A DNA stretch of 64,000 nt. Origin: Desulfuromonadales bacterium. Its GTDB lineage: Bacteria; Desulfobacterota; Desulfuromonadia; Desulfuromonadales; BM103. The stretch covers positions 1 through 64,000 of the forward strand of contig JAMONP010000071.1 in NCBI GenBank assembly GCA_027065695.1, read 5' to 3'. Each line of letters opens with the position of its first letter. The stretch's first letter is position 1. Below the pieces are notes generated by a model, which saw nothing but the letters and a program-made list of their open reading frames with translations, searched no databases and was not told the origin of the DNA. The position numbers were made by a program, and so were the translations under genes. This document shows positions 1 through 64,000 of the stretch, one piece after another.

Positions 1-2
1 CA

Positions 3-263
3 GATCCGGGTCGATCCAGCGTTTTGAAAATCTCAGGTCAGGAAAAAGATGGTCACTCAGTCTATTGTGTGGAGGATAACGGCATTGGTATCGCACGTGA
101 GTATCAGGAGAAAATCTTCGAGTTATTCCATCAGCTTAATCCGAGTGTAGAAGGAGAAGGCTTAGGACTGAATATAGCAAGTAAAATAATGGAAAAGCAT
201 AATGGCAAGATATGGGTAGATTCTGAACTCGGAAAAGGAACTAGGTTTTATATTTCCTTGTGA
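3..263 (+). CDS. Sensor histidine kinase, C-terminal fragment (cut by window start)
   Basis: The frame is open from the first bases of the window to the TGA at 261-263, so this is the 3' end of a longer gene. The visible residues are the ATP-binding (HATPase_c) part of a histidine kinase: the N/G1 region with VEDNGIGI, then the G2 box GEGLGLNIASKIM, then HNGKIWVDSELGKGTRF, which closes the domain. The gene ends 65 bp before the next kinase gene on the same strand and could be cotranscribed with it. Sensor and dimerisation domains lie outside the window, so the signal is unknown. Confidence 0.85.
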   Translation, partial: DPGRSSVLKISGQEKDGHSVYCVEDNGIGIAREYQEKIFELFHQLNPSVEGEGLGLNIASKIMEKHNGKIWVDSELGKGTRFYISL

Positions 264-328
264 GGATTAAGTAAAACTTGAGCCTTGAAGTTCTTGTTTG
301 CACTTCATATTTACACATAGGAGGGTAG

Positions 329-1810
329 ATGAATTTAAAAACACCTGAAGAATTATTCGGTAACAACTATAATCTTCTGCTTGTTGAAGATAATCCTGCT
401 CACGCTCGGCTTGTTATCGAAATACTACGAGGTACTCCGTGTGGAAATTCTCGGATCACACAGGTTACCACCCTCTCTGAAGCGCTACTAAAAGTCAGTG
501 TTGAAAGATTCGACTTGGTTTTACTCGATCTGGGTCTTCCTGAGGCCCGGGGCATGGAAACCTTTACCCGTTTTCATGCAGCAGCACCGTCGCAGCCTGT
601 CGTTGTTCTGACCAGCATCGATGATTCTCTCCTTGCCCTGAAAATTGTCAAATCTGGCGCCGAAGACTATCTCCCAAAAGAAGAGATGGCAAACTCTCTG
701 TGCCGTACTATTCGACATGCAGTCGAACGTTCACAACTTTCCAGGCATCTTCTGGAACGTGAACAACAATTGCGAACAATTCTTAACAGTAACCTGGACG
801 GGCTCGTTGTGATTGACCAGAAAGGTCATACTCTGTACACAAATACCGCAGCACAAAAAATGCTTGGTGCAGATGGAGCTCATCGGCTTATGTCGTATGT
901 ACAGCAAGTAGGTGACATGGAAAGGCCAACAGTTCTTTCGTTTGCCCCTGATGAAGGGCCATCCGTTGTTGCAGAGATCAGAGCTGCCAGCATCACCTGG
1001 GAGCAAAATCTTAGCTACCTTGTTTCGATACGTGACATAACATTACGCAGCCAGATCGAAAAAAAATTGCACCAGACTCAGAAGATGGAGATGGTTGGTA
1101 CCTTGACTAGTGGGATCGCCCACGATTTCAATAACCTTCTCTCTGCGATCTCAGGATATGCCCAGCTCGTTGCAACGAACATCAATGATGAAAATGGGCC
1201 CGCTGTAGATCTTGAGGATGATATGAATTGTATTCTGGAGGCCGTTGAACGTGGTAAATTTCTCATTCGAGACCTGTTGCACCTTGGCCAACCACAAAAA
1301 ATAGAGAAGAAGCAACAGGTCAACATTAATGAACTGCTGCACAAAACCGAAAAACTGGTTGCAGCCACAATTCGCAAGACACATAATCTGTATTTTTCTA
1401 TTCCTGAGGCGCGTTGTTATATCAATGCTGCACCGGAGAATCTCGAGCAGGTTTTCATCAATATGATTATGAATGCTCGGGATGCTACTGAAAAGGGAGG
1501 CGAATTACTGGTTAAACTCTGCCAAGTCGAAAAACATGAATCATTTATGGCTATTAACGGTGAAGCCCCTAGCGGAAAATATATTTGTGTTATCATTCAG
1601 GATAACGGCTCGGGAATAAGCCCTGAGGTTTGTTCCAAAATCTTCGAGCCTTTTTTCACAACTAAAGAACAAGGCAAAGGTACCGGTCTTGGTATGTTTG
1701 TTGTTTCCAGAATTGTCAAACAACATGCAGGTTGGATAATTTATGATACTGAACTTGAAAAAGGTACAACTTTCTCTCTTTATTTCCCAAGGGTTAATCC
1801 TGAGGGATGA
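329..1810 (+). CDS. Receiver-PAS-histidine kinase protein
   Basis: A 493-residue cytoplasmic signalling protein with no membrane segment. Residues about 15-130 form a CheY-like receiver: acidic pocket VEDN near 19-22, phospho-acceptor Asp67 in LLDLGLP, and Lys117 in YLPKEE. A PAS-like domain follows (about 145-240), then a HisKA dimerisation domain with phospho-acceptor His265 (SGIAHDFNNLL) and an HATPase_c domain ending with the G2 box GKGTGLGMFVV. The receiver-first order is typical of kinases that take phosphate or cues from another kinase, possibly the one just upstream. A strong ribosome site (AGGAGGG, about 320-326) precedes the ATG. The partner regulator is not recognisable here. Confidence 0.9.
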   Translation: MNLKTPEELFGNNYNLLLVEDNPAHARLVIEILRGTPCGNSRITQVTTLSEALLKVSVERFDLVLLDLGLPEARGMETFTRFHAAAPSQPVVVLTSIDDSLLALKIVKSGAEDYLPKEEMANSLCRTIRHAVERSQLSRHLLEREQQLRTILNSNLDGLVVIDQKGHTLYTNTAAQKMLGADGAHRLMSYVQQVGDMERPTVLSFAPDEGPSVVAEIRAASITWEQNLSYLVSIRDITLRSQIEKKLHQTQKMEMVGTLTSGIAHDFNNLLSAISGYAQLVATNINDENGPAVDLEDDMNCILEAVERGKFLIRDLLHLGQPQKIEKKQQVNINELLHKTEKLVAATIRKTHNLYFSIPEARCYINAAPENLEQVFINMIMNARDATEKGGELLVKLCQVEKHESFMAINGEAPSGKYICVIIQDNGSGISPEVCSKIFEPFFTTKEQGKGTGLGMFVVSRIVKQHAGWIIYDTELEKGTTFSLYFPRVNPEG

Positions 1811-2068
1811 AGAATTTTGTTGCCAGCAAGTGCAGTAGCATGGTGTTTAGTGTCTGACCATGGATGCTTAGGTGAGTTTCGGCATCATGACGCTTTATCA
1901 CCAGAATTTCAGTTTAATATTGAAGGGAGATTTGCCAGACAAAAAACCAGCCTGTCAACAGGATTAATAACGCAACGATTGTCGCTATCCGACGCGGTTT
2001 GACAAAAAAGCTTAGTGTGTGTAGCCAAAGTTGCGCTCCAGGCAACCTGGTGGTTGCTAATGAATTGT

Positions 2069-4312
2069 TCAGGTCAAGACGGGAAACTTCAACATAACGG
2101 TAGTGCCTCTATTAACCTGGCTCTTTACAGTAATCTCTCCACCATGTTTTTTTACAATATCAAGAGCAACACTTAAGCCCAATCCTTGTCCGGTTCCGAT
2201 ATCTTTAGAGGTGTAAAATGGGTCGAAGATCTTATGCAGTTCATCTTCGGGGATGCCTCTGCCAGTATCATTAATAAATACATAAATAAATTGATCATCA
2301 TGTTGTGTCTGTATGATGATTTCACCGTCACTCTCAATAGATTGAATGGCATTCTGCAAGAGGTTGAAGAAGGCCTGATTAAGTAATTGTGGAGAACCCT
2401 TTAGTAGAGGGATATCTGCGAACCGTTGAACGATACGAATCCCGTCGCGCAAAGCGGTTCCGAGGACAGCAATAGAGCTCTCCAGGCAACTATTAATAGC
2501 AACAGGTTTCTCTTCTGCCAGGTCAATACCTGAAAACTCTTTTAAGGTAGCGACAATTTGCTTGACCCGTTCTGAACCTTCCAGCGATTCCATGATCAGA
2601 TCACGACTGTCCTTGATAATATAATCAAGCTTGTTTGCCTTTTTTGTTCTCTCAAAAAGCCGGATTTCTTCCTCATCATTGCGTTTATAGAGGTTTAGTT
2701 CGAGAGTCTGGAGCGTTTCCGTCAGGCGCGAGAAATAAGTGTCAAGAGTTCCCAGGTTACTGGTAATAAATCCCATCGGGTTGTTGATCTCATGGGCAAC
2801 CCCTGCGGCAAGTTGGCCCACGGAAGCCATTTTCTCTGCCTGAAGAATTTTAGCTTGCGATTCTTTCAGTTTCAGGTTGGTGATCTTCAACTCATCTGAA
2901 GTTATTTGCAACTCATTTTTTTCGTCCTGCAACCGTCGCTCAAGCTCTTTGCGCTCTGAGATATCACGGATAATGGCCGTAAAAACCAGAGCTCCTTTAG
3001 ACTCCCACGTTGCCAACGATATTTCGATGGGAAACCCCTCTCCATTCTTTCGCAGCGCCGCCACTTCAGCAGTCTTGCCAATAATCTTGTGCCCCCCCAT
3101 GGAAAGCACTCTGCTCATTCCTGTTTTGTGCATTTCTCTAAGCTTCCCTGGTATGAGCATGGTGACAGGTTGCCCTAGAGCCTCCTGTTCTGAATAACCA
3201 AAAATTTTCTGGGAACTTGAGTTCCAGAAGATAATCTTGCCCAGATGATTGATCGAGATGATCGCGTCTGTTGCTGTTTCAGCGACAGATCGGAACATTT
3301 CTTCACTTTCGCTGAGTTTATCTTCAGCAAGTTGCCTTTGCCTCATATCAGTACGAGCATAACGATATAAGAGAAGTACAATAGCTGTCACAAAAGCACA
3401 GATAAACAGGGTTACTAGGCCGACCGAGCGAAAAAGAGGTTGTGTAATTGTTGCGGAGACAGCTTCCTCGTCATGAAAAAAAAGAATTTTCCAGCCTGGA
3501 GCCTGCTCAATGGAGGCTCTGTGAATCATGAATCTTTTGCCCTGTTTGTCTTTCACCACGCCTTTATCGGTTCTTACAGTACCTAACCAGGTCACTGGCT
3601 TTGACCCGAACTGTTTTGATCTAACTATTTTTTCACGCTGTGACAAGGAGAGTTGCCATAAACTTTTATAGAGCCATTCAGGGTTGGAAGAAATAAAAAC
3701 AATATCCTCTGGGCTGGCCAACACTGAGACACCGTTATGGGGCGATGCAATTTGTTCGGACAAGACAGTAATACTTTCTTTAGCAACCAGCACCCCCGCG
3801 ATCTGGCCAGCCTGATTCAAGGCTCTTTGTCCATGATAGATCCCGCGCTTTCCAGAAGTCACTCCGAGGGCAAAATAGATAGACGATGATGTCTCTATAG
3901 CTGTTTTGAAATATGGCCTGAAGCTGTAGTTTTTGCCGACAAAACTGCCTTTTTGCTTATAGTTTGAAGAAGCAATGGTGGTACCATCGGTCGCCATAAG
4001 GTAGAGAACCTGCATGCCTAATGTCTCTTGATAGTATCTCAGGATTTCACTCGCTTCGTTACGATATATATCTTCGGTGCTACTTAAGGCTTGTTGGATT
4101 TCTTTGATGCCAGCAAGACTCCTGAGGATTTTCTGGCGTTCGGCCAGAATGGAATTAACCTGCCCGGCCAGAACAGCAAGGCGTTCATCCTCCATTCGGT
4201 GAATTTCCTCCAGAGTCATTTGCTTTGCAGAGCTGAAATAGACGAAGCCCACAGTGACCGTTGAGATGATCGCGAGTGAAGCAAGTATCAGAACTATATT
4301 TCTAAGTTTCAT
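2069..4312 (-). CDS. DctB-like membrane sensor histidine kinase (dCACHE-PAS-HisKA-HATPase)
   Basis: A 747-residue membrane kinase. TM1 is near residues 6-26 and TM2 near 295-318. The periplasmic region between them resembles the double-CACHE sensor of C4-dicarboxylate kinases (DctB): GSFVGKNYSFRPYF near 122-135 and GVTSGKRGIYH near 150-160. A PAS domain follows (about 335-455), then a coiled coil, then HisKA with His507 (GVAHEINNPMG), then HATPase_c with GQGLGLSVALDIV. It lies downstream of the class I fumarase on the same strand, separated by about 400 bp and a terminator-like hairpin. The kinase assignment is firm; C4-dicarboxylate sensing is inferred from the sensor motif and the neighbour. 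No response regulator gene is adjacent. Confidence 0.88.
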   Translation of the reverse strand: MKLRNIVLILASLAIISTVTVGFVYFSSAKQMTLEEIHRMEDERLAVLAGQVNSILAERQKILRSLAGIKEIQQALSSTEDIYRNEASEILRYYQETLGMQVLYLMATDGTTIASSNYKQKGSFVGKNYSFRPYFKTAIETSSSIYFALGVTSGKRGIYHGQRALNQAGQIAGVLVAKESITVLSEQIASPHNGVSVLASPEDIVFISSNPEWLYKSLWQLSLSQREKIVRSKQFGSKPVTWLGTVRTDKGVVKDKQGKRFMIHRASIEQAPGWKILFFHDEEAVSATITQPLFRSVGLVTLFICAFVTAIVLLLYRYARTDMRQRQLAEDKLSESEEMFRSVAETATDAIISINHLGKIIFWNSSSQKIFGYSEQEALGQPVTMLIPGKLREMHKTGMSRVLSMGGHKIIGKTAEVAALRKNGEGFPIEISLATWESKGALVFTAIIRDISERKELERRLQDEKNELQITSDELKITNLKLKESQAKILQAEKMASVGQLAAGVAHEINNPMGFITSNLGTLDTYFSRLTETLQTLELNLYKRNDEEEIRLFERTKKANKLDYIIKDSRDLIMESLEGSERVKQIVATLKEFSGIDLAEEKPVAINSCLESSIAVLGTALRDGIRIVQRFADIPLLKGSPQLLNQAFFNLLQNAIQSIESDGEIIIQTQHDDQFIYVFINDTGRGIPEDELHKIFDPFYTSKDIGTGQGLGLSVALDIVKKHGGEITVKSQVNRGTTVMLKFPVLT

Positions 4313-4659
4313 GTTGGTAACATAGTAGCTTGAAGTTTAGAGTTTTATGATATTACCATATCCTCTATTCTTTAGTGTTATCACATTCTTGGGTCAAGCG
4401 TTGCCAAAACATTCTGTTCCAACTTGGGTGGAATACCTAGGTTTGGTGTCACCCCTAAATTCTGTCGATATTACCCATAACCACATTGCTACACTCGTTT
4501 GTGGATGACTGGTAGATGCATAAGGCCTTACTCTTGCCAGCCCAATAGATGAAGTAGCAAGTTGTCAGTTATGTCACAGTCAGTTCCAACTCTTGAATTA
4601 TTGATGAGCCAGGTAGTGCCCTTAGATAAACGACTGAGGATAAACACTTCAAAACGAAG
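4313..4659. other. Intergenic region upstream of the DctB-like kinase
   Basis: About 350 bp between the kinase start and the fumarase terminator. It must contain the kinase promoter and its AT-rich 5' part (4330-4395) fits that, but no clear -35/-10 pair, RNA gene or coding frame was recognised. Confidence 0.5.
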
Positions 4660-4691
4660 CCAAAAGGCCCCAGTTTCCCAGGGCCTTTTGG
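4660..4691 (-). terminator. Intrinsic terminator-like hairpin after fumarase
   Basis: An 11-bp perfect stem (CCAAAAGGCCC pairing with GGGCCTTTTGG) around a 10-nt loop lies about 22 bp past the fumarase stop codon. On the minus strand it is followed by CTTCGTTTTG, a weak T tract. It probably ends the fumarase transcript before the kinase gene. Confidence 0.7.
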
Positions 4692-4712
4692 GGCTGTGTT
4701 GATATTAGATTT

Positions 4713-6335
4713 TTATAAACCCAACTGTTTAAAGAAATCATTACCCTTATCATCAACCAGAATGAAGGCCGGGAAGTTCACAACTTCAATTTTCCAGACA
4801 GCCTCCATGCCGAGTTCCGGGAAATCGAGACATTCAACCTTAGTGATGTTTTCGTCAGCAAGCAGTGCTGCTGGGCCACCAATGGAGCCAAGGTAGAACC
4901 CACCGAACTTCTTGCAGGCATCAGTTACTTGCTGGGAGCGGTTGCCCTTGGCAATCATAACCATCGAACCACCATTCTCCTGTAACAGGCCGACATAGCT
5001 ATCCATGCGACCAGCTGTGGTAGGGCCGAAGGAACCAGAGGGGCGACCTTCCGGGGTCTTGGCCGGACCAGCATAGTAGATCGGGTGTTTTTTCAGGTAT
5101 TCAGGCAGCGGTTTGCCACTGTCGATGATCTCCTTGAATTTGGAATGGGCGATATCGCGTCCGACGACAATTGTGCCGTTGAGCAGCAGAGCGTCACCGG
5201 CTTTGAGCTTGGTCAGTTCGGCCAGAATAGCTTCCATCGGCTGGTTGAGATCAATCTTAGCGCCGTGTTCGTGCTTGGCCATGCGGTATTGTTCCGGCAG
5301 CAGGCGACCAGGATCACGGTCCATCTCCTCGATAAAGAGACCGTCTTTGGTGATTTTGGCCTTGATATTACGGTCTGCGGAGCAGGAGACTGCCATGCCG
5401 ATGGGGCAAGAGGCACCGTGGCGGGGCAGACGAATAACGCGTACGTCGTGGGTGAAGTACTTGCCGCCGAACTGGGCACCAATGCCGAGATCCTGAGCTG
5501 CAATTTGCAGCTTCTCTTCCAGTTCAATGTCGCGGAACGCCTGGCCATGGTCATTGCCTTCGGTAGGCAGGCCGTCAAGTTCCTTGGCAGAGGCAAGTTT
5601 GACCGTTTTCATGACTGCGTCGGCCGAGGTGCCGCCAATGACAAAGGCGAGGTGGTAGGGCGGGCAAGCTGCGGTGCCCAGGGTTTTCATCTTAGCGACC
5701 AGGAAATCGAACAGTTTGTTCTTGGTGAGCAGGGCTTTGGTTTCCTGGAAAAGCATGGTCTTGTTAGCAGAACCACCGCCTTTGGCAACGAAAAGGAATT
5801 TGTAGGTATCACCCTCGGTAGCATAGAGGTCGATCTGCGCTGGCAGGTTGGTGCCGGTATTCTTCTCTGTGTACATGTCGAGAGCAACAGTCTGGCTGTA
5901 GCGCAGGTTCTCTTCGGTGTAGGTCTTGAATACACCTTTGGAGAGGTATTCAGCGTCGTTAACGCCGGTCCAGACCTGCTGGCCTTTCTTGGCGACTATA
6001 GTCGCGGTGCCGGTGTCCTGGCAGGTCGGCAGTTCGAATTCAGCTGAGACCATGGCATTGCGCAAAAAGGCCAACGCCACCCCCTTATCGTTGCGGGAGG
6101 CTTCAGGGTCAGCGAGGATCTTGGCGACTTGTTCGTTGTGTTCTTTGCGCAGCAGGAAGGAGATGTCTTTCATCGCTACGTTAGAAAGGACCGTTAAGGC
6201 TTCAGGGTCAACCTTAAGGACATCCTTGCCATCGAAATTGACGGTGCTGACATACTTTTCAGATCCTTCGATCTTATAGTACTCGGTCTTGTCTGACTCT
6301 ACGGGAAAAGGGTTCTGATAAGTGAATTCCGGCAT
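4713..6335 (-). CDS. fumA: Fumarate hydratase, class I (iron-sulfur)
   Basis: Reversibly hydrates fumarate to L-malate in the TCA cycle. The 540-residue protein has the one-piece class I fumarase layout. The three cysteines expected to hold the catalytic [4Fe-4S] cluster are Cys105 ([10 protein letters not shown]), Cys224 ([11 protein letters not shown]) and Cys318 ([11 protein letters not shown]), at the same positions as in E. coli FumA. The C-terminal beta part follows ([18 protein letters not shown] and [20 protein letters not shown]). GGAGAG precedes the ATG. The gene is monocistronic by appearance, with its own promoter and terminator. Class I enzymes are oxygen-sensitive, which fits an anaerobe. 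fumB is an equally valid symbol. Confidence 0.96.
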
Positions 6336-6427
6336 GATTTCTCTCCTTTAGAACAGTATAAAATTATGAGAACGGCATAAAATATGTTCTCCGGGGTGGC
6401 ATAACCCCAGACGGAAACAGATTCCGA

Positions 6428-6456
6428 AGTATAGCTAAACTGTATACAGTTGTCGA
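6428..6456 (-). promoter_or_regulatory. Predicted sigma70-type promoter of fumarase
   Basis: Read on the minus strand: -35 TCGACA (6451-6456), a 17-bp spacer, and -10 TATACT (6428-6433). One -35 base and one -10 base differ from consensus and the spacing is ideal. Transcription would begin about 85-90 bp before the fumarase ATG. The leader could fold a small hairpin (GGGGT/ACCCC, about 6394-6409). Confidence 0.65.
6438..6451. promoter_or_regulatory. Candidate operator, perfect palindrome AACTGTATACAGTT
   Basis: A perfect 14-bp palindrome that fills most of the -35/-10 spacer of the predicted fumarase promoter. A dimeric repressor bound here would block RNA polymerase. The core TGTATACA resembles sites of some GntR-type regulators, but the binding protein is not known. 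Confidence 0.5.
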
Positions 6457-6571
6457 TAATTAACTGATAGTAATGTTACCTTTGAAACCCCTCAGGTATT
6501 TCCATATTGTCTCCGTTATTCTTTGTTCTTGTAATCGCTAATTGTTATGCTTATTCTCAATCTTTAAGTTT

Positions 6572-6610
6572 TGTATTTCAACACATGTATTTCAACACAT
6601 GTATTTAAAC
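6572..6610. repeat. 14-bp tandem repeat (about 2.8 copies)
   Basis: TGTATTTCAACACA occurs twice in direct succession (6572-6585, 6586-6599), followed by a partial third copy TGTATTTAAAC. It lies in the roughly 290-bp stretch between the fumarase promoter and ilvA. That stretch also has a GC-rich hairpin near 6644-6668 (CCCCC and GGGGG arms) and no recognisable gene. Confidence 0.75.
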
Positions 6611-6749
6611 CATTAAGAAGACCCCCTGCTCGTGGTACTCGCTTCCCCCCTGTAAAACAAGGGGGATTGAGGGTCTGAGTTGTTGGTAAATGTATGTCAT
6701 ACCCTAATAGTTACGACACTCGATACGGAGAGTTCAAGACTTAATTACT

Positions 6750-8258
6750 ATGCAGAAACTCCTCAAACAGATCCTCACCTCCAAGGTTTATGAAGCCGCC
6801 ATCGAGACCCCTCTTGATGAGTCGGTATTCCTCTCGGAAATGTTGAGCAATCGCGTTCTTCTTAAACGTGAAGACCTCCAGCCGGTCTTCTCTTTTAAGT
6901 TACGCGGTGCATACAACCGGATCGCCAACCTCAGTGAAGAGGAGAGGGCCTGCGGCATCATTACCGCTTCAGCTGGAAATCATGCCCAAGGAGTGGCTTT
7001 CTCCGGGCAGAAGCTTGGTATTCAGACAACTATCGTCATGCCGGTGACAACCCCCTCAATCAAGGTTTCCGCAGTAAAAGCATTCGGGGTCAAGGTTGTC
7101 CTGTTTGGCGATAATTATTCGGAGGCGGCAGATCACTGTGCTTATCTGGTTGCTCAGTCCGGTATGATCTTTATCCCACCTTTTGATGATGAGCTGGTTA
7201 TTGCCGGGCAGGGGACTATTGCGAATGAACTGCTTCGTCAGAGTGCCGGCAGGATGGATGCTGTTTTCGTCCCGGTTGGCGGCGGTGGCTTACTAGCCGG
7301 GATTGCCGTTTTTCTGAAATCTCTTTGCCCTGAAGTAAAGGTGATCGGTGTTGAACCAGTCGACAGTGATGCGATGGCTCGATCTCTGGATGCTGGTCGC
7401 CGGGTTCAACTCGATTCGGTCGGTATCTTTGCCGATGGTGTTGCCGTTCTGGAGGTCGGCCAGTTGACCTTCGAAATTTGTCGCAAACATGTCGATGAAA
7501 TTGTCCGTGTTGATATTGATGAGATCTGCAGCTCCATAAAAAGTGTCTACCAGGCAACCCGCTCTATTGTCGAGCCAGCCGGAGCCCTCGCTTTGGCCGG
7601 GCTCAAGAAATATGTTCGTGACAGAGACATTTCAGGTCAAACTCTGGTCGCCATCAATTCCGGCGCTAATATGAACTTTGATCGTTTGCGCTACGTTTCT
7701 GAAAGAACTTTGATCGGTGAAAAACAGGAAGCACTCTTTGCTGTCACTATTCCTGAGGAACCAGGTTCCCTGTTTCGCTTCTGCCGTGAAGTGGTCGGTG
7801 AAAGGAATATTACCGAGTTCAACTACCGCTTATCAGACCGGGAGTCTGCTTACATTTTTGTCGGCATTGCCATTAATGGTGATGAACAGCGTCGTGCATT
7901 TCGTGAGCAATTGAAAACTCACGGCTTTGAAAATCAGGATCTTACTGATAATGAGCTGGCAAAAACCCACGTTCGCTATATGGTCGGTGGACGTTCATCT
8001 AAAGTTTGCAGTGAGCGACTCTTCCGTTTCTGGTTCCCGGAACGTCCAGGTGCTACAGTTCGTTTCCTGGCAGCCATGGGCGCTGACTGGAATATCTCCC
8101 TGTTTCATTATCGGACCCAGGGCGGTGATTTTGGCAGGGTTCTGGTTGGTTTAGAAATGCCTCCGGGGCAGGAATCACAATTGCAGGCTTTCCTGGACAA
8201 TCTCGGTTATCGGTATGTTGAGGAGACTGGTAACGAGGCCTATAAGTTGTTTTTGTGA
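6750..8258 (+). CDS. ilvA: Threonine dehydratase (biosynthetic, PLP-dependent)
   Basis: Deaminates L-threonine to 2-oxobutanoate, the first step toward isoleucine. The 502-residue length fits the long, allosterically regulated IlvA. Residues about 1-320 are the fold-type II PLP domain: Lys50 in FSFKLRGAYN forms the Schiff base, SAGNHAQGVA and the glycine loop VPVGGGGLLAG bind the cofactor phosphate. Residues about 325-500 are two ACT-like domains (FAVTIPEEPGSLFRFC and FRFWFPERPGATVRFL) that normally bind isoleucine and valine. The ATG has only a distant GGAGAG (about 6727-6732). It stands alone, upstream of the cysE promoter. Confidence 0.95.
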   Translation: MQKLLKQILTSKVYEAAIETPLDESVFLSEMLSNRVLLKREDLQPVFSFKLRGAYNRIANLSEEERACGIITASAGNHAQGVAFSGQKLGIQTTIVMPVTTPSIKVSAVKAFGVKVVLFGDNYSEAADHCAYLVAQSGMIFIPPFDDELVIAGQGTIANELLRQSAGRMDAVFVPVGGGGLLAGIAVFLKSLCPEVKVIGVEPVDSDAMARSLDAGRRVQLDSVGIFADGVAVLEVGQLTFEICRKHVDEIVRVDIDEICSSIKSVYQATRSIVEPAGALALAGLKKYVRDRDISGQTLVAINSGANMNFDRLRYVSERTLIGEKQEALFAVTIPEEPGSLFRFCREVVGERNITEFNYRLSDRESAYIFVGIAINGDEQRRAFREQLKTHGFENQDLTDNELAKTHVRYMVGGRSSKVCSERLFRFWFPERPGATVRFLAAMGADWNISLFHYRTQGGDFGRVLVGLEMPPGQESQLQAFLDNLGYRYVEETGNEAYKLFL

Positions 8259-8329
8259 ATCAGGTTCAATGACAAAAGCTCATGGTTAAGAATTTAACCT
8301 TTAACTCCCCATTTTCTCTATAAAATTAA

Positions 8330-8358
8330 TTGACAGTTTTACTCAGGTATGTTATCCG
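8330..8358 (+). promoter_or_regulatory. Predicted promoter upstream of cysE-iscR-iscS-iscU
   Basis: A perfect -35 TTGACA (8330-8335), a 17-bp spacer and a weak -10 TATCCG (8353-8358) preceded by TG. It lies about 70 bp before cysE and may drive the whole sulfur cluster. IscR, encoded in the cluster, is the obvious candidate regulator, but a specific IscR site was not proven. Confidence 0.5.
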
Positions 8359-8374
8359 TTAAGCAGGTTTTGTG

Positions 8375-8399
8375 ACCGGCGTTTTTGGCCGGTGTTTTT
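8375..8399 (+). terminator. Hairpin with T tract ahead of cysE (terminator or attenuator)
   Basis: ACCGGC and GCCGGT pair around a T-rich loop and are followed by GTTTTTA. It may end the ilvA transcript. If the promoter at 8330-8358 is used, the hairpin falls in the first 40 nt of the cysE transcript and could attenuate it. Confidence 0.55.
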
Positions 8400-8429
8400 A
8401 CGAAAACGGAACGTGGAGGACATACCAGA

Positions 8430-9236
8430 ATGTTTGATACCATTCGCAAAGACATCTATTCGGTATTCGACCGGGATCCCGCTGCGCGCAGTGTTCTGGA
8501 AATTATCTTCTGCTATCCGGGCCTGCATGTGGTCTGGTTTTATCGTATCGCTCACTGGCTCTGGACTCGTGAATTCTACTTCCTGGGACGTTTTACCTCC
8601 CACCTCGGCCGTTTTCTGACCGGAATTGAAATCCACCCGGGCGCGCAGATCGGCCAAAAATTCTTTATAGATCACGGTATGGGTGTTGTTATCGGTGAAA
8701 CGGCTGAAATCGGCGACAATGTTACTCTGTACCATGGTGTCACTCTTGGCGGGGTCACCTGGGATAAAATCAAGCGTCATCCGACTGTGGGTGATAATGT
8801 CGTGATCGGTGCAGGAGCCAAAGTTCTCGGTCCATTCACTGTCGGCAGCGGCGCCAAAATCGGCTCCAATTCTGTTGTTGTCAAAGAAGTCCCACCAAAC
8901 TCCTCAGTGGTCGGCATTCCCGGCCGTGTTGTCATGCAACAGGAACCCAAGGTCGAAAAAAACGAAGAGAAACGCCCTGATTTGGAACACGGCAAAATGC
9001 CTGATCCAGAAGCCAAAGCTATCAGCTGCCTGTTTGATCAGATTCGTGTCCTGGAAAAGAAGGTCGAGAGCTTGACGGATCGACTCGAAAAAGCAGAATC
9101 CAAGCCTGTAACCAAGGCTTCTGCCAAACGCAACAGCACCTCCAAGGCAACTGCTACGAAACCCACGACTGCGAAGTCCAGGAGCAAGGCTGCCAGCTCA
9201 ACCCGCACTCGTAAAACGGAGAAGAGCGAGGCGTAG
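8430..9236 (+). CDS. cysE: Serine O-acetyltransferase with long basic C-terminal tail
   Basis: Transfers acetyl from acetyl-CoA to L-serine, giving O-acetylserine for cysteine synthesis. The ATG at 8430 is chosen because GGAGGA lies 9 bp before it; a longer frame from 8385 lacks such a site. Residues 1-65 are the helical SAT N-terminus, and about 65-175 the left-handed beta helix with hexapeptide repeats ([35 protein letters not shown]). After about residue 200 comes a coiled coil ([20 protein letters not shown]), then some 45 residues of Lys/Ala/Thr/Ser like a histone-H1 tail, absent from most CysE proteins. Cysteine from this branch would feed IscS downstream. The iscR start codon is 3 bp past the stop. 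Confidence 0.93.
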
Positions 9237-9239
9237 ACC

Positions 9240-9677
9240 ATGAGAATGTCCACCAAAGCACAATATGCCGTGCGAGCCATGGTCAACCTGAATCTTTACT
9301 CTGATGGTGCACCGGTTCCGCTGCGCGATATTTCACTACGTGAAAGTATTTCCCTCACCTATCTTGAACAACTCTTTGTCAAGTTACGCCGTGGCAAGAT
9401 TGTCAAGAGCGTACGCGGCCCGGGGGGTGGTTACCTTCTGGCCCGACCAGCGCAGGATATCCACGTTGACGAGATTATCGACAGCGTTGAGGAATCCCTG
9501 GTACCGGTTGCCTGCATGGACAAGCAGCATGGTTGTGTTTGTGATGATCAATGTGTGACGCATAATGTCTGGCATGGTCTCGCAGAACGGATTCGACAGT
9601 TTCTCTCATCAATTACTCTTGCAGACCTTACTGAAGAGGCGCAAGGCAATATAAAGAAAGTAGCCAGTGATCAGTAG
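9240..9677 (+). CDS. iscR: Rrf2-family [2Fe-2S] regulator, IscR-like
   Basis: A 145-residue winged-helix regulator starting with the family signature MRMSTKAQYAVRAM. The recognition-helix region is LREISLTYLEQLFVKLR-like (residues 33-50), followed by the wing GPGGGYLLARP. Cluster ligands are visible as Cys92, Cys99 or Cys101, Cys105 and His108, with one more residue between the first two than in E. coli IscR (92, 98, 104, His107). It probably represses the Fe-S genes around it when cluster supply is adequate. It is translationally close to cysE (3-bp gap), so cysteine synthesis and cluster assembly appear to be coregulated. Confidence 0.92.
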   Translation: MRMSTKAQYAVRAMVNLNLYSDGAPVPLRDISLRESISLTYLEQLFVKLRRGKIVKSVRGPGGGYLLARPAQDIHVDEIIDSVEESLVPVACMDKQHGCVCDDQCVTHNVWHGLAERIRQFLSSITLADLTEEAQGNIKKVASDQ

Positions 9678-9739
9678 GGACTGATTGTCAATAACTGATC
9701 ACCGTTTATCGATAACTAAATTTCTTGGAGGTTCAACAG

Positions 9740-10954
9740 GTGAAACAGATTTACTTGGATTACAATGCTACCTCGCCAGTGAGGCCTGAAGTATTAGAGG
9801 TTATGCTGCCTTTTTTTAAAGAACACTTTGGCAACCCATCGAGTGTACACTGGGCTGGTCGCGCGGTGGCCGGAGCTATCGAAAAGGCACGAGAACAGGT
9901 TGCAGACTTGATTAACGCTTCTCCCGCTGAGATCGTTTTTGTCTCTTGTGGCAGTGAGGGTGACAATATGGCGATCAAGGGGACCCTCGCGGCTCTGAAG
10001 GGAAAAGGCAACCATATCATCACCACTACGGTTGAACATCCTGCTGTCTTGGATACCTGTAAAGCCTTGGAAAAAGATGGCTATGATGTCACTTACCTGC
10101 CTGTTGACAAGGATGGCCAGCTCGATCTGGCGGATCTTGAAGCGGCGATCACTGACAAGACGGTTCTGATTTCTGTGATGTGGGCTAATAATGAAACCGG
10201 CAACATTTATCCGATTGAAGAGATCGGCAAAATTGCCAAGAAACACAATATTCGCTTTCATACTGATGCCGTCCAATCGGTCGGCAAAGTCCCGGTTGAT
10301 GTGCAGAAAGCCAATCTCGATCTGTTAGTGATTTCCGGGCATAAAATCGGCGCTCCTAAAGGTGTCGGTGCAATTTATATACGTCGCGGCACGCGCATGA
10401 CCCCTTTGCTTCATGGTGGCCACCAGGAGCGCAACCGACGGGCCGGGACCCAGAATGTCGCGGGGATTGTCGGTCTTGGTAAGGCCTGTGAGTTGGCCGG
10501 TGTGGAGCGTGAAGAGTATTATAAGCGCGTCCGTGCCCTGCGCGATCGGTTGGAAGACGGTATCAGCGACCAGGTTCCTGATATCAAGTTGAACGGTACT
10601 CCCGATCGTGATCAGCGTTTGCCCAACACTCTGAATGTCAGTTTTGCTTATATCGAAGGTGAATCGCTGCTGCTTAATCTCGATATGTTCGGTATTGCTG
10701 CGTCGTCAGGTTCCGCTTGTACTTCCGGTTCACTGGAGCCCTCCCATGTCATGGGTGCGATGTGTGTCGAAGTTACCTTGGCACACTCAAGTACGCGCTT
10801 CAGTCTTGGTCACGAAACGACCGTTGCGGATGTTGACAAAGTTCTGGAAGTGCTGCCGGCGACAGTGCAGCGCATCCGTGATATGAGTCCCCTGTATAAT
10901 TGCGGCAAGACAACTGACGAATGTGAAACGTGTGAGACGGTGAGAAGAATATAG
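9740..10954 (+). CDS. iscS: Cysteine desulfurase (IscS/NifS family)
   Basis: Removes sulfur from L-cysteine as an enzyme-bound persulfide for IscU and for tRNA thiolation by MnmA. The GTG at 9740 is preferred: GGAGGT (9727-9732) lies just before it and the protein then starts MKQIYLDYNAT as in the family. From this start the protein has 404 residues. PLP is bound by Lys202 (ISGHKIGAPKG) and the persulfide cysteine is Cys327 (SSGSACTSGS). The C-terminus carries three extra cysteines (CGKTTDECETC), as in NifS-like forms of anaerobes. The TAG stop overlaps the first bases of a GGGACGCG repeat. Confidence 0.95.
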   Translation: MKQIYLDYNATSPVRPEVLEVMLPFFKEHFGNPSSVHWAGRAVAGAIEKAREQVADLINASPAEIVFVSCGSEGDNMAIKGTLAALKGKGNHIITTTVEHPAVLDTCKALEKDGYDVTYLPVDKDGQLDLADLEAAITDKTVLISVMWANNETGNIYPIEEIGKIAKKHNIRFHTDAVQSVGKVPVDVQKANLDLLVISGHKIGAPKGVGAIYIRRGTRMTPLLHGGHQERNRRAGTQNVAGIVGLGKACELAGVEREEYYKRVRALRDRLEDGISDQVPDIKLNGTPDRDQRLPNTLNVSFAYIEGESLLLNLDMFGIAASSGSACTSGSLEPSHVMGAMCVEVTLAHSSTRFSLGHETTVADVDKVLEVLPATVQRIRDMSPLYNCGKTTDECETCETVRRI

Positions 10955-10989
10955 GGACGCGTTGCGCGGGACGCGGGACGCGAAAAATC
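10953..10989 (+). repeat. GGGACGCG-family dispersed repeat, copy 1
   Basis: The octamer GGGACGCG occurs three times (10955, 10968 and 10975), interrupted once by TTGCGC, and is followed by AAAAATCAAAA. It begins within the iscS stop codon and lies 60 bp before iscU. Related copies are at 12597, 12718 (inverted), 39187 and 39280 (inverted). Confidence 0.85.
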
Positions 10990-11047
10990 AAAACAAGAAT
11001 TAAAGGTGTCCGAGAGGCGCCGTAGTGAATCTTTAGGAGACAGAGAT

Positions 11048-11416
11048 ATGTATACTGATAAAGTTATGGACCATTTCACCAATCCGCGGAATGTTGGGGA
11101 AATTGAAAACGCCAACGGTGTTGGCGAGGTTGGTAATGCTTCCTGCGGCGATATCATGAAAATATTCCTCAAGGTTGAAGACGATATCATCAAAGATGTC
11201 AAGTTCAAGACCTTTGGCTGCGGTGCCGCAATTGCAACTTCGTCTATGGTCACTGAGATGGCTATCGGCAAAACCATTGATGAAGCTCTGGAGTTGAGCA
11301 ACCAAGCCGTTGCCGAAGCTCTCGATGGTCTGCCCGCACAGAAAATGCACTGTTCGAATCTGGCCGCAGATGCCCTGCATGAAGCGATAAAAAACTATAA
11401 GGAACAGAATGGTTAG
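11048..11416 (+). CDS. iscU: Fe-S cluster assembly scaffold IscU
   Basis: The scaffold on which [2Fe-2S] clusters are built from iron and IscS-derived sulfur. The ATG at 11048 follows AGGAGACAGAGAT and gives MYTDKVMDHFTNPRNVG, the standard start; an upstream GTG at 11006 falls in repeat DNA and is unlikely. The 122-residue protein keeps the three ligand cysteines Cys33 (NASCGD), Cys58 (TFGCGAA) and Cys102 (MHCSNLA), plus Asp35 next to the first. It follows iscS directly, but no hscB, hscA, iscA or fdx is present, a short cluster form often seen in deltaproteobacteria. Confidence 0.95.
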   Translation: MYTDKVMDHFTNPRNVGEIENANGVGEVGNASCGDIMKIFLKVEDDIIKDVKFKTFGCGAAIATSSMVTEMAIGKTIDEALELSNQAVAEALDGLPAQKMHCSNLAADALHEAIKNYKEQNG

Positions 11417-11447
11417 GTTCTAATTCTTGAAGTGTTGGATTAAATTT

Positions 11448-11477
11448 AGAGAGCGGCTCTGATTGGGGTCGCTCTCT
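11448..11477 (+). terminator. Hairpin between iscU and mnmA
   Basis: AGAGAGCG pairs with CGCTCTCT around a 14-nt loop about 30 bp after iscU. It is followed by only a weak T stretch (CTGATTTAGTT), so termination may be partial or factor-dependent. Confidence 0.45.
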
Positions 11478-11511
11478 CTGATTTAGTTATAATGCCTTAC
11501 GTTGGTTCGAT

Positions 11512-12639
11512 ATGATTGAAGCTGGAAAAAGAGTTGTCGTTGCCATGAGCGGCGGGGTGGATTCGTCGGTTGCTGCGGCTTTGCTTAAAGAGCAGGGTTG
11601 TGAAGTGATCGGCATGACCATGCAGATCTGGGACTATTCAAGCTTTACTGCTGAGCATGGTGAAAGCTTTGGTAGCTGTTGTTCCCTCGATGATGTGTAT
11701 GACGCGCGCCGGGTTGCCGAAACGCTGGACATCCCTTTCTATGTCGTCAACTTCGAAGAACAGTTTACCAAAGAAGTGATTGACCGTTTCTGTGACGATT
11801 ATTTCAATGGTCTCACCCCCAACCCTTGTGTTATCTGCAATCAAATCCTTAAATTTGAGACCCTTCTGCGGCGTGCTCGCGAGCTTCAGGCTGATTTTCT
11901 GGTTACCGGACATTATGCCCAGCTTGTACAGGAAGATGGGCTGTTTGCCCTGAAAAAGGGCCTGGATCGCAACAAAGATCAAACTTATTTCCTCTTTACC
12001 TTAACCCAGGAGCAGATGAAATACGTCCGCTTCCCTCTTGGCGGCATGACCAAGGAAGAAGTCCGTGAGCATGCCGCACGTCTGGGTCTGAAGGTTGCTG
12101 AAAAGCCGGAAAGCCAGGATATCTGTTTTGTCCCCGATGGCGATTATGTACGTTTTCTCGAGGAGCAGCGTGGTTCTGGAACTATGAATGGTGACATCGT
12201 GCATGTCGATGGTCAGGTTCTGGGAAAGCACCAAGGCACTTACCGTTACACGATCGGCCAGCGACGTGGTCTCGGTCTTTCCTGGCCGCAGCCACTTTAC
12301 GTGATTGGTATCGATGCAGAGAACCGTAAAGTGATTGTCGGCGAAAAGCAGCACCTCGCTGTGCCTAAATGCCATGTTGGTGGTGTCAACTGGTTGATTA
12401 ATCCCCCGGTAAAACCACTTGAGGCTGCATGCCGTATCCGTTATCGTCATCAGGAGGTTCCGTCGTTGCTCACAATTCTGGATGATGGCTCTGTCAAGGT
12501 TGATTTCCATGAACCACAGAGTGGGGTGACTCCTGGTCAGGCTGCTGTTTTTTATGATGGTGATCGCGTGCTTGGCGGGGGCTGGATTAAGGGGCCAGGG
12601 ACGTGGGACGCGGAACGCGGAACGCGGGAAAATCTTTGA
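11512..12639 (+). CDS. mnmA: tRNA-specific 2-thiouridylase MnmA
   Basis: Inserts sulfur at C2 of the wobble uridine U34 in tRNAs for Lys, Glu and Gln, using persulfide sulfur that starts at IscS. The PP-loop is [10 protein letters not shown] (residues 11-20). The two catalytic cysteines are Cys106 (NPCVICN) and Cys205 ([10 protein letters not shown]). The ordinary C-terminus ends near VLGGGWI; the last 15 or so residues ([16 protein letters not shown]) are encoded by a GGGACGCG-family repeat and are probably an accidental extension. Its place after iscS and iscU matches its sulfur source. Confidence 0.95.
12597..12634 (+). repeat. GGGACGCG-family dispersed repeat, copy 2 (inside the 3' end of mnmA)
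   Basis: Variants of the unit (GGGACGTG, GGGACGCG, GAACGCG, GAACGCG, GGAAAATC) lie in the last 45 bases of the mnmA frame. With the inverted copy at 12718-12747 it forms an inverted pair enclosing about 85 bp of otherwise featureless sequence. Confidence 0.85.
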
Positions 12640-12687
12640 GAATTTTAAACCACGTGCCCCGTATGTACACTCATTTACCGAATTTAT

Positions 12688-14052
12688 ATGCCCAGAATTG
12701 ATTCAAAAAAAGGTCTTCGCGACCCGTATGCCGCGTCCCGCGTCCCGTCTCCTCAAACGGTTTCATTTGCAACGCTAGGCTGCAAAACCAACCAGTTCGA
12801 ATCAGCAGCCATGCAGGAGTCTTTGCAGAAGGCCGGTTTCCATATCGTTCCTTTTGACGAGGGAGCGGAGCTAGTTATTGTTAACACCTGTACTGTAACC
12901 AATGCGACTGATGCCCAATCACGCAACCTGATCAGACGGGCTCGTAGACTGAACTCTACTTGCCGGGTGATCGTTACCGGTTGTTATGCACAGATAGATC
13001 CCGATGCGTTGCATGACTTGCCTGGTGTTAGTCTGGTGATCGGCAACGAAGAAAAGCAACGGCTGCTTGATTATCTCAAGTCAGATCTGGACTCAACCAC
13101 TGTTGATGTCTCGGATATCCGTCTGGCGGAAAGTGTCTGTTTGCCCCCATTGACCTCTTTTGCCGGTCGCAGCCGTGCTTTTGTCCAGATTCAGAACGGC
13201 TGTGATGCCTTCTGTAGTTATTGCATTATTCCCTACGCCCGTGGGGCCAGTCGTTCTGCTCCTCCTGATGAGATCCTGCAACAAATTTCCGAGCTGATTG
13301 AGTCCGGTTATCGGGAAATAGTTCTGACCGGTATTCATATCGGTGGCTATGGTGCAGACCTCCAATTGCCACTAACTTTGAACGAGCTCGTTAAGCGCAT
13401 TGAACTAGAGACCGGGATTCATCGTTTGCGGCTTGGATCCATTGAGCCGACGGAACTCACGGATGAGCTGCTTGAAACAGTGGCTTCTTCACAGGTGCTC
13501 TGTCCCCATTTCCACATCCCCTTGCAGTCCGGCGACAATAATATCTTGCAGCGTATGGGGCGAAATTACACCAGGGATGTTTTTGCTCGTCTTGTCTGTA
13601 AGATCGGGGAAGCTATGCCGTCAGCAGCGATCTGTCTTGATGTGATTACAGGTTTCCCTGGAGAGACGGATCAGGAATTTGAGAATACTTTTGATTTTAT
13701 AAAGGGTTTGTCGATAACCGACCTACACGTTTTTCCTTATAGCAAACGACCGGGCACTCCTGCAGCAACTCTTCCTGATCAGGTCCCTGGAAACATCAGT
13801 AAAGAGAGGGCGGAGAGGTTACGCCATCTTGCCGGGGAAAAGCATCGTTTGTTTGCGGAAAGTTTCGTGGGTAAAGATCTCGATGTGGTTGTTGAGGCAG
13901 GTGCAAAAAAAGGTTTTTTGAAGGGTATCTCAAGAAATTACCTCGATATCAGGTTTCCTGGTGAATCAACACTTGCTGGTCAGTGTGTCTGGGTACGGCC
14001 GATTGCCTGGCAGGATAACGTCCTGCATGCAGAGTTGCCTCCATCTATATAA
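12688..14052 (+). CDS. mtaB: tRNA methylthiotransferase MtaB (radical SAM)
   Basis: Adds a methylthio group at C2 of t6A37 in tRNAs reading ANN codons. The N-terminal UPF0004/MTTase domain has cluster cysteines Cys32 (LGCKTNQ), Cys68 (NTCTV) and Cys99 (TGCYA). The radical-SAM domain has Cys172, Cys176 and Cys179 (NGCDAFCSYC). A TRAM-like segment ends the 454-residue protein. CKTNQFE favours the MtaB branch over MiaB or RimO. The family begins near residue 25; the preceding residues are translated from an inverted GGGACGCG repeat (12718-12747). No other in-frame start exists, so the ATG at 12688 is used despite a poor ribosome site. Possible cotranscription with mnmA makes this a tRNA-sulfuration pair. 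Confidence 0.9.
   Translation: MPRIDSKKGLRDPYAASRVPSPQTVSFATLGCKTNQFESAAMQESLQKAGFHIVPFDEGAELVIVNTCTVTNATDAQSRNLIRRARRLNSTCRVIVTGCYAQIDPDALHDLPGVSLVIGNEEKQRLLDYLKSDLDSTTVDVSDIRLAESVCLPPLTSFAGRSRAFVQIQNGCDAFCSYCIIPYARGASRSAPPDEILQQISELIESGYREIVLTGIHIGGYGADLQLPLTLNELVKRIELETGIHRLRLGSIEPTELTDELLETVASSQVLCPHFHIPLQSGDNNILQRMGRNYTRDVFARLVCKIGEAMPSAAICLDVITGFPGETDQEFENTFDFIKGLSITDLHVFPYSKRPGTPAATLPDQVPGNISKERAERLRHLAGEKHRLFAESFVGKDLDVVVEAGAKKGFLKGISRNYLDIRFPGESTLAGQCVWVRPIAWQDNVLHAELPPSI
12718..12747 (-). repeat. GGGACGCG-family dispersed repeat, copy 3 (inverted, inside the 5' end of mtaB)
   Basis: On the minus strand it reads CGGGACGCGGGACGCGG, then a degenerate part. It supplies codons 11-20 of mtaB as annotated. 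Confidence 0.8.
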
Positions 14053-14064
14053 AAACAAAGGATA

Positions 14065-15738
14065 TCAACTGGTTTCTGCTTGGTGAAGGCGCGGACCGGG
14101 CAGATCGCTGGCGGTGTTGAGATGGATCAAGGTCATCGGTCCGAGAACGCCGTCTGGCATCAATCCGTTACTGAGCTGGAAGCGCTTTAACGCGCCGAGG
14201 AGTAAGCCGTCCAGGCGCGTTTCCTTGCCGGTTACATTATAAAGCCGTAATTTCTGTAAAGTCTCAGCTAACCAGTTGACCGAGTCTCCCACTTGTCCAG
14301 GCTTTAAAAGTTCACGCTGTATAGGCGGCCTCTGCCAGAGAAGGAGATATCCTCCAAACCAATTGGATGCGATCATCGAAATGTTCAACTCATATTGCTT
14401 GCCGTCTGCGATGAAAAGCGCCCTGTCGTGTTTCAGTCGGGACATTAATACATAGAATGGTGCTCCATCATCGCCATAGAGAGTCAGTATAGCCGGTCTG
14501 TTTATTCTTCGCAGGGTATCCAGACTGTCTTTACGAACAAGACAATCCAGGCCGTATTCAATAGCTGATGAACAGTAGTCAGGACGGTCAGCTTGATAGG
14601 AGAGGCCCCACAGTTCGGTCAGGTCAGCGAACGCACTTTCCATGCTTTGGGTTGTAGCGAAACCCTGCGGCCAGGTTTGGTATAAATTGTCGTCAGAATT
14701 GTGCGGTGGCTTTACCGCTGTCGCAGATATCTTTTCTGTTATAGCAACTGGTTGCGCTTGTGCAGAATTACTTGTCACGGATTCGCCTGGTGGTCGGCCC
14801 GCCTCGGATAGCGGTTGGACGGCGGTGAGTGACTGAGTATTCCAGATCCAAAAACCGGCGACGAACAGCAACAGGACAAGACATGCCAAACCAATGGTCA
14901 GTATAGACTTCTTGCCTTTTTTGGGGGGGTGGAGGTTGCCGAGGGCTTCATGGGCTGCCTGACGGAGGATTTTGCTGTCAACCTCTTTATATCCCAAAGC
15001 ATAAGCCCCAAGCAGGGCACGGTCGCAGACCAGATTGATCAAACGTGGGATGCCGCTTGTCATCTGCCAGAGGTTTTTGTTGAGAGTCTCAGGAAAGAGC
15101 GGGCGATTGCACCCGGCTATTTTCAGTCGATGTTGCACATAGGAGCCAATCTCTTCTAAACCAAGCGGTCCCAGATGGTAACGGGCGGTAACCCTCTGGG
15201 AGAGCTGGCGCATCTCCTGTCTGTTCAGGATCTGCATTAATTCCGGCTGGCCGAGCAGTACGATTTGCAGCAGCTTGTAGTGGTTTGTCTCAAGATTGGT
15301 CAGGAGCCGCAGCTGTTCAAGGACATCAATAGAGAGATTCTGTGCTTCGTCTATAACCAGTAGGGTTTTACGCTCACGTGCATTGGCTTCGAGCAGGTAA
15401 CTATTGAGCTTGTCGACCAACTTCTTGATGCTGCTCTGTTCCGGATGATCGATACTGAGTTCGTCGCATATCGTTTCGAGCAGTTCGATGACGCTGACCT
15501 TTGGGTTGAGGATGAAGGCAATATCTACACCCTCAGGCAGCTGTTCGAGGAGGCTGCGGCAAAGGGTTGTCTTGCCAGCCCCGACTTCCCCTGTCAGAAG
15601 AACGAACCCGCCATCACTTCTGATGCCATACTGCAGGTGCGCCAAGGCCTCGCGGTGGTGCTCACTCATGTAAAGATAGAGTGGGTCCGGTGCGATCGAG
15701 AAAGGGTTTTCATTGAGACCGAAATATGAAGTATACAT
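14065..15738 (-). CDS. ExeA/GspA-like AAA ATPase with peptidoglycan-binding domain
   Basis: A 557-residue inner-membrane ATPase. The N-terminus MYTSYFGLNENPFSIAPDP is the ExeA family signature. Walker A is TGEVGAGKTT (about residues 49-58) and Walker B is TLLVIDEAQN (about 125-134). One membrane segment lies near 278-300 (ILTIGLACLVLLLFVAGFWI). The periplasmic C-terminus carries a peptidoglycan-binding-like motif near the end (LLLGALKRFQLSNGLMPDGVLGP). In Aeromonas, ExeA works with ExeB to open peptidoglycan for the type II secretin. No gspB or other secretion genes are next to it; only a broken slp-like gene lies upstream on the same strand. Confidence 0.88.
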   Translation of the reverse strand: MYTSYFGLNENPFSIAPDPLYLYMSEHHREALAHLQYGIRSDGGFVLLTGEVGAGKTTLCRSLLEQLPEGVDIAFILNPKVSVIELLETICDELSIDHPEQSSIKKLVDKLNSYLLEANARERKTLLVIDEAQNLSIDVLEQLRLLTNLETNHYKLLQIVLLGQPELMQILNRQEMRQLSQRVTARYHLGPLGLEEIGSYVQHRLKIAGCNRPLFPETLNKNLWQMTSGIPRLINLVCDRALLGAYALGYKEVDSKILRQAAHEALGNLHPPKKGKKSILTIGLACLVLLLFVAGFWIWNTQSLTAVQPLSEAGRPPGESVTSNSAQAQPVAITEKISATAVKPPHNSDDNLYQTWPQGFATTQSMESAFADLTELWGLSYQADRPDYCSSAIEYGLDCLVRKDSLDTLRRINRPAILTLYGDDGAPFYVLMSRLKHDRALFIADGKQYELNISMIASNWFGGYLLLWQRPPIQRELLKPGQVGDSVNWLAETLQKLRLYNVTGKETRLDGLLLGALKRFQLSNGLMPDGVLGPMTLIHLNTASDLPGPRLHQAETS

Positions 15739-15856
15739 ATGGACCCGGGGTTTGGTCGTTCGTTTGATGGCTTGGCATTATAAAGGAAGAGAGCGGAGTG
15801 TACCAGCACTCGTTGCGTTCGTTTGCGTGTTGATATGGTTTTCGGAGCTGGTAACT

Positions 15857-16248
15857 CTATCGATAAAATCCGGGATTGCGATACCAGTATTGCGTATAGG
15901 GATAAACGCTGTACTCGGTGTTGTAAGGGTTGCGGCTCATATCACCTTCTTTGCCGACATAATACGGGTAGGCCGGGTCGATAGTCTGGTTTCATGGCCA
16001 AGGACATTGCCGGCCATGGTGACCAGTGTGCCAGGTTCGTAAAGAGTTGGATCAAGCTGCTCAGTGGTTTTTATCAGAAAACGTCGCCCGCTATTGTCAA
16101 GGTATAATGGTTCTCCCCATGGGTTCAGCTGCCGTTCCATGATTTCCAGAACAGTGCCTTCTGCATTGCCCTCCAGGGCAATAACAACACCGCCCAGGAT
16201 AAGGCGCTGGTCAAGAAAGGCTTTGGGGCTCTCCTGATTGGTGTTCAT
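15857..16248 (-). pseudogene. slp-like outer-membrane lipoprotein gene, N-terminally truncated and frameshifted
   Basis: Slp lipoproteins are starvation-linked outer-membrane proteins. The frame from 16248 encodes typical Slp core sequence (LILGGVVIALEG, then GRRFLIKT and LDPTLYEPGTLVTMAG) but stops early at 15937. From about 15990 the match continues in another minus-strand frame (TIDPAYPYYVGKEGDMS through YWYRNPGFYR) to a TAG at 15857-15859, so one base appears missing near 15981-15995. The N-terminus also lacks a signal peptide and lipobox, with an in-frame stop a few codons before the ATG. Two defects suggest decay rather than one reading error. Confidence 0.75.
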
Positions 16249-16366
16249 TCTAGCAGAAAGCTATGGTCTGTGAAATGTTCGTTATTGACGACAGTGGTTG
16301 ACCTGGAAAATGCGGATTTGCTATAACCTGAATCCTTAATGTGTGCCAAGCTATCAGGAGCGTCCT

Positions 16367-16786
16367 TTGAGTCGTGTTGAATTTATCAAGCTGAACCGTC
16401 CGGAACGCGCCCAAATCCTCTGTGATCTGGCGGAGGAATTTTATCTGGCTGGACAACGTGTTCTGGTGATGGTTCAGGACGATAATCAGGGGGTGACTCT
16501 CGACCAGTTCATGTGGACCTGGAAGAAGGGGGCCTTTGTCCCTCATGTCTATCAGAACGGCTCTGTTGAATGTCACGATGAGCCGGTGGTGATCGCTGCC
16601 GAAGAAGAGAACCCGAATGGCGCTCAAGTGCTGTTGATGGGGGTGACCTGCAGCTTGGAATTTGCCAGACATTTTCAACATGTGATTGACTTTGCCGAAA
16701 CCTTTGATGAAACGCGTTTGGAAGAATCACGCCAACGTTTTAGAATTTATCGGGAAAATGGCTTTGCCCCGGTTATGCGTAAATAA
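16367..16786 (+). CDS. holC: DNA polymerase III chi subunit HolC
   Basis: Chi links the clamp-loader complex to single-strand-binding protein during replication. The protein resembles HolC throughout: short alpha/beta start (SRVEFIKLNRPERAQILCDLAEEFYLAGQ), VLVMVQDDNQGVTLDQFMWTW, PHVY, and VIDFAETFDE near the end. The TTG at 16367 is chosen because AGGAG (16356-16360) lies 6 bp before it; from there it is 139 residues. A longer frame from GTG 16343 has no ribosome site. In many bacteria holC follows pepA, but not here; the gene stands alone. Confidence 0.85.
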   Translation: MSRVEFIKLNRPERAQILCDLAEEFYLAGQRVLVMVQDDNQGVTLDQFMWTWKKGAFVPHVYQNGSVECHDEPVVIAAEEENPNGAQVLLMGVTCSLEFARHFQHVIDFAETFDETRLEESRQRFRIYRENGFAPVMRK

Positions 16787-17141
16787 TAAATTCCGGGATA
16801 ACCTCACGTAATTCCAGTTTAAAAGATGTGGCTGTTATAGTCAGATGTATGATGCACGCGCATTGTTCTGCTATCTCGCTGTGATAAGCTGCGCCTGTGG
16901 TGGCAAGAACCAGTTTTCTACTCTACCGCTGTCCCTCACGTTTGCGATAGCAGTCGCAGTTGTCGCCAGCTTCCATATCATTCTAATGTTTCAGTCCCTA
17001 TAAATTTTTTTAAATCAGGACACATTTTAAGCTCTCTATCTAGCGCGGCAGATGTTGTTTTGGCCTGAGTGCTAATGGTCGTACTGCATGGTAGGATGAA
17101 GCAGGTGTGACACTGAAGGAGCTGCAGGAGCGCGAAGTGGA
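16787..17141. other. Intergenic region without recognised gene
   Basis: About 355 bp between holC and the truncated abi gene. It shows no convincing reading frame, RNA gene or terminator. The last 30 bp carry the AGGAG ribosome sites of the abi remnant. Its position beside an abi/ISL3 scar suggests it may itself be leftover from rearrangement. Confidence 0.5.
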
Positions 17142-17456
17142 ATGATAATGGCCGAGATAAAATCTTGGAAATCCATCGATGACCAACTGGAAATTTTGCG
17201 GTCGCGTGGTTTGCATATTGAAGATGATGACAGGGCCAGAAGGTATCTGATGCGCCTGGGCTATTATCGCCTGAGTGGTTACTGGTATCCGTTTCGTCAG
17301 TTCCTGCCTGAGAATGATCGCCAATCTACAGGACTTCGCAGTGATGATTTTGTGGAAGGGAGTTGGTTTGGTGATCTGATCAAACTCTATGTTTTTGATA
17401 AGAAATTGCGGTTGCTGGCATTGGGAACTCAGGGTCAAACTCAGGGTCAGGCTTGA
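17142..17456 (+). pseudogene. Abi-like (AbiD/F family) abortive-infection protein, truncated
   Basis: The first 95 residues match the N-terminal part of Abi_2-type phage-exclusion proteins: WKSIDDQLEILRSRGLHIED, then YLMRLGYYRLSGYWYPFR, then LIKLYVFDKKLRLL. Full-length members run to several hundred residues with a conserved helical core after this point. Here the frame ends after a short tail GTQGQTQGQA encoded by a duplicated ACTCAGGGTCA. An ISL3 transposase fragment follows within about 130 bp, so the gene was probably interrupted and its 3' half lost. AGGAG precedes the start, which may be at 17142 or 17148. Confidence 0.75.
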
Positions 17457-17583
17457 AAGACTGTAAGTTCAACTCGTGTTTTTTGGGTCAAAAATGGGCT
17501 TATAACATCAGAAAATGCACTTTTATGGGATGCTTTTCGTGTGGATACAAGGTGTTATCTTGGTCCGACCCCGGACAACTTGT

Positions 17584-17808
17584 TCAACCCATAGTCGCTT
17601 ACAACCAATCATAGACGCAGCATATACGATCAAACGGTACTGGGACGGAGTGCTTCGCTGGTTTCACTCCAGAATCAGCAACGGAATGCTGGAGGGTTTC
17701 AACAGCCTTGTTCAGGCAGCCAAAGCCAGAGGGTATCGCACGGATCGCAATCTTATAGTCATGATTTATCTGATCGGTGGCAAACTCAACTTCGGGCTAC
17801 CCACTTGA
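17584..17808 (+). mobile_element. ISL3-family transposase remnant (C-terminal fragment)
   Basis: The frame encodes the end of an ISL3-type (IS204/IS1001/IS1096/IS1165) transposase: THSRLQPIIDAAYTIKRYWD, LRWFHSRISNGMLEGFNSLV, ARGYRTDRNLIVMIYLIGGKL and the typical terminal GLP. The catalytic N-terminal and middle parts are absent. An open frame extends upstream to 17515 but that part is unlike transposase. The right end probably lies soon after 17808 (CCACTTGAAACAGCGAGGAG), though no matching left inverted repeat was found. It is non-functional and marks an old insertion followed by deletion. Confidence 0.8.
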
Positions 17809-17918
17809 AACAGCGAGGAGCCAAAGCAAATACTCGCTCCCAGATCCAGATTATAGTGTATGATACTTCCTATATGGTGAATACGTAGCATAATCTTAAA
17901 CGATAGGGAGCAAAAGCC

Positions 17919-18023
17919 ATGGCTAAGGGTCAAGACAGTAAGAAATCAGTTAAGAAAGCTTCGGCCAAGACCCCGAAAGAAAAAAAGGCTGCAAAGCAAG
18001 AGAAGAAAGCTGCAAAGAAGTAA
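17919..18023 (+). CDS. Small lysine/alanine-rich basic protein (34 aa)
   Basis: A short gene with good translation signals: AGGGAG (17904-17909) about 9 bp before the ATG, TAA stop, and a perfect palindromic terminator 30 bp later. The product begins MAKGQDSKKSVKKASAK and ends with repeats of KKAAKQEKKAAKK; about half of its residues are lysine. From memory, similar short proteins starting MAKGQDSKK or MSKGQDTKK occur in other proteobacteria without assigned function. The charge suggests nucleic-acid or ribosome binding, which is inference. The expression unit (ribosome site, frame, terminator) makes it likely to be a real gene. Confidence 0.7.
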   Translation: MAKGQDSKKSVKKASAKTPKEKKAAKQEKKAAKK

Positions 18024-18052
18024 TCATTTAGAGTGACGACTTTAAATTCACT

Positions 18053-18074
18053 GGGACCAATTGGTCCCTTTCTT
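18053..18074 (+). terminator. Intrinsic terminator after the small basic protein gene
   Basis: A perfect 16-bp palindrome (GGGACCAATTGGTCCC, 18053-18068), able to form a 6-bp stem with a 4-nt loop, followed directly by TTTCTTT. Confidence 0.75.
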
Positions 18075-18118
18075 TGTTGGTCAGCATTGTGAAAGTGGCC
18101 ATTGGGATCGGGCCACCC

Positions 18119-18166
18119 CTCAAACTTCCGAATTTTCGCTTTGGCCCGTATAGTCCGACAGGCTTC
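18119..18166 (+). repeat. Decayed right end of the 161-bp MITE-like element
   Basis: Over 48 bp this matches the right end of the intact element (37198-37245) at about 38 of 48 positions, including CTCAAACTTC at the start, ATTTTCGCT in the middle and the GTC.GACA.GCT terminal part. No left end is present nearby. Confidence 0.65.
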
Positions 18167-18182
18167 TAGGGGTCCGGGATCA

Positions 18183-18986
18183 TTAGACCACGACTACTTT
18201 CTGCCCCAACATCCTGACAAAATCATCCGGCATGCCGGTGTCAAAAGTCAGCCGCCTGCCGTTGAAGGGGTGGAGGAAACTGATTGTGCGGGCATGCAGG
18301 GCGAGTCGTTTCGCCGGCCGAGCAATGCTGCCGTACTTCCGGTCTCCCAAAACAGGGTGACCCTGATCTGCGAAGTGTACACGGATCTGATGTTTGCGGC
18401 CGGTGAGCAGATGAATTTCCACCAGGCTGCTCTCCTTAGTCTCCTGCAGAACCCGGTACTCAGTATGAGAGAGCTTGCCCTTGGCGGCGTCACCAGTTGA
18501 GTAGACGTTGTGAGCGCTGTTCTCGGCGAGATAGGTGGAGATTGTGCCCTCAGGAGTTGTCAACCGGCCGTGGACGATGGCCAGGTAGTGCTTGTCGGTT
18601 TCACCCCAATGCTCCTGCAGGAACCGCTTGGCCGGTTGACTTTTGGAAAACAGCAGAATCCCGGAGGTGTCCTGGTCGAGGCGATGAACCACGAACACCC
18701 GGTTGCGCGATTTCGGGTCGCCTTTACGAACATAATCATTGAGCAGGTAGTGGGCCGTACGCACCTTGTCCCGTGCCGTGCCGACGGTCAGCAGTCCTGA
18801 GGGCTTCACCACCACGAGGAGATCCTGATCTTCGTGGAGAATGGTCATCCCTCCGGATTTCCTCAGCTTGCCCGGTTTCTTGTTTTTCTGTAGCTGACTC
18901 AACTGGCTCCCGTCTTTCATAGACTCGCGTTGTGTGTATGTTGTTTGCTTTGGCGGTGAACCTTTGGTATCGATTGCTGGCACCAT
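18183..18986 (-). CDS. RluA-family pseudouridine synthase
   Basis: Isomerises uridine to pseudouridine in rRNA or tRNA. The catalytic motif HRLDQDTSGILLF, with the active Asp, lies near residues 100-112. GRKHQIRVHFADQGHPVLGD near 195-214 is the family's second signature. There is no S4 domain, so it belongs to the short RluA/TruC-like group. The conserved domain begins at MTILHEDQDLLVV, about residue 47; the first 46 residues are basic and poorly conserved, so the true start may be at the internal Met22 or Met47. The gene is convergent with the small basic protein gene. Substrate position cannot be assigned. Confidence 0.85.
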   Translation of the reverse strand: MVPAIDTKGSPPKQTTYTQRESMKDGSQLSQLQKNKKPGKLRKSGGMTILHEDQDLLVVVKPSGLLTVGTARDKVRTAHYLLNDYVRKGDPKSRNRVFVVHRLDQDTSGILLFSKSQPAKRFLQEHWGETDKHYLAIVHGRLTTPEGTISTYLAENSAHNVYSTGDAAKGKLSHTEYRVLQETKESSLVEIHLLTGRKHQIRVHFADQGHPVLGDRKYGSIARPAKRLALHARTISFLHPFNGRRLTFDTGMPDDFVRMLGQKVVVV

Positions 18987-19141
18987 TCATGGGCAAGAGA
19001 AACCTCTTGCCCTCATGGTGATCATGACACCATAGAAGAACTGGCTGTCTTAATGATAGTGCTTTTGCGTTTTGTTTGTGCAAAACTTCAAAGAAGTAAT
19101 CATTACTGCTCAAGGCGAGCCAGAATAAGAAGAAATAATCT

Positions 19142-19342
19142 ATGAATGGACAACATCGCGAAGAGATCACGCCGGGGATGGTGGTTATGATTGTTCTTAA
19201 AAAAGATCAACGCAGCGGAAAGCTGACGCAAGGGGTGGTTAAGGATCTTTTGACCAAGAACCCGTTTCATTCGCATGGTATCAAGGTTCGGCTCGAAGAT
19301 GGGCAAGTCGGGCGGGTGAAGTCTGGGTGTGAGACTGATTAA
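19142..19342 (+). CDS. YwbE-family protein (DUF2196)
   Basis: A 66-residue conserved bacterial protein. It shows the family pattern ITPGMVVMIVLKKDQRSGKL, then LTKNPFHSHGIKVRLEDGQV and GRVKS. The fold is expected to be a small KOW/SH3-like beta barrel, and the role is unknown. A weak ribosome site (AGAAGAAAT) precedes the ATG. It is divergent from the pseudouridine synthase gene. Confidence 0.85.
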   Translation: MNGQHREEITPGMVVMIVLKKDQRSGKLTQGVVKDLLTKNPFHSHGIKVRLEDGQVGRVKSGCETD

Positions 19343-19480
19343 ATTTTGAATCGAGTGGCATAATACCAACTTTAATATTTTAAACTTGGCGTGCATAATT
19401 TGTGTCTGTCTGTTTCCATTGTTGAACAGTGAGAAAAGATTCTATAAACTCAACTACCTCTTGAACCAAACGGGCCAACC

Positions 19481-20728
19481 ATGCGTTTCATCCACACCTC
19501 CGACATCCACCTCGGTAAAACCTACCGCAACTCATCAGGTGAGGCGAAACGCTATGAAGATTTCTTCCGCTGCCTGTCCGGAATCGTCACCGACGCCATC
19601 GAAGCAAAGATCGACTTTGTTCTCATAGGCGGCGACCTCTTCCACATCGGACAAATCCTGCCTAAAACCTTTGCCAAAACCATCGAAACCCTGCAACCGC
19701 TCAAAGACGCCAACATTCCCTGCATCGCCATCGAAGGCAACCACGACTGGATTCACCGTCGCGACAGCATCTCCTGGATGGAAGCATTATCACAGATGGG
19801 TTACATCAAGCTTCTGAGGCCATCTCGTACCGAAGAGGGCGGCTACCGTTTCGACCGGTTCGATGAAGAGACCGGCATGGGTGGTCATGTCGAGATTGGT
19901 GGCGTCAACATCTATGGCCTTGGCTATATCGGTGCCCAAGCTGGCGGACACGTTGAGCGTATCTGCGAGGCGGTCACCACCGAAAATAACCTACTGCTCT
20001 TCCACGTTGGTATCTGGAGTTATTCCCCGGTCGAGATCGGCAACATGAAGCTCGAAGAGGCACATCCTCTGGCTGATAAATTCGGCTATGTCGCTCTCGG
20101 TCATGGGCACAAGCCATACGTCATCGAAACCCCGGAAAAGAAACCTTATGCCTACAACCCCGGGTCGCCGGAACGGGTGAACTTTGGTGAAGAGAAGTAC
20201 GACAAAGGCTATTACTTTGTTTCCTTTGAAAACGGCGAGTTCACTCCCGAATTTCGAAACACGTCACCCCGCCCGATGTTTGTCGAGACAATCGAACTCG
20301 AAGGGGCTGAGAATGCTGATCAGGCTATCGACATGTTCCGCGAACAGGTGATGGCCAAAATCGATCTCTCCGGTGATGAGCGCAAACCATTGCTGGAGCT
20401 GAAGCTGACCGGCCGGATCGGTTTTCATCCCTTTGAACTTGGCCGTGAACGGTTGAAACTGGTTCTCGAAGAACTAATCGATCCTCTACACATCGAGATT
20501 AAAAACCATCTGTCATTGGTTACCAGTGCCGGTGAGGGGGAGACATCTAAAAAGAGCTTTGCAGAGATCGAGCATGAAGTTCTGCGTGACCTGATCAAGG
20601 CTGGCAGCGATTACCAGGGACGCGAGGATGAACTGATTCGACTTTCCATGTCACTGCGTGACGCGGTGGAAAAAGGCGACGTCGATGGTGATGAACTGCT
20701 GGCGTTGCTCGATGGGGAGGGGAACTGA
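19481..20728 (+). CDS. sbcD: SbcD/Mre11-type DNA repair exonuclease
   Basis: The metallophosphoesterase subunit of the SbcCD (Mre11-Rad50) complex that opens hairpins and processes double-strand breaks. Phosphoesterase motifs are in order: TSDIHLGKTY (residues 6-15), GGDLFH (about 50), EGNHDW (about 84-89) and GHGHKPY (about 207-213). The C-terminal part (about 260-415) would be the capping and SbcC-contacting region. The TGA overlaps the sbcC ATG by one base (TGATG), so the two subunits are translationally coupled. Confidence 0.93.
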   Translation: MRFIHTSDIHLGKTYRNSSGEAKRYEDFFRCLSGIVTDAIEAKIDFVLIGGDLFHIGQILPKTFAKTIETLQPLKDANIPCIAIEGNHDWIHRRDSISWMEALSQMGYIKLLRPSRTEEGGYRFDRFDEETGMGGHVEIGGVNIYGLGYIGAQAGGHVERICEAVTTENNLLLFHVGIWSYSPVEIGNMKLEEAHPLADKFGYVALGHGHKPYVIETPEKKPYAYNPGSPERVNFGEEKYDKGYYFVSFENGEFTPEFRNTSPRPMFVETIELEGAENADQAIDMFREQVMAKIDLSGDERKPLLELKLTGRIGFHPFELGRERLKLVLEELIDPLHIEIKNHLSLVTSAGEGETSKKSFAEIEHEVLRDLIKAGSDYQGREDELIRLSMSLRDAVEKGDVDGDELLALLDGEGN

Positions 20729-23166
20729 TGCAGATACTCTCCATTCATCTCAAGAATATCAAATCACACCGCGATACCGAATTGACCTTTTCGTCAGGGA
20801 TCAATGTTCTTTCCGGTCCGAATGGTGTCGGTAAAAGCACCATCTTCGAAGCGATCGGTTATGCCTTGTTTGGTGTCGATGCCCAGAGCTTTGTCGGTAA
20901 CGTTGAGCGCTTTATTACCATTGGTGCCAAGCGGGGAGAGATTGCCGTTGTATTTCAAGTGGCGGATGATGAGAAATACCGTGCCAGTCGTACCGTCGGC
21001 ACGCCATCAAAATGGCTGCTGGCCAAAGAGGTCGGTGGCGATTTTGAGGTTGAGGAACACAAGGACAGCAAGGAAACGGAATCGCGTCTGAAGGAACTGC
21101 TTGGCCTGAAGAGTGGTCGCTCGCTTGCCGAGCAGTTTGAACTTGTGATCGGCCCATTTCAAAATGAATTCCTCGGTCCCTTCGTGATCAAACAACCAGC
21201 CAGGCGTCGAGACAAGTTTGATGAGATTCTCGGCATAGACGCCTGGCGCAAGACTTTCAATGAAACTAAAGTTCTGGCCAGCACCATCAAGGCGAAGGTT
21301 GAGGTGTTGGAGAGTGCTATTGGCCCTCTTAAAGAGCAGGTTGCCGAACTCCCGGGGAAAAAGGGTGAGCGCAAAACCGCCAGGCAAAATCTTGCGGAAA
21401 CAGAGCAGGAACTTACCAGTCAGCAGCAGAAACTTCAGGAGTTGGAAGCCTTGCTGATTAAAGTTGATGCGCGAGAAAAGACTCTCAAGGCTCTGGAGAC
21501 CGAGATCGGCAAGCTCAAGGAGCGGATCGATAATGGCAAAGAGAAGATCAGCAACCAGAAGCTACTGATCAGTGAGGCTGAAAAAGCGGACAAGGTCGTT
21601 AGGGAAACGGCTACCGGCAAGAAGGCCTTCGAGCAGGCCGAAACTCGCCTGAACGAGTTACGTGAACAGGTCAAAGTGCAGCGCCAGCTTGAGCAGGAAG
21701 TGGCCGATCTCAATAATCAGGTTGCTAGGTTGGGCGAGCGTTTTAAGGTCGAAGCGAAAGCGGTCGAAAAAGCCAATGAAGAGATTGCCGTCGATGCGAA
21801 AGCTCTTGCTGAAAGCAGAAAAGCTCTGACCATTGATGAAAAGCAACAAAAGCTTGCTGGTCGTCTGCCAGAAATTCGTGCAGCACTTGTCCAGGTGCGC
21901 AAACAGCTCGGCCAACTTGAAGGACGCCGTGCCGGTCTCGAAGAGGGGAGCGAGAAGTTAGCGGAGGGTATTTGCCCTTTCTTTCAGGAGCCGTGTCTCA
22001 ATATTGCGGAAAAGCCTCCGGGGGATGTTTTCTCTGACAAGTTGTCCGATCTGGACAAAGAGCGCCAGAGTCTGACGGCCGAGACCGAGAAACTTGAGCT
22101 GGAAGAGGGAGAGGCGAGTAAGGCGAGCGACCAACTTAAAGAGATTGAGATCAAAATTAAAGGTCTGGATGCTCAGGTCGAGAAACTGGCCGTGCGTCGC
22201 AAGGCCAACGAGATGAAGGCTGAGGGTCTGGTTGAGTTAAAGCAGCAGCAGATCTCGGTACAGCAGCAGCTCACTGAGAAGCAGAGGGTTCTGACAACTT
22301 ACAACAGTTTGCAAGCCAATATTGAGGTGGCTGAGAAGGAAAAGACAAGCCACCAGGAAGCGCGAGACCTTTATGTTGCTAACCAGCAGCAGGCTGCTGA
22401 ATTGGAACAGCGTCAGATTGATCTTGAAAAATTTAAGCAACTCTTCAATCAGTTGCAGGACGAGTTAACCACCAAGGATGATGCATACCGCAAAGCTGGC
22501 AAAGAATATAACGCTATAGAGCATGAAGCGTTCCGCAAGCAAAAGGACGAGCTGGGCCTGGAGGTCGGTGCGCTTGGACAGAAGATCAAAGGATTGAGTG
22601 TTGATGTCGTCCGGCTTACCGCAGAAATCGATAAACTCAAATTGATCGAAAAGGATATCGTCGCCAAGCAAGGTCAGATCAAGGCGTATAAAAAGAAAGA
22701 TGAACTGGTCAAGTTCCTCCGCAATCGGGTCTTCCGTAACGTTTCAACCTACCTGTCTGAACGCTTCCGTGAGGAGATCAGCCAGCGCGCCAATCGTATC
22801 TACCGCATTATCGCCGAGGTTGATGAGGAGCTGAGCTGGGGCGATAACTACCAAATTGTGCTGCGTGACATGGTCGATGGTGAGTTGCGTGATCGGGCGG
22901 ATGACCAGCTCTCGGGTGGCCAGACCATGAGTGCAGTGGTCGCATTACGCCTGGCGATGTTGCAGACCATTAACGCCCGGATTGCATTTTTTGATGAACC
23001 AACCTCAAACCTTGATGCGACCCGTCGTGAAAACCTGGCCCATGCCTTCCGGGCTATCGATGTCGGCAAGGAAGAAGTCACCGAGCACTGGTATGATCAG
23101 TTGTTTCTGATCAGTCATGATGTGGCGTTTACCGAAGTAACGGATCAGATATTGACGCTTGAATAG
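20728..23166 (+). CDS. sbcC: SbcC/Rad50-type SMC-like ATPase
   Basis: The ATPase partner of SbcD. The 812-residue protein has Walker A GPNGVGKST (residues 30-38), two long coiled-coil arms (about 190-410 and 440-680), the signature LSGGQTMSAVVALRLA (about 728-743) and Walker B IAFFDEPTSNLD (about 752-763). At the apex between the arms lies CPFFQEPC (about 415-423), where Rad50 proteins carry the CXXC zinc hook; here six residues separate the cysteines. The gene ends the operon. A short low-information gap then leads to the higBA promoter. Confidence 0.93.
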   Translation: MQILSIHLKNIKSHRDTELTFSSGINVLSGPNGVGKSTIFEAIGYALFGVDAQSFVGNVERFITIGAKRGEIAVVFQVADDEKYRASRTVGTPSKWLLAKEVGGDFEVEEHKDSKETESRLKELLGLKSGRSLAEQFELVIGPFQNEFLGPFVIKQPARRRDKFDEILGIDAWRKTFNETKVLASTIKAKVEVLESAIGPLKEQVAELPGKKGERKTARQNLAETEQELTSQQQKLQELEALLIKVDAREKTLKALETEIGKLKERIDNGKEKISNQKLLISEAEKADKVVRETATGKKAFEQAETRLNELREQVKVQRQLEQEVADLNNQVARLGERFKVEAKAVEKANEEIAVDAKALAESRKALTIDEKQQKLAGRLPEIRAALVQVRKQLGQLEGRRAGLEEGSEKLAEGICPFFQEPCLNIAEKPPGDVFSDKLSDLDKERQSLTAETEKLELEEGEASKASDQLKEIEIKIKGLDAQVEKLAVRRKANEMKAEGLVELKQQQISVQQQLTEKQRVLTTYNSLQANIEVAEKEKTSHQEARDLYVANQQQAAELEQRQIDLEKFKQLFNQLQDELTTKDDAYRKAGKEYNAIEHEAFRKQKDELGLEVGALGQKIKGLSVDVVRLTAEIDKLKLIEKDIVAKQGQIKAYKKKDELVKFLRNRVFRNVSTYLSERFREEISQRANRIYRIIAEVDEELSWGDNYQIVLRDMVDGELRDRADDQLSGGQTMSAVVALRLAMLQTINARIAFFDEPTSNLDATRRENLAHAFRAIDVGKEEVTEHWYDQLFLISHDVAFTEVTDQILTLE

Positions 23167-23273
23167 GTGGGGGAGTTGGGTTTATGCAGGCTCGAACACG
23201 GCGAGAAGTGAGTATTTTAACCGGTTGTTTATCGACACCGGAACTGGCTGACAGCCGACAGTCTGGGCTCAGC

Positions 23274-23302
23274 TTGACAGGTGTAACACAGTCCGTTACA
23301 TT
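23274..23302 (+). promoter_or_regulatory. Predicted higBA promoter with operator
   Basis: The -35 is a perfect TTGACA (23274-23279), the spacer 17 bp and the -10 TACATT (23297-23302). An inverted repeat TGTAAC-N7-GTTACA (23282-23300) covers the spacer and reaches into the -10 element. It is well placed for autorepression by the HigA antitoxin. The higB ATG is only 6 bp after the -10, so the transcript would be leaderless or nearly so, or a downstream start is used. Confidence 0.6.
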
Positions 23303-23308
23303 GTAGAC

Positions 23309-23587
23309 ATGATCGAGTCGTTTGAGCACAAGGAATTAAAGGCTTTCTTCGTGTCTGGTAGCAAAGTAGGCATTCAAGCCGTCCACGCAGAGCGTCTTCG
23401 CCTCATTCTTGGTCGTTTGAATGTCGCCCAAGAGTCCTGTGACATGGATCTTCCTGGATTTGATCTACACCAACTACAGCCCAAAAGTAAGAAATACTGG
23501 TCTGTAACTCTCAATAAAAACTGGCGCATCACGTTCAAGTTTACCGGAAAGAATGTCGTTGATGTGGACTTACTTGACTATCACTGA
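23309..23587 (+). CDS. higB: HigB-type (RelE superfamily) mRNA-interferase toxin
   Basis: A 92-residue protein of the RelE/ParE fold. The order is MIESFEHKELKAFF, then RLRLILGRLNVAQ, then LHQLQPKSKKYWSVTLNKNW and RITFKF with a closing VDLLDYH. That pattern, including the WSVxLNKNWRITF strand pair, is characteristic of HigB-like toxins that cleave mRNA at the ribosome. The toxin gene comes first, as is usual for higBA, with 29 bp before higA. Confidence 0.88.
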   Translation: MIESFEHKELKAFFVSGSKVGIQAVHAERLRLILGRLNVAQESCDMDLPGFDLHQLQPKSKKYWSVTLNKNWRITFKFTGKNVVDVDLLDYH

Positions 23588-23616
23588 TGATCCAGGAATA
23601 AAGAGGAGACCCGGCC

Positions 23617-23904
23617 ATGATGTTTAACCCACCTGCACCCGGCGAAACAATCAAGCAGATATGCCTTGATCCTTTGGGAATCACGATTACTGCGGCTGCC
23701 AAGGGTCTTGGTGTCTCTCGCAAGACCTTGTCTGCCCTGATCCATGGGCGCACCCGTATTACCCCCGAAATGGCTTATCGCTTATCCAGGGCATTTAACA
23801 CGACCCAGGAAAGCTGGATACTACAACAAGCTCAGTATGACGAATGGGTCCATAAGGAAGAATGGGAGCAACTACACGTTGAGCCACTACATGCGGTTGG
23901 GTGA
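23617..23904 (+). CDS. higA: HigA-type antitoxin (XRE helix-turn-helix)
   Basis: A 95-residue DNA-binding antitoxin. HPGETI-like start [20 protein letters not shown], then the helix-turn-helix [20 protein letters not shown] and [17 protein letters not shown], are HigA hallmarks. It should neutralise HigB and repress the operon through the inverted repeat at 23282-23300. AGAGGAGACC precedes the ATG. The TGA overlaps a possible GTG start of the next gene. Confidence 0.92.
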
Positions 23905-23930
23905 GAGTGCGGCCAACGGTTATTAATATT

Positions 23931-24689
23931 ATGAATCTCAATAATCTCAGTGTTGTTCTGGTGGAATCCCGTGGTGAACGCAACATCGGTTCTGTGGCCC
24001 GTGCCATGGCGAATTTTGGTGTAACCGATCTGCGTCTGGTGGCACCAAAGGTTGATCATCTGCATGACGAAGCCCGCAAAATGGCGGTCAAGGCGAGTGT
24101 TTTGCTGGAGCAGGCGACTCTTTATCCTGATCTGCAGGCAGCTCTTAACGATTGCCATTATGCTTATGCGACCACCCGGCGTTTTGGTAAGTACCGGGTT
24201 GATTTTCACCACCCTGACAGCGCCGCAGAAGAGTTACTACCACTTCTCAATAATGGTCGTGTTGCCATGGTTTTCGGCCGTGAGGACAAGGGCTTGAAAA
24301 CTGAGGAACTGGACCTCTGTCAGCGCTTGATTACGATCCCTACCGGCGGCAGTATAGCGTCGATGAACCTGGCCCAGTCTGTGGTGATCTGTCTTTACGA
24401 AGTAGCAAAACAGCATGGTTTGGCCAGTGGCAAAGGGCAGGGCGGCAGAAGTCTGGCAACGATTGAACAGCTGGAAGTTCTCTTTACTCATATGCGCGCG
24501 ACCTTCCTAAAGATTAACTATCTGAATCCGCAGAACCCGGAGCATATCATGCGCTCTTACCGGCAAATGCTCGGTCGGGCAGCACTGGATGAGCGTGATG
24601 TACGCATTCTTCGCGGTCTGATGAGCGAAATAGATCTTATTGAAGGAGAACGTAGCCTGCTGGCTGAGAAAATTGATGACATCGATTAA
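23931..24689 (+). CDS. TrmH/SpoU-family RNA 2'-O-methyltransferase, TrmJ-like
   Basis: An AdoMet-dependent SPOUT ribose methyltransferase. The start VVLVESRGERNIGSVARAMAN, then LVAPKVDHLHDEARKMAV, then VFGREDKGLKTEEL and IPTGGSIASMNLAQSV, are the three SPOUT motifs as in TrmJ (tRNA Cm32/Um32). The ATG at 23931 fits the family's N-terminus; a GTG at 23901 overlapping the higA stop would add ten residues. The C-terminal helical extension (about 190-250) is also seen in TrmJ. Exact substrate is inferred. Confidence 0.85.
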   Translation: MNLNNLSVVLVESRGERNIGSVARAMANFGVTDLRLVAPKVDHLHDEARKMAVKASVLLEQATLYPDLQAALNDCHYAYATTRRFGKYRVDFHHPDSAAEELLPLLNNGRVAMVFGREDKGLKTEELDLCQRLITIPTGGSIASMNLAQSVVICLYEVAKQHGLASGKGQGGRSLATIEQLEVLFTHMRATFLKINYLNPQNPEHIMRSYRQMLGRAALDERDVRILRGLMSEIDLIEGERSLLAEKIDDID

Positions 24690-25074
24690 AAAACAACCGC
24701 TGACAGTCAGGGAAGAACGCCTGGTTAATGGCCTGCAAATCATCTTCACCGACGAGAGCAACCGCTACTTTGGCGATTATCACCGCATCTGCGTAGTGGC
24801 TACTATCGTTTGTAATCTAAATGATCTCTTGATAGAGAATTCTGATGATGGGTCCTTCTTTCGTCCGGCGATTGAGACGCTTGGTGAAAAACTGACGGTT
24901 GTTAAACGTTTTGAACGCATGGGGGTAGCGACTGCGGATGTTGAGGCAGTTCGTACCGAGTTGATTGACAGTTTTCTGCAACATGCCGGCTCTTACCTCT
25001 CTCGCCCTGAATATCCGCGTGCTCTTGTCAATGCCGAATTGAAAAAGCGCAGCACTCACTGTTTTTATCCCTGA
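24676..25074 (+). CDS. Conserved protein of unknown function
   Basis: A 132-residue protein, MTSIKKQPLTVREERLVNGL at the start, taken from the ATG at 24676, which lies 14 bp inside the trmJ-like gene; the frame extends upstream to 24640 but that part copies the previous gene. The core FTDESNRYFGDYHRICV followed by a helical half (ETLGEKLTVVKRFERMGVAT) resembles hypothetical proteins I associate with Geobacter-type genomes. No catalytic motif or membrane segment is evident. Tight packing between two RNA methyltransferase genes suggests an RNA-linked role, but that is only context. Confidence 0.65.
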   Translation: MTSIKKQPLTVREERLVNGLQIIFTDESNRYFGDYHRICVVATIVCNLNDLLIENSDDGSFFRPAIETLGEKLTVVKRFERMGVATADVEAVRTELIDSFLQHAGSYLSRPEYPRALVNAELKKRSTHCFYP

Positions 25075-25090
25075 GATAAACTGAATCTTT

Positions 25091-26401
25091 ATGTCTGAAA
25101 TCATCAGGAACCTCGATATAAACTCTCTTGTCCATGGCGGTCGGGGGATCGGCCGTCATGAAGGCAAAGCTGTGTTCGTGCCCCTGACGGCTCCCGGAGA
25201 TCGAGTTGACTGCCGAGTCGTCAAATCCAAACGACGGTTTGTTGAGGCCGAATTGTGCGAGGTTGTTGAACCTTCACCACTGCGGCGTGAACCACCGTGC
25301 CCGTTTTTTGGTTCCTGTGGTGGCTGCCAATGGCAGCATCTCCCCTACCAGGTACAAACACGTTGGAAAGAGAAGATTTTTGCTGACCTGATGATTCGCG
25401 GTAAACTTATTTCCAGCGACCGCCTCAAGCAGATTGTCCCCGCTCCAGAGGAATGGAACTACCGCAACCGGGTTCAGTTAAAGTGCCATTTCAGTAAAGA
25501 TGGACTGATCATTGGTTTTTATCAGCAGAGTTCACATCATGTTGTTGATGTTGATAAATGTCGACTTGTCTCTCCAGAGATTCAGCGTACATTTAATCTG
25601 TTACGTAACGAACTACCAGAGGCACCTTGTCTCGATTGTCTTCAGCAGGTTGATGTGGCCTGTGGTGATGACGGTGAGGTCAGGGTTGTTTTTCATCTGC
25701 TTCCCGAAGGTCTTCAGCAATTACGAACATGGTTGCAGGCTTTTGCCGAACGTTATCAGCTTAATGCCTGCGTACAGTCGAATCGCAAGAAGGCACCTGA
25801 TGTGGTCTACGGCGAGGCTGACTTGATTGTTAAGATCGATCAACCTGAAATAGCTCTTCGCTACGGCCCTGGTGGCTTTGTTCAGGTTAACTCGGCACAG
25901 AATCGCAACATGGTTGCTGCCATGTTGGACCTCCTGGCGTTGAATGGTACCGAAAATGTTCTTGATCTCTTCTGTGGTATGGGTAATTTCAGTCTGCCGC
26001 TGGCGCGCAGGGCAGGGCGTGTCGCCGGTGTTGAAACTCATGCAGCGTCTATAGCCAATGCCTGTGTCAATGCCGCTGCCAATAATATAGGTAATGTCGA
26101 ATTTCATACTGATGATGCATCTGTCATTATGAGTCGCTATCGCGTTGCTGACGTTCTGGATCTGGTTATTCTCGATCCGCCCCGCGCTGGTTGCTACAAA
26201 CTTTCGCATGAATTTTTAAAGCTTCAGCCGGAACGAATTCTCTATCTCTCCTGCGACCCAGCCACTCTCGTTCGTGACTTGACTCCCTTAGTTCGTGGTG
26301 GTTATGAAGTCTTGTCTGGTCAGGCTTTCGATCTCTTCCCGCAAACCTGGCATATAGAGAGCATGACATTGTTGAGAAGAATTGGGCCTGTACTGGCCTG
26401 A
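25091..26401 (+). CDS. rlmD: 23S rRNA (uracil-C5)-methyltransferase, RlmD/RumA type
   Basis: Methylates a uridine of 23S rRNA at C5 (U1939 in E. coli). The N-terminal TRAM domain covers about residues 1-60. Four cysteines placed like the RumA [4Fe-4S] ligands follow: Cys70, Cys76, Cys79 (PCPFFGSCGGCQ) and Cys157 (VDKCRLV). The methyltransferase domain has DLFCGMGNFSLPLAR for AdoMet, DPPRAGC, and the nucleophile cysteine in LYLSCDPATL. Length is 436 residues. In bacteria with one such enzyme, it may act on more than one position. Confidence 0.9.
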   Translation: MSEIIRNLDINSLVHGGRGIGRHEGKAVFVPLTAPGDRVDCRVVKSKRRFVEAELCEVVEPSPLRREPPCPFFGSCGGCQWQHLPYQVQTRWKEKIFADLMIRGKLISSDRLKQIVPAPEEWNYRNRVQLKCHFSKDGLIIGFYQQSSHHVVDVDKCRLVSPEIQRTFNLLRNELPEAPCLDCLQQVDVACGDDGEVRVVFHLLPEGLQQLRTWLQAFAERYQLNACVQSNRKKAPDVVYGEADLIVKIDQPEIALRYGPGGFVQVNSAQNRNMVAAMLDLLALNGTENVLDLFCGMGNFSLPLARRAGRVAGVETHAASIANACVNAAANNIGNVEFHTDDASVIMSRYRVADVLDLVILDPPRAGCYKLSHEFLKLQPERILYLSCDPATLVRDLTPLVRGGYEVLSGQAFDLFPQTWHIESMTLLRRIGPVLA

Positions 26402-26480
26402 TGGGCTGTCAGGGTGACTTTTTGCTTGCTTTCTCCGATGGGTTTTGATAGAAAGCACACAGTTAACTTTTCATACGAAA

Positions 26481-26509
26481 AGTGAGCCTTGCGGCTCGCT
26501 TTTTTTATT
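26481..26509 (+). terminator. Strong intrinsic terminator just ahead of rimP
   Basis: A 5- to 8-bp stem (AGTGAGCC pairing with GGCTCGCT) with a TTGC loop is followed by TTTTTTATTTT. It probably ends the rlmD transcript, but it lies only 13 bp before the rimP start. That leaves no room for a promoter between them, so the rimP operon must either read through it or start upstream of it. Confidence 0.8.
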
Positions 26510-26521
26510 TTGGTAAAAGTG

Positions 26522-27007
26522 ATGAGCAAAGATATACAGACACAAATTGAGACACTGGTAATGCCGATTCTCGATGATCTCGGTTTTGAGCTGGTTGATT
26601 TGCAATTCAAGAATGAAGGCAAGCAGTGGGCCTTGTGCCTTTTTATCGACAAACCCGGTGGCGTCACTCTTGATAATTGTGTGGCAGTGAGTCGGGAAGT
26701 CGGAGCTATCCTGGAAGTTGAGGACCCGATTAAATCGGCTTATCGCATTGAGGTTTCATCGCCGGGACTGGATCGTCCGTTGAAGAAACCAGCTGATTTT
26801 GAGCGTTTTGCTGGCCAGAAAATCAAACTGAAGACGCTTCGCGCACTTGACCCGGACCAGCGTGGTCATACCCGCAAAACTTTTGTCGGTACCCTGCTTG
26901 GCCTTGAAGAAGATCAGGTTCGTCTTCAACAGAGTGACAAACGTGGTGGCCTGGTTGTCATCCCGTTGGTAGAGATTGAGAAAGCCAATCTGGAAGAAGA
27001 GTTTTAA
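26522..27007 (+). CDS. rimP: Ribosome maturation factor RimP
   Basis: Needed for 30S subunit assembly; first gene of the translation operon. The ATG at 26522 gives MSKDIQTQIETLVMPILDDL and 161 residues; a longer frame from 26489 runs through the terminator hairpin and is rejected. Motifs are GFELVDLQF, VSREVGAILEVEDPIKSAYRI-type core and VSSPGLDRPL, followed by the C-terminal SH3-like domain (GQKIKLKTLR to VVIPLVEIEKANL). The usual rimP-nusA order is kept. Confidence 0.93.
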   Translation: MSKDIQTQIETLVMPILDDLGFELVDLQFKNEGKQWALCLFIDKPGGVTLDNCVAVSREVGAILEVEDPIKSAYRIEVSSPGLDRPLKKPADFERFAGQKIKLKTLRALDPDQRGHTRKTFVGTLLGLEEDQVRLQQSDKRGGLVVIPLVEIEKANLEEEF

Positions 27008-27073
27008 CTTAACAATCAAAGACTTCAACAGCATTCACCACCGCAAAGGTGGCAGCGTGCAGGGGGAAGTAGG

Positions 27074-28477
27074 ATGAATATCAACCTGAATCATATTATC
27101 GACCAGGTGGTTAAAGATAAGGGAATCGATCGTGCGGTTCTGGTCGAAGCTTTGGAATCTGCCGTACTTACTGCGGCCAACAAGAAATATCGCAATACCC
27201 GTGACCTCGAGGCCCATTTCAATGATGAAGTTGGTGAAGTAGAGGTGTTCGAGTTTGTTACTGTTGTTGAAGAAGTGGAGAACTCCTACCAGGAAATCGA
27301 CCTCTCTGAAGCACGTGAAATTGATCCGGATGTCGAAGTCGGTGACTCCCTCGGCATGAAAATGGATGCGAGTAGCTTTAGTCGCATTGCCGCACAGACC
27401 GCTAAACAGGTGATCATTCAAAAAGTGCGTGAGGCTGAGCGTGAGGGTGTGTATAACGAATTTAAGGACCGTGTCGGCGAACTGGTTAACGGCATTGTCC
27501 GTCGTTATGAGCGTGGTGACCTGATTATCGACCTTGGCCGTACTGAAGCGTTGCTGCCTCATCGTGAGCAGGTCCCTCGTGAAAATTATCGCCAGGGTGA
27601 CCGGGTCCGTGCATATATATCCGATGTTCGCATGGCGACCAAGGGACCGCAAATTATTCTCTCACGGACGCATTCCAGCTTGTTGATTGAACTTTTCCGT
27701 TTGGAAGTGCCGGAAGTTTCTGAAGGAATAGTCGAAATTCATACCGTATCGCGTGAGCCTGGTAGCCGTGCTAAAATTGCGGTGTTCTCAAACGATCCCG
27801 ATGTCGATCCTATCGGTGCTTGCGTTGGTATGCGTGGAGCACGTGTCCAGAATGTGGTTTCCGAGTTGCGCGGTGAGAAGATAGACATTATCAATTGGAC
27901 ACCGGATATCGCTCGCTTCGCTTGTTCTGCGCTTGCTCCGGCAGAAGTCACCAGAGTTTATGTCGACAATGAAGAGGAAGCGCTGGAAGTTATTGTTCCC
28001 GATGATCAGCTGTCTCTGGCAATCGGTAAAAAAGGTCAGAATGTTCGCCTGGCGGCCAAGCTGACAGGGTGGAAAATTGATATCATCAGCGAAACACGTG
28101 CTGCGGAAGCTGAACTCGAAGAGCTGACTGGTGGTAGTAAAAATGAAGAGTCCGCTGAAACAGAAGCTTCTGGAGGGCTCTTAAGTGCAATGGCTGCCAA
28201 AGATGCCATCGCTATGATCAAATCGGCAGAATCTGTTGAAGATCTCTCTGGAATGGAAGAAGGGGAGGAACGCGTGACAGTGATGCGTACCTTTGAAGCC
28301 AGAATCGCTGAATTGACTGAAGCGGCAGGCAGTGAGGACGGTGAGACTACTGATGATAGTGAGGTTGCCGAGACCACTGAAGCCGTCGGGATAACCGAGG
28401 ACAGTGAGACCACTGAAAACAGTGAGGATACTGAAAACAGTGAGGATACTGAAAACAGTGAGGACACGGGAGAGTAA
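27074..28477 (+). CDS. nusA: Transcription termination/antitermination factor NusA
   Basis: Binds RNA polymerase and nascent RNA to control pausing, termination and antitermination. Domains in order: N-terminal polymerase-binding domain (1-125), S1 (about 130-200, GIVRRYERGDLIIDLG), KH1 (about 205-285, DPIGACVGMRGARVQ) and KH2 (about 290-350, LSLAIGKKGQNVRLAA). The E. coli-type C-terminal acidic repeats are replaced by an acidic, Thr/Glu/Ser-rich tail from about residue 350, ending in near-perfect six-residue repeats (TENSED). GGGGGAAGTAGG precedes the ATG. The tail is probably disordered. Confidence 0.95.
   Translation: MNINLNHIIDQVVKDKGIDRAVLVEALESAVLTAANKKYRNTRDLEAHFNDEVGEVEVFEFVTVVEEVENSYQEIDLSEAREIDPDVEVGDSLGMKMDASSFSRIAAQTAKQVIIQKVREAEREGVYNEFKDRVGELVNGIVRRYERGDLIIDLGRTEALLPHREQVPRENYRQGDRVRAYISDVRMATKGPQIILSRTHSSLLIELFRLEVPEVSEGIVEIHTVSREPGSRAKIAVFSNDPDVDPIGACVGMRGARVQNVVSELRGEKIDIINWTPDIARFACSALAPAEVTRVYVDNEEEALEVIVPDDQLSLAIGKKGQNVRLAAKLTGWKIDIISETRAAEAELEELTGGSKNEESAETEASGGLLSAMAAKDAIAMIKSAESVEDLSGMEEGEERVTVMRTFEARIAELTEAAGSEDGETTDDSEVAETTEAVGITEDSETTENSEDTENSEDTENSEDTGE
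28412..28465 (+). repeat. 18-bp tandem repeat inside nusA (3 clean copies)
   Basis: ACTGAAAACAGTGAGGAT is repeated at 28412, 28430 and 28448, the last differing in one base. More degenerate 18-bp units extend upstream to about 28349. Each unit adds six residues (TENSED) to the NusA tail without changing frame. Confidence 0.85.
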
Positions 28478-28479
28478 AA

Positions 28480-29076
28480 GTGGTTCAGGTTCGAAAGCAA
28501 CCACAGCGCACTTGCCTTGGTTGCCGTCAGGTTAAGGACCAGGACCAGTTGGTACGTTTTGTCCGCTCGCCTGACGGTGAAATTCTGGCTGACCTGAAAG
28601 GGAAGTTGCCTGGTCGCGGTGCTTATCTCTGTAACGATCGTGACTGTATTGAGACAGCGGCAAGCAGGAAACAGTTTGACAGAGCATTTCGAAAAGTTTG
28701 TCAGCCGGTTGCTGGAAGGCAGCTAGTCGAGTCTATAACAGAGCAGTTGCTTGCGCATTTGGCCAATCTGCTTGGTATGGCGCGTAAATCGGCAAAATTC
28801 GTGGCTGGCAGCAATGCTGTGTTGGATGCCTTGAATAGAAAGAAATTACTGGCAGTTGTCATTTTGGCTAGGGATATTTCACCGCAGATCGGTGAGAAAG
28901 TCAGACGTAAAGCGGAATACCAGCAGATCGTAACAACGCAATTATTCGATAAAGTAAAGCTTGGCCGCATTCTCGGGCGTGCGGAAAGAAGTGTTGTTGG
29001 TTTGCCCGATGGAAAGTTGGCGGCTGCGTTTCTTGATGATTTGCTCCGCTATCAGGATATTTCAGGGGAAAGTTGA
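28480..29076 (+). CDS. Fused YlxR (RnpM) - YlxQ (L7Ae-like) RNA-binding protein
   Basis: Two small proteins that are separate in Firmicutes are joined here. Residues 1-85 are YlxR/DUF448 ([28 protein letters not shown]). Residues about 90-190 are an L7Ae/L30e-type RNA-binding domain like YlxQ ([32 protein letters not shown]). YlxR is reported to modulate RNase P, and L7Ae-like proteins bind kink-turn RNA. The start is a GTG at 28480 with GGGAGAG just before it, 2 bp after the nusA stop, and the TGA overlaps the infB ATG. Confidence 0.88.
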
Positions 29077-31709
29077 TGGCTAAAATTCGTGTTTATGAAT
29101 TGGCGACCAAGTTGGGTTTAGACAACAAGGTCCTTGTTGACCAGCTGAACCAGGCCGGTATTGAGGTCAAGAACCATATGAGTGCTCTGGAAGAAGAGGT
29201 TGCACACAAGTTCGAGACTGGCCGGTCCAGTCAGACGAGCGCAGCACCGGCTGAAGAGACGACTCCCGTTGAGATCAAGGAGGAGCGTATCAGCTCTGGT
29301 TTGATTCGTCGCCGCCGCAAGGTCGTCCCCAAACCAGAACCGGCACCTGAGAAAACGCCTGCTGCAGAAGAAACTGTCCCTGTCGCTGAAACGTTGGTTG
29401 AACAAGAAGAAGTTGTACCTGAAAAAGAGCCTGTTAAGGAAGAACCCATTGAGGCAACAGCAACGCCACAGGCAACAACTGAAGTGGTAGAGACTGAAGC
29501 GCCTGTAGAAAAGCCTGCAAAAGCTGCCCCTGCGAAGAAAAAAGAAAAAAAAGAATCAGCCAATCGTGCCAAGATCCTGGGCCGTGTCGAACTACCGAAG
29601 CCGGCTGAAAGGCCTCGCCGTCAGGCTACTACTCCAGCGAAAGGTAAAAAACCCGCAACTGCTGCACCTGCAGGTCGTAAGCGACCGGATCGTCCTGATC
29701 GTCCGAGCCGTCCTGCAGCACCTGGTGCACCAATGGTACAACCTGATCTCCCTTCAGAAAAAGAGGGTCGTTCGACCAAAAAGAAAAAGAAGGGGCGTGA
29801 TAATGTCGCCCGTGCGAATACCGATGGGCCGCGGCGTAAGACTCGCAGAGAAGTTTACGAACCGGATCGTAATGAACGTTATCGTAAGGGCAGAAAATCG
29901 ACCCGTCCGGCCAAAAAGACTGAAATTACGCAATCGAAAGCGATTAAACGGAAAATCAGGATTACCGATGTTATTACGATCGGTGAATTGGCCAAACGGA
30001 TGGGCGTTAAGGCCAATGATCTGATTAAGGAATTGATGAGCCAGGGTCAGATGGTGACAATCAACCATCCTCTTGATTTTGACTCAGCTTCTATTCTTGC
30101 TTCTGATTTTGGCTATGAAGTTGAAAACGTGGCCTTCGACGAGGACACCATGCTCGCGCATTCGAGTTCCGATACGAAGGTTGACGATGATGAGAATAAG
30201 GTGCCACGTCCACCTGTTATCACGATTATGGGTCATGTCGACCATGGTAAAACAAGTCTCCTTGATTCAATTCGCGCAGCTAATGTCACAGAAGGTGAAG
30301 CTGGCGGCATTACTCAGCATATCGGTGCCTACGATGTCGAGGTTGATGATCGTAAGATGACTTTCCTCGACACTCCTGGTCATGAGGCATTTACAGCAAT
30401 GCGTGCTCGTGGTGCCCAGGTAACCGACATTGTTGTTCTGGTGGTTGCTGCCGATGACGGTGTTATGCCGCAGACCAAGGAGGCGATCAACCACTCCAAG
30501 GCTGCCGGGGTGCCGATCATTGTTGCTGTCAATAAAATTGACAAGCCCGATGCCAATCCTGACCGGGTCATGCAGGAACTCTCAGATCTTGAACTTCTGC
30601 CAGAAAGTTGGGGGGGAGATACTATCTTTGTCAATGTCTCTGCCAAGGAAAAGACCAACATCGACCAACTGCTGGAGATGATCCTGCTACAGGCCGAAGT
30701 CCTTGAGTTAAAAGCCAACCCAAACAAGCAGGCGCAAGGGGTTGTCGTAGAAGCTCGCCTCGATAAAGGCCGCGGAGCTATTACGACAGTTCTGGTCCAA
30801 CAAGGCACAATGAAAATTGGTGATCCAATTGTTGCCGGTCTTCATTATGGCCGCGTCAGGTCGATGACTAACGATCAAGGTCAGGCTGTTGAAGAGGCTG
30901 GACCATCTTTCCCGGTTGAGGTCACAGGCCTGACCGGAGTTCCTGAAGCTGGTGAATCTTTCCATGCTGTTGTCGATGAGAAGACAGCCAAAGATGTCGC
31001 CCAACATCGCCATCACAAGATTCGTGAAGCAGAACTGGCAAAAAGCAGCAGGGTCTCTCTGGAGGAGCTTTATGCACGCATCCAGGAGGGTGATGTTAAA
31101 GAGCTCAAGATTATTGTCAAGGCTGATGTTCAAGGTTCTGCTGAAGCGGTTTCCGCAACTTTGACGAAACTCTCAACGGATGCTTGCCGCCTGATCGTTA
31201 TTCATTCCGGTGTTGGCGGTATTACCGAGACGGATATAAGCCTTGCTGCAGCCTCCAATGCCATTGTGCTTGGCTTTAACGTGCGTCCAGCTCCAAAGGC
31301 CTCTAAATTTGCCGATCTTGAGGGTGTCGATATTCGCCTCTATCAAATCATTTATGAGGCAGTTGATGACATCAAGAGCGCCATGGAAGGTCTGCTTGCG
31401 CCTACTCTCACGGAAGAGGACCTTGGTCGTGCCGAAGTCCGCGAGGCGTTTAACGTTTCCAAGGTTGGTACTATTGCCGGCTGTTATGTGGTCTCCGGTA
31501 AGATCCAGCGCAATGCCCATGCCCGCCTGCTCCGCGACGATGTCGTTGTCTGGACTGGCAAGCTTACTTCACTGCGTCGTTTCAAAGATGACGTCAAGGA
31601 GGTCAGTAACAATTACGAGTGTGGTATCGGGCTGGAAAATTATAACGATATTAAGCCCGGTGATATTATTGAGGTCTATGTGGTTAAAGAGACCAAGACA
31701 AGCCTTTAA
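29076..31709 (+). CDS. infB: Translation initiation factor IF-2
   Basis: A GTPase that brings initiator tRNA to the 30S subunit. The ATG at 29076 ([20 protein letters not shown]) overlaps the preceding stop (TGATG). Domains: N-terminal IF2_N (1-50), a long charged Pro/Glu/Lys/Ala linker (about 55-285), second IF2_N (about 290-340), then the G domain with GHVDHGKTS (about 386), DTPGH and NKID, then domains II, III and IV. The protein has 877 residues. The linker is repetitive and probably unstructured. Confidence 0.97.
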
Positions 31710-31720
31710 TAACGTTTATT

Positions 31721-32008
31721 ATGGTTGTCGGTGTACTGCAATTGGATCTGCGTCTTTACGGGCCGCAGAGCCTCAAGCAGAAGCGCAGCGTGATTCAGAA
31801 GTTGCTGGCTCGTTGCCGTAATCGCTTTCCGGCCAGTTGCGCGGAGGTGGGGTATCAGGATCTCTGGCAGAGAACATTGCTTGGTTTTGCAATTGTCAGT
31901 TCCTCGGAACAGCTGCTTGCGCCGATTCTTTCCCGAATAGAAGATGAACTCCTGGCGTCTGGTGAGGTTGATCTGATCAACGCCAATATTGAATTTATCC
32001 ATTATTGA
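31721..32008 (+). CDS. YlxP-like protein (DUF503)
   Basis: A 95-residue protein matching DUF503: MVVGVLQLDLRLYGPQSLKQ, then RSVIQKLLARCRNRFPASCA and EVGYQDLWQRTLLGFAIVSS. Its usual location between infB and rbfA is kept. Function is unknown; the genomic link to ribosome genes suggests a role in translation or ribosome assembly. Confidence 0.88.
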   Translation: MVVGVLQLDLRLYGPQSLKQKRSVIQKLLARCRNRFPASCAEVGYQDLWQRTLLGFAIVSSSEQLLAPILSRIEDELLASGEVDLINANIEFIHY

Positions 32009-32028
32009 CAAGCTTCCAGGTATAAATC

Positions 32029-32388
32029 GTGTCATCACAACGCGCACAAAGGCTGGCTGAGACCATCCATAAAGAGATTTCCAACTTGCTGATCAAGGGT
32101 CTTAAGGATCCGCGTATTGGTTTTGTTACGATTACGTCGGTTGATGTTACTTCCGATCTTCGCCAGGCGCGGGTCTACTACACCTTGATGGCCAGCCAGG
32201 ATGATCGTAGCGAAACGAAAGCCGGTCTCGATAGTTGTTCCTCCTACATCCGGCAGCAGCTTGGGCGCGTATTACGTCTGCGCTTCATTCCTGAAATCCA
32301 TTTTGAATATGATACATCCGTTGATTATGGCCAACATATCGAGAAACTCCTCCGTGAAGTCAAAACAGACGAACAACAAGACGATTGA
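32029..32388 (+). CDS. rbfA: 30S ribosome-binding factor RbfA
   Basis: A cold-shock-associated 30S assembly factor that binds helix 1 of 16S rRNA. The 119-residue single KH-like domain reads RAQRLAETIHKEISNLLIKG, then DPRIGFVTITSVDVTSDLRQ and VYYTLM, and RLRFIPEIHFEYDTSVDYG near the C-terminus. It starts with GTG at 32029. The 3' end overlaps the probable nrnA start by 62 bp. Confidence 0.93.
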   Translation: MSSQRAQRLAETIHKEISNLLIKGLKDPRIGFVTITSVDVTSDLRQARVYYTLMASQDDRSETKAGLDSCSSYIRQQLGRVLRLRFIPEIHFEYDTSVDYGQHIEKLLREVKTDEQQDD

Positions 32389-33337
32389 TCAAATCCTGCA
32401 ACTTATTGATCAGAGTCAGACCTTTTTGATCGCCTCCCATGAAAGTCCTGACGGCGATGCCATAGGTTCGACCCTGGCTCTTGCGAATGCTTTGCGGGAG
32501 ATGGGTAAAGACGTGGTCGCCTATAATCGTGACCACGCTCCACATGAGTATGCTTTTCTGCCTGGTATCGATACCGTTGTTTCCACAGTGGATGAATCAC
32601 AGACTTTTGATGCTGGTTTTGTCCTTGATGCCGGCGAATTGCAACGTGCCGGAAGATGGATTAAAGGACGATGCCGGGCCCTGGTTAATGTGGATCATCA
32701 CCCGTATTCAGAAGATTTCGGCGATATCTACTTTGTTGATACAGAAGCATCGGCCACCAGTGTTCTGATTTATCGTCTGCTCCAAAGCGCAGGGCACAAA
32801 GTGTCAAGCGACGTTGCCACCTGTGTTTATACGGCCATTCTCTCTGATACCGGCTCTTTCCATTACTCTAATGCCAATCCGGAGGCGTTTCAGGTAGCGG
32901 CAGAAATGGTCGCTCTCGGTGTTGACCCCTGGTCGATTGCATCCAGACTCTATGAAAGCCAGGACTTGAAGCGCCTGCGCCTGCTGGCATTGGCTCTGCC
33001 GACTTTGCAAGCCTCAGCCTGCGGTCAATATGCTTCTATTGCTGTTACGCTGAAGATGTACGAAAGTTCTGAAACAAGTGAAGAGTATACCGACCGCTTT
33101 ATCAACTATCCCAGATCGGTACGTGGTGTCGAAGTCGCGATCTTTTTCCGCCAACTCACAGAAAACCGTTTCAAAATAGGGTTTCGTTCCAAGGGCAATG
33201 TCGATGTCGGTGCTCTGGCAAGAGCTATGAACGGCGGTGGTCATCACAACGCCGCCGGTGCAGAGGTTGAAGGTTCTCTGGAGAGTGTTCGGAAATGGGT
33301 CTATGCCCGTGTTGCAGAACTATTGTCTGATCAATGA
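32327..33337 (+). CDS. nrnA: DHH-family phosphoesterase, NrnA-like
   Basis: Nano-RNase and/or pAp phosphatase that degrades short oligonucleotides or 3'-phosphoadenosine 5'-phosphate. The DHH domain has ASHESPDGDAIGS (metal ligands), VNVDHHPYS and the DHHA1 part with AMNGGGHHNAAGAEV near the C-terminus. Of possible starts, the ATG at 32327 is the nearest in-frame one to the conserved region (336 residues); it overlaps rbfA by 62 bp and has no obvious ribosome site, so the start is uncertain. The stop overlaps truB by four bases (ATGA). Confidence 0.9.
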   Translation: MANISRNSSVKSKQTNNKTIDQILQLIDQSQTFLIASHESPDGDAIGSTLALANALREMGKDVVAYNRDHAPHEYAFLPGIDTVVSTVDESQTFDAGFVLDAGELQRAGRWIKGRCRALVNVDHHPYSEDFGDIYFVDTEASATSVLIYRLLQSAGHKVSSDVATCVYTAILSDTGSFHYSNANPEAFQVAAEMVALGVDPWSIASRLYESQDLKRLRLLALALPTLQASACGQYASIAVTLKMYESSETSEEYTDRFINYPRSVRGVEVAIFFRQLTENRFKIGFRSKGNVDVGALARAMNGGGHHNAAGAEVEGSLESVRKWVYARVAELLSDQ

Positions 33338-34254
33338 ATGGTGTCCTGATCGTTGATAAACCGCAAGGTAAGACTTCCTTCGACATAGTGCGACAGGTGC
33401 GTCGCTTATGTAAAACCCGCCGGGTAGGGCACGCTGGTACACTGGATCCTCTGGCGACTGGTGTTCTGCCGGTTGCGGTCGGTTGGGCGACGCGACTGGT
33501 TGAGTACATGATGGCTGGCGACAAGACTTATCTGGCGACACTGAAGCTGGGAGTGGCGACCGATACCCAGGATTCTGAAGGTAGGGTTATTGAAGTGAAA
33601 GAGTGGCAGGATATTGATAGGGCCTCGTTGAATAAGACTATTACCGATTTTATTGGTGAGATTGATCAACTGCCACCTATGTACTCCGCCCTCAAAAAGG
33701 ACGGTAAGCCGCTTTACCAACTGGCTCGCCAGGGGGTTGAGGTGGAACGGCAGACCCGTTCATTGCGTATCGACAGTCTGGTGATTGACGATTTTGCCCC
33801 ACCGTTTGTGACCTTTACAGTGCGTTGCAGTAAAGGGACTTACGTACGGACTCTATGCCATGACATTGGACAGAAACTTGGTTCTGCTGCCCATATGACA
33901 AGTTTGCGGCGTTTATCCTGTGGGCACTTCGATGCATCATCAAGTCATACGCTGGAAGAATTGCAGGATCTGGTTACGCAGGGCAAACCTCTGCCGCTTT
34001 TGACGCCAGCTGAGATTTTGGCTGACTGGCCTGCACTGGTTGTTTCCGGAGCAGTTCTCGGGCGCTTACAGGACGGCGTCGCACCTGATATGACAGATTT
34101 TGATGTCTCTGCACTTTCTGCCGGAGACCGGGTTTGTTTCCTGGATGAAGAGAGTCTGGTCGCGATCGCCAACTTTACTCCTGGTGGTTATGGTAAAAGA
34201 CCTGGAGACTTCGAACTTATAAAGGTTTTTCCATCGGTGAGAGAGAACGGATAA
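33334..34254 (+). CDS. truB: tRNA pseudouridine(55) synthase TruB
   Basis: Forms pseudouridine 55 in the T-loop of tRNAs. Signatures: MNGVLIVDKPQGKTSFDIV, RVGHAGTLDPLATGVLPV (catalytic Asp about residue 38), KTYLATLKLG, YSALKKDGKPLYQLAR and GTYVRTLCHDIG. At 306 residues it includes the C-terminal PUA-like part. The start codon overlaps the nrnA stop, so the two are translationally coupled. Confidence 0.96.
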   Translation: MNGVLIVDKPQGKTSFDIVRQVRRLCKTRRVGHAGTLDPLATGVLPVAVGWATRLVEYMMAGDKTYLATLKLGVATDTQDSEGRVIEVKEWQDIDRASLNKTITDFIGEIDQLPPMYSALKKDGKPLYQLARQGVEVERQTRSLRIDSLVIDDFAPPFVTFTVRCSKGTYVRTLCHDIGQKLGSAAHMTSLRRLSCGHFDASSSHTLEELQDLVTQGKPLPLLTPAEILADWPALVVSGAVLGRLQDGVAPDMTDFDVSALSAGDRVCFLDEESLVAIANFTPGGYGKRPGDFELIKVFPSVRENG

Positions 34255-34353
34255 ATGCTTTACTCTCCCCGGTTTTTGTGGTAGATAATGCTTCTTTAAA
34301 GTGGCTAACTGTCGAAAATAACAATAACTCACAAAGATCAAGGAGGTGGCGCC

Positions 34354-34620
34354 TTGCTGGCCACAGAACGTAAACAGGAAATCATTGAGAAATTCAAAAC
34401 CCATGAGAGTGACACGGGTTCGCCGGAAGTACAGATTGCACTCCTCTCAGAGCGCATCACCTACCTGACGGATCATTTCCGTACGCACAAAAAAGATCAC
34501 CACTCCCGTCGTGGTCTGCTCAAAATCGTCGGCCAACGTCGTCGGCTGCTCGATTATCTCAAGGGTAAGAGCGTCGAGCGTTATAGCACGGTGATTAAAG
34601 AGTTGGGTATTCGTCGTTAA
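34354..34620 (+). CDS. rpsO: 30S ribosomal protein S15
   Basis: An 88-residue small-subunit protein binding 16S rRNA. It shows the S15 pattern [48 protein letters not shown]. The start is a TTG at 34354 with a strong AGGAGGT (34341-34347) 6 bp before it. The rpsO-pnp order is as in most bacteria, with processing structures between the two. Confidence 0.97.
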
Positions 34621-34625
34621 AATGG

Positions 34626-34667
34626 GCAGCAAGCTCTTGACTGCTTAGAGCCTGCTGTCTTTTTATT
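34626..34667 (+). terminator. Terminator-like hairpin after rpsO
   Basis: CAGCAAGCTCT pairs with AGAGCCTGCTG (10 of 11) around a short loop and is followed by TCTTTTTATTT. In E. coli, rpsO is also followed by a leaky terminator before pnp. Confidence 0.7.
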
Positions 34668-34680
34668 TAGTAAGTGTCGT

Positions 34681-34755
34681 GGCCGGGAGGTTGTCCGGAG
34701 AGAGGTTCTGAGCCTTTGTGCATCAGAACCTGTCTCAGGCCATCCTCCTCTGCCA
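34681..34755 (+). promoter_or_regulatory. Long imperfect stem-loop in the pnp leader (candidate RNase III / autoregulation site)
   Basis: The inner stem pairs AGGTTCTGA (34703-34711) with TCAGAACCT (34723-34731), extended by GAGA and TCTC with one mismatch. An outer, imperfect arm (GGCCGGGAGG and CCATCCTCC) may lengthen it. In E. coli, RNase III cuts a similar stem and polynucleotide phosphorylase then lowers its own expression. The same mechanism here is inferred from position and structure. Confidence 0.5.
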
Positions 34756-34811
34756 TTTTAGGAAGCAGTAATTACAGGTGATCGGATGTCCGGTCCAAAA
34801 GAGGAGAAAAA

Positions 34812-36911
34812 ATGGCTTATCAAAAAGTCGAAATCGAGTTCAACGGTCAACCGTTGACAATGGAAACGGGCAAAATGGCCCGTCAGGCCGACGGTGCTGT
34901 CGTCATTACCTATGGCGAAACCAAGGTACTCTGTACCGTTGTTTCTGCTAGAAAAATGCGCGCAGGGCAGGACTTCTTCCCCCTGACCGTCAACTACCAG
35001 GAAAAATTTTACGCCGGTGGTAAAATCCCCGGTTCTTTTTTCCGTCGTGAGCGCGGCACCACAGAGCGCGAAACGCTGATCTGCCGGTTAATTGACCGTC
35101 CAATGCGTCCACTCTTCCCTAAAGGTTATATGTTTGAAACCCAGATCATGCCGACCGTTATCTCGGCAGACATGGTCAACGATCCGGATACCATCGCAAT
35201 GGTCGCAGCTTCAACTGCTGTTGCCATTTCCGACATCCCTTTCGCAGGCCCGATTGCTGCTGTTCGTGTTGGTCGTGTCGATGGCAAGCTGATTGCCAAC
35301 CCGACTATTGAGCAGCAGGGAGAGAGTGACATTAATATCATTGTATCCGGTTCGAAAGATGCCGTGATGATGGTTGAGGGCGAATCCGACTTCTTTTCCG
35401 AAGCAGAGATGCTTGATGCGATCTTCTTCGGTCATAAGGCTCTGCAGCCTCTGATCGATGCACAAACCGAACTGGCCAAACTGGTCGGTCTCGATAAGCG
35501 TGAATTCATTGTTGCCGAAACTGATGCTGCACTGGAAGCCAAGGTCACCGAGCTGGCAGAAGCTAATGTGAAAGTCGCGGCAAAAATTCAGACCAAGCAG
35601 GAGCGTTATGCAGCTTTGGGCGACAATCGCACCGCAGTCAAGGAAGCCCTGGCTGAAGAGTTCGAAGGTCGTGAAGAAGAAATCAGCGCCATCCTCGGCT
35701 CGGTCGAGAAGCGCGTTATTCGTCAGATGGTCGCTAAAGATCGGGTCCGCATCGACGGTCGCGATATGAACACCGTCCGCCCGATCACCTGTGAGATAGG
35801 TGTTCTGCCGCGCTCCCATGGTAGTGCCTTGTTTACCCGTGGTGAGACTCAGGCTCTGGTTGCTGCAACTCTTGGTACCAAGGTTGATGAGCAGCGCATG
35901 GACAACGTTCAGGGTATGGAGTTCAAGAAGTTTATGCTGCATTACAACTTCCCTCCATTCTGTGTCGGTGAAACCAGTATGCGCCTTTTCCCTGGCCGTC
36001 GCGAGATCGGTCATGGCATGCTTGCCGAGCGTAGCGCTGCACAAATTCTGCCTCAGCACGAAGACTTCCCCTACACGATCCGTATCGTCTCCGACGTTCT
36101 CGAATCAAATGGTTCCTCTTCGATGGCTTCTGTCTGTGGTGCTTCTCTAGCGCTGATGGACGCTGGTGTTCCGGTCAAGGAAGCGATCTCCGGAATCGCC
36201 ATGGGTCTGATCAAGGAAGGCGATGATATTGCCATCCTCTCCGACATCCTCGGTGACGAAGATCACCTCGGCGATATGGACTTCAAAGTCACCGGTTCTG
36301 CTGAAGGAATCACCGCTTTGCAGATGGATATCAAGATCTCTGGCGTCACCAAGGAAATCATGACCCAGGCGCTGGCACAGGCTAAAGAAGGTCGTATCCA
36401 TATTCTTGGTGAAATGGCTAAAGCGATTGATGCTCCTCGCAACGACCTGTCCAAATATGCACCGCGTATCACCAGCATCAAGGTTAAAACTGACCAGGTG
36501 CGCACCGTTATCGGCGCGGGCGGCAAGAACGTTCGTGGTGTTATCGAAGCAACTGGTTGCGCGATTGACATTCAGGATGACGGCACCATCCATATCGCTT
36601 CTTCTGATGGTGATGCTGCCAAACTGGCAATCAAGATGATCCGTGACCTGATCCAGGAAGCCGAAGTTGGTAAACTCTACAATGGTACGGTCCGTAAGAT
36701 CATGGAGTTCGGCGCTTTTGTCGAAATTTTCCCTGGAACCGATGGCCTGGTGCACATCTCTGAGCTGGATAAAGAGCGTGTTCGCACAGTAACCGACATC
36801 TTGAAAGAAGGTGACAAGGTTCTGGTTAAATGTATTGGTGTTGACAGACAGGGCAAAATCAAACTGTCCCGCAAAGAGGCCCTCGGCAAGTCATTGCCTG
36901 AGGATGCCTGA
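34812..36911 (+). CDS. pnp: Polynucleotide phosphorylase (PNPase)
   Basis: A phosphorolytic 3'-5' exoribonuclease that trims and degrades RNA. The 699-residue protein has two RNase PH domains (about 10-145, [20 protein letters not shown]; and 310-540, [34 protein letters not shown]), a KH domain (about 555-615, [15 protein letters not shown]) and an S1 domain (about 620-692, [20 protein letters not shown]). GAGGAGAAAA precedes the ATG. Confidence 0.97.
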
Positions 36912-36948
36912 TCCCTGCCTTTCATGATTCAAATGTACGATGCTGGAT

Positions 36949-36997
36949 AATGGCATCCGGGCGCTTTCTAGAAAGTGCCCGGGTGCCATTCTGTTTC
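36949..36997 (+). terminator. Intrinsic terminator after pnp
   Basis: A near-perfect inverted repeat of about 20 bp per arm (AATGGCATCCGGGCGCTTTC and GAAAGTGCCCGGGTGCCATT) centred on CTAG, followed by CTGTTT. It probably ends the whole rimP-pnp transcript. Confidence 0.8.
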
Positions 36998-37084
36998 AGG
37001 GTGAACCATGGCTCATGTCATGAGCCTGCCGAACTCAACGGCACCTCATTTTTTGTTGAACATATAGCTTATAGCTTTGATCTA

Positions 37085-37245
37085 GGAGCCTGTCCGACAA
37101 TCCATGATCGGCTGCAAACCCAGCCGTTTGGCCCATATTTCAGCTCCTTTTCGACCAATAGCTATGGCTATTACTCTCAAACGAGCTAAGATCTGTTCTC
37201 AAACTTCTGGATTTTCGCTGCGACCCTTATTGTCGGACAAGCTCC
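37085..37245. mobile_element. 161-bp MITE-like element with 17-bp terminal inverted repeats
   Basis: The left end GGAGCCTGTCCGACAAT (37085-37101) and right end ATTGTCGGACAAGCTCC (37229-37245) are inverted repeats matching at 16 of 17 positions. The interior has no transposase frame; a small hairpin (AATAGC/GCTATT) sits near the centre (37157-37172). Related partial ends occur at 18119, 39716 and 51546. The element ends 11 bp before the dut start, and the dut ribosome site AAGAGG directly follows it. It may carry or displace the dut promoter. A parent transposon is not in this window. Confidence 0.75.
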
Positions 37246-37256
37246 AAGAGGTATTT

Positions 37257-37706
37257 ATGGTTGAAATTAAAGTAAAAAAACTTCATCCTAGAGCGGTAAT
37301 CCCCGGATACATGACTGAACATGCCGCTGGTATGGACCTGTGTACCGTGATCGCTTCGTCTGTAAAACTTCTCCCCGGTGAGCGGACTCTTTTGCCGACC
37401 GGTCTTGCTATGGAAATCCCACCTGGCTATGAAGGGCAGGTGCGGCCTCGTTCCGGCCTGGCATTGAAAAAGGGTATTGCCCTGGTCAATTCCCCGGGAA
37501 CCATTGATGCCGATTATCGTGGTGAGATCGGCATTATTATTATTAATCATGGCAGCGAAACGGTTGAATTTATGCCCGGTGATCGCATTGCTCAGCTGAT
37601 TATCACCCCAGTAACCCAGGCGACTATTGTTGAGACAAATGATTTAAACGACTCAGTACGGAGTTCTGGTGGTTTTGGCCATACGGGAGTCAATAACAGT
37701 AATTAA
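37257..37706 (+). CDS. dut: dUTP diphosphatase (dUTPase)
   Basis: Hydrolyses dUTP to dUMP, keeping uracil out of DNA. The ATG at 37257 (MVEIKVKKLHPRAVIPGYMT) is used; the upstream frame runs through the MITE-like element and is rejected. The trimeric-dUTPase motifs are present in order: HAAGMDLC, RPRSGLALKKGI, GTIDADYRGEIG, GDRIAQLII and the P-loop-like RSSGGFGHTG at the C-terminus. Length is 149 residues, normal for the family. Confidence 0.95.
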   Translation: MVEIKVKKLHPRAVIPGYMTEHAAGMDLCTVIASSVKLLPGERTLLPTGLAMEIPPGYEGQVRPRSGLALKKGIALVNSPGTIDADYRGEIGIIIINHGSETVEFMPGDRIAQLIITPVTQATIVETNDLNDSVRSSGGFGHTGVNNSN

Positions 37707-37745
37707 TTATTAGCGATCAGTGCTTTGATATGAAGGGGAAAAGTT

Positions 37746-38360
37746 ATGTTGTTGCGTATTAACCAGGAAAATCCTCAAGAACGACTTATCAACCGGGCTG
37801 TCGAAGCGTTGCAGCAGGACGGACTGATCGCTTATCCGACTGATACGACCTATGGCCTCGGCTGTAATATTTTCAGCCGTCGCGGTGTCAAAGATATCTA
37901 TAAAATCAAGCAGCGTGATGTCCACAAGCCTTTTTCTTTTATCTGTGCCGATCTTTCTGATGTAGCCATTTATGCCCAGGTAAGCAACTTCGCCTTCAAG
38001 ATCATGAAACGGCACCTTCCTGGGCCCTACACCTTTGTTCTTGATGCCACACGTATTGTTCCAAACAGCATGATTACCCGCCAGAAAACAGTTGGTATTC
38101 GTATCCCCGATGATGAGATCGCCTTGTCGATTGTACGTCAATTGGGTCATCCCCTGGTGACAACCAGCGCCAATTTGACCGGTGAGTCACCATTGCACGA
38201 TCCTGATGAAATAGAAGCACTCATGGGGAATATGCTCGATCTGGTCGTCGACGGCGGCATCCGTTATGGCGACCCTTCTACCGTAATCAGCCTGATAGAT
38301 GATCGCATTGAAGTCCTCCGGGAAGGCTGTGGCGATATTTCCTGGATTGATCAGTTATGA
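37746..38360 (+). CDS. YrdC/Sua5-family L-threonylcarbamoyl-AMP synthase-like protein
   Basis: Members make threonylcarbamoyl-AMP for the t6A37 tRNA modification; a related YciO group has uncertain function. The YrdC domain fills the 204 residues: GLIAYPTDTTYGLGCNIF, then IYKIKQRDVHKPFSFICAD, GPYTFVLDA, VGIRIPDDEIAL and PLVTTSANLTGESPL. There is no Sua5 C-terminal domain, as in TsaC or YciO. If it is TsaC, its product is the substrate that MtaB modifies further. The stop overlaps the next start (ATGA). Confidence 0.85.
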   Translation: MLLRINQENPQERLINRAVEALQQDGLIAYPTDTTYGLGCNIFSRRGVKDIYKIKQRDVHKPFSFICADLSDVAIYAQVSNFAFKIMKRHLPGPYTFVLDATRIVPNSMITRQKTVGIRIPDDEIALSIVRQLGHPLVTTSANLTGESPLHDPDEIEALMGNMLDLVVDGGIRYGDPSTVISLIDDRIEVLREGCGDISWIDQL

Positions 38361-38788
38361 CTCGTTTTTTTATTGTTATAGTTGCCGGGCTCCTGTTTCT
38401 TGCTGCAGTCATGGTGTCTCCATTATTGGCAGAGGATAAGCCTTTTGGTGGTGTTGGCCTGCAAGTTGTGCCAACGATCAACGGTGAGTTGGTTGTGTTG
38501 AATGTACTTGAGAACGCCCCTGCAGCAGAAAAGGGTCTAATACCGGGTGACCTTATTTTCCAGGTAGATGATTTTATGTTGCACGGCAGTGACTTTGGCA
38601 AAGTCGTTTCCGAATATCTTTGGGGGCCGGTTGGTAGCTCTGTTGAGCTCTTCTACCGCCGTCCCGGTGTAGCAGGAGTCAGTAAAGTGGTCGTACGACG
38701 TTCAATGATTGATCCACGCCTGACTGTGACGCCGACGATGAAAAGTGGCGCTTCGGCCAGCAGGCCATCGGGCGGCGGGAGCAACTGA
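38357..38788 (+). CDS. Secreted PDZ-domain protein
   Basis: A 143-residue exported protein: a signal peptide (FFIVIVAGLLFLAAVMVSPLLA, cleaved near residue 25) and one PDZ domain (about 30-110; FGGVGLQVVPT, ENAPAAEKGLIPGDLIFQVD). No protease domain is attached. The C-terminus is Ser/Gly-rich. It is translationally coupled to the YrdC-like gene (ATGA) and followed 2 bp later by a protein with a cysteine tail, so the three form one unit. Role unknown; free PDZ proteins often act as periplasmic adaptors. Confidence 0.75.
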   Translation: MTRFFIVIVAGLLFLAAVMVSPLLAEDKPFGGVGLQVVPTINGELVVLNVLENAPAAEKGLIPGDLIFQVDDFMLHGSDFGKVVSEYLWGPVGSSVELFYRRPGVAGVSKVVVRRSMIDPRLTVTPTMKSGASASRPSGGGSN

Positions 38789-38790
38789 TC

Positions 38791-39180
38791 ATGCAAAAGG
38801 AGATTACCGTTGTTCTCTATGGTTTTCGCCTCACCAACCCTGAATGGTCTCCAGATATCAAAATAGATACCATTTCCGGATTTATTCGCGGCCTGCACAA
38901 CGATCTTAATACTCTTGGTATTACAGTGTCTTATCTCGAAGAACATGACAATGTACTTGAGGTCGATGGTTACGCTGACCTGCTCAATATAATCCGCTTG
39001 CGTTCACCCAAAGACCACATTGGCAACCTCTGTCTCGGTCATATTATTGGCCAGAGTGCCAACTGTAATTTTTTAGAAGATATTCGCCGTGGAGTTTCGC
39101 GAGTTGCCTTTGCACCTGAGACGATCGAGCCGGAGGGGAGTAACAAGGTGGTCTGTCATAATTGTGGGTGCGGGTGTTGA
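38791..39180 (+). CDS. Unknown protein with C-terminal CHNCGCGC metal-binding-like tail
   Basis: A 129-residue cytoplasmic-looking protein with no signal peptide. The body contains LYGFRLTNPEWSPDIKIDTI and GFIRGLHNDLNTLGITVSYL, and ends with CHNCGCGC, an arrangement that could bind zinc, iron or copper or form a persulfide. I do not recognise a named family. It is the last gene of the dut-to-here cluster, and a GGGACGCG repeat begins 6 bp after its stop. Confidence 0.65.
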   Translation: MQKEITVVLYGFRLTNPEWSPDIKIDTISGFIRGLHNDLNTLGITVSYLEEHDNVLEVDGYADLLNIIRLRSPKDHIGNLCLGHIIGQSANCNFLEDIRRGVSRVAFAPETIEPEGSNKVVCHNCGCGC

Positions 39181-39186
39181 GAAACC

Positions 39187-39221
39187 GGGACGCGTTGCGC
39201 GGGACGAGGAACGAGGAAAGT
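39187..39221 (+). repeat. GGGACGCG-family dispersed repeat, copy 4
   Basis: GGGACGCGTTGCGCGGGACG followed by AGGAACGAGGAAAGTC. The first 20 bases equal those of copy 1 at 10955. It forms an inverted pair with copy 5 at 39280-39299, with a terminator hairpin between them. Confidence 0.85.
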
Positions 39222-39232
39222 CAAAATCAATA

Positions 39233-39266
39233 AAAACGGTGACAGAATTTATTTTGTCACCGTTTT
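39233..39266. terminator. Bidirectional intrinsic terminator
   Basis: A 12-bp stem (AAAACGGTGACA pairing with TGTCACCGTTTT) around a 10-nt AT-rich loop. A and T tracts on both sides let it serve the converging genes ending at 39180 and 39297. Confidence 0.85.
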
Positions 39267-39279
39267 GGTCTTAGAGTTT

Positions 39280-39299
39280 GATTTTCGCGTCCCTCGTCA
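39280..39299 (-). repeat. GGGACGCG-family dispersed repeat, copy 5 (inverted)
   Basis: On the minus strand it reads TGACGAGGGACGCGAAAATC; the TGA is the stop codon of the cytochrome gene. Confidence 0.75.
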
Positions 39300-39611
39300 C
39301 TGGTTTATCTGAAACTTCCTTAGATAACCAACCAGAGCATTCATCTCCTGAGCTTCAACGGAAATCGTTTTTGCGCCGAGGGCGTCGCGCAGGCAGGCAT
39401 TGATGATATCCTTAAGCTCCGTGTCGTTGAAGTCACCGACCATGTCAAGACCCTTGCCTTGCGTGTGGCATGTGGCGCAGCTGCGTCCCTTGGTGCCGAG
39501 TAATGTAGATTCGAACAGAGTCTTGCCCAGAGCCAGTGAAGGAGATTCAATTGCATGGGCGTGGAGCCCCGTCATGAGCAGTATGCCAACAACAATGATC
39601 GATTTATTCAT
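39297..39611 (-). CDS. Periplasmic monoheme c-type cytochrome
   Basis: A 104-residue exported cytochrome. The ATG at 39611 follows GGGAG at a good distance and gives a clean signal peptide (MNKSIIVVGILLMTGLHAHA); a longer frame from 39656 has neither. The single heme site is CATCH (about residue 45-49), followed by QGKGLDM. The Met in QEMNALVGYLRKF near the C-terminus is a candidate sixth ligand, as in class I cytochromes and in the heme domains of diheme peroxidases. It should carry electrons in the periplasm. Partner unknown. The stop codon lies in a GGGACGCG repeat. Confidence 0.85.
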   Translation of the reverse strand: MNKSIIVVGILLMTGLHAHAIESPSLALGKTLFESTLLGTKGRSCATCHTQGKGLDMVGDFNDTELKDIINACLRDALGAKTISVEAQEMNALVGYLRKFQINQ

Positions 39612-39715
39612 GGCGATCTCCCAGAAACTGTGTAAAATGGCTAAGTTGTAAAACAATAAACAGATTACCTTTGAATCTTGTTAAAGACAAGTTTCTTGTT
39701 TAAATTCAGCCGTTG

Positions 39716-39751
39716 GCAGCCTGTCGGATAATCAATGAGCTGGCTGCTAAC
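39716..39751 (+). repeat. Decayed left end of the MITE-like element
   Basis: GCAGCCTGTCGGATAATCAA and the following bases match the left end of the element at 37085 (19 of 23 positions, then one gap, then GGCTGC). It ends 14 bp before the lapA-like ATG, so its 3' side adjoins the AGGAGG ribosome site. Confidence 0.55.
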
Positions 39752-39765
39752 GAGGAGGTTTAAGA

Positions 39766-40062
39766 ATGAAAACCAAACTTGGTATCAGTATTGTCCTGGC
39801 TCTTTTATCTTTCATTTTTATTACTCAGAACACTGAAACAGTAAAGGTTGCTTTCCTGGCATGGTCTGTAGATATGTCACTTGTGCTGCTGGTGTTTATC
39901 ATGCTGGGGGCCGGCATCATTATTGGTTGGTCTTCAAGCAGTTATCTGCGTTTTGCTCGTAACCGTAAACGGGCAATGGTTCATGATAATGCACAGACAA
40001 CTGAGGTTGCAATGCCGGAGGACACAGACAGTACCATTCATGGAGAGAAAAGAAGCACATGA
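39766..40062 (+). CDS. LapA-domain membrane protein (DUF1049)
   Basis: A 98-residue inner-membrane protein. The LapA-type pair of membrane segments lies at about 5-22 (LGISIVLALLSFIFITQNTE) and 40-62 (LVLLVFIMLGAGIIIGW). QNTETVKVAFLAWSVDMSL between them is the family motif. LapA-like proteins are linked to lipopolysaccharide assembly control in E. coli. GAGGAGG precedes the ATG, and the stop overlaps the next start by four bases. Confidence 0.82.
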   Translation: MKTKLGISIVLALLSFIFITQNTETVKVAFLAWSVDMSLVLLVFIMLGAGIIIGWSSSSYLRFARNRKRAMVHDNAQTTEVAMPEDTDSTIHGEKRST

Positions 40063-40511
40063 ATAACAAGAGCAACCAGATCCATCAGCTTGTTAAACAG
40101 GCTATCGATAATGGGACCGCGCTAGAGGCAAAGGACATTCGCGGATTGCGTGCCAGGAGCAAGCAGGCGACTGTTATGTTCAAAAGTGTATTTTGGGTGG
40201 GTATTGTCATTTTCAATATAGCGCTCTGGTTACCGTTGCCGATAGAAATCAACAAGACGGTGCTCTATGTAGTCGCTTTTATGGCGCTGATAACTGCTGT
40301 TGTCGTGCCGATTTTCGGGCTTAAGAAACATCAAGTTAATCTGGAGTTGCTCAAAGTGTCAACCCAGGCCTTGAAGAAGAAAACCGTCAGCGTGGCAGGC
40401 AAGTCCTATATCAATCAGGTAAAAAAGCAGGACCGGCCTTTTGTTGTTGCTGAGTTTGAGCTTTTGAACGGCAGTAAATGGGCGGTAAAAGCCGAGGATT
40501 CAGATATTTAA
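40059..40511 (+). CDS. Unknown two-helix membrane protein
   Basis: A 150-residue protein with a charged N-terminus, two membrane segments (about 45-63, FWVGIVIFNIALWLPLPI; and 70-90, VLYVVAFMALITAVVVPIFG) and a cytoplasmic C-terminal domain of about 60 residues. No named family was recognised. It is translationally coupled to the LapA-like gene (ATGA), so the two probably act together in the inner membrane. Confidence 0.65.
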   Translation: MNNKSNQIHQLVKQAIDNGTALEAKDIRGLRARSKQATVMFKSVFWVGIVIFNIALWLPLPIEINKTVLYVVAFMALITAVVVPIFGLKKHQVNLELLKVSTQALKKKTVSVAGKSYINQVKKQDRPFVVAEFELLNGSKWAVKAEDSDI

Positions 40512-40671
40512 GTTCATTGAATTAATGGTTTTTTGCGATATTATTCACACATCATGCTAATATCCCAAATTAAGAGCGAATTACTCTTGTATGGGAAGGC
40601 CAAGATTACTTGTAAGGATTACTGATTCTCAGGAAACAGGCTGCTTAACTTTCATCCCAAGGAGAAGGAAA

Positions 40672-41322
40672 TTGAAAAAGTTTTTTACAATATTAATTGC
40701 TGTAAGCGTTCTGGCTACTGGCTGTGCTGCACCCCAGAACAAACAGGAGCAAGGCACCCGGACTGGTGCTCTGGTTGGTGCGGCTAGTGGCGCTCTGCTC
40801 GGTCAGCTTATCGGTGGTAACACTAAAGGGACCCTCATCGGTGCCGGAGTTGGTGCCTTGGCTGGTGGCGTCATCGGCAATCAGGTTGGCAAGATGATGG
40901 ATGAGCAGGAAGCAGCTATGCGCCGCGAACTGGCCGCTGCTGAAGTCGCTAATATCCAACGCAACGCCGATATCCTGGCGGTCACATTTAAGTCTGATTA
41001 TCTCTTTGCCGTCGGGTCCGCCAATCTGAATGCCGGTGCCTTCAATGAGATCAGCCGGGTCAGTCGCGTACTCAACCAGTATCCCGATACCAGTATTCAG
41101 GTCGCCGGGCATACCGACAGCACAGGCTCTGAACAGAGTAACAAGACACTTTCGGAGAATCGCGCTGATAATGTCAAGAACGCTTTGGTTGGACAGGGTG
41201 TCCACCCTAATCGTATCACCACTATTGGTTTCGGCGAATCGGCACCGATCGCTGATAATAGTACCGAAGCCGGACGGCTGTTGAACCGACGGGTTATCAT
41301 TACTATTACACCGCGCACTTAA
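40672..41322 (+). CDS. OmpA-family lipoprotein with glycine-zipper domain
   Basis: A 216-residue outer-membrane lipoprotein resembling E. coli YiaD. The TTG at 40672 is chosen: AAGGAGAAGGA lies just before it and the product starts MKKFFTILIAVSVLATGCAA, a textbook lipobox with Cys18. Residues about 30-80 form glycine-zipper repeats (ALVGAASGALLGQLIGGNTK, GALAGGVIGNQVG). Residues about 105-215 are the OmpA peptidoglycan-binding domain (QVAGHTDSTGSEQSNKTLSE, NRADNVKNAL, GRLLNRRV). It should tether the outer membrane to peptidoglycan. Confidence 0.92.
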   Translation: MKKFFTILIAVSVLATGCAAPQNKQEQGTRTGALVGAASGALLGQLIGGNTKGTLIGAGVGALAGGVIGNQVGKMMDEQEAAMRRELAAAEVANIQRNADILAVTFKSDYLFAVGSANLNAGAFNEISRVSRVLNQYPDTSIQVAGHTDSTGSEQSNKTLSENRADNVKNALVGQGVHPNRITTIGFGESAPIADNSTEAGRLLNRRVIITITPRT

Positions 41323-41355
41323 CAGTACATAATCCGCTCAAAAAGAGAGAACCAT

Positions 41356-41800
41356 ATGCGTATCAAAACCATTTTGCTGCTGGCTGTGCCATTCTTTTCT
41401 CATCGCTGATGAGGCCTTGGATTTAAAAAAACAGATCATGTTTGATCAGAAGAGACTGATTATAATGGAGAACATGGATTTAACCGAGGCAGAGGCGAAG
41501 GCCTTCTGGCCGGTTTATGAAAAGCACCAGGAGGAATTGTTCCAGGTTAACCAACGCGGCGCGGTGCTGATCCTTGCCTATGCTTCGGTCTACCAGTCTT
41601 TGACCGATGAGCAGGCCACGAAACTTATCGATGAGTACTATGATGTGCAGGATGACCGTCTGATTGCTATGAAGAAAATGGTTGCTGACGTAGGAAAAGC
41701 CCTGCCAGGCAAGAAAGACTTTCGTTACATGCAGGTTGAATCGAAGCTGACTGCAATAGCAAGGTATGAGTTTGCGAAGGGAATTCCTTTGGCGCAGTAA
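41356..41800 (+). pseudogene. Secreted helical protein gene with an apparent frameshift in the signal peptide
   Basis: The ATG at 41356 (GAGAGA upstream) opens a good signal peptide MRIKTILLLAVPFFSHR that hits TGA at 41407-41409. A second frame from about 41402 continues as IADEALDLKKQIMFDQKRL and runs to 41800. One base removed near 41390-41405 would join them as a normal exported protein of about 147 residues, cleaved near ADEA. The mature part is helical (LTEAEAKAFWPVYEKHQEEL, LTDEQATKLIDEYYDVQDDR) and recalls small periplasmic LTxxQ-like proteins. It is either a pseudogene or a sequencing error in the TTCTTTTCT tract. Confidence 0.7.
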
Positions 41801-41934
41801 CAAATAGAGTTGGAGTTTATCTTTATGGCGTGTCGGGGCAGTAGCAAGGCGTTACCTACTACTCTGGCGCGCCATAACTTCTAGAAAGCTGTAAAGCTAT
41901 AAGGTTTAAACTTACAGCTTATTCTAAGGTTGTT

Positions 41935-43536
41935 ATGGACCCACTATTGATATCGGTTGCTTTTATCCTTGGCTTCATGGTTCGACAGGTCGGATTGCCA
42001 CCACTTGTTGGCTTCCTGGCCGCTGGTTTCGTTCTGAACGGCCTTGGTTTCGAAGGCGGCGAGACTCTGCAGACGATTGCTGACCTCGGCGTAACCTTGC
42101 TGCTATTCTCCATCGGTCTCAAGCTTGACCTGAAAAGCCTTGCCAAGCCGGAAGTCTGGGCCGGGGCTAGCCTGCACATGGTCATCACGGTAGCGGTCTT
42201 CGCCGCCGGGGTGTTCGGGCTTGGTATGGCTGGACTACCGTTCTTTACCGATCTTACTTTCCCCATAGCGGTCCTGGTTGCCTTTGCTCTGAGCTTTTCC
42301 AGCACCGTTTTCGCCGTTAAAATTCTCGAAGAGAAGGGCGAAATGGGGGCGATGCATGGCAGGGTTTCCATTGGTATCCTGATTATGCAGGATATCTACG
42401 CAGTCCTGTTCCTGACTTTCTCCCTTGGCAAACTACCTTCACCGTGGGCACTCCTCATTCCGCTGGCTCTCTGGGGGTTGAAGCCGATTCTTTATCGCTT
42501 GATGGATCGCAGCGGACACGGTGAATTGTTGCTCATGTTCGGCTTGTTTGCAGCGCTGGTTGCTGGCGCTGGAGGTTTCGAACTGGTTGGGCTTAAGGCT
42601 GATCTTGGTGCTCTGATTCTCGGTATACTTCTCGCTGGGCATGCTAAAAGTTCAGAATTGGCCAAGACGTTGCTGGGTTTCAAAGAACTTCTCCTGGTAG
42701 GCTTTTTCCTGACCATCGGCCTGTCAGGTGTTCCAACCATGGCTTCTGTCGGCGTAGCCGCCTTACTCGTAGCTGTGGTTCCATTGAAAGTCGTTCTCTT
42801 TTACCTCCTGTTGACCCGTTTTAAACTACGGGCACGCTCCTCGTTACTTGCTTCTCTGAGCTTGGCAAATTACAGTGAGTTTGGCTTGATTGTTGCCGCA
42901 GTAGGGGCCTCACAGGGCTGGCTTGGACCGGAATGGTTGGTAATCATTGCTATGGCTATCTCGGCAACATTTGTTATTGCATCCCCCCTGAATACCGCTG
43001 CCGATGCTCTTTACAGTAAATATCGTCAGCGTCTGCGCAAGTTTGAGACCGACACACGACACCCTGACGATCAGCCAATTGACCCTTATGGTGTGACCAT
43101 TGCTGTTTTCGGTATGGGGAGGATTGGCACCATGGTTTATGATTTCATGCAAGAGAAGTATGGCGATACAGTAGTAGGTGTTGATTTTAACGTCGATAAG
43201 GTTAAGGCACATTGCGATGCCAACCGTCGAGTCATTTTTGCTGATCCGACAGATCCTGATTTCTGGCCGCGTATCAAGCTACGGCAAGGGCAGGTGCGCA
43301 TGGCTTTACTGACCATGCCTAAGCATCAGGCCAACCTGGCGGCTGCTAAACATCTGATGGAGATGGGTTTCTCTGGCCTGATCGCCGCGACCGCCAACTT
43401 TGATGATCAGGTTTCGGACTTGAAGGAAGCAGGGGTTGAAGCCGCCTTTAATTTCTACAATCAAGCCGGTCTTGGTTTTGCCGAGCATGCCTGGGAGGTT
43501 CTTGAAGGGCCAGAAACTGAAGAGTCGAAATTATGA
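41935..43536 (+). CDS. Kef/CPA2-type cation:proton antiporter with TrkA-N domain
   Basis: A 533-residue inner-membrane transporter. The first 360 or so residues form about 12 membrane helices of the Na+/H+-exchanger fold (LISVAFILGFMVRQVGLPPL, GVTLLLFSIGLKLDLKSLAK). Residues about 380-500 are a TrkA-N/RCK nucleotide-binding domain (ITVAVFGMGRIGTMV-like, GVDFNVDKVKAHCDAN). The arrangement matches KefB/KefC or YbaL-type K+/H+ antiporters. Substrate is inferred. The next gene, a K+ channel remnant, overlaps its end, so this was a potassium-handling pair. Confidence 0.88.
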   Translation: MDPLLISVAFILGFMVRQVGLPPLVGFLAAGFVLNGLGFEGGETLQTIADLGVTLLLFSIGLKLDLKSLAKPEVWAGASLHMVITVAVFAAGVFGLGMAGLPFFTDLTFPIAVLVAFALSFSSTVFAVKILEEKGEMGAMHGRVSIGILIMQDIYAVLFLTFSLGKLPSPWALLIPLALWGLKPILYRLMDRSGHGELLLMFGLFAALVAGAGGFELVGLKADLGALILGILLAGHAKSSELAKTLLGFKELLLVGFFLTIGLSGVPTMASVGVAALLVAVVPLKVVLFYLLLTRFKLRARSSLLASLSLANYSEFGLIVAAVGASQGWLGPEWLVIIAMAISATFVIASPLNTAADALYSKYRQRLRKFETDTRHPDDQPIDPYGVTIAVFGMGRIGTMVYDFMQEKYGDTVVGVDFNVDKVKAHCDANRRVIFADPTDPDFWPRIKLRQGQVRMALLTMPKHQANLAAAKHLMEMGFSGLIAATANFDDQVSDLKEAGVEAAFNFYNQAGLGFAEHAWEVLEGPETEESKL

Positions 43537-44223
43537 AATTATACATTCCCGGTATCAAAACGTTCATCCTCGGTCGCTATTAGTAGCCTATTGCTAACCC
43601 TGGCCTGCCTGATAATTTTTCAACCATTTGTGGTTAATGCGGTTGGGAAATTTCTACTGGAACTGTTATTTATCGCGGCACTTCTCGCTGGTTTACGGGC
43701 TATTGAAATCAAGCGGGGATTATTTCGTTTTAAAGTGGATTTGCTCGTTGTCTGCCTTGGCCTTGGTTTTGCCGGGTCAATATTGGAGAATCCTCTGCTG
43801 TTCAGCCTGGGCCTTGTTGGTGAGATTCTATTCTTGAGCATTGTTGCCATCGCTATTTTATTTGATCTGTTCCATAGTAAAAAAGTCTGTGGAGATACTC
43901 TGGCTGGTACGGTCTGTGTTTACCTCCTGGTTGTCTTGATCTGGAGTTATCTGTATGTTTTGATTGAATTAGGCTTTCCTGGTTCATTCTCCTTTACCCA
44001 AGGGCAGGCACGCATGCAATTGTGGCTCTCAAAAGAGTTTTATTCATTCTTTTACTTCAGTCTGATAACCATGACTACAGTCGGTTACGGGGACATGACT
44101 CCCGTCAGCAGAGCAGCGTGAACCTGTGCCAGTCTGGAGGCTATCCTGGGGCAGATTTACTTGACTATTCTGGTTGCGCGTTTAGTGGGGATGCACTTGC
44201 TGCATCAGCAGGGAAAAAGATAA
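43533..44223 (+). pseudogene. Two-pore-type potassium channel gene with frameshift and in-frame stop
   Basis: The ATG at 43533 overlaps the antiporter stop and starts MKLYIPGIKTFILGRY, then hits TAG. Dropping one T near 43580 restores the frame into SSLLLTLACLIIFQPF and the rest. The body has several membrane helices and the K+ selectivity filter TTVGYGDMTP. At 44119-44121 an in-frame TGA interrupts SRAA-TCASLEAILGQIYL, after which the last helix (LTILVARLVGMHLL) continues to TAA at 44221-44223. Removing both lesions gives about 228 residues of a normal channel. Two separate defects argue for a true pseudogene. Confidence 0.75.
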
Positions 44224-44225
44224 AC

Positions 44226-44255
44226 AAAGGCCAGCTGAATCCTCAGCTGGCCTTT
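44226..44255. terminator. Bidirectional intrinsic terminator
   Basis: A 13-bp perfect stem (AAAGGCCAGCTGA pairing with TCAGCTGGCCTTT) and a 4-nt loop, placed between the channel remnant and the converging mipA-like gene. Confidence 0.85.
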
Positions 44256-44282
44256 AGTTCCTTACAAGTTGTGTCGAGATTA

Positions 44283-45056
44283 TTATTTGCCCCAGCGGTA
44301 GGTACCCATCACTCCCAGGGTAAACTGATTGTTGTTACCCTCATCGTCGACAATCGGGCTGTCCTTGGCGTCATTGAGCAGAGTTTTGTAGGAAAACAAA
44401 CCCATAACTCCCCATTGATCCCAAGGAGTGTAATTTGCTAATACGTTAATGCCGACATCTTTAACACCAGAACTGGCCGAGTAGTTGGCCCAGCCGCTGG
44501 TGCCGCGATTACCGGCGTTAATACCGAAATAGGTATCCATGTAATCGGAATCAGCACCGGTGACAAAGAATGTTGGAACGATAGTCAGATTTGGTGTGGT
44601 CTGAAAACGGTAGCCTGTGTAGGGTTGGATGAGCCAACCATCGTGCTCATTTGAAATGTCGGTGAGTAGTTCCACGCCAAGCAGTACATTGTTGATATCA
44701 AGGGCAGCGAAGACACCAGCTTCCCAAGCATCACCTATGCTACTCATTTTACTGACTCGCTTGTTGTCGATGCTTATCGTATCATCACGGCCGAGACGAT
44801 AGTTTAAAACTGGCCCCAGGCTATAGTGCTTGTTAGCGAGTAGGTTAACCTTCATGTTGCCACTCACCAGCTTAACGTAGCGGCCACTGTTGTACGTTTG
44901 GTTGAACATGAACATGGGTATGCCAGTGGTGTCATCAGAACCTTCATAATCAGGGGTTGCAACGACACCGAGACCGGCGTTGCCTTTAGCTGCCATTGCC
45001 GTTCCGGCAAAAAGAATTGTCGATAAAATCACCCCAAGCAAAATCAGTTTTTTCAT
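44283..45056 (-). CDS. MipA/OmpV-family outer-membrane protein
   Basis: A 257-residue beta-barrel protein. The ATG at 45056 follows GGAGG and begins MKKLILLGVILSTILFAGTA, a signal peptide cleaved near AMA-AKG. The mature start GLGVVATPDYEGSDDTTGIP is the family signature, followed by alternating strands to the terminal TLGVMGTYRW. MipA in E. coli scaffolds murein enzymes; OmpV-like proteins act as porins. A GC-rich inverted repeat (GAGGAGG and CCTCCTC, 45089-45105) lies in the leader, 30-50 bp ahead of the start. Confidence 0.85.
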   Translation of the reverse strand: MKKLILLGVILSTILFAGTAMAAKGNAGLGVVATPDYEGSDDTTGIPMFMFNQTYNSGRYVKLVSGNMKVNLLANKHYSLGPVLNYRLGRDDTISIDNKRVSKMSSIGDAWEAGVFAALDINNVLLGVELLTDISNEHDGWLIQPYTGYRFQTTPNLTIVPTFFVTGADSDYMDTYFGINAGNRGTSGWANYSASSGVKDVGINVLANYTPWDQWGVMGLFSYKTLLNDAKDSPIVDDEGNNNQFTLGVMGTYRWGK

Positions 45057-45265
45057 ATAATCCTCCAATTGTATGTAATCGTTGTGAGGAGGAGACCCCC
45101 TCCTCTATTTAAAAACTTTAACAACTATAACTACAACTCATTTCTTTTGCAAATTAACTGACCTCTTTATTGAAAAGAATTATGCCAGACATTAATGTAA
45201 CCCAGTATAAGGGGGGGGCTCCTGCCTATTTGTCTAGTAGTTTTTCTGGCTTTTGTATGTTTTGC

Positions 45266-45293
45266 TTGGCATTCAGACGGATATCGCTAGAAT
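45266..45293 (+). promoter_or_regulatory. Predicted promoter of tamA-tamB
   Basis: -35 TTGGCA (45266-45271), 16-bp spacer, -10 TAGAAT (45288-45293). The tamA ATG is 10 bp beyond the -10, so the transcript would have almost no leader. Confidence 0.45.
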
Positions 45294-45302
45294 AGCAGGA
45301 CA

Positions 45303-47081
45303 ATGTTTGTACACTTATTCAGGTTGAAATTCCTCTGTTACTTATTCTGTTTGCTGGTGGTGTCTTTGTCGATGCCGGTGTTTGCGTCGCCATCGTCTGT
45401 TGAGGTGACAGTTGATGGCGTTCGCGGCAAGAAGAAAAAAAATATTGTATCGGCTCTTGGGCTGGCCCCAGGGCTTGTGCGCGATGGCAAGGTCGATCTG
45501 CACTGGTTACACCGTTTTGTCGACCAGGTGCCAGGTTTGGCTGAGCAAGCCTTGGAGCCTTTTGGTTATTACCGAAGTGAGATCGAAACGAATTTTCAGG
45601 AAACGGATGAGGTTTACCTTATCAATGTGCAGGTCACGCCTGGTGTCCCGGTCAGGGTTCGTCAACTCAGCCTGCGGTTGACCGGCGCTGGTTCTGGTAA
45701 GTCGGAATTGAAGCAAGAACTCCGTTTATTCCCCCTCAAAAAGGGTGATATCCTGCGCCATAAATTCTATGACAAAGGCAAGATTGCCCTGCAGCGCAAA
45801 GCGATCGATCTGGGTTATCTGGATGCGGTGTACACAAGCGCCTCAGTCAAGGTTTACCCTGATGAGGATGCCGCTGATATTGAACTGGTGTTGGATACCG
45901 GAGCGTGCTATCGATTCGGACCAGTCAGCTTCGATGGTGACCTCGATTTTTTTGATGCAAGCTTCCTGCAAAGGTTCATTCCTTTTGCAGAAGGTGAGGT
46001 CTTCTCGCATCGTTTGTTGCATCGCAGTCGTCTCAGCTTCTATCAGGCAGACCGGTTCGATGAAGTATTGATGGTCCCGCGCATAGACGAGGCCGAAGAT
46101 CTCAAGGTGCCGATCGACGTCAAACTGGTTCCTGGGAAGCGACACCGCTTGCGTCCAGGGGTCGGTTATGGGACCGATACCGGGGCTCGTGTTTCACTCA
46201 ACTATCAGGACACACGTCCATTTAATCGTCCCGACCTCTACTCCTTTGAAGCTCTTCTTGCAGAGAAGACCGAGTTTCTGGAGAACAGTTACACCATCCC
46301 TCAGGCGGGCAGTTCAGAGAACAACTTTATTATCTCTTTCGGGCTCCGCAATGAGGACATCGGTGTCTACGAAACCCGGATTGCCTATACCGAAATCGAA
46401 GAGGTCTATAGCTTGGGTGTGGGTAAAACCGGTTCGTTCTATCTGCGTTATTCACGGGAAGACGGCGATATCAGCGATGCGAGTTTCGTCTCTTATCTTT
46501 TGACTCCAGGAGTCCGCTACTACCAACGCTCATACGATGACCCGCTCAACCCCAGGAAAGGCTACCAGTTCCGTCTTGAACTGCGTGGCAATCATGACGA
46601 GCTCTTGTCGGATGTCACCTTCGGTCAGATCCTGGGGGCCGGTAGTTTTATCTTACCGCTCAATAGTCGTTTCACCTTGCATGTCCGAGCGGAGGCGGCG
46701 ACTACGATCAAAGATGACGAGTTCAGTGACATTCCTGTCTCCATGAGATTTTTTGTTGGTGGCGACAGCAGTGTGCGCGGCTATTCTTTCAACTCACGCG
46801 GGCCGCGTAATAGCGATGGTGATGTGATCGGCGGTGACTCCAAGCTGGTAGGCAGCGTTGAACTCGAGTACTCCCTGAACGATAAATGGGGTCTGGCAGT
46901 TTTCTACGATACCGGTAGCGCCTTTAACGCTGTTGCTGGGAATATCAAGTACATCAATGGTGCCGGTGTCGGTGTCCGCCGTTATACATTAATTGGGCCG
47001 ATCAAGCTCGATCTGGCCAGCCGTGTTGGCGATAGCAACAACAGTATGCGCATTCACCTGAGTGTTGGGTTCGATATATGA
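45303..47081 (+). CDS. tamA: TamA-like outer-membrane protein (Omp85 family)
   Basis: The outer-membrane half of the translocation and assembly module. The 592-residue protein has a signal peptide (LKFLCYLFCLLVVSLSMPVF, cleaved near ASP), three POTRA-like domains (about 30-270; VEVTVDGVRGKKKKNIVSAL, then VRVRQLSLRLTGAG, then CYRFGPVSFDG) and a C-terminal 16-strand barrel (about 275-592; PGVGYGTDTGARVSLNYQDT, VSMRFFVGGDSSVRGY). The final strand ends in Ile, not Phe. The stop overlaps tamB by four bases. Confidence 0.92.
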   Translation: MFVHLFRLKFLCYLFCLLVVSLSMPVFASPSSVEVTVDGVRGKKKKNIVSALGLAPGLVRDGKVDLHWLHRFVDQVPGLAEQALEPFGYYRSEIETNFQETDEVYLINVQVTPGVPVRVRQLSLRLTGAGSGKSELKQELRLFPLKKGDILRHKFYDKGKIALQRKAIDLGYLDAVYTSASVKVYPDEDAADIELVLDTGACYRFGPVSFDGDLDFFDASFLQRFIPFAEGEVFSHRLLHRSRLSFYQADRFDEVLMVPRIDEAEDLKVPIDVKLVPGKRHRLRPGVGYGTDTGARVSLNYQDTRPFNRPDLYSFEALLAEKTEFLENSYTIPQAGSSENNFIISFGLRNEDIGVYETRIAYTEIEEVYSLGVGKTGSFYLRYSREDGDISDASFVSYLLTPGVRYYQRSYDDPLNPRKGYQFRLELRGNHDELLSDVTFGQILGAGSFILPLNSRFTLHVRAEAATTIKDDEFSDIPVSMRFFVGGDSSVRGYSFNSRGPRNSDGDVIGGDSKLVGSVELEYSLNDKWGLAVFYDTGSAFNAVAGNIKYINGAGVGVRRYTLIGPIKLDLASRVGDSNNSMRIHLSVGFDI

Positions 47082-50000
47082 AACGCTGGATTATTTCAAT
47101 TTCTGTGCTGTTGTTGTTCTTCAATCTGGTCCTGTTCGGGGTCGGTATCTGGGTGTTGCGATCAACGGCCGGAGCCATCTGGTTGCTGGAAGCCGTTGCT
47201 AATGCGACGGAACTGCAAATCACGTCCGGGCGGATTGAAGGTCGTCTGGCTGATGAACTGATGGTTGATGATCTGTTGATTTCCTGGCCGAATGGTGGAC
47301 TGTCCATGCAACGTGTCCATCTGGACTGGGACCCTTTCAGTATAGTTAACGCTCAGCTGAAAATTCATCTCCTGGAGGTCGATCAGTTGGTGATACACGA
47401 TACCGACAGTGTTGGTTCGTCGGATACCCCGACGATTGATACCTATGCACCTGAGTTTTCAGTCAGTGACCTTACTTTCCTGCCAGACTGGCTGACAGTA
47501 GAGATTGCCCATCTGCAGCTTCGGGGTTTTACCTATAAGGATGAGGAAAGTACAGCTGTGATCGCTGATGAGATTTCAGGAAGCTATCTGTGGACGCAAC
47601 AACGTATCAATGCCTCTGAGTTTAGCTATCTCTCTCCTTATGTCAATCTTCAGGGTGTCTTTGACTGGGATCTGCAGAGCAGCCCCCGGCTGGAAATGAC
47701 GGCTGATGTTCATCTTCCTGATGTCCTGGTTGACCCACAGCTGTTTGAGGATATCGCTGTACCGGTTAAGTTCCCGGGTCAGTTGACGTTGGATGGTGAC
47801 TGGAATGATTTCTCCGGTCCGGTTCGCTTTGGCGTGGTTACAGAAGCTGGGGACGGGGTATGGTTGGCTGCTGATGCTCGCGGTTCATGGCAAGGCATCC
47901 GCTTTGATAATCTGAAAGGCAGGTATTTAAACGGCAGTCTGTCCGGAGATCTTGATCTCGCCTGGATCGATTCCTATCGTATGGATGGGCAACTATCCGT
48001 AGACGGACTGAAACCGGCTGCTCTGGTCGAGGATCTGGATGGTCTGGCCAGTCTCGATGTCGAGGGTGAACTACTGATCTCATATGATGACCAACCTTTG
48101 CAGGCCAGCCTGAGCGCAACGATTCATGAGGCCAGATTGCGTGGGCATGACATTGCCGGGCAACTGGCTGCAGATTGGCAGGATGGTGGCCTGAATGAGC
48201 TAAATCTGGACCTGAGCGGCAAAGGTGTAAGGGTGGTTGCTAAGGGGAAGCCGAACGAACGGCTTGATCTGGACATAGACATTGCCGATCTGCGTCAGTT
48301 TCATCCTGATCTTGCTGGCCAGTTACTAGCGTCAGGGTGGCTGCGCTGGGCCGATGACTACCTGACTGGCGAGCTGGACGGCTCTGGTACAGATCTCGTT
48401 TGGCAGGAAGCTTCACTCGCTACTCTGAATTTGCAGGGACGACACCTGGAACAGCAGGCACCGCTGGAACTGGAACTCAGCGGTCAGGATTTGCGCTATG
48501 CCGATCAGCAAGTTGATCATTTACAGGTGGGTTTGAGTGGGACTCTGGAGAGACACGACATACAGGTGACGCTAGACGGTCGCGCCGTTTACCTGGCTGC
48601 ACAGTTGATCGGCCACTACCAGGAAGAGAGCTGGCAGGCAGAATTGCAAACCTTATCCGCACAAACGCCGACACTTGGTGTGTGGGCTCTCGAAGGGCCA
48701 GCCAGAATCGCGTGGCAACCAGAAACACTCAGTATCGAACATTTCTCCCTGAGTAGCCAGCGAGGGGAGCGCGTGACACTCAATGTCTCCGATTGGGGTT
48801 CGTCGGCAAGGGCGCAGGTGGCTCTGACCTGGCATGACCTGAGACACGACGGTCTCGCTTACCTTAAATTCCCGCAATCCTTCTCGGGCAGGAGCACTGG
48901 CGAATTACAGCTGGGATTGGTCGCACAAAAGCCGGCTTCCCTGGAGGTTAGGATGACCGCCTCGGCTGAATTGCAAGATGACCTCATGGCAGTCACAATT
49001 CCTTCATTGACGGCGGAAGCGATCTGGCTGGAGGATGGCCTGGCGCTGGATATCCTTGCCGAGAGTGCTGCCGGTGAACGCTTTGAGGCTAGGGCCCATT
49101 CATCGCAGCCGCCTGCCTGGAATTGGCCTCCAGTTGAGCTCTCTCTCGATGTGAGTTGGCAGGGAGTAGACCTGGAACGATTCAGTCGTCTCCGCAATGA
49201 ATTGGATGTGCAGGGCCTCAGTGAAGGTAGGGTGCAACTCGAGATATTGGCTGGCAAGCTCCTACATGTTAGAGCCAAGATCGCGGCCAATGGACTTATG
49301 CAATACAAGGAACAGCCTGTTGGTTTCCGCTCCCTGTTGGCTGATGTGAATTGGGATAATGAGAGCTTTCTCTTTGACGTTCAGGCCGAAGGGGCTCATG
49401 ACGGCACCCTAGCTTTGCACTTGACCTCAACAATCGATCCTCGTTTCTCCTGGCCTAATTCAGGTCAGATAGAGTTAAAAGTTAATAATACAGACCTCCA
49501 GTCGTTAAGCCCTTTGTTGCCGGAAGAAATCAATCTTGATGGCATTGTCTATGCTGAGTCCCGTGGCCGCTGGCAGGATGGTGATCAGATAATTCTGGGT
49601 GGTCAGGCTGGACTCTCTGACAGCGAATTGATCTGGCAGAATGATGAGGGCCTGGTTGACGCCAAGTTACAACAGGTTGATGTCGAGTGGCAATGGCAGG
49701 GCGATCATCTCGCTGGTTCGATAGTGGCACAATTGGCAGAGGACGGTATTTTACGCAGTAACTGGCAATTGCCGCTGCCTGCTCACTGGCCAGTCAAATT
49801 CGTTGAGGATGGTGCGTTGCAGGCAGACCTGCACGGGCAGGTGCGTGCCGCCGGACTATTGGTTGCACTCGCCCCAGGGCAAATTCAGGATTTGCAGGGG
49901 CAGATTGAGAGTGATCTACAGCTCACAGGGAGTTGGCAAAACCCCGTTTTTTCCGGTCGCCTGACGTTGACCGAAGCGAGCGCTTATTTACCGGCAACCG

Positions 50001-50986
50001 GTGTTAAGATCGAGGACCTTTTGTTGCATGTTTCTCTGCAAAATGAGCAGATCAGAATCAATGAATTCTCATTTCGATCTGGTCCCGGGACACTGACAGG
50101 ATCAGGTCAACTGGACTTTGATCAGTGGCAGCTGGAAAATTACCACTTGGTATTCAAGGGTGACCGAGTACAGGTTTATAACTTCCCGGAGCTTCAGGTT
50201 CTGTGCAGTTCCGAATTGACTCTGAGTGGCAACTCCAAAAAAATGAAACTCTATGGCAACCTGCTGATTCCGGAGATGAGCCTGCTTGGAATGACGACTG
50301 CGTCTGAAGATCTACCCAGCAATGATGTGGTAGTAATTGAGGAAACCCACGATGATCGTGTAGTCTTGCCGATAGATGCAGACATCAGGGTTGACGTCAA
50401 GCTTGGTGACCAGGTATGGATCAAGACCTCCGGTGTTGAAGCCAGGCTCGAAGGTGGTGGCATGGTCACACTTGATGAACAGCAACGGTTTGCGGCTCAG
50501 GGAGAGGTTCGTTTGATCGAGGGGACCTATAAAGCTTATGGGGCTAATCTGCAGATCAAGCAGGGAGTCTTGAGTTATAAGGGAGGGGCGATTGATAACC
50601 CCGCTCTACGGGTTTTCGCTGCACGGGATGTGGGGGCTGTTCAGGCAGGGGTACAGATCACCGGAAGTGCAAAAGCTCCCGTCGTCTCTCTCTACTCGCG
50701 TCCAGCCATGCCGGAACGGGACATTCTGGGTTATATTTTTATGGGACGTCCAATGCGGGCAGGCCAGGAGGGCGAAGATGCTCTGATGATCGGGACCGGT
50801 GCTCTGATGCCGCGCTACGGCGAAACCTTCTCCGATCTAGGTATCAGCGAGATCGACATCCAGGGGTTATTCGACGATACCGGCGGGGTGCGTCTACGTA
50901 AACGTTTGACTGAGAAGTGGGAGCTCGCCTCAACTCTTGGTTCCGAGAGTGGAGTTGATCTCTATTATGTAATTAAATTTGATTAG
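47078..50986 (+). CDS. tamB: TamB-like translocation/assembly module protein
   Basis: A 1302-residue protein anchored by one N-terminal membrane segment (about 5-25, ISISVLLLFFNLVLFGVGIW) and spanning the periplasm with a long repeated beta structure. The conserved TamB/DUF490 C-terminal domain is clear (about 930-1300; LTLTEASAYLPATGVKIEDL, GEVRLIEGTYKAYGANLQIK, YKGGAIDNPALRVFAARDVG, SEIDIQG). Such proteins act with TamA and probably move phospholipids to the outer membrane. tamA and tamB are translationally coupled (ATGA), the normal arrangement. Confidence 0.93.
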   Translation: MKRWIISISVLLLFFNLVLFGVGIWVLRSTAGAIWLLEAVANATELQITSGRIEGRLADELMVDDLLISWPNGGLSMQRVHLDWDPFSIVNAQLKIHLLEVDQLVIHDTDSVGSSDTPTIDTYAPEFSVSDLTFLPDWLTVEIAHLQLRGFTYKDEESTAVIADEISGSYLWTQQRINASEFSYLSPYVNLQGVFDWDLQSSPRLEMTADVHLPDVLVDPQLFEDIAVPVKFPGQLTLDGDWNDFSGPVRFGVVTEAGDGVWLAADARGSWQGIRFDNLKGRYLNGSLSGDLDLAWIDSYRMDGQLSVDGLKPAALVEDLDGLASLDVEGELLISYDDQPLQASLSATIHEARLRGHDIAGQLAADWQDGGLNELNLDLSGKGVRVVAKGKPNERLDLDIDIADLRQFHPDLAGQLLASGWLRWADDYLTGELDGSGTDLVWQEASLATLNLQGRHLEQQAPLELELSGQDLRYADQQVDHLQVGLSGTLERHDIQVTLDGRAVYLAAQLIGHYQEESWQAELQTLSAQTPTLGVWALEGPARIAWQPETLSIEHFSLSSQRGERVTLNVSDWGSSARAQVALTWHDLRHDGLAYLKFPQSFSGRSTGELQLGLVAQKPASLEVRMTASAELQDDLMAVTIPSLTAEAIWLEDGLALDILAESAAGERFEARAHSSQPPAWNWPPVELSLDVSWQGVDLERFSRLRNELDVQGLSEGRVQLEILAGKLLHVRAKIAANGLMQYKEQPVGFRSLLADVNWDNESFLFDVQAEGAHDGTLALHLTSTIDPRFSWPNSGQIELKVNNTDLQSLSPLLPEEINLDGIVYAESRGRWQDGDQIILGGQAGLSDSELIWQNDEGLVDAKLQQVDVEWQWQGDHLAGSIVAQLAEDGILRSNWQLPLPAHWPVKFVEDGALQADLHGQVRAAGLLVALAPGQIQDLQGQIESDLQLTGSWQNPVFSGRLTLTEASAYLPATGVKIEDLLLHVSLQNEQIRINEFSFRSGPGTLTGSGQLDFDQWQLENYHLVFKGDRVQVYNFPELQVLCSSELTLSGNSKKMKLYGNLLIPEMSLLGMTTASEDLPSNDVVVIEETHDDRVVLPIDADIRVDVKLGDQVWIKTSGVEARLEGGGMVTLDEQQRFAAQGEVRLIEGTYKAYGANLQIKQGVLSYKGGAIDNPALRVFAARDVGAVQAGVQITGSAKAPVVSLYSRPAMPERDILGYIFMGRPMRAGQEGEDALMIGTGALMPRYGETFSDLGISEIDIQGLFDDTGGVRLRKRLTEKWELASTLGSESGVDLYYVIKFD

Positions 50987-51043
50987 GCATTGTTGAATTT
51001 GATTAGGCGTTGTAAAATTTAACAGGAGGCTATCTGACTATCT

Positions 51044-51547
51044 ATGAGACATAAAATCACAAACAATCAATATATCTCGAAAAACTGTTTCGTTTGCGGT
51101 GTTGACAATGCTTTCGGGTTGAAATCTCACTTTTACGAGACCGAGAACAATGAACTCATCGCAATTTTTCACCCGCGCAATGAACATCAGAGCTATCCGA
51201 ATGTCATCCATGGTGGTATCTCAGCAACAATTCTTGATGAGGTGATTGGTAGAGCAATTATGATGACCACCGATAGCAACACCTTCGGCGTAACCATCGA
51301 ATTGAAAGTTCACTACAAGAAGCCTGTGCCTCTTGACTCGGAGTTGAAAGCTATTGGTCGAATCACCAATGACAGGGGACGGATCTTCGAAGGGACTGGG
51401 GAGCTCTACCTGCCCAATGGAGATGTTGCCGTTGAAGCTGAGGGTAAATATATGAAGCGGCGACTGGACCAGATCACCGACTCGGATTTTGCTGATAACG
51501 AGTGGTTCGTGCCGAAAGGTGACTTGCCCGAGGAGATATCGATTTAG
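51044..51547 (+). CDS. PaaI-type hotdog-fold thioesterase
   Basis: A 167-residue acyl-CoA thioesterase-like protein. The start CFVCGVDNAFGLKSHFYETE is the typical lead-in of this subgroup. The hotdog core follows: QSYPNVIHGGISATILDEVI, with the His-Gly-Gly motif and catalytic-helix Asp/Glu, then TIELKVHYKKPVP and EAEGKYMKR. Substrate is unknown. AACAGGAGGC lies 18 bp or so before the ATG. The stop codon (TAG 51545-51547) overlaps the first bases of a MITE-like element end. Confidence 0.85.
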   Translation: MRHKITNNQYISKNCFVCGVDNAFGLKSHFYETENNELIAIFHPRNEHQSYPNVIHGGISATILDEVIGRAIMMTTDSNTFGVTIELKVHYKKPVPLDSELKAIGRITNDRGRIFEGTGELYLPNGDVAVEAEGKYMKRRLDQITDSDFADNEWFVPKGDLPEEISI

Positions 51548-51580
51548 GAGCTTGTCCGACAATCCATGATCGGCTGCAAG
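51546..51580 (+). repeat. Left-end fragment of the MITE-like element
   Basis: AGGAGCTTGTCCGACAATCC plus the next 15 bases match the left end at 37084-37118 with one or two differences, then similarity stops. The right end is missing, so this is a broken copy. It sits between the thioesterase stop and the end of the DAHP-synthase-domain gene. Confidence 0.85.
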
Positions 51581-51597
51581 TTTAAATTTACCGGATT

Positions 51598-51807
51598 TCA
51601 AGCCTCCTCAGGTATTTTGAAAATTACATGTACTCCGGCCTGGCTTTCAAGCTCGGTATGGTTGACGGATTCAGTATCGCCGATAACTCCGATGATAGTG
51701 CGATTGGCACCGGTCGACTGATGGAAGTCAAAGTCGTGATCAACCAGATACTGTTTAACCTGACGTAACTGTTCTTCGCTGGCTCCCGTTCTCATAACAA
51801 TTAACAT
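51598..51807 (-). CDS. Stand-alone ferredoxin-like domain of DAHP synthase (probably truncated)
   Basis: A 69-residue protein matching only the N-terminal regulatory domain of type I-beta DAHP synthase: MLIVMRTGASEEQLRQVKQY, then RTIIGVIGDTESVN and LESQAGVHVIFK. In full enzymes, this is followed by a 250-residue catalytic barrel that makes 3-deoxy-D-arabino-heptulosonate 7-phosphate. Here the frame ends with IPEEA and a MITE-like fragment begins 17 bp later. The catalytic part seems to have been lost by deletion at the element, or the domain now acts alone as a chorismate mutase partner. It starts 2 bp after the chorismate mutase gene. Confidence 0.7.
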   Translation of the reverse strand: MLIVMRTGASEEQLRQVKQYLVDHDFDFHQSTGANRTIIGVIGDTESVNHTELESQAGVHVIFKIPEEA

Positions 51808-51809
51808 CT

Positions 51810-52082
51810 TCAGATCCCTTTCGTGCGAATGCGCTCAAGTCGGCGTGATTCGTCAATGACACGCTCAAACAAGCGGATAACGGCATCATTTTCCAACGGT
51901 CCGGGGTTGGCGTTGGATATTGTCTCAAATATCCTTTTCTCACGCTCCGGGTCATAAACCGGAATACCAAGTTCTTTTTTGACCCCACCGATCTTCAGAG
52001 CCAGCGCAGCGCGCTCATTGAAGATGCGTAGCAATTCGCTGTCGAGTCGGTTAATCTCCTTGCGGTAATCATCAATTGTCAC
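51810..52082 (-). CDS. Chorismate mutase, AroQ type
   Basis: Converts chorismate to prephenate for phenylalanine and tyrosine. The 90-residue all-helical protein has the AroQ pattern: YRKEINRLDSELLRIFNERA, LALKIGGVKKELGIPVYDPE, REKRIF and IDESRRLE, with the active-site Arg, Lys and Glu residues in the usual spacing. It is monofunctional. Gene order is nadB, chorismate mutase, then the DAHP-synthase domain, all closely spaced on the minus strand. Confidence 0.9.
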   Translation of the reverse strand: MTIDDYRKEINRLDSELLRIFNERAALALKIGGVKKELGIPVYDPEREKRIFETISNANPGPLENDAVIRLFERVIDESRRLERIRTKGI

Positions 52083-52126
52083 AGTGTGCTCCTGGGTAGT
52101 CCCTGACCAGATAGCGAGTAAAGACT

Positions 52127-53725
52127 TTAGAAGGTTTTACGGATCAGGGTGTCTTGTTTCCAGTGGATATCATCTGTTTCCAGGTGGTCGATGTTGTAAT
52201 GCAGGCCGCGGCTCTCTTTGCGGCTGAGTGCACAGCGGATAATAAGTTCAGCGACTGTAGCAATGTTGCGCAGTTCGATCAGATCAGAAGTAATCAGGAA
52301 GTCCCAATAATAATCAGCTATTTCTTCCTGAATCATACGTACTCGACGCAGAGCCCTGACCAGGCGTTTGTCGGAGCGGACGATACCGACATAGTTACAC
52401 ATGCAAAGGCGAATTTCATCCCAGTTGTGGGCAACAACAACTTCTTCATCGCTGTCTTTTGCACTGCCCGTATCCCAGGGTTCAATGCCAGGGCAGGGTA
52501 GAATGGCTTGCTGGGCGAGTACCAGAGAACTTTCTGCGGCACGTTTTGCGAAGACAACACCTTCAAGCAAGCTGTTACTGGCTAGCCGATTGGCACCATG
52601 CAGGCCGCTGCAAGAAACTTCGCCTATAGCAAAAAGGTTATTGATGTCGGTTGCACCCCAGGAATCAATTTTGATGCCGCCACAGAGGTAATGGGCTGCA
52701 GGCACGACAGGAATTGGATCCTTGAGCATGTCTATGCCGTAAGAAAGACAGGTTTCATAAATATGCGGGAAACGGTCCTTGATATAGTCTTCTGTCTTGT
52801 GGGAGATATCGAGAAAAACGCAGTCATCACCATACACTTTCATCTCATGGTCAATCGCCCTGGCAACAATGTCACGTGGTGCAAGATCTTTCAGTGGGTG
52901 ATAGCTTCTCATGAAAGCAGTACCGTCGCGGCGCTTTAAAATACCGCCTTCACCTCGTACGGCTTCAGAAATAAGAAAACTTTCTGCATGTGCATGATAC
53001 AGGGTGGTTGGATGGAACTGCATGAATTCCATGTTGGCAATGGTTGCGCCAGCGCGATATGCCATGGCGATGCCGTCTCCCGTTGCGATATCCGGGTTGC
53101 AAGTGTAGAGATAGACTTTCCCCGCCCCACCGGTAGCTAGCACTGTGATCGATGCATTAAAGATGTCGACCTGACCGGTTTCGCGATTCAGTACATAGAC
53201 GCCCAGGCAACGGTTCGATTTGCTGCGTCGTCTGGTTACCTTGGCTTCTGTAATCAGGTCAACGGCAACATGGTTGTCGTAGAGTGCAATATTTGGATGC
53301 GCGCGGACCGCCTCGACCAGAGCACGTTCGATCTCTTTGCCGGTCTCATCCTTGGCGTGGTAGATGCGCCGTTGGCTGTGTCCGCCTTCTCTGGTCAAAT
53401 CATAGGATTGATCCTGTTTGCGGGAGAAACTGACACCCCAGTTGATTAGATCCTCGATGGCTGACGGCCCGTTCTCAACCACCATGCGGACAATCTCTTT
53501 GTCCGGGAGCCAGGCCCCTGCCTCCATGGTGTCCTGTATGTGTTGCGCAAATGAGTCTTTTGCTGTGGCTACAGCAGCAATGCCGCCTTGAGCTAGCCTG
53601 GTGGCGGTCGCTGATATTTCGCGTTTAGTGATCAGGGATACCTGTCCATGCTCTGCAACTGTCAGGGCATAGCTGAGGCCAGCAATTCCGCTACCGACGA
53701 CGAGAAAGTCTGAAGTATTTTTCAT
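52127..53725 (-). CDS. nadB: L-aspartate oxidase
   Basis: A flavoprotein that oxidises L-aspartate to iminoaspartate, the first step of NAD biosynthesis; under anaerobic conditions fumarate can serve as electron acceptor. The 532-residue protein has the FAD site [13 protein letters not shown] at residues 9-21, [57 protein letters not shown] and [20 protein letters not shown], then the helical C-terminus. Fumarate production elsewhere in the window (fumarase) is a metabolic, not operonic, link. Confidence 0.95.
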
Positions 53726-53921
53726 GTAGGTTAATGGCCTGTAGTTTGCAACAGTTATTTACACGTATAGTCTAGTTATCATGCAGTATTTGGTGGATAC
53801 CACAAACGATTTGTGGAGATATAGGCTTATTATCTGAGTGCTTTGTTTGTCTGTCAAGGCCTAAACTTGTTGAAATACAGCGCTTTTTCAGATATACAGT
53901 TAATAAAGAAGGTGAGATTTG

Positions 53922-54512
53922 ATGACTCCTGTATTGAAAACATTACTAAGTGTAGTGCTGTTTACGTCGTTGTGTGTGTGGATTTCACCTGCGGATGCTG
54001 ACATTTATCGGTACGTGGATGCAAGTGGCCGTATCCATTTTACTGACACGCCGACCAACGGGCGCTGGAATATGTACCGCAAGGAAGCCCCCTCTGCCGG
54101 ATCGGAGAATCGCTCTTATCGTGATATTATTCGCCATCATGCCAGTTCTTATCGCCTTGAGGAAGCCTTGGTAAAAGCAGTGATAAAAGTAGAGAGTAAT
54201 TATCAACCACGTATAGTTTCCAAGAAGGGAGCTCAAGGATTGATGCAGTTGATCCCCGAGACAGCAAAGTCTCTCAAAGTTAATAACCCTTTTGATCCAT
54301 CAGAAAATATCCGTGGTGGCAGTGAATATCTGCGGCGCATGCTTGATCTTTTTAATGGCGACCTGGAGTTGGCTCTTGCCGCTTATAACTCAGGTCCTTC
54401 TACGGTGAAACGCTATGGCGGCATCCCGCCCTATGATGAGACCCGTAACTACGTCAAACGTGTAAAACACTATCTTGATTATTACCGTCAGGCAGGGGAC
54501 ACCCTGTTATGA
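53922..54512 (+). CDS. Lytic transglycosylase (SLT) with DUF4124 domain
   Basis: An exported murein-cleaving enzyme of 196 residues. Signal peptide (TLLSVVLFTSLCVWISPADA, cleaved near DAD), then a DUF4124 segment (IYRYVDASGRIHFTDTPTN), then the SLT domain: catalytic Glu in AVIKVESNYQP, SKKGAQGLMQLIPETAKSL, NPFDPSENIRGGSEYLR and LALAAYNSGP. The ATG at 53922 follows GGTGAGATTTG. The stop overlaps the pgsA start by four bases. Confidence 0.92.
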   Translation: MTPVLKTLLSVVLFTSLCVWISPADADIYRYVDASGRIHFTDTPTNGRWNMYRKEAPSAGSENRSYRDIIRHHASSYRLEEALVKAVIKVESNYQPRIVSKKGAQGLMQLIPETAKSLKVNNPFDPSENIRGGSEYLRRMLDLFNGDLELALAAYNSGPSTVKRYGGIPPYDETRNYVKRVKHYLDYYRQAGDTLL

Positions 54513-55096
54513 ACCTGCGCACAGGTTTGCTTAACCTGCCCAACCTTCTGACTCTTGCACGGGTTGCTGCAGTCCCCGTCGTGATGGTCCTTATGCTCTC
54601 TGATTCACGAAGCTCCGGTATGTGGGCCGCTTTAATTTTTACCATAGCCGCTATCACTGATTTTGTTGATGGCTGGTTGGCTCGTAAATGGCAAGTTGTT
54701 ACTGTGCTCGGCAAGTTCCTCGACCCCTTAGCAGATAAGCTTATTGTCATGGTCGCACTGATCATGCTGATCCCTCTTGATCGAGTACCGGCATGGGCTG
54801 TTTTTCTGATTCTGGCTCGCGAGATGGTTGTGACAGGCTTGCGGTCAATTGCTTCATCGGAAGGGATCATTATTGATGCAAGTGAGCTTGGCAAATACAA
54901 AACAATCTATCAAATGGTTGCTATACCAGGCTTGATGCTGCATTATGACTTCTACTGGTTCTTTGGCCTGGAGTGGAGTATCTTTCATGTAAATGCGCAT
55001 AGTTTTGGCATTTTCTTCTTTTATATCGCTTTTGTCCTGACACTCTGGTCAGGATTCGACTATCTGCAGAAGTTCTTCCGGGTGTTTGCTCGTTAA
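54509..55096 (+). CDS. pgsA: CDP-diacylglycerol-glycerol-3-phosphate 3-phosphatidyltransferase
   Basis: Makes phosphatidylglycerol phosphate in the inner membrane. The 195-residue protein has the CDP-alcohol phosphotransferase motif D-x2-DG-x2-AR-x8-G-x3-D-x3-D, seen as DFVDGWLARKWQVVTVLGKF followed by LDPLADK. Membrane helices surround it. The C-terminal half is slightly longer than in E. coli. It is translationally coupled to the transglycosylase gene. Confidence 0.93.
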   Translation: MNLRTGLLNLPNLLTLARVAAVPVVMVLMLSDSRSSGMWAALIFTIAAITDFVDGWLARKWQVVTVLGKFLDPLADKLIVMVALIMLIPLDRVPAWAVFLILAREMVVTGLRSIASSEGIIIDASELGKYKTIYQMVAIPGLMLHYDFYWFFGLEWSIFHVNAHSFGIFFFYIAFVLTLWSGFDYLQKFFRVFAR

Positions 55097-55146
55097 ACTT
55101 TCCCTTACCGGCGAATAACCTTTATCCTGGCGTGAGTAAATTTCGG

Positions 55147-55176
55147 TTGACTTGTCGGGAGGGCTTTTGCTATAAA
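55147..55176 (+). promoter_or_regulatory. Promoter of tRNA-Gly
   Basis: -35 TTGACT (55147-55152), 18-bp spacer, -10 TATAAA (55171-55176). The tRNA begins 33 bp after the -10, and a small hairpin (GTCGTCACTGACGAC) lies in the short leader. Confidence 0.7.
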
Positions 55177-55208
55177 GTGCATCCGTCGTCACTGACGACC
55201 TTAAATTT

Positions 55209-55283
55209 GCGGGACTAACTCAGTGGTAGAGTGCGACCTTGCCAAGGTCGAAGTCGCGAGTTCGAATCTCGTGTCCCGCTCCA
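55209..55283 (+). tRNA. tRNA-Gly (anticodon GCC)
   Basis: A complete cloverleaf of 75 nt with encoded CCA. The acceptor stem pairs GCGGGAC with GTCCCGC, the D arm is CTCAGTGGTAGAG, the anticodon arm CGACC-TTGCCAA-GGTCG places GCC at 55241-55243, and the T arm is GCGAGTTCGAATCTCGT. It has its own promoter and terminator. Confidence 0.97.
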
Positions 55284-55291
55284 AAGATAAT

Positions 55292-55325
55292 GCCCCATGG
55301 CTTAATTGCTGTGGGGCTTTTTTTT
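55292..55325 (+). terminator. Intrinsic terminator after tRNA-Gly
   Basis: GCCCCA pairs with TGGGGC around a 14-nt loop and is followed by TTTTTTTT. Confidence 0.9.
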
Positions 55326-55488
55326 GAGAAGCTGCAAATATGCAGGCTTCGCAATGATTGGACAATTCCCATTTTACAGTTGACACTCGACATCCTCAGA
55401 CGTTACAAAAACAGATCATTTGTCTATATTATATTTCGCTGAATGTTACATCTTATTATCGGGTTATTTCTTTGTAAGGAGGAGAGTG

Positions 55489-56286
55489 ATGTTGAAAAAG
55501 CTGTTGGTTACAACTGTTATTATGGTGTTCGTTGCTTGTCTGGGTTCAGTCGCCTTGGCTGAGCAAGCTGTATTGTCTGTTTCTGATTGTGTTAAGTGCC
55601 ACAATGAGCAACCTGCACAGATTGCCGCAAATGGTGCGTCTCATAAAACAGAAATCGATTGTCAGGAATGCCATGAAGGGCATCGTCCTAGTGTCGAAAA
55701 CAACATCCCTAACTGTAACGACTGTCATGAGGGTAGTAAGCACTACGAAGTTGAAGTAGAGTGTCTTAGTTGCCACAACCCGCATCAACCTTTAAATGTC
55801 CGTCTCGAAGGTGAACAGAAGGCAGTTTGTGTCTCTTGCCACCAAGGCCCCAATAAACAGATGATCGCTAATCCAAGCAAGCACGCAACCTTTGCTTGTA
55901 ACTTATGCCATGCTGATACCCACGGTAACATTCCCGAATGCACTGATTGTCATGAGCCGCATTCTGAGTCGATGACCCAGGCAAATTGTGCAACTTGTCA
56001 CCAGGCACATAAGCCTCTGGACCTGACTTATCCGGCCAACACCGCCTCCCAGCTTTGTGCTGCTTGCCACGATTCGGTCTTTGCAACACTGTCTGTAAGC
56101 AAGGCTAAGCATAGCCAGATTGCCTGTGCAACCTGTCATACCACAAAGCACAAGACTGTGCCTGAATGTAGTGACTGCCATGGTAAACCGCATGCTGAGA
56201 GTATGCATGAGCGCTTCCCGAAATGTGGTCAGTGCCATAATGTCGCGCATGATCTGAACAACTGGCCAGATAAGAAAAAGAAATAA
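55489..56286 (+). CDS. Dodecaheme c-type cytochrome (12 CXXCH)
   Basis: A 265-residue exported multiheme cytochrome. The ATG at 55489 follows AAGGAGGA and gives a signal peptide (KKLLVTTVIMVFVACLGSVA, cleaved at LAE). The mature chain has 12 CXXCH sites: CVKCH, CQECH, CNDCH, CLSCH, CVSCH, CNLCH, CTDCH, CATCH, CAACH, CATCH, CSDCH, CGQCH. Many extra His residues between them suit bis-His ligation, as in c3/c7-type and doubled-CXXCH families. No lipobox or beta barrel is present, so it is probably periplasmic. It and its 12-heme neighbour (11 bp apart) likely form a pair for moving electrons between inner and outer membranes. Exact partner unknown. Confidence 0.92.
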   Translation: MLKKLLVTTVIMVFVACLGSVALAEQAVLSVSDCVKCHNEQPAQIAANGASHKTEIDCQECHEGHRPSVENNIPNCNDCHEGSKHYEVEVECLSCHNPHQPLNVRLEGEQKAVCVSCHQGPNKQMIANPSKHATFACNLCHADTHGNIPECTDCHEPHSESMTQANCATCHQAHKPLDLTYPANTASQLCAACHDSVFATLSVSKAKHSQIACATCHTTKHKTVPECSDCHGKPHAESMHERFPKCGQCHNVAHDLNNWPDKKKK

Positions 56287-56297
56287 GAAGGTAATTT

Positions 56298-57155
56298 ATG
56301 GTTAACTATCGAATCATTCTTACCGTTTGTGCGTTGGTTTTTGTTGCAACCCTGGCGGGGTTCTTCCTGCCAGGGGATGCCTCTGCCGTAGAGCGTAAAT
56401 TGCCACAGGTAGACACATCCCTTTATGCAGAGATGCCAATTCCGCTGCAACCGGCTGAGTGTGGCCAGTGTCACGGTGGTCAGTTCTTAGGTCTGCGAGA
56501 CTCAGGTGGCAAGCATCGTTTTGCCTGTCAGGAATGTCATCAGGTTTTTCATGCGTACAACCCCAGGAAAAACAATTATGACGAGTTGATGCCTCTCTGC
56601 AGCACCTGCCATGGTCAGCAACATGGGGCTAAAAAGATTGACTGTCTTAATTGTCATCAGAACCCGCATACACCACTACAGATCCCGGCAATGGATCGTC
56701 TTGCCAAGGCTTGCGCCGATTGTCATACTGCTCCGGCAAAGGAACTAAAGAAATTTCCCAGCGCCCATACGGAGCAAGGTTGCCAGACTTGTCATCATGA
56801 CAAACATGGCTACATTCCTGACTGTGCAGAATGTCACGATGGCCATTACGACGATCAGCCTGTTCAGGATTGTATGAGTTGCCATACGCGGGTACACGCA
56901 CCCCTGCAAATTGGTTTTCCTCGTGATGCCAATGTTAAGACCTGTAGTGGCTGTCACGATAATGTTTATGGCAAGTGGCAGAGGACACCGAGCAAACATG
57001 GGCAGGTTTCATGTGTTACGTGTCATCAAGCACATGGCAAGATCCCCGATTGTACAGAGTGCCATGGCGTGCCTCATAACAAAAAGCAGATGGAGTTATT
57101 CCCTAAATGTTTGACTTGCCACATTGATGTGCATGATCTGCCGATAAAGAATTAA
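56298..57155 (+). CDS. Dodecaheme c-type cytochrome, paralogue of the preceding one
   Basis: A 285-residue exported cytochrome with a signal or anchor segment (IILTVCALVFVATLAGFFLP, followed by GDASA). It also has 12 CXXCH sites: CGQCH, CQECH, CSTCH, CLNCH, CADCH, CQTCH, CAECH, CMSCH, CSGCH, CVTCH, CTECH, CLTCH. Both proteins share features such as IPDCxxCH/IPxCxxCH and FPKCxxCH-VHDL or AHDL at the C-terminus, which suggests duplication. The start GTAATTTATG has a modest ribosome site. A strong terminator follows. It is likely part of a periplasmic electron conduit. Confidence 0.92.
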   Translation: MVNYRIILTVCALVFVATLAGFFLPGDASAVERKLPQVDTSLYAEMPIPLQPAECGQCHGGQFLGLRDSGGKHRFACQECHQVFHAYNPRKNNYDELMPLCSTCHGQQHGAKKIDCLNCHQNPHTPLQIPAMDRLAKACADCHTAPAKELKKFPSAHTEQGCQTCHHDKHGYIPDCAECHDGHYDDQPVQDCMSCHTRVHAPLQIGFPRDANVKTCSGCHDNVYGKWQRTPSKHGQVSCVTCHQAHGKIPDCTECHGVPHNKKQMELFPKCLTCHIDVHDLPIKN

Positions 57156-57182
57156 GCCAAGTTGTAAATTAATTGCATGTCT

Positions 57183-57216
57183 AGGGGTTGGCCTGACCGG
57201 GCCAACCCCTCTTTAA
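57183..57216 (+). terminator. Intrinsic terminator after the cytochrome pair
   Basis: AGGGGTTGGCC pairs with GGCCAACCCCT around a short loop, followed by CTTTAATT. Confidence 0.85.
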
Positions 57217-57275
57217 TTGTCTGTGATAAATGCATTGAAAAGCTGAATTTTGCCTGTTGCAAGAGGGCTTTTCGC

Positions 57276-57304
57276 TTGACACATTTCACGCCCTTTGGTA
57301 TTCA
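57276..57304 (+). promoter_or_regulatory. Promoter of tRNA-Cys
   Basis: -35 TTGACA (57276-57281), 17-bp spacer, -10 TATTCA (57299-57304), with the tRNA starting 18 bp later. Confidence 0.7.
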
Positions 57305-57321
57305 GAGACACTCTTTTAGAT

Positions 57322-57395
57322 GGCCCCGTCGCCAAGTGGTAAGGCAGAGGTCTGCAAAATCTCCATCACCAGTTCGAATCTGGTCGGGGCCTCCA
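57322..57395 (+). tRNA. tRNA-Cys (anticodon GCA)
   Basis: A complete 74-nt cloverleaf with encoded CCA. The acceptor stem pairs GGCCCCG with CGGGGCC. The D arm is GCCAAGTGGTAAGGC, the anticodon arm GAGGT-CTGCAAA-ATCTC has GCA at 57354-57356, and the T arm is CCAGTTCGAATCTGG. Confidence 0.97.
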
Positions 57396-57398
57396 GTT

Positions 57399-57433
57399 AA
57401 ACCCTCGTAATTTTATATTACGGGGGTTTTTCT
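57399..57433 (+). terminator. Intrinsic terminator after tRNA-Cys
   Basis: AAACCCTCGTAA pairs with TTACGGGGGTTT (11 of 12), followed by TTTCT. Confidence 0.85.
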
Positions 57434-57519
57434 ATTTCAATTGTCTCTCCTCATTTAACCTTCGTTTAATTATTATTCATGCCTTTTATAGCGACAACCA
57501 CCATTTGGATATTATTACA

Positions 57520-57535
57520 ATATAGGTATCTATAT
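57520..57535. promoter_or_regulatory. Perfect inverted repeat in the gntR upstream region (candidate operator)
   Basis: ATATAG-GTAT-CTATAT lies in the very AT-rich, roughly 270-bp stretch between tRNA-Cys and the GntR-family gene. The same stretch holds a possible -35 TTGACA (57605-57610) and a TATAAT (57643-57648), too far apart to be one promoter. An operator role is speculative. Confidence 0.3.
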
Positions 57536-57707
57536 GATATTATTCCTTTTTATTGATTGTGACAAACAAATGACGTGGTAAAATAAAACATTGTTATTAT
57601 TATCTTGACAGGATTTATGTGTTTTGGATAGCGTGTGTCAATATAATTCATAATTATAAATTATAGCTTGTGCTTATGAAGACAAGTTAAGCTTGTAAGG
57701 GTCATCT

Positions 57708-58373
57708 ATGAATAAAGATACTCGAATATCGACAAAGGCCCTATACCAGGAAGTTGCTGCACGTCTAAGTGAAAGAATTTACTCTCAGGACTTAAAACCT
57801 GGCGATGCAATAGATGAGCAGGCTTTAGCTGAAGAGTACGGGATCAGTCGCACGCCTATGCGAGAAGCCCTCAAAGTTCTTCATTCTGAGGGTCTTGTCG
57901 TTTTGGAACCCCGCCGAGGATGTTTCGTCACAGAGCTTAGTGGGCAGGATATCGACGAGCTTTTCCCGTTGATGGCTTTGCTTGAGGGGCGTTGTGCCTA
58001 TGAAGCAGTAAAAAAAGCCAAACCTGCTGATATAAAACGGATTGAAGAGTTACATAACAAGTTAGAAAAGTATGCGGCCGCGAATAATAGGGAAATGTAC
58101 TTTGAACAAAACTGTATATTCCATGAACTCGTACAAAAGTTGGCTGATAACAACTGGTTAAAGCGAACAACAAGCGATCTGCGCAAGTTTCTAAAGTTAA
58201 TGCGGGGACGACAGCTTCAGCTTGAAGGACGGCTTCAGGCTTCATTAGCAGAGCACCGGATGCTTCTGGCAGCCTTCCAGAACGGTAATCCGTCTGCTGC
58301 CGAAAAAATCATGCATGATCATTTGATAAGCCAATGGGAAGCTTTGCGCAAATACGATGCGCTTGCAGAATAA
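57708..58373 (+). CDS. GntR-family transcriptional regulator, FCD (FadR) subfamily
   Basis: A 221-residue regulator. The N-terminal winged helix reads RLSERIYSQDLKPGDAIDEQ, LAEEYGISRTPMREALKVLH and EGLVVLEPRRGCFV. The C-terminal FCD effector domain (about 80-215) is all-helical, with the metal/ligand His residues in FHELVQKLADNNWL and AEHRMLLAAFQNG. Such regulators usually respond to carboxylates or amino-acid-derived acids. It lies directly upstream of the ABC transporter genes on the same strand and is the likely local regulator. Confidence 0.9.
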   Translation: MNKDTRISTKALYQEVAARLSERIYSQDLKPGDAIDEQALAEEYGISRTPMREALKVLHSEGLVVLEPRRGCFVTELSGQDIDELFPLMALLEGRCAYEAVKKAKPADIKRIEELHNKLEKYAAANNREMYFEQNCIFHELVQKLADNNWLKRTTSDLRKFLKLMRGRQLQLEGRLQASLAEHRMLLAAFQNGNPSAAEKIMHDHLISQWEALRKYDALAE

Positions 58374-58526
58374 CCGTTTATTGGGATTATGAAGAAAAGT
58401 GCCGTCGGCGCAATTCCCGCAAAATCAAACGGCTGTAGATTTTCAGAAACGACGTAATAGGGCGTCAAGTGAAAGGTGCAGGTGAATGCTTCGCCAGTCA
58501 TACAACCAACCACGGAGGAAACAGTG

Positions 58527-59696
58527 ATGCAAAAGACATTTCGGATCTTAACTTTCCTGGTCATGGTCTGCCTTGTTGGCAGTCTTCTGACCACCGCTGC
58601 GCTGGCTAAAGAAAAGGTCAAAGTGGCGTTCATTGGCCCATTGACTGGCGGAGTCTCCGCCAACGGCATAGGCGGTCGTAACTCGGCCCAGTTGGCTGTA
58701 AACCTTCGCAACGCAGACCCCAGTGCTAAATACGAATATGAGATGATATCTTTGGATGACGAATGTAAGCCGAACATTGGTGTGCAAGTGGCGACGAAAG
58801 CGGCGGCTGACAAGCATGTGATTGCTGCAGCAACCCACTATTGTTCTGCCGTCGCGATGGGGGCTGTGGGCACTTACAATAAATTTGGCTTGCCGGTAAT
58901 TGTATGGGGTGCAGTGTTGCCAGATGTTACTTACGGCAATGATTACAAAGAAGTGCACCGGGTTAACGGTACCATGATCAACCAAAACCAGGTGGCCGCT
59001 AAATTCATGCGTGATATGGGCTACAAAACCTGGGTAATAATCCATGACACCACAGATTACGGCAAAGGACACAACACCTACTTCACCAAGGAACTTGAGA
59101 AAGTTGGCGGTAAAATTCTGGGTCGGTTTGGCGTGACTGCCGATCAACAGGACTTCACAGCCGAGTTGACCAAGGTCAAGCAACTCAACCCCGACGTTGT
59201 CTATTTTGGGGGCCTGACAAACATTGGTGTGCGAATTCGTTTGCAAATGGAAAAGTTAGGTGTTGATGCTCAATTCCAAGGCACCTCTGGGATAAAATCT
59301 GATGCCTTTCTCAATACCTTGGGGCCGTTATCAGAGGGTGCACTGTCGTTCCAGGAAGGGGCTCCAATCGACAAACTTCCAGGCGGCAAATACTTTACCG
59401 AACAATATGATAAGGCAGGCTTTGAGCGCGGACACGAAGCCTACGGTCCATTCGCCTTCGCGGCCATGAATCTGATACTTGACACAATTGAGGATGTTGG
59501 CCCCAACCGCAAGAAAGTACGTAAGTCTTTGAACAAGGTTAATGGTTATGAGTCTATCGTGGGCGAGATTTCCTTCGATGACCACGGTCAGAATAAGGTT
59601 GCGGCAATTACTAAATATGTTGGCCAAGATGGTAAATGGGTGGTTTGGGAAGACAGCGAATATGGCAATGGCAAGCGTAAGCTGAAAAAACTATAA
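58527..59696 (+). CDS. Branched-chain-amino-acid-type ABC transporter, substrate-binding protein
   Basis: A periplasmic type I solute-binding protein of 389 residues. The ATG at 58527 follows GGAGGAAA and gives a signal peptide (TFRILTFLVMVCLVGSLLTT, cleaved near ALA). Mature motifs are KVKVAFIGPLTGGVSANGIG, then DDECKPNIGVQVATKAAADK and IHDTTDYGKGHNTYFTKELE, as in LivJ/LivK-type receptors. Ligand may be a branched-chain amino acid, another amino acid or a small amide. A strong terminator follows it, so it is likely made in excess over the membrane parts. Confidence 0.9.
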   Translation: MQKTFRILTFLVMVCLVGSLLTTAALAKEKVKVAFIGPLTGGVSANGIGGRNSAQLAVNLRNADPSAKYEYEMISLDDECKPNIGVQVATKAAADKHVIAAATHYCSAVAMGAVGTYNKFGLPVIVWGAVLPDVTYGNDYKEVHRVNGTMINQNQVAAKFMRDMGYKTWVIIHDTTDYGKGHNTYFTKELEKVGGKILGRFGVTADQQDFTAELTKVKQLNPDVVYFGGLTNIGVRIRLQMEKLGVDAQFQGTSGIKSDAFLNTLGPLSEGALSFQEGAPIDKLPGGKYFTEQYDKAGFERGHEAYGPFAFAAMNLILDTIEDVGPNRKKVRKSLNKVNGYESIVGEISFDDHGQNKVAAITKYVGQDGKWVVWEDSEYGNGKRKLKKL

Positions 59697-59714
59697 CATT
59701 ATTTAGATGACTAT

Positions 59715-59757
59715 CCGGGGCAGTCGGTAAAGGTTGCTGTCTGCCCCGGTTTTTTGT
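59715..59757 (+). terminator. Strong intrinsic terminator between binding protein and permease genes
   Basis: CCGGGGCAG pairs with CTGCCCCGG around a 17-nt loop, followed by TTTTTTG. Partial readthrough would feed the downstream permease and ATPase genes. Confidence 0.9.
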
Positions 59758-59789
59758 CAAAATTAGAGTGCATAACAGGAGATGGCCTG

Positions 59790-60710
59790 ATGGATATCGG
59801 GTTTTTAGGTCAATATGTGGTCAACGGATTAATGCTCGGTATGATGTACAGCCTTGTTGCCGTAGGGTTCACGCTTTTCTTTGGTGTGCTCGACATTATC
59901 AAGTTTTCGCACGGGGATGTTCTCATGGTCGGAGCTTTTGCCGGTTTGACGACTTTTTTTGGTCTTGAGGCAATAGGCATTGAATCGGCTTGGATCCAAC
60001 TTGTTACCATTGTAGTTGTTTCCTGTGTACTGACGGGCATACTTGGTTCGATGATTGGTAAATACCTGGTTCTGCCGCTCAAGTCGGCACCTGCTCTTAA
60101 CACTCTACTGATTACCTTGATGGCGGGGACCGTGTTGCGTGAATGTATTCGTCTATTCTTCCCTGATGGATCTAATCCCAAACCGTTTCCATCACTGTTG
60201 CCGTCTGAATCCTATTCATGGGGGAATTTCACCCTTCGTCTGGACAGCCTGATGCTATTGATCTTTGGCACTCTTGTTATTGTTGCTATCAGCTTGTTAA
60301 TCAACAAAACAAAGTTGGGTCTAGCTATCCGCGCGGTTGCTCAGGATGGGGAGACTGCGAAGATTATGGGAATTAATTTCACGTTGGTGGTTATTGTCAC
60401 TTTTGCCATTGGCTCTGGTGTGGCTGCTATTGCCGGTATAATGAACGGCCTTTACTACAACGAGATTAATTTTGATATGGGGCTACTGCTTGGCGTTATA
60501 GGATTTAGCGCCGCTATCGTAGGGGGCCTTGGTAACATCTATGGAGCGATACTTGGCGGGTTTCTATTCGCCGGATTGCAAACCTTTGGCGCCGTAGCGC
60601 TTCCCTTTGCCAGTGCCTATAAGGATGTATTTGCCTTTGCTGTGATCATCATGATCATGGCATGGCGTCCGACAGGTTTGATTGCTGAACGAACAAGCGA
60701 AAGGGTTTAA
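59790..60710 (+). CDS. livH: ABC transporter permease LivH
   Basis: One of two inner-membrane subunits. The ATG at 59790 follows CAGGAGATGG; the frame extends upstream to 59754 but runs through the previous terminator region. The 306-residue protein has about eight membrane helices and the family motifs GQYVVNGLMLGMMYSLVAVG, FGVLDIIKFSHGDVLMVGA and AIRAVAQDGETAKIMGI (the EAA-like loop contacting the ATPases). The symbol reflects the family; the transported compound is not proven. Confidence 0.9.
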   Translation: MDIGFLGQYVVNGLMLGMMYSLVAVGFTLFFGVLDIIKFSHGDVLMVGAFAGLTTFFGLEAIGIESAWIQLVTIVVVSCVLTGILGSMIGKYLVLPLKSAPALNTLLITLMAGTVLRECIRLFFPDGSNPKPFPSLLPSESYSWGNFTLRLDSLMLLIFGTLVIVAISLLINKTKLGLAIRAVAQDGETAKIMGINFTLVVIVTFAIGSGVAAIAGIMNGLYYNEINFDMGLLLGVIGFSAAIVGGLGNIYGAILGGFLFAGLQTFGAVALPFASAYKDVFAFAVIIMIMAWRPTGLIAERTSERV

Positions 60711-60715
60711 CTAGT

Positions 60716-61879
60716 ATGTCCAACAAGATAGCCAGTCCTTCTCTTCCGATTAGTCTTGCCGTGATAGCCCTTGGAACAGCATTTGCCATCTTGTTCCTTG
60801 GGGCTGAAAACGAATACCTCATCGGCAGTCTTTTGGTCTTTGTCACACTTGCTGTTGTCGCGTCTTCAAAATTTAACATCCTGAATCGTATGTACGCAAC
60901 TTTTGCCGTGCATGAGGTTCTTATGCAGGCTGCTATTGTGGTTGCTACATTGCTTTTGGTTGCATGGTTCTATGACGATCATTTTTCGCTACTCATGATA
61001 ACGGCTGCAATGGTATATGCGATTGCGGCGATCGGCCTGAACATTCAGTTTGGTTATGCTGGTGTCTTAAATTTTGCGGGAGCGGCTTTTTTGGGGATTG
61101 GTTGCTACACGTCAGCAGTTCTGGGCCAATATACCAATCTGCCATCAATGTTGATTCTATGCTTGGGTGGCCTTGTTGCGGCTGTTATAGGCACAATCCT
61201 GATATTGCCGGTTTTGCGCACGAGCGGTCATTACGCTGCATTGGTGACCATTGCCTTCAGCATTCTTTTTAAGACATTTCTCGAAGTCAACGATGTCTTG
61301 GGTGGGCCACAGGGGCTTAACGTCAAGCCCACGGTCTTATTTGGCTGGAACTTCAATACCAACATTGAAATACGAGATGAATTCGAGGCATCTTTCTATC
61401 TGTGCTACGCATTGCTGGCTTTATTCCTTCTGGCTCTGGCGTTTATCTTTACTCGCCGATTGGAACGATCGTGGATTGGGCTCAGCATGGATTCAATCCG
61501 GCTCGACGAAACTGCGTCGGCATGTTACGGCTTGAACATAGCCCTGTGGAAGAGTGTCGCTTTCACCTTCGGTAACTTTCTGATTGGCGTAGCCGGTGCA
61601 ATGTACGGTCAGATGCTTGGCTACGTCGCGCCATCCAATTTCACTTTTGGCGACTCTTTGATCCTGGTGTCAATAGTCCTACTGGGCGGTATTGGAAATC
61701 CATGGGGCGTAATTACCGCTGCATCGATTGTCATACTTCTTCCCGAGAAATTTCAAATAATCCAGGAGTACCGGTTTCTTCTATACGGTATTGTCGTTAT
61801 TTTCATCTTGTTGTACCGGCCAAAGGGATTATTGCCGCGTCAACTCAGGAACTATCTGCCTGGAGGGATGAAGGCATGA
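60716..61879 (+). CDS. livM: ABC transporter permease LivM
   Basis: The second permease subunit, 387 residues with about ten membrane helices. GLNIQFGYAGVLNFAGAAFL and LERSWIGLSMDSIRLDETAS (coupling loop) and LGGIGNPWGV are the family signatures. The N-terminal 100 residues, with extra helices, are longer than in short LivM proteins but common in proteobacteria. The 3' end overlaps livG by four bases (ATGA). Confidence 0.9.
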   Translation: MSNKIASPSLPISLAVIALGTAFAILFLGAENEYLIGSLLVFVTLAVVASSKFNILNRMYATFAVHEVLMQAAIVVATLLLVAWFYDDHFSLLMITAAMVYAIAAIGLNIQFGYAGVLNFAGAAFLGIGCYTSAVLGQYTNLPSMLILCLGGLVAAVIGTILILPVLRTSGHYAALVTIAFSILFKTFLEVNDVLGGPQGLNVKPTVLFGWNFNTNIEIRDEFEASFYLCYALLALFLLALAFIFTRRLERSWIGLSMDSIRLDETASACYGLNIALWKSVAFTFGNFLIGVAGAMYGQMLGYVAPSNFTFGDSLILVSIVLLGGIGNPWGVITAASIVILLPEKFQIIQEYRFLLYGIVVIFILLYRPKGLLPRQLRNYLPGGMKA

Positions 61880-62661
61880 ATCGCAGCAGTGATCTGCTTT
61901 TAGATTGCCAGGGATTAACCCGGCATTTTGGTGGATTGGTCGCACTGGATGGACTTGATCTGCAAGTCAGAGAAGGTGAGATCTTGGGTTTGATAGGGCC
62001 CAATGGTTCCGGCAAGACCACCATGTTTAATGTGGTCACGGGAATTTATGGTGCCCACGGTGGTCGTGTGGAATTTGATGGTAATGATCTTACCAACGCC
62101 ACTGCACAACAGGTCTATCGCTCAGGTATCGTGCGAACTTTTCAACGTTCGCGTATGTGTCTGGAACTCTCGGTATTTGACAACATCATGGTTGGCAATC
62201 ATCGACGGTTGAACCATGGGCTTTGGTTTAATCTGTTCAAACGCGGGGCGTTCGCTGATCAGTACAAGAAAAATTATGCTGAAGCTCACGAATTAATCGA
62301 GATTTTCGATCCGCCTTTAGCTGAACGGCTGGATTTTCCTGTCGATACATTTCCTATGATCGATCGGCGGCGCATTGAGATCTGTCGTGCGTTGATCAGT
62401 CACCCGAAGTTGTTGTTACTCGACGAACCGTCAGCGGGTATGACGCACGATGAAACAATGCAGCTGATGGATGATATCCTGACTGTACGTAAACGTCTTT
62501 CAGGGTTAACCATCATTATTATTGAGCACGAAATGGGGGTCATTGAGCGAATTACTGATCATTGTGTCGTGCTGAATTTCGGTCGTAAAATATGTGAAGG
62601 GACATTTAAAAAAGTGTCCACCGATTCGAACGTACAGGAAGCATATCTGGGAGTAGAGTGA
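61876..62661 (+). CDS. livG: ABC transporter ATPase LivG
   Basis: One of two ATP-binding subunits. The ATG at 61876 is used; the frame extending upstream is antisense-free livM overlap and not expected to be translated. Motifs: Walker A GPNGSGKTT (about 42-50), Q-loop RTFQRSRM, a degenerate signature region MIDRRRIEICRAL, Walker B LLLLDEPSAGM, and the switch His in IIEHEMGVI. Length is 261 residues. The usual LSGGQ is replaced by a FPMIDRRR-type sequence, a variant to note. Confidence 0.9.
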   Translation: MNRSSDLLLDCQGLTRHFGGLVALDGLDLQVREGEILGLIGPNGSGKTTMFNVVTGIYGAHGGRVEFDGNDLTNATAQQVYRSGIVRTFQRSRMCLELSVFDNIMVGNHRRLNHGLWFNLFKRGAFADQYKKNYAEAHELIEIFDPPLAERLDFPVDTFPMIDRRRIEICRALISHPKLLLLDEPSAGMTHDETMQLMDDILTVRKRLSGLTIIIIEHEMGVIERITDHCVVLNFGRKICEGTFKKVSTDSNVQEAYLGVE

Positions 62662-62662
62662 C

Positions 62663-63379
62663 ATGGCAATAGATGGACAGTTGGAAGTCCGTGATATATA
62701 TACGGCATATGACAAGGCCGATGTTCTGGAAGGCATTAGTTTGAATGTCGTACCAGGCAAGATCACCTGCCTGCTTGGTTCCAACGGTGCGGGGAAGAGC
62801 ACGATTATCCGTTCCATCCTCGGGCTGACTCCTCCGCGTGCAGGTTCGATTTCTTTTGGGGATAAAGATTTGACCGGCCTTGCTACGCACAAGATCATCG
62901 CGACAGGGATAGCATGCATACCTGAAGGACGGAAGTTGTTCCCAAAGTTGAGTGTTGAGGAGAACCTCCATCTGGGAGCCTATCAAGAAACCTCAAAAGA
63001 TGTGGTGCGCCAGCGTATCGAACAAGTTTTTGAGATTTTCCCGAGATTACATGACCGACGTCTCCAACTGGCGGGCACCATGTCTGGTGGAGAACAGGCG
63101 ATGGTGTCTATCGGCAGAGGACTGATGGGTGCTCCGAAACTCTTGCTTATAGATGAACCTTCGCTGGGATTGTCTCCGTTGTTTGTGAAGGAGACCTTCA
63201 AAATAATCAACAAGATTAACGAACAGGGCATTACAGTTTTTCTGGTCGAACAGAATGTGCATCAGACCCTTGCCATTGCGCATTATGGTTATGTCCTGTC
63301 CAAAGGTCAGGTTGTTGCCGAAGGCGAGTCGGCGGTCCTGGCCGAGAATTCCGAAGTGCGTGAAGCCTATTTCGGATGA
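62663..63379 (+). CDS. livF: ABC transporter ATPase LivF
   Basis: The second ATP-binding subunit, 238 residues. Walker A GSNGAGKST (about 38-46), CIPEGRKLFPKLSVEENL (LivF-specific stretch), signature MSGGEQAMVSIGRGLM, Walker B LLLIDEPSLGLSP and switch VEQNVHQTL. It starts 1 bp after the livG stop, so expression is coupled. Confidence 0.93.
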   Translation: MAIDGQLEVRDIYTAYDKADVLEGISLNVVPGKITCLLGSNGAGKSTIIRSILGLTPPRAGSISFGDKDLTGLATHKIIATGIACIPEGRKLFPKLSVEENLHLGAYQETSKDVVRQRIEQVFEIFPRLHDRRLQLAGTMSGGEQAMVSIGRGLMGAPKLLLIDEPSLGLSPLFVKETFKIINKINEQGITVFLVEQNVHQTLAIAHYGYVLSKGQVVAEGESAVLAENSEVREAYFG

Positions 63380-63411
63380 TATTGGTGAATCCTCCAGGAG
63401 GTTGAATCAGA

Positions 63412-64000
63412 ATGGACGCCATAACCCTGACTCAGGAACTAATTCGGATCCCGACGATCAACCCGCCAGGAAACGAAAGTGAATGTGTCGAACATTTGGC
63501 TTCGCTTCTGGAGAGTGCTGGTTTTGAAGTCTCGCGCCATGAGTTTGCGGACCGCCGTGTTTCATTGGTAGCCAGCTTGGGAACAGGGCACGGCAAGCCC
63601 ATTTGTTTCACTGGTCACGTTGATACTGTGCCGCTTGGCTTCCAGACTTGGTCGGTCGACCCATTTTCAGGGAGCATTGATGGTGAGCGGCTTTTCGGAC
63701 GTGGTTCCAGTGACATGAAAAGCGGTGTCGCCGCGTTCGTCGTTGCTGCGATTGAGATGGCTCCGGTTATCAGTAAAAGCAGCGGTGTAGTACTGATCAT
63801 CACTGCCGGTGAAGAAACTGGGTGTGAAGGCGCCATGCACCTGGCCTCTAAGGGTGGGACGTTAAAAGAAGCTGGAGCCATTATTGTGGCCGAACCTACT
63901 TCCAATTATCCGCTCGTTGGTCACAAGGGTGCCCTGTGGTTACGTGCTCGTATTGACGGAGTGACCGCTCATGGCTCCCAACCGGAACATGGTGAAAATG
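63412..64000 (+). CDS. M20-family metallopeptidase/deacylase (cut by window end)
   Basis: The frame opens at ATG 63412 after CAGGAGGTTGAATCAGA and is open to the last base, giving 196 residues with the C-terminus missing. It matches the ArgE/DapE/CPG2 group of zinc enzymes: first metal His and Asp in FTGHVDTVP, bridging Asp in GRGSSDMKSG, catalytic Glu-Glu in AGEETG, then VAEPTSNYPLVGHKGALW and the start of the dimerisation domain (AHGSQPEHG). It could hydrolyse a peptide or N-acyl amino acid imported by the preceding transporter. Which substrate cannot be told. Confidence 0.9.
   Translation, partial: MDAITLTQELIRIPTINPPGNESECVEHLASLLESAGFEVSRHEFADRRVSLVASLGTGHGKPICFTGHVDTVPLGFQTWSVDPFSGSIDGERLFGRGSSDMKSGVAAFVVAAIEMAPVISKSSGVVLIITAGEETGCEGAMHLASKGGTLKEAGAIIVAEPTSNYPLVGHKGALWLRARIDGVTAHGSQPEHGEN

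Follow-up and report, generated by a model that had tools for sequence, protein, structure and literature searches.

An unnamed, phylum-wide pair of dodecaheme cytochrome genes with a putatively ExtA-like second member

Results

Two dodecaheme cytochrome genes form an isolated unit between two tRNA genes

We analysed a 64-kb stretch of DNA, referred to throughout as the window, in which two tandem genes on the forward strand encode exported-type dodecaheme c-type cytochromes: gene 1 (P1; 55489..56286, 265 aa) and gene 2 (P2; 56298..57155, 285 aa). Both lie between the genes for tRNA-Gly(GCC) (55209..55283) and tRNA-Cys(GCA) (57322..57395), also on the forward strand and identified with ARAGORN. 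The open reading frames, the 12 CXXCH motifs in each protein and the ARAGORN calls bear out the coordinates and counts of a first-pass annotation of this DNA, which had described two related, tandem 12-heme cytochromes between these tRNA genes. P1 begins with ATG, preceded by AAGGAGG, and is separated from P2 by 11 bp. Terminator-like hairpins on the same strand, one 3' of tRNA-Gly (55292..55317) and one closing the P1-P2 unit (57183..57210), bracket P1-P2 as a two-gene unit; both are consensus matches only, and the four terminator-like sites found, compared with 2.3 expected, are not a significant excess. Of several candidates that a promoter scan gave in this region, the one at 55402-55430 scored 9/12; it carries no weight as proof.

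The heme pattern occurred 35 times in the DNA of the window, compared with 5.7 times expected from shuffles, and 24 of the 35 matches fell inside P1 and P2, in agreement with the 24 heme sites previously counted in the pair. When the residues of P1 or P2 were shuffled, a mean of 0.2 and a maximum of 3 heme sites were obtained, versus 12 in the real sequence. Other properties attributed to the proteins in the first-pass annotation were likewise observed: both have signal-peptide-like N-termini, as expected of exported proteins, and both share the C-terminal motif CHGxPH...FPKCxxCH...HDL. No porin, quinone-reactive gene or further cytochrome was found in the kilobases adjoining P1-P2 in the window, and the only conserved close partner of either gene there is the other. 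The region 3' of tRNA-Cys (57708-64000) holds a GntR-type regulator followed by branched-chain amino-acid ABC transporter-like genes; most sister genomes have different genes in this region.

P1 and P2 are each built from three tetraheme modules

In both proteins the spacing of the heme motifs repeats every four motifs (about 76 residues), and heme spacing together with module profiles divides each into three tetraheme modules. In P1, the module profiles place m1 (hemes 1-4) at 55588..55827, m2 (hemes 5-8) at 55828..56055 and m3 (hemes 9-12), a fixed C-terminal cap, at 56056..56283; the corresponding modules of P2 lie at 56460..56711, 56712..56942 and 56943..57152, all on the forward strand. 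This modular build had been overlooked in the first-pass annotation. The tetraheme segments matched one another across positions with HHalign probabilities of 98-99.6%. Because the best or equal-best match of each P1 segment was the segment at the same position in P2, we conclude that the triplication is older than the gene duplication.

Outside the CXXCH motifs, exactly 12 histidines were invariant in the alignment of the P1 family (n=70 sequences) and exactly 12 in that of the P2 family (n=42 sequences), and neither family had an invariant Met in its conservation list. These 12 extra invariant histidines per family lead us to predict bis-His ligation for all 24 hemes of P1 and P2. AlphaFold models of the two proteins had mean pLDDT values of 90.1 (P1) and 86.6 (P2). 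Foldseek, which is weak on folds this poor in secondary structure, gave neither model a significant match; VIA-align found weak structural matches only.

Assignment of P1 and P2 to a named family was rejected, since Pfam yielded generic cytochrome c3/c7 domains only (PF14537 and PF14522; 58.3/52.2 and 35.7/37.8 bits, versus Pfam gathering thresholds of 25/24.8) and NCBIfam nothing above a full-length cut-off. The 'nanowire' cytochromes of the GSU1996 type (GSU1996 and GSU0592/OmcQ) are similarly monomeric, exported 12-heme proteins with tandem repeats, and the P1 profile matched 3ov0, of the GSU1996 type, distantly (E 1.9e-12). However, GSU1996 consists of four triheme c7 domains, in each of which one heme is His-Met ligated (PMC10138318), whereas P1 and P2 have three tetraheme modules and 12 invariant distal histidines; because the module profiles are tetraheme and not triheme c7, and no Met is invariant, we rejected a GSU1996-type identity. 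Across six Geobacter genomes, GSU0592/OmcQ and GSU2935 are conserved as 12-heme families (Butler 2010, PMC2825233). Neither was accepted as the P1 orthologue: OmcQ has been grouped with GSU1996 (PMC10138318), the Geobacterales P1 loci that we read do not lie in a bc-complex cluster, and no GSU number could be linked to P1. As for DmsE/MtrA, a role as a periplasmic multiheme partner is plausible for P1 and P2 as well, but identity with this decaheme family was rejected, because the two proteins scored far under the TIGR03508 cut-off (38.6 and 41.8 bits versus 192.2), have 12 hemes and lack an adjacent MtrB-type barrel. The structure of P2 module 3 (residues 179-255, mature model) resembled that of MtrA weakly (Z 4.9, rmsd 3.0, 75 residues).

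The pair stems from an ancient duplication

P1 and P2 are 34-38% identical over essentially their whole length (BLASTP 34%, E 3e-54), with all 12 hemes co-linear. A tree built from 122 twelve-heme proteins by a quick method, with no bootstrap, placed P1-type (78) and P2-type (44) proteins on the two sides of one branch (SH-aLRT 100), and many of the same groups recurred in both halves, as expected if P1 and P2 were inherited together. At E 1e-20 or lower, a P1-type protein turned up in 168 of the 277 genomes covered for the class; in an even draw from the phylum, 48 of 395 genomes had one. Of the 39 loci with both genes, 37 had P1 ahead of P2 on one strand, usually with 1-120 bp between them. 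Most Geobacterales loci that we read had P1 alone; a P2 relative is encoded at a separate site of these genomes. From these sequence comparisons we conclude that the duplication is ancient and phylum-wide and not local. The 'duplicated periplasmic wire' suggested in the first-pass annotation therefore survives in part: the two proteins are paralogues and conserve the ligands for 24 predicted bis-His hemes, but the duplication is no local event.

Neighbouring genes differed among lineages. In other classes, the pair adjoins cytochromes of 5-7 hemes, NHL propellers, PPIase-type proteins, a 26-heme cytochrome or a sensor kinase. The sensor histidine kinase gene at L154:12334-14292 and similar genes at five further loci (L150, L151, L153, L155 and L157), grouped with it by membership of the same broad similarity cluster, lie directly 3' of the pair or of P1 in these classes.

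Conservation of multiheme cytochromes among metal-reducing bacteria is usually described as poor. By contrast, P1-P2 keeps its gene order, its 12+12 hemes and its 24 candidate distal ligands across the phylum, and it has apparent links to an extABC-like conduit.

P2 clades with cytochromes of extABC-like clusters

Among the conduit clusters tested in G. sulfurreducens, only deletion of extABCD gave an electrode growth defect (PMC6148476). ExtA is a periplasmic dodecaheme, ExtB an outer-membrane protein and ExtC a pentaheme lipoprotein, followed by a replaceable outer lipoprotein, and in some genomes extA lies apart from extBCD; the cut-off applied there was 40% or higher identity over 75% of GSU2645 (PMC6148476). 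In Geobacterales, we found a P2-clade cytochrome directly upstream of a gene for a ~430-aa heme-free protein in 10 of 10 loci, counting those in which the ~430-aa gene had 50% or higher identity to the query and the upstream position was covered. The next gene downstream of the ~430-aa gene usually encodes a ~156-aa pentaheme protein that carries a lipobox, and a variable cytochrome comes after it. The ext-linked Geobacterales P2 relatives carry 11 CXXCH motifs and one CX3CH, giving 12 sites. Although the ~430-aa protein matched no Pfam or NCBIfam family, we infer that it is an outer-membrane porin, and the agreement of gene order and heme counts with the published description suggests that the P2 clade includes ExtA (GSU2645). 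The first-pass annotation had noted that no quinone-reactive or porin partner is adjacent to the pair; this holds for the locus in the window but not for Geobacterales, where members of the P2 branch adjoin extABC-like genes.

The P2 of the window resembles ExtA in having 12 CXXCH motifs, an exported-type sequence and no lipid anchor, and Geobacterales members of its clade sit, like ExtA, directly before genes for an ExtB-like ~430-aa protein and a pentaheme lipoprotein. In contrast to ExtA, it is paired with P1 and has no ExtB- or ExtC-type neighbours, and the window's genome contains no match to the ExtB-like gene. Within the genus, two genomes had both P2 and an ExtB-like gene, four had P2 only, two the ExtB-like gene only and three neither. 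Because P2 and the ExtB-like gene are uncorrelated there, P2 is not an obligate ExtB partner in the genus. Most extBC-like loci of the window's order have no P2 neighbour. P1 would be the soluble paralogue that accompanies P2, and P1-P2 is an unnamed, phylum-wide two-gene unit whose second gene appears to be ExtA-like.

At least 15 of 44 P2 relatives, mostly outside the window's family, have a lipobox. Because it is present in so many relatives, P2 is probably membrane-tethered in many lineages; in the window's organism it is apparently not, as its signal-peptide-like N-terminus showed no lipobox by inspection. The P1 proteins of the genus have a Cys within the hydrophobic stretch, upstream of an ordinary cleavage site, and their lipidation is unlikely.

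A probable role in periplasmic electron relay

The reading that we favour, and consider likely, is that P1-P2 is a two-gene unit of long standing, passed on vertically, whose products are paralogous exported dodecahemes that probably form a periplasmic electron relay, with P2 being ExtA-like. P1 and P2 would be present in the periplasm as holo-cytochromes, where they would take up electrons from inner-membrane quinol-oxidising cytochromes, relay and store them, and pass them to outer-membrane conduits. Because no ExtB-like porin was found in the window's genome, the relay would need another conduit in this organism. One candidate is found on contig C85 (L167:6275-9531), where a DmsE-family cytochrome scoring above the cut-off adjoins an MtrB/PioB-like barrel with a further resemblance to the GSU2204 family of CXXCH-containing (seleno)proteins; this DmsE-type cytochrome and barrel are a possible outer-membrane conduit, which the relay could feed.

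Contig C52 of the same genome (L164:7030-15063) carries a cluster of genes for 4-, 8- and 9-heme cytochromes, which also includes an NHL-repeat protein and a ResB-like gene.

A second explanation is that the pair is mainly an electron store, a capacitor that would keep 24 electrons in the periplasm once acceptors are exhausted, with no specific outer-membrane partner. A storage function has been suggested for GSU1996 and other monomeric 12-heme cytochromes of the periplasm (PMC10138318), and it would be consistent with the isolation of P1-P2 in the window, with P2 not tracking the ExtB-like gene in the genus and with P1 standing alone in most Geobacterales loci read. However, the exact number of 12 hemes and the gene order are strictly conserved, suggesting a specific fit, and in several lineages members of the pair lie in conduit-like or other multiheme clusters. 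We therefore regard storage as the main function of the pair as unlikely.

P1-type modules recur in giant cytochromes

Within the order, several families have proteins of 20, 53, 57 and 65 hemes that are made up of P1-type modules; m1 and m2 alternate for the most part, and m3 always comes last. The 65-heme (L074:10117-14154), 57-heme (L076:10605-14183), 53-heme (L070:6494-9703) and 20-heme (L071:8084-9385) proteins are each followed by a P2-type gene, as were five of the six long proteins read (these four and that of L072); none was found beside the 20-heme protein of L069. A Sel1-repeat gene also follows most of the giants of L074, L076, L070 and L071. The giants of 53, 57 and 65 hemes thus share with P1 the m3 cap and a neighbouring P2-type gene; unlike them, P1 and P2 of the window have three modules only.

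Published giants of Desulfuromonadales have similar heme counts. DESUT3_5430 of D. versatilis has 53 hemes, with homologues of 55-77 hemes listed (PMC8465243), and DSOUD_0664 of D. soudanensis has 69 and is predicted to be extracellular (PMC4914508). The 53-heme count in L070 equals that of DESUT3_5430, and we predict that the 69 hemes of DSOUD_0664 would fit the same 4n+1 count. In a 2019 review, the role of giant cytochromes was called undetermined (PMC7096707).

One possible explanation, which we put forward as tentative, is that P1-P2 represents, in its smallest form, a single-chain wire whose length can be tuned. A start-extend-cap rule would operate in the P1 slot, with m1 and m2 repeated and m3 invariably last, giving 12, 20, 53, 57 or 65 hemes, and a constant 12-heme P2 would dock to the m3 cap. 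If so, one docking partner could serve wires of widely different length. The P1 modules give a simple modular rule for giant cytochromes, and P1 and P2 are small proteins suited to measuring the module interfaces of the giants and the docking of their partner.

The occurrence of these modules in relatives of 20-65 hemes, mostly beside P2, raises the possibility that the pair itself is, or belongs to, an extracellular wire, either an OmcS-type filament or a giant cytochrome of the same modules. The predicted extracellular location of the 69-heme D. soudanensis cytochrome (PMC4914508) points the same way, as does a weak OmcS match (E 4.8e-5) of one 5-heme neighbour of the pair in another class, but two other 5-heme neighbours tested had no such match, and no solved filament cytochrome matched either the P1 or the P2 profile at E 1e-6. 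Given also that P1 and P2 are short proteins with ordinary signal peptides, and that the lipobox of many P2 relatives suggests membrane tethering, we consider an extracellular wire highly improbable and retain the periplasmic relay as the preferred reading.

The locus is vertically inherited in the neighbourhood of the window

Both tRNA genes flank P1 in all 11 genus genomes examined (in one, split over two contigs) and flank the site in several other genera of the family, and the pgsA-like gene adjoining tRNA-Gly is likewise kept. Synteny with both tRNAs, named in the first-pass annotation as a counter-test to transfer, was thus observed throughout the genus and in part of the family, but it is not order-wide. 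Within the window both tRNA 3' ends are single-copy, with no duplicated ends or attachment repeats; contig C71 carries no integrase, and the five integrase matches of the genome are all on other contigs. The GC contents of the P1 and P2 genes (47.4% and 48.8%) are close to that of the window (48.9%), with GC3 about 1 sd low. Viral contigs and phage records gave no match to P1 or P2, and plasmids gave one weak match.

No empty tRNA site was found among the 11 genus genomes. Five of these are P1-only, and four of the five retain P2 fragments at the expected place (L060:9662-9858, L061:10590-10744, L062:5943-6065 and L159:3005-3248). The remnants are up to 89% identical to the P2 of a sister, and in L060 and L159 both ends of the gene survive, as an internal deletion would leave them; no remnants were found in L059, L161, L162, L063 or L065. 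Because P2 fragments remain in four P1-only genomes, we conclude that P2 was lost by deletion in these four and that the site was not previously empty. The acquisition by transfer raised in the first-pass annotation, that is, integration of P1-P2 at the tRNA genes, would suit an isolated cassette between two such genes and the patchy presence of P2 in the genus, but the conserved flanks, unique tRNA 3' ends, off-contig integrases, normal GC, scarcity of mobile-element matches and P2 deletions in at least four genomes speak against it and leave it very unlikely. Near the window, the pair has been inherited vertically; transfers between distant members of the phylum may have occurred.

In two genomes of the order, a trio of genes in the arrangement P1-P2-P1' (L055:8089-10825 and L056:5082-10064) lies near a tRNA-SeC gene.
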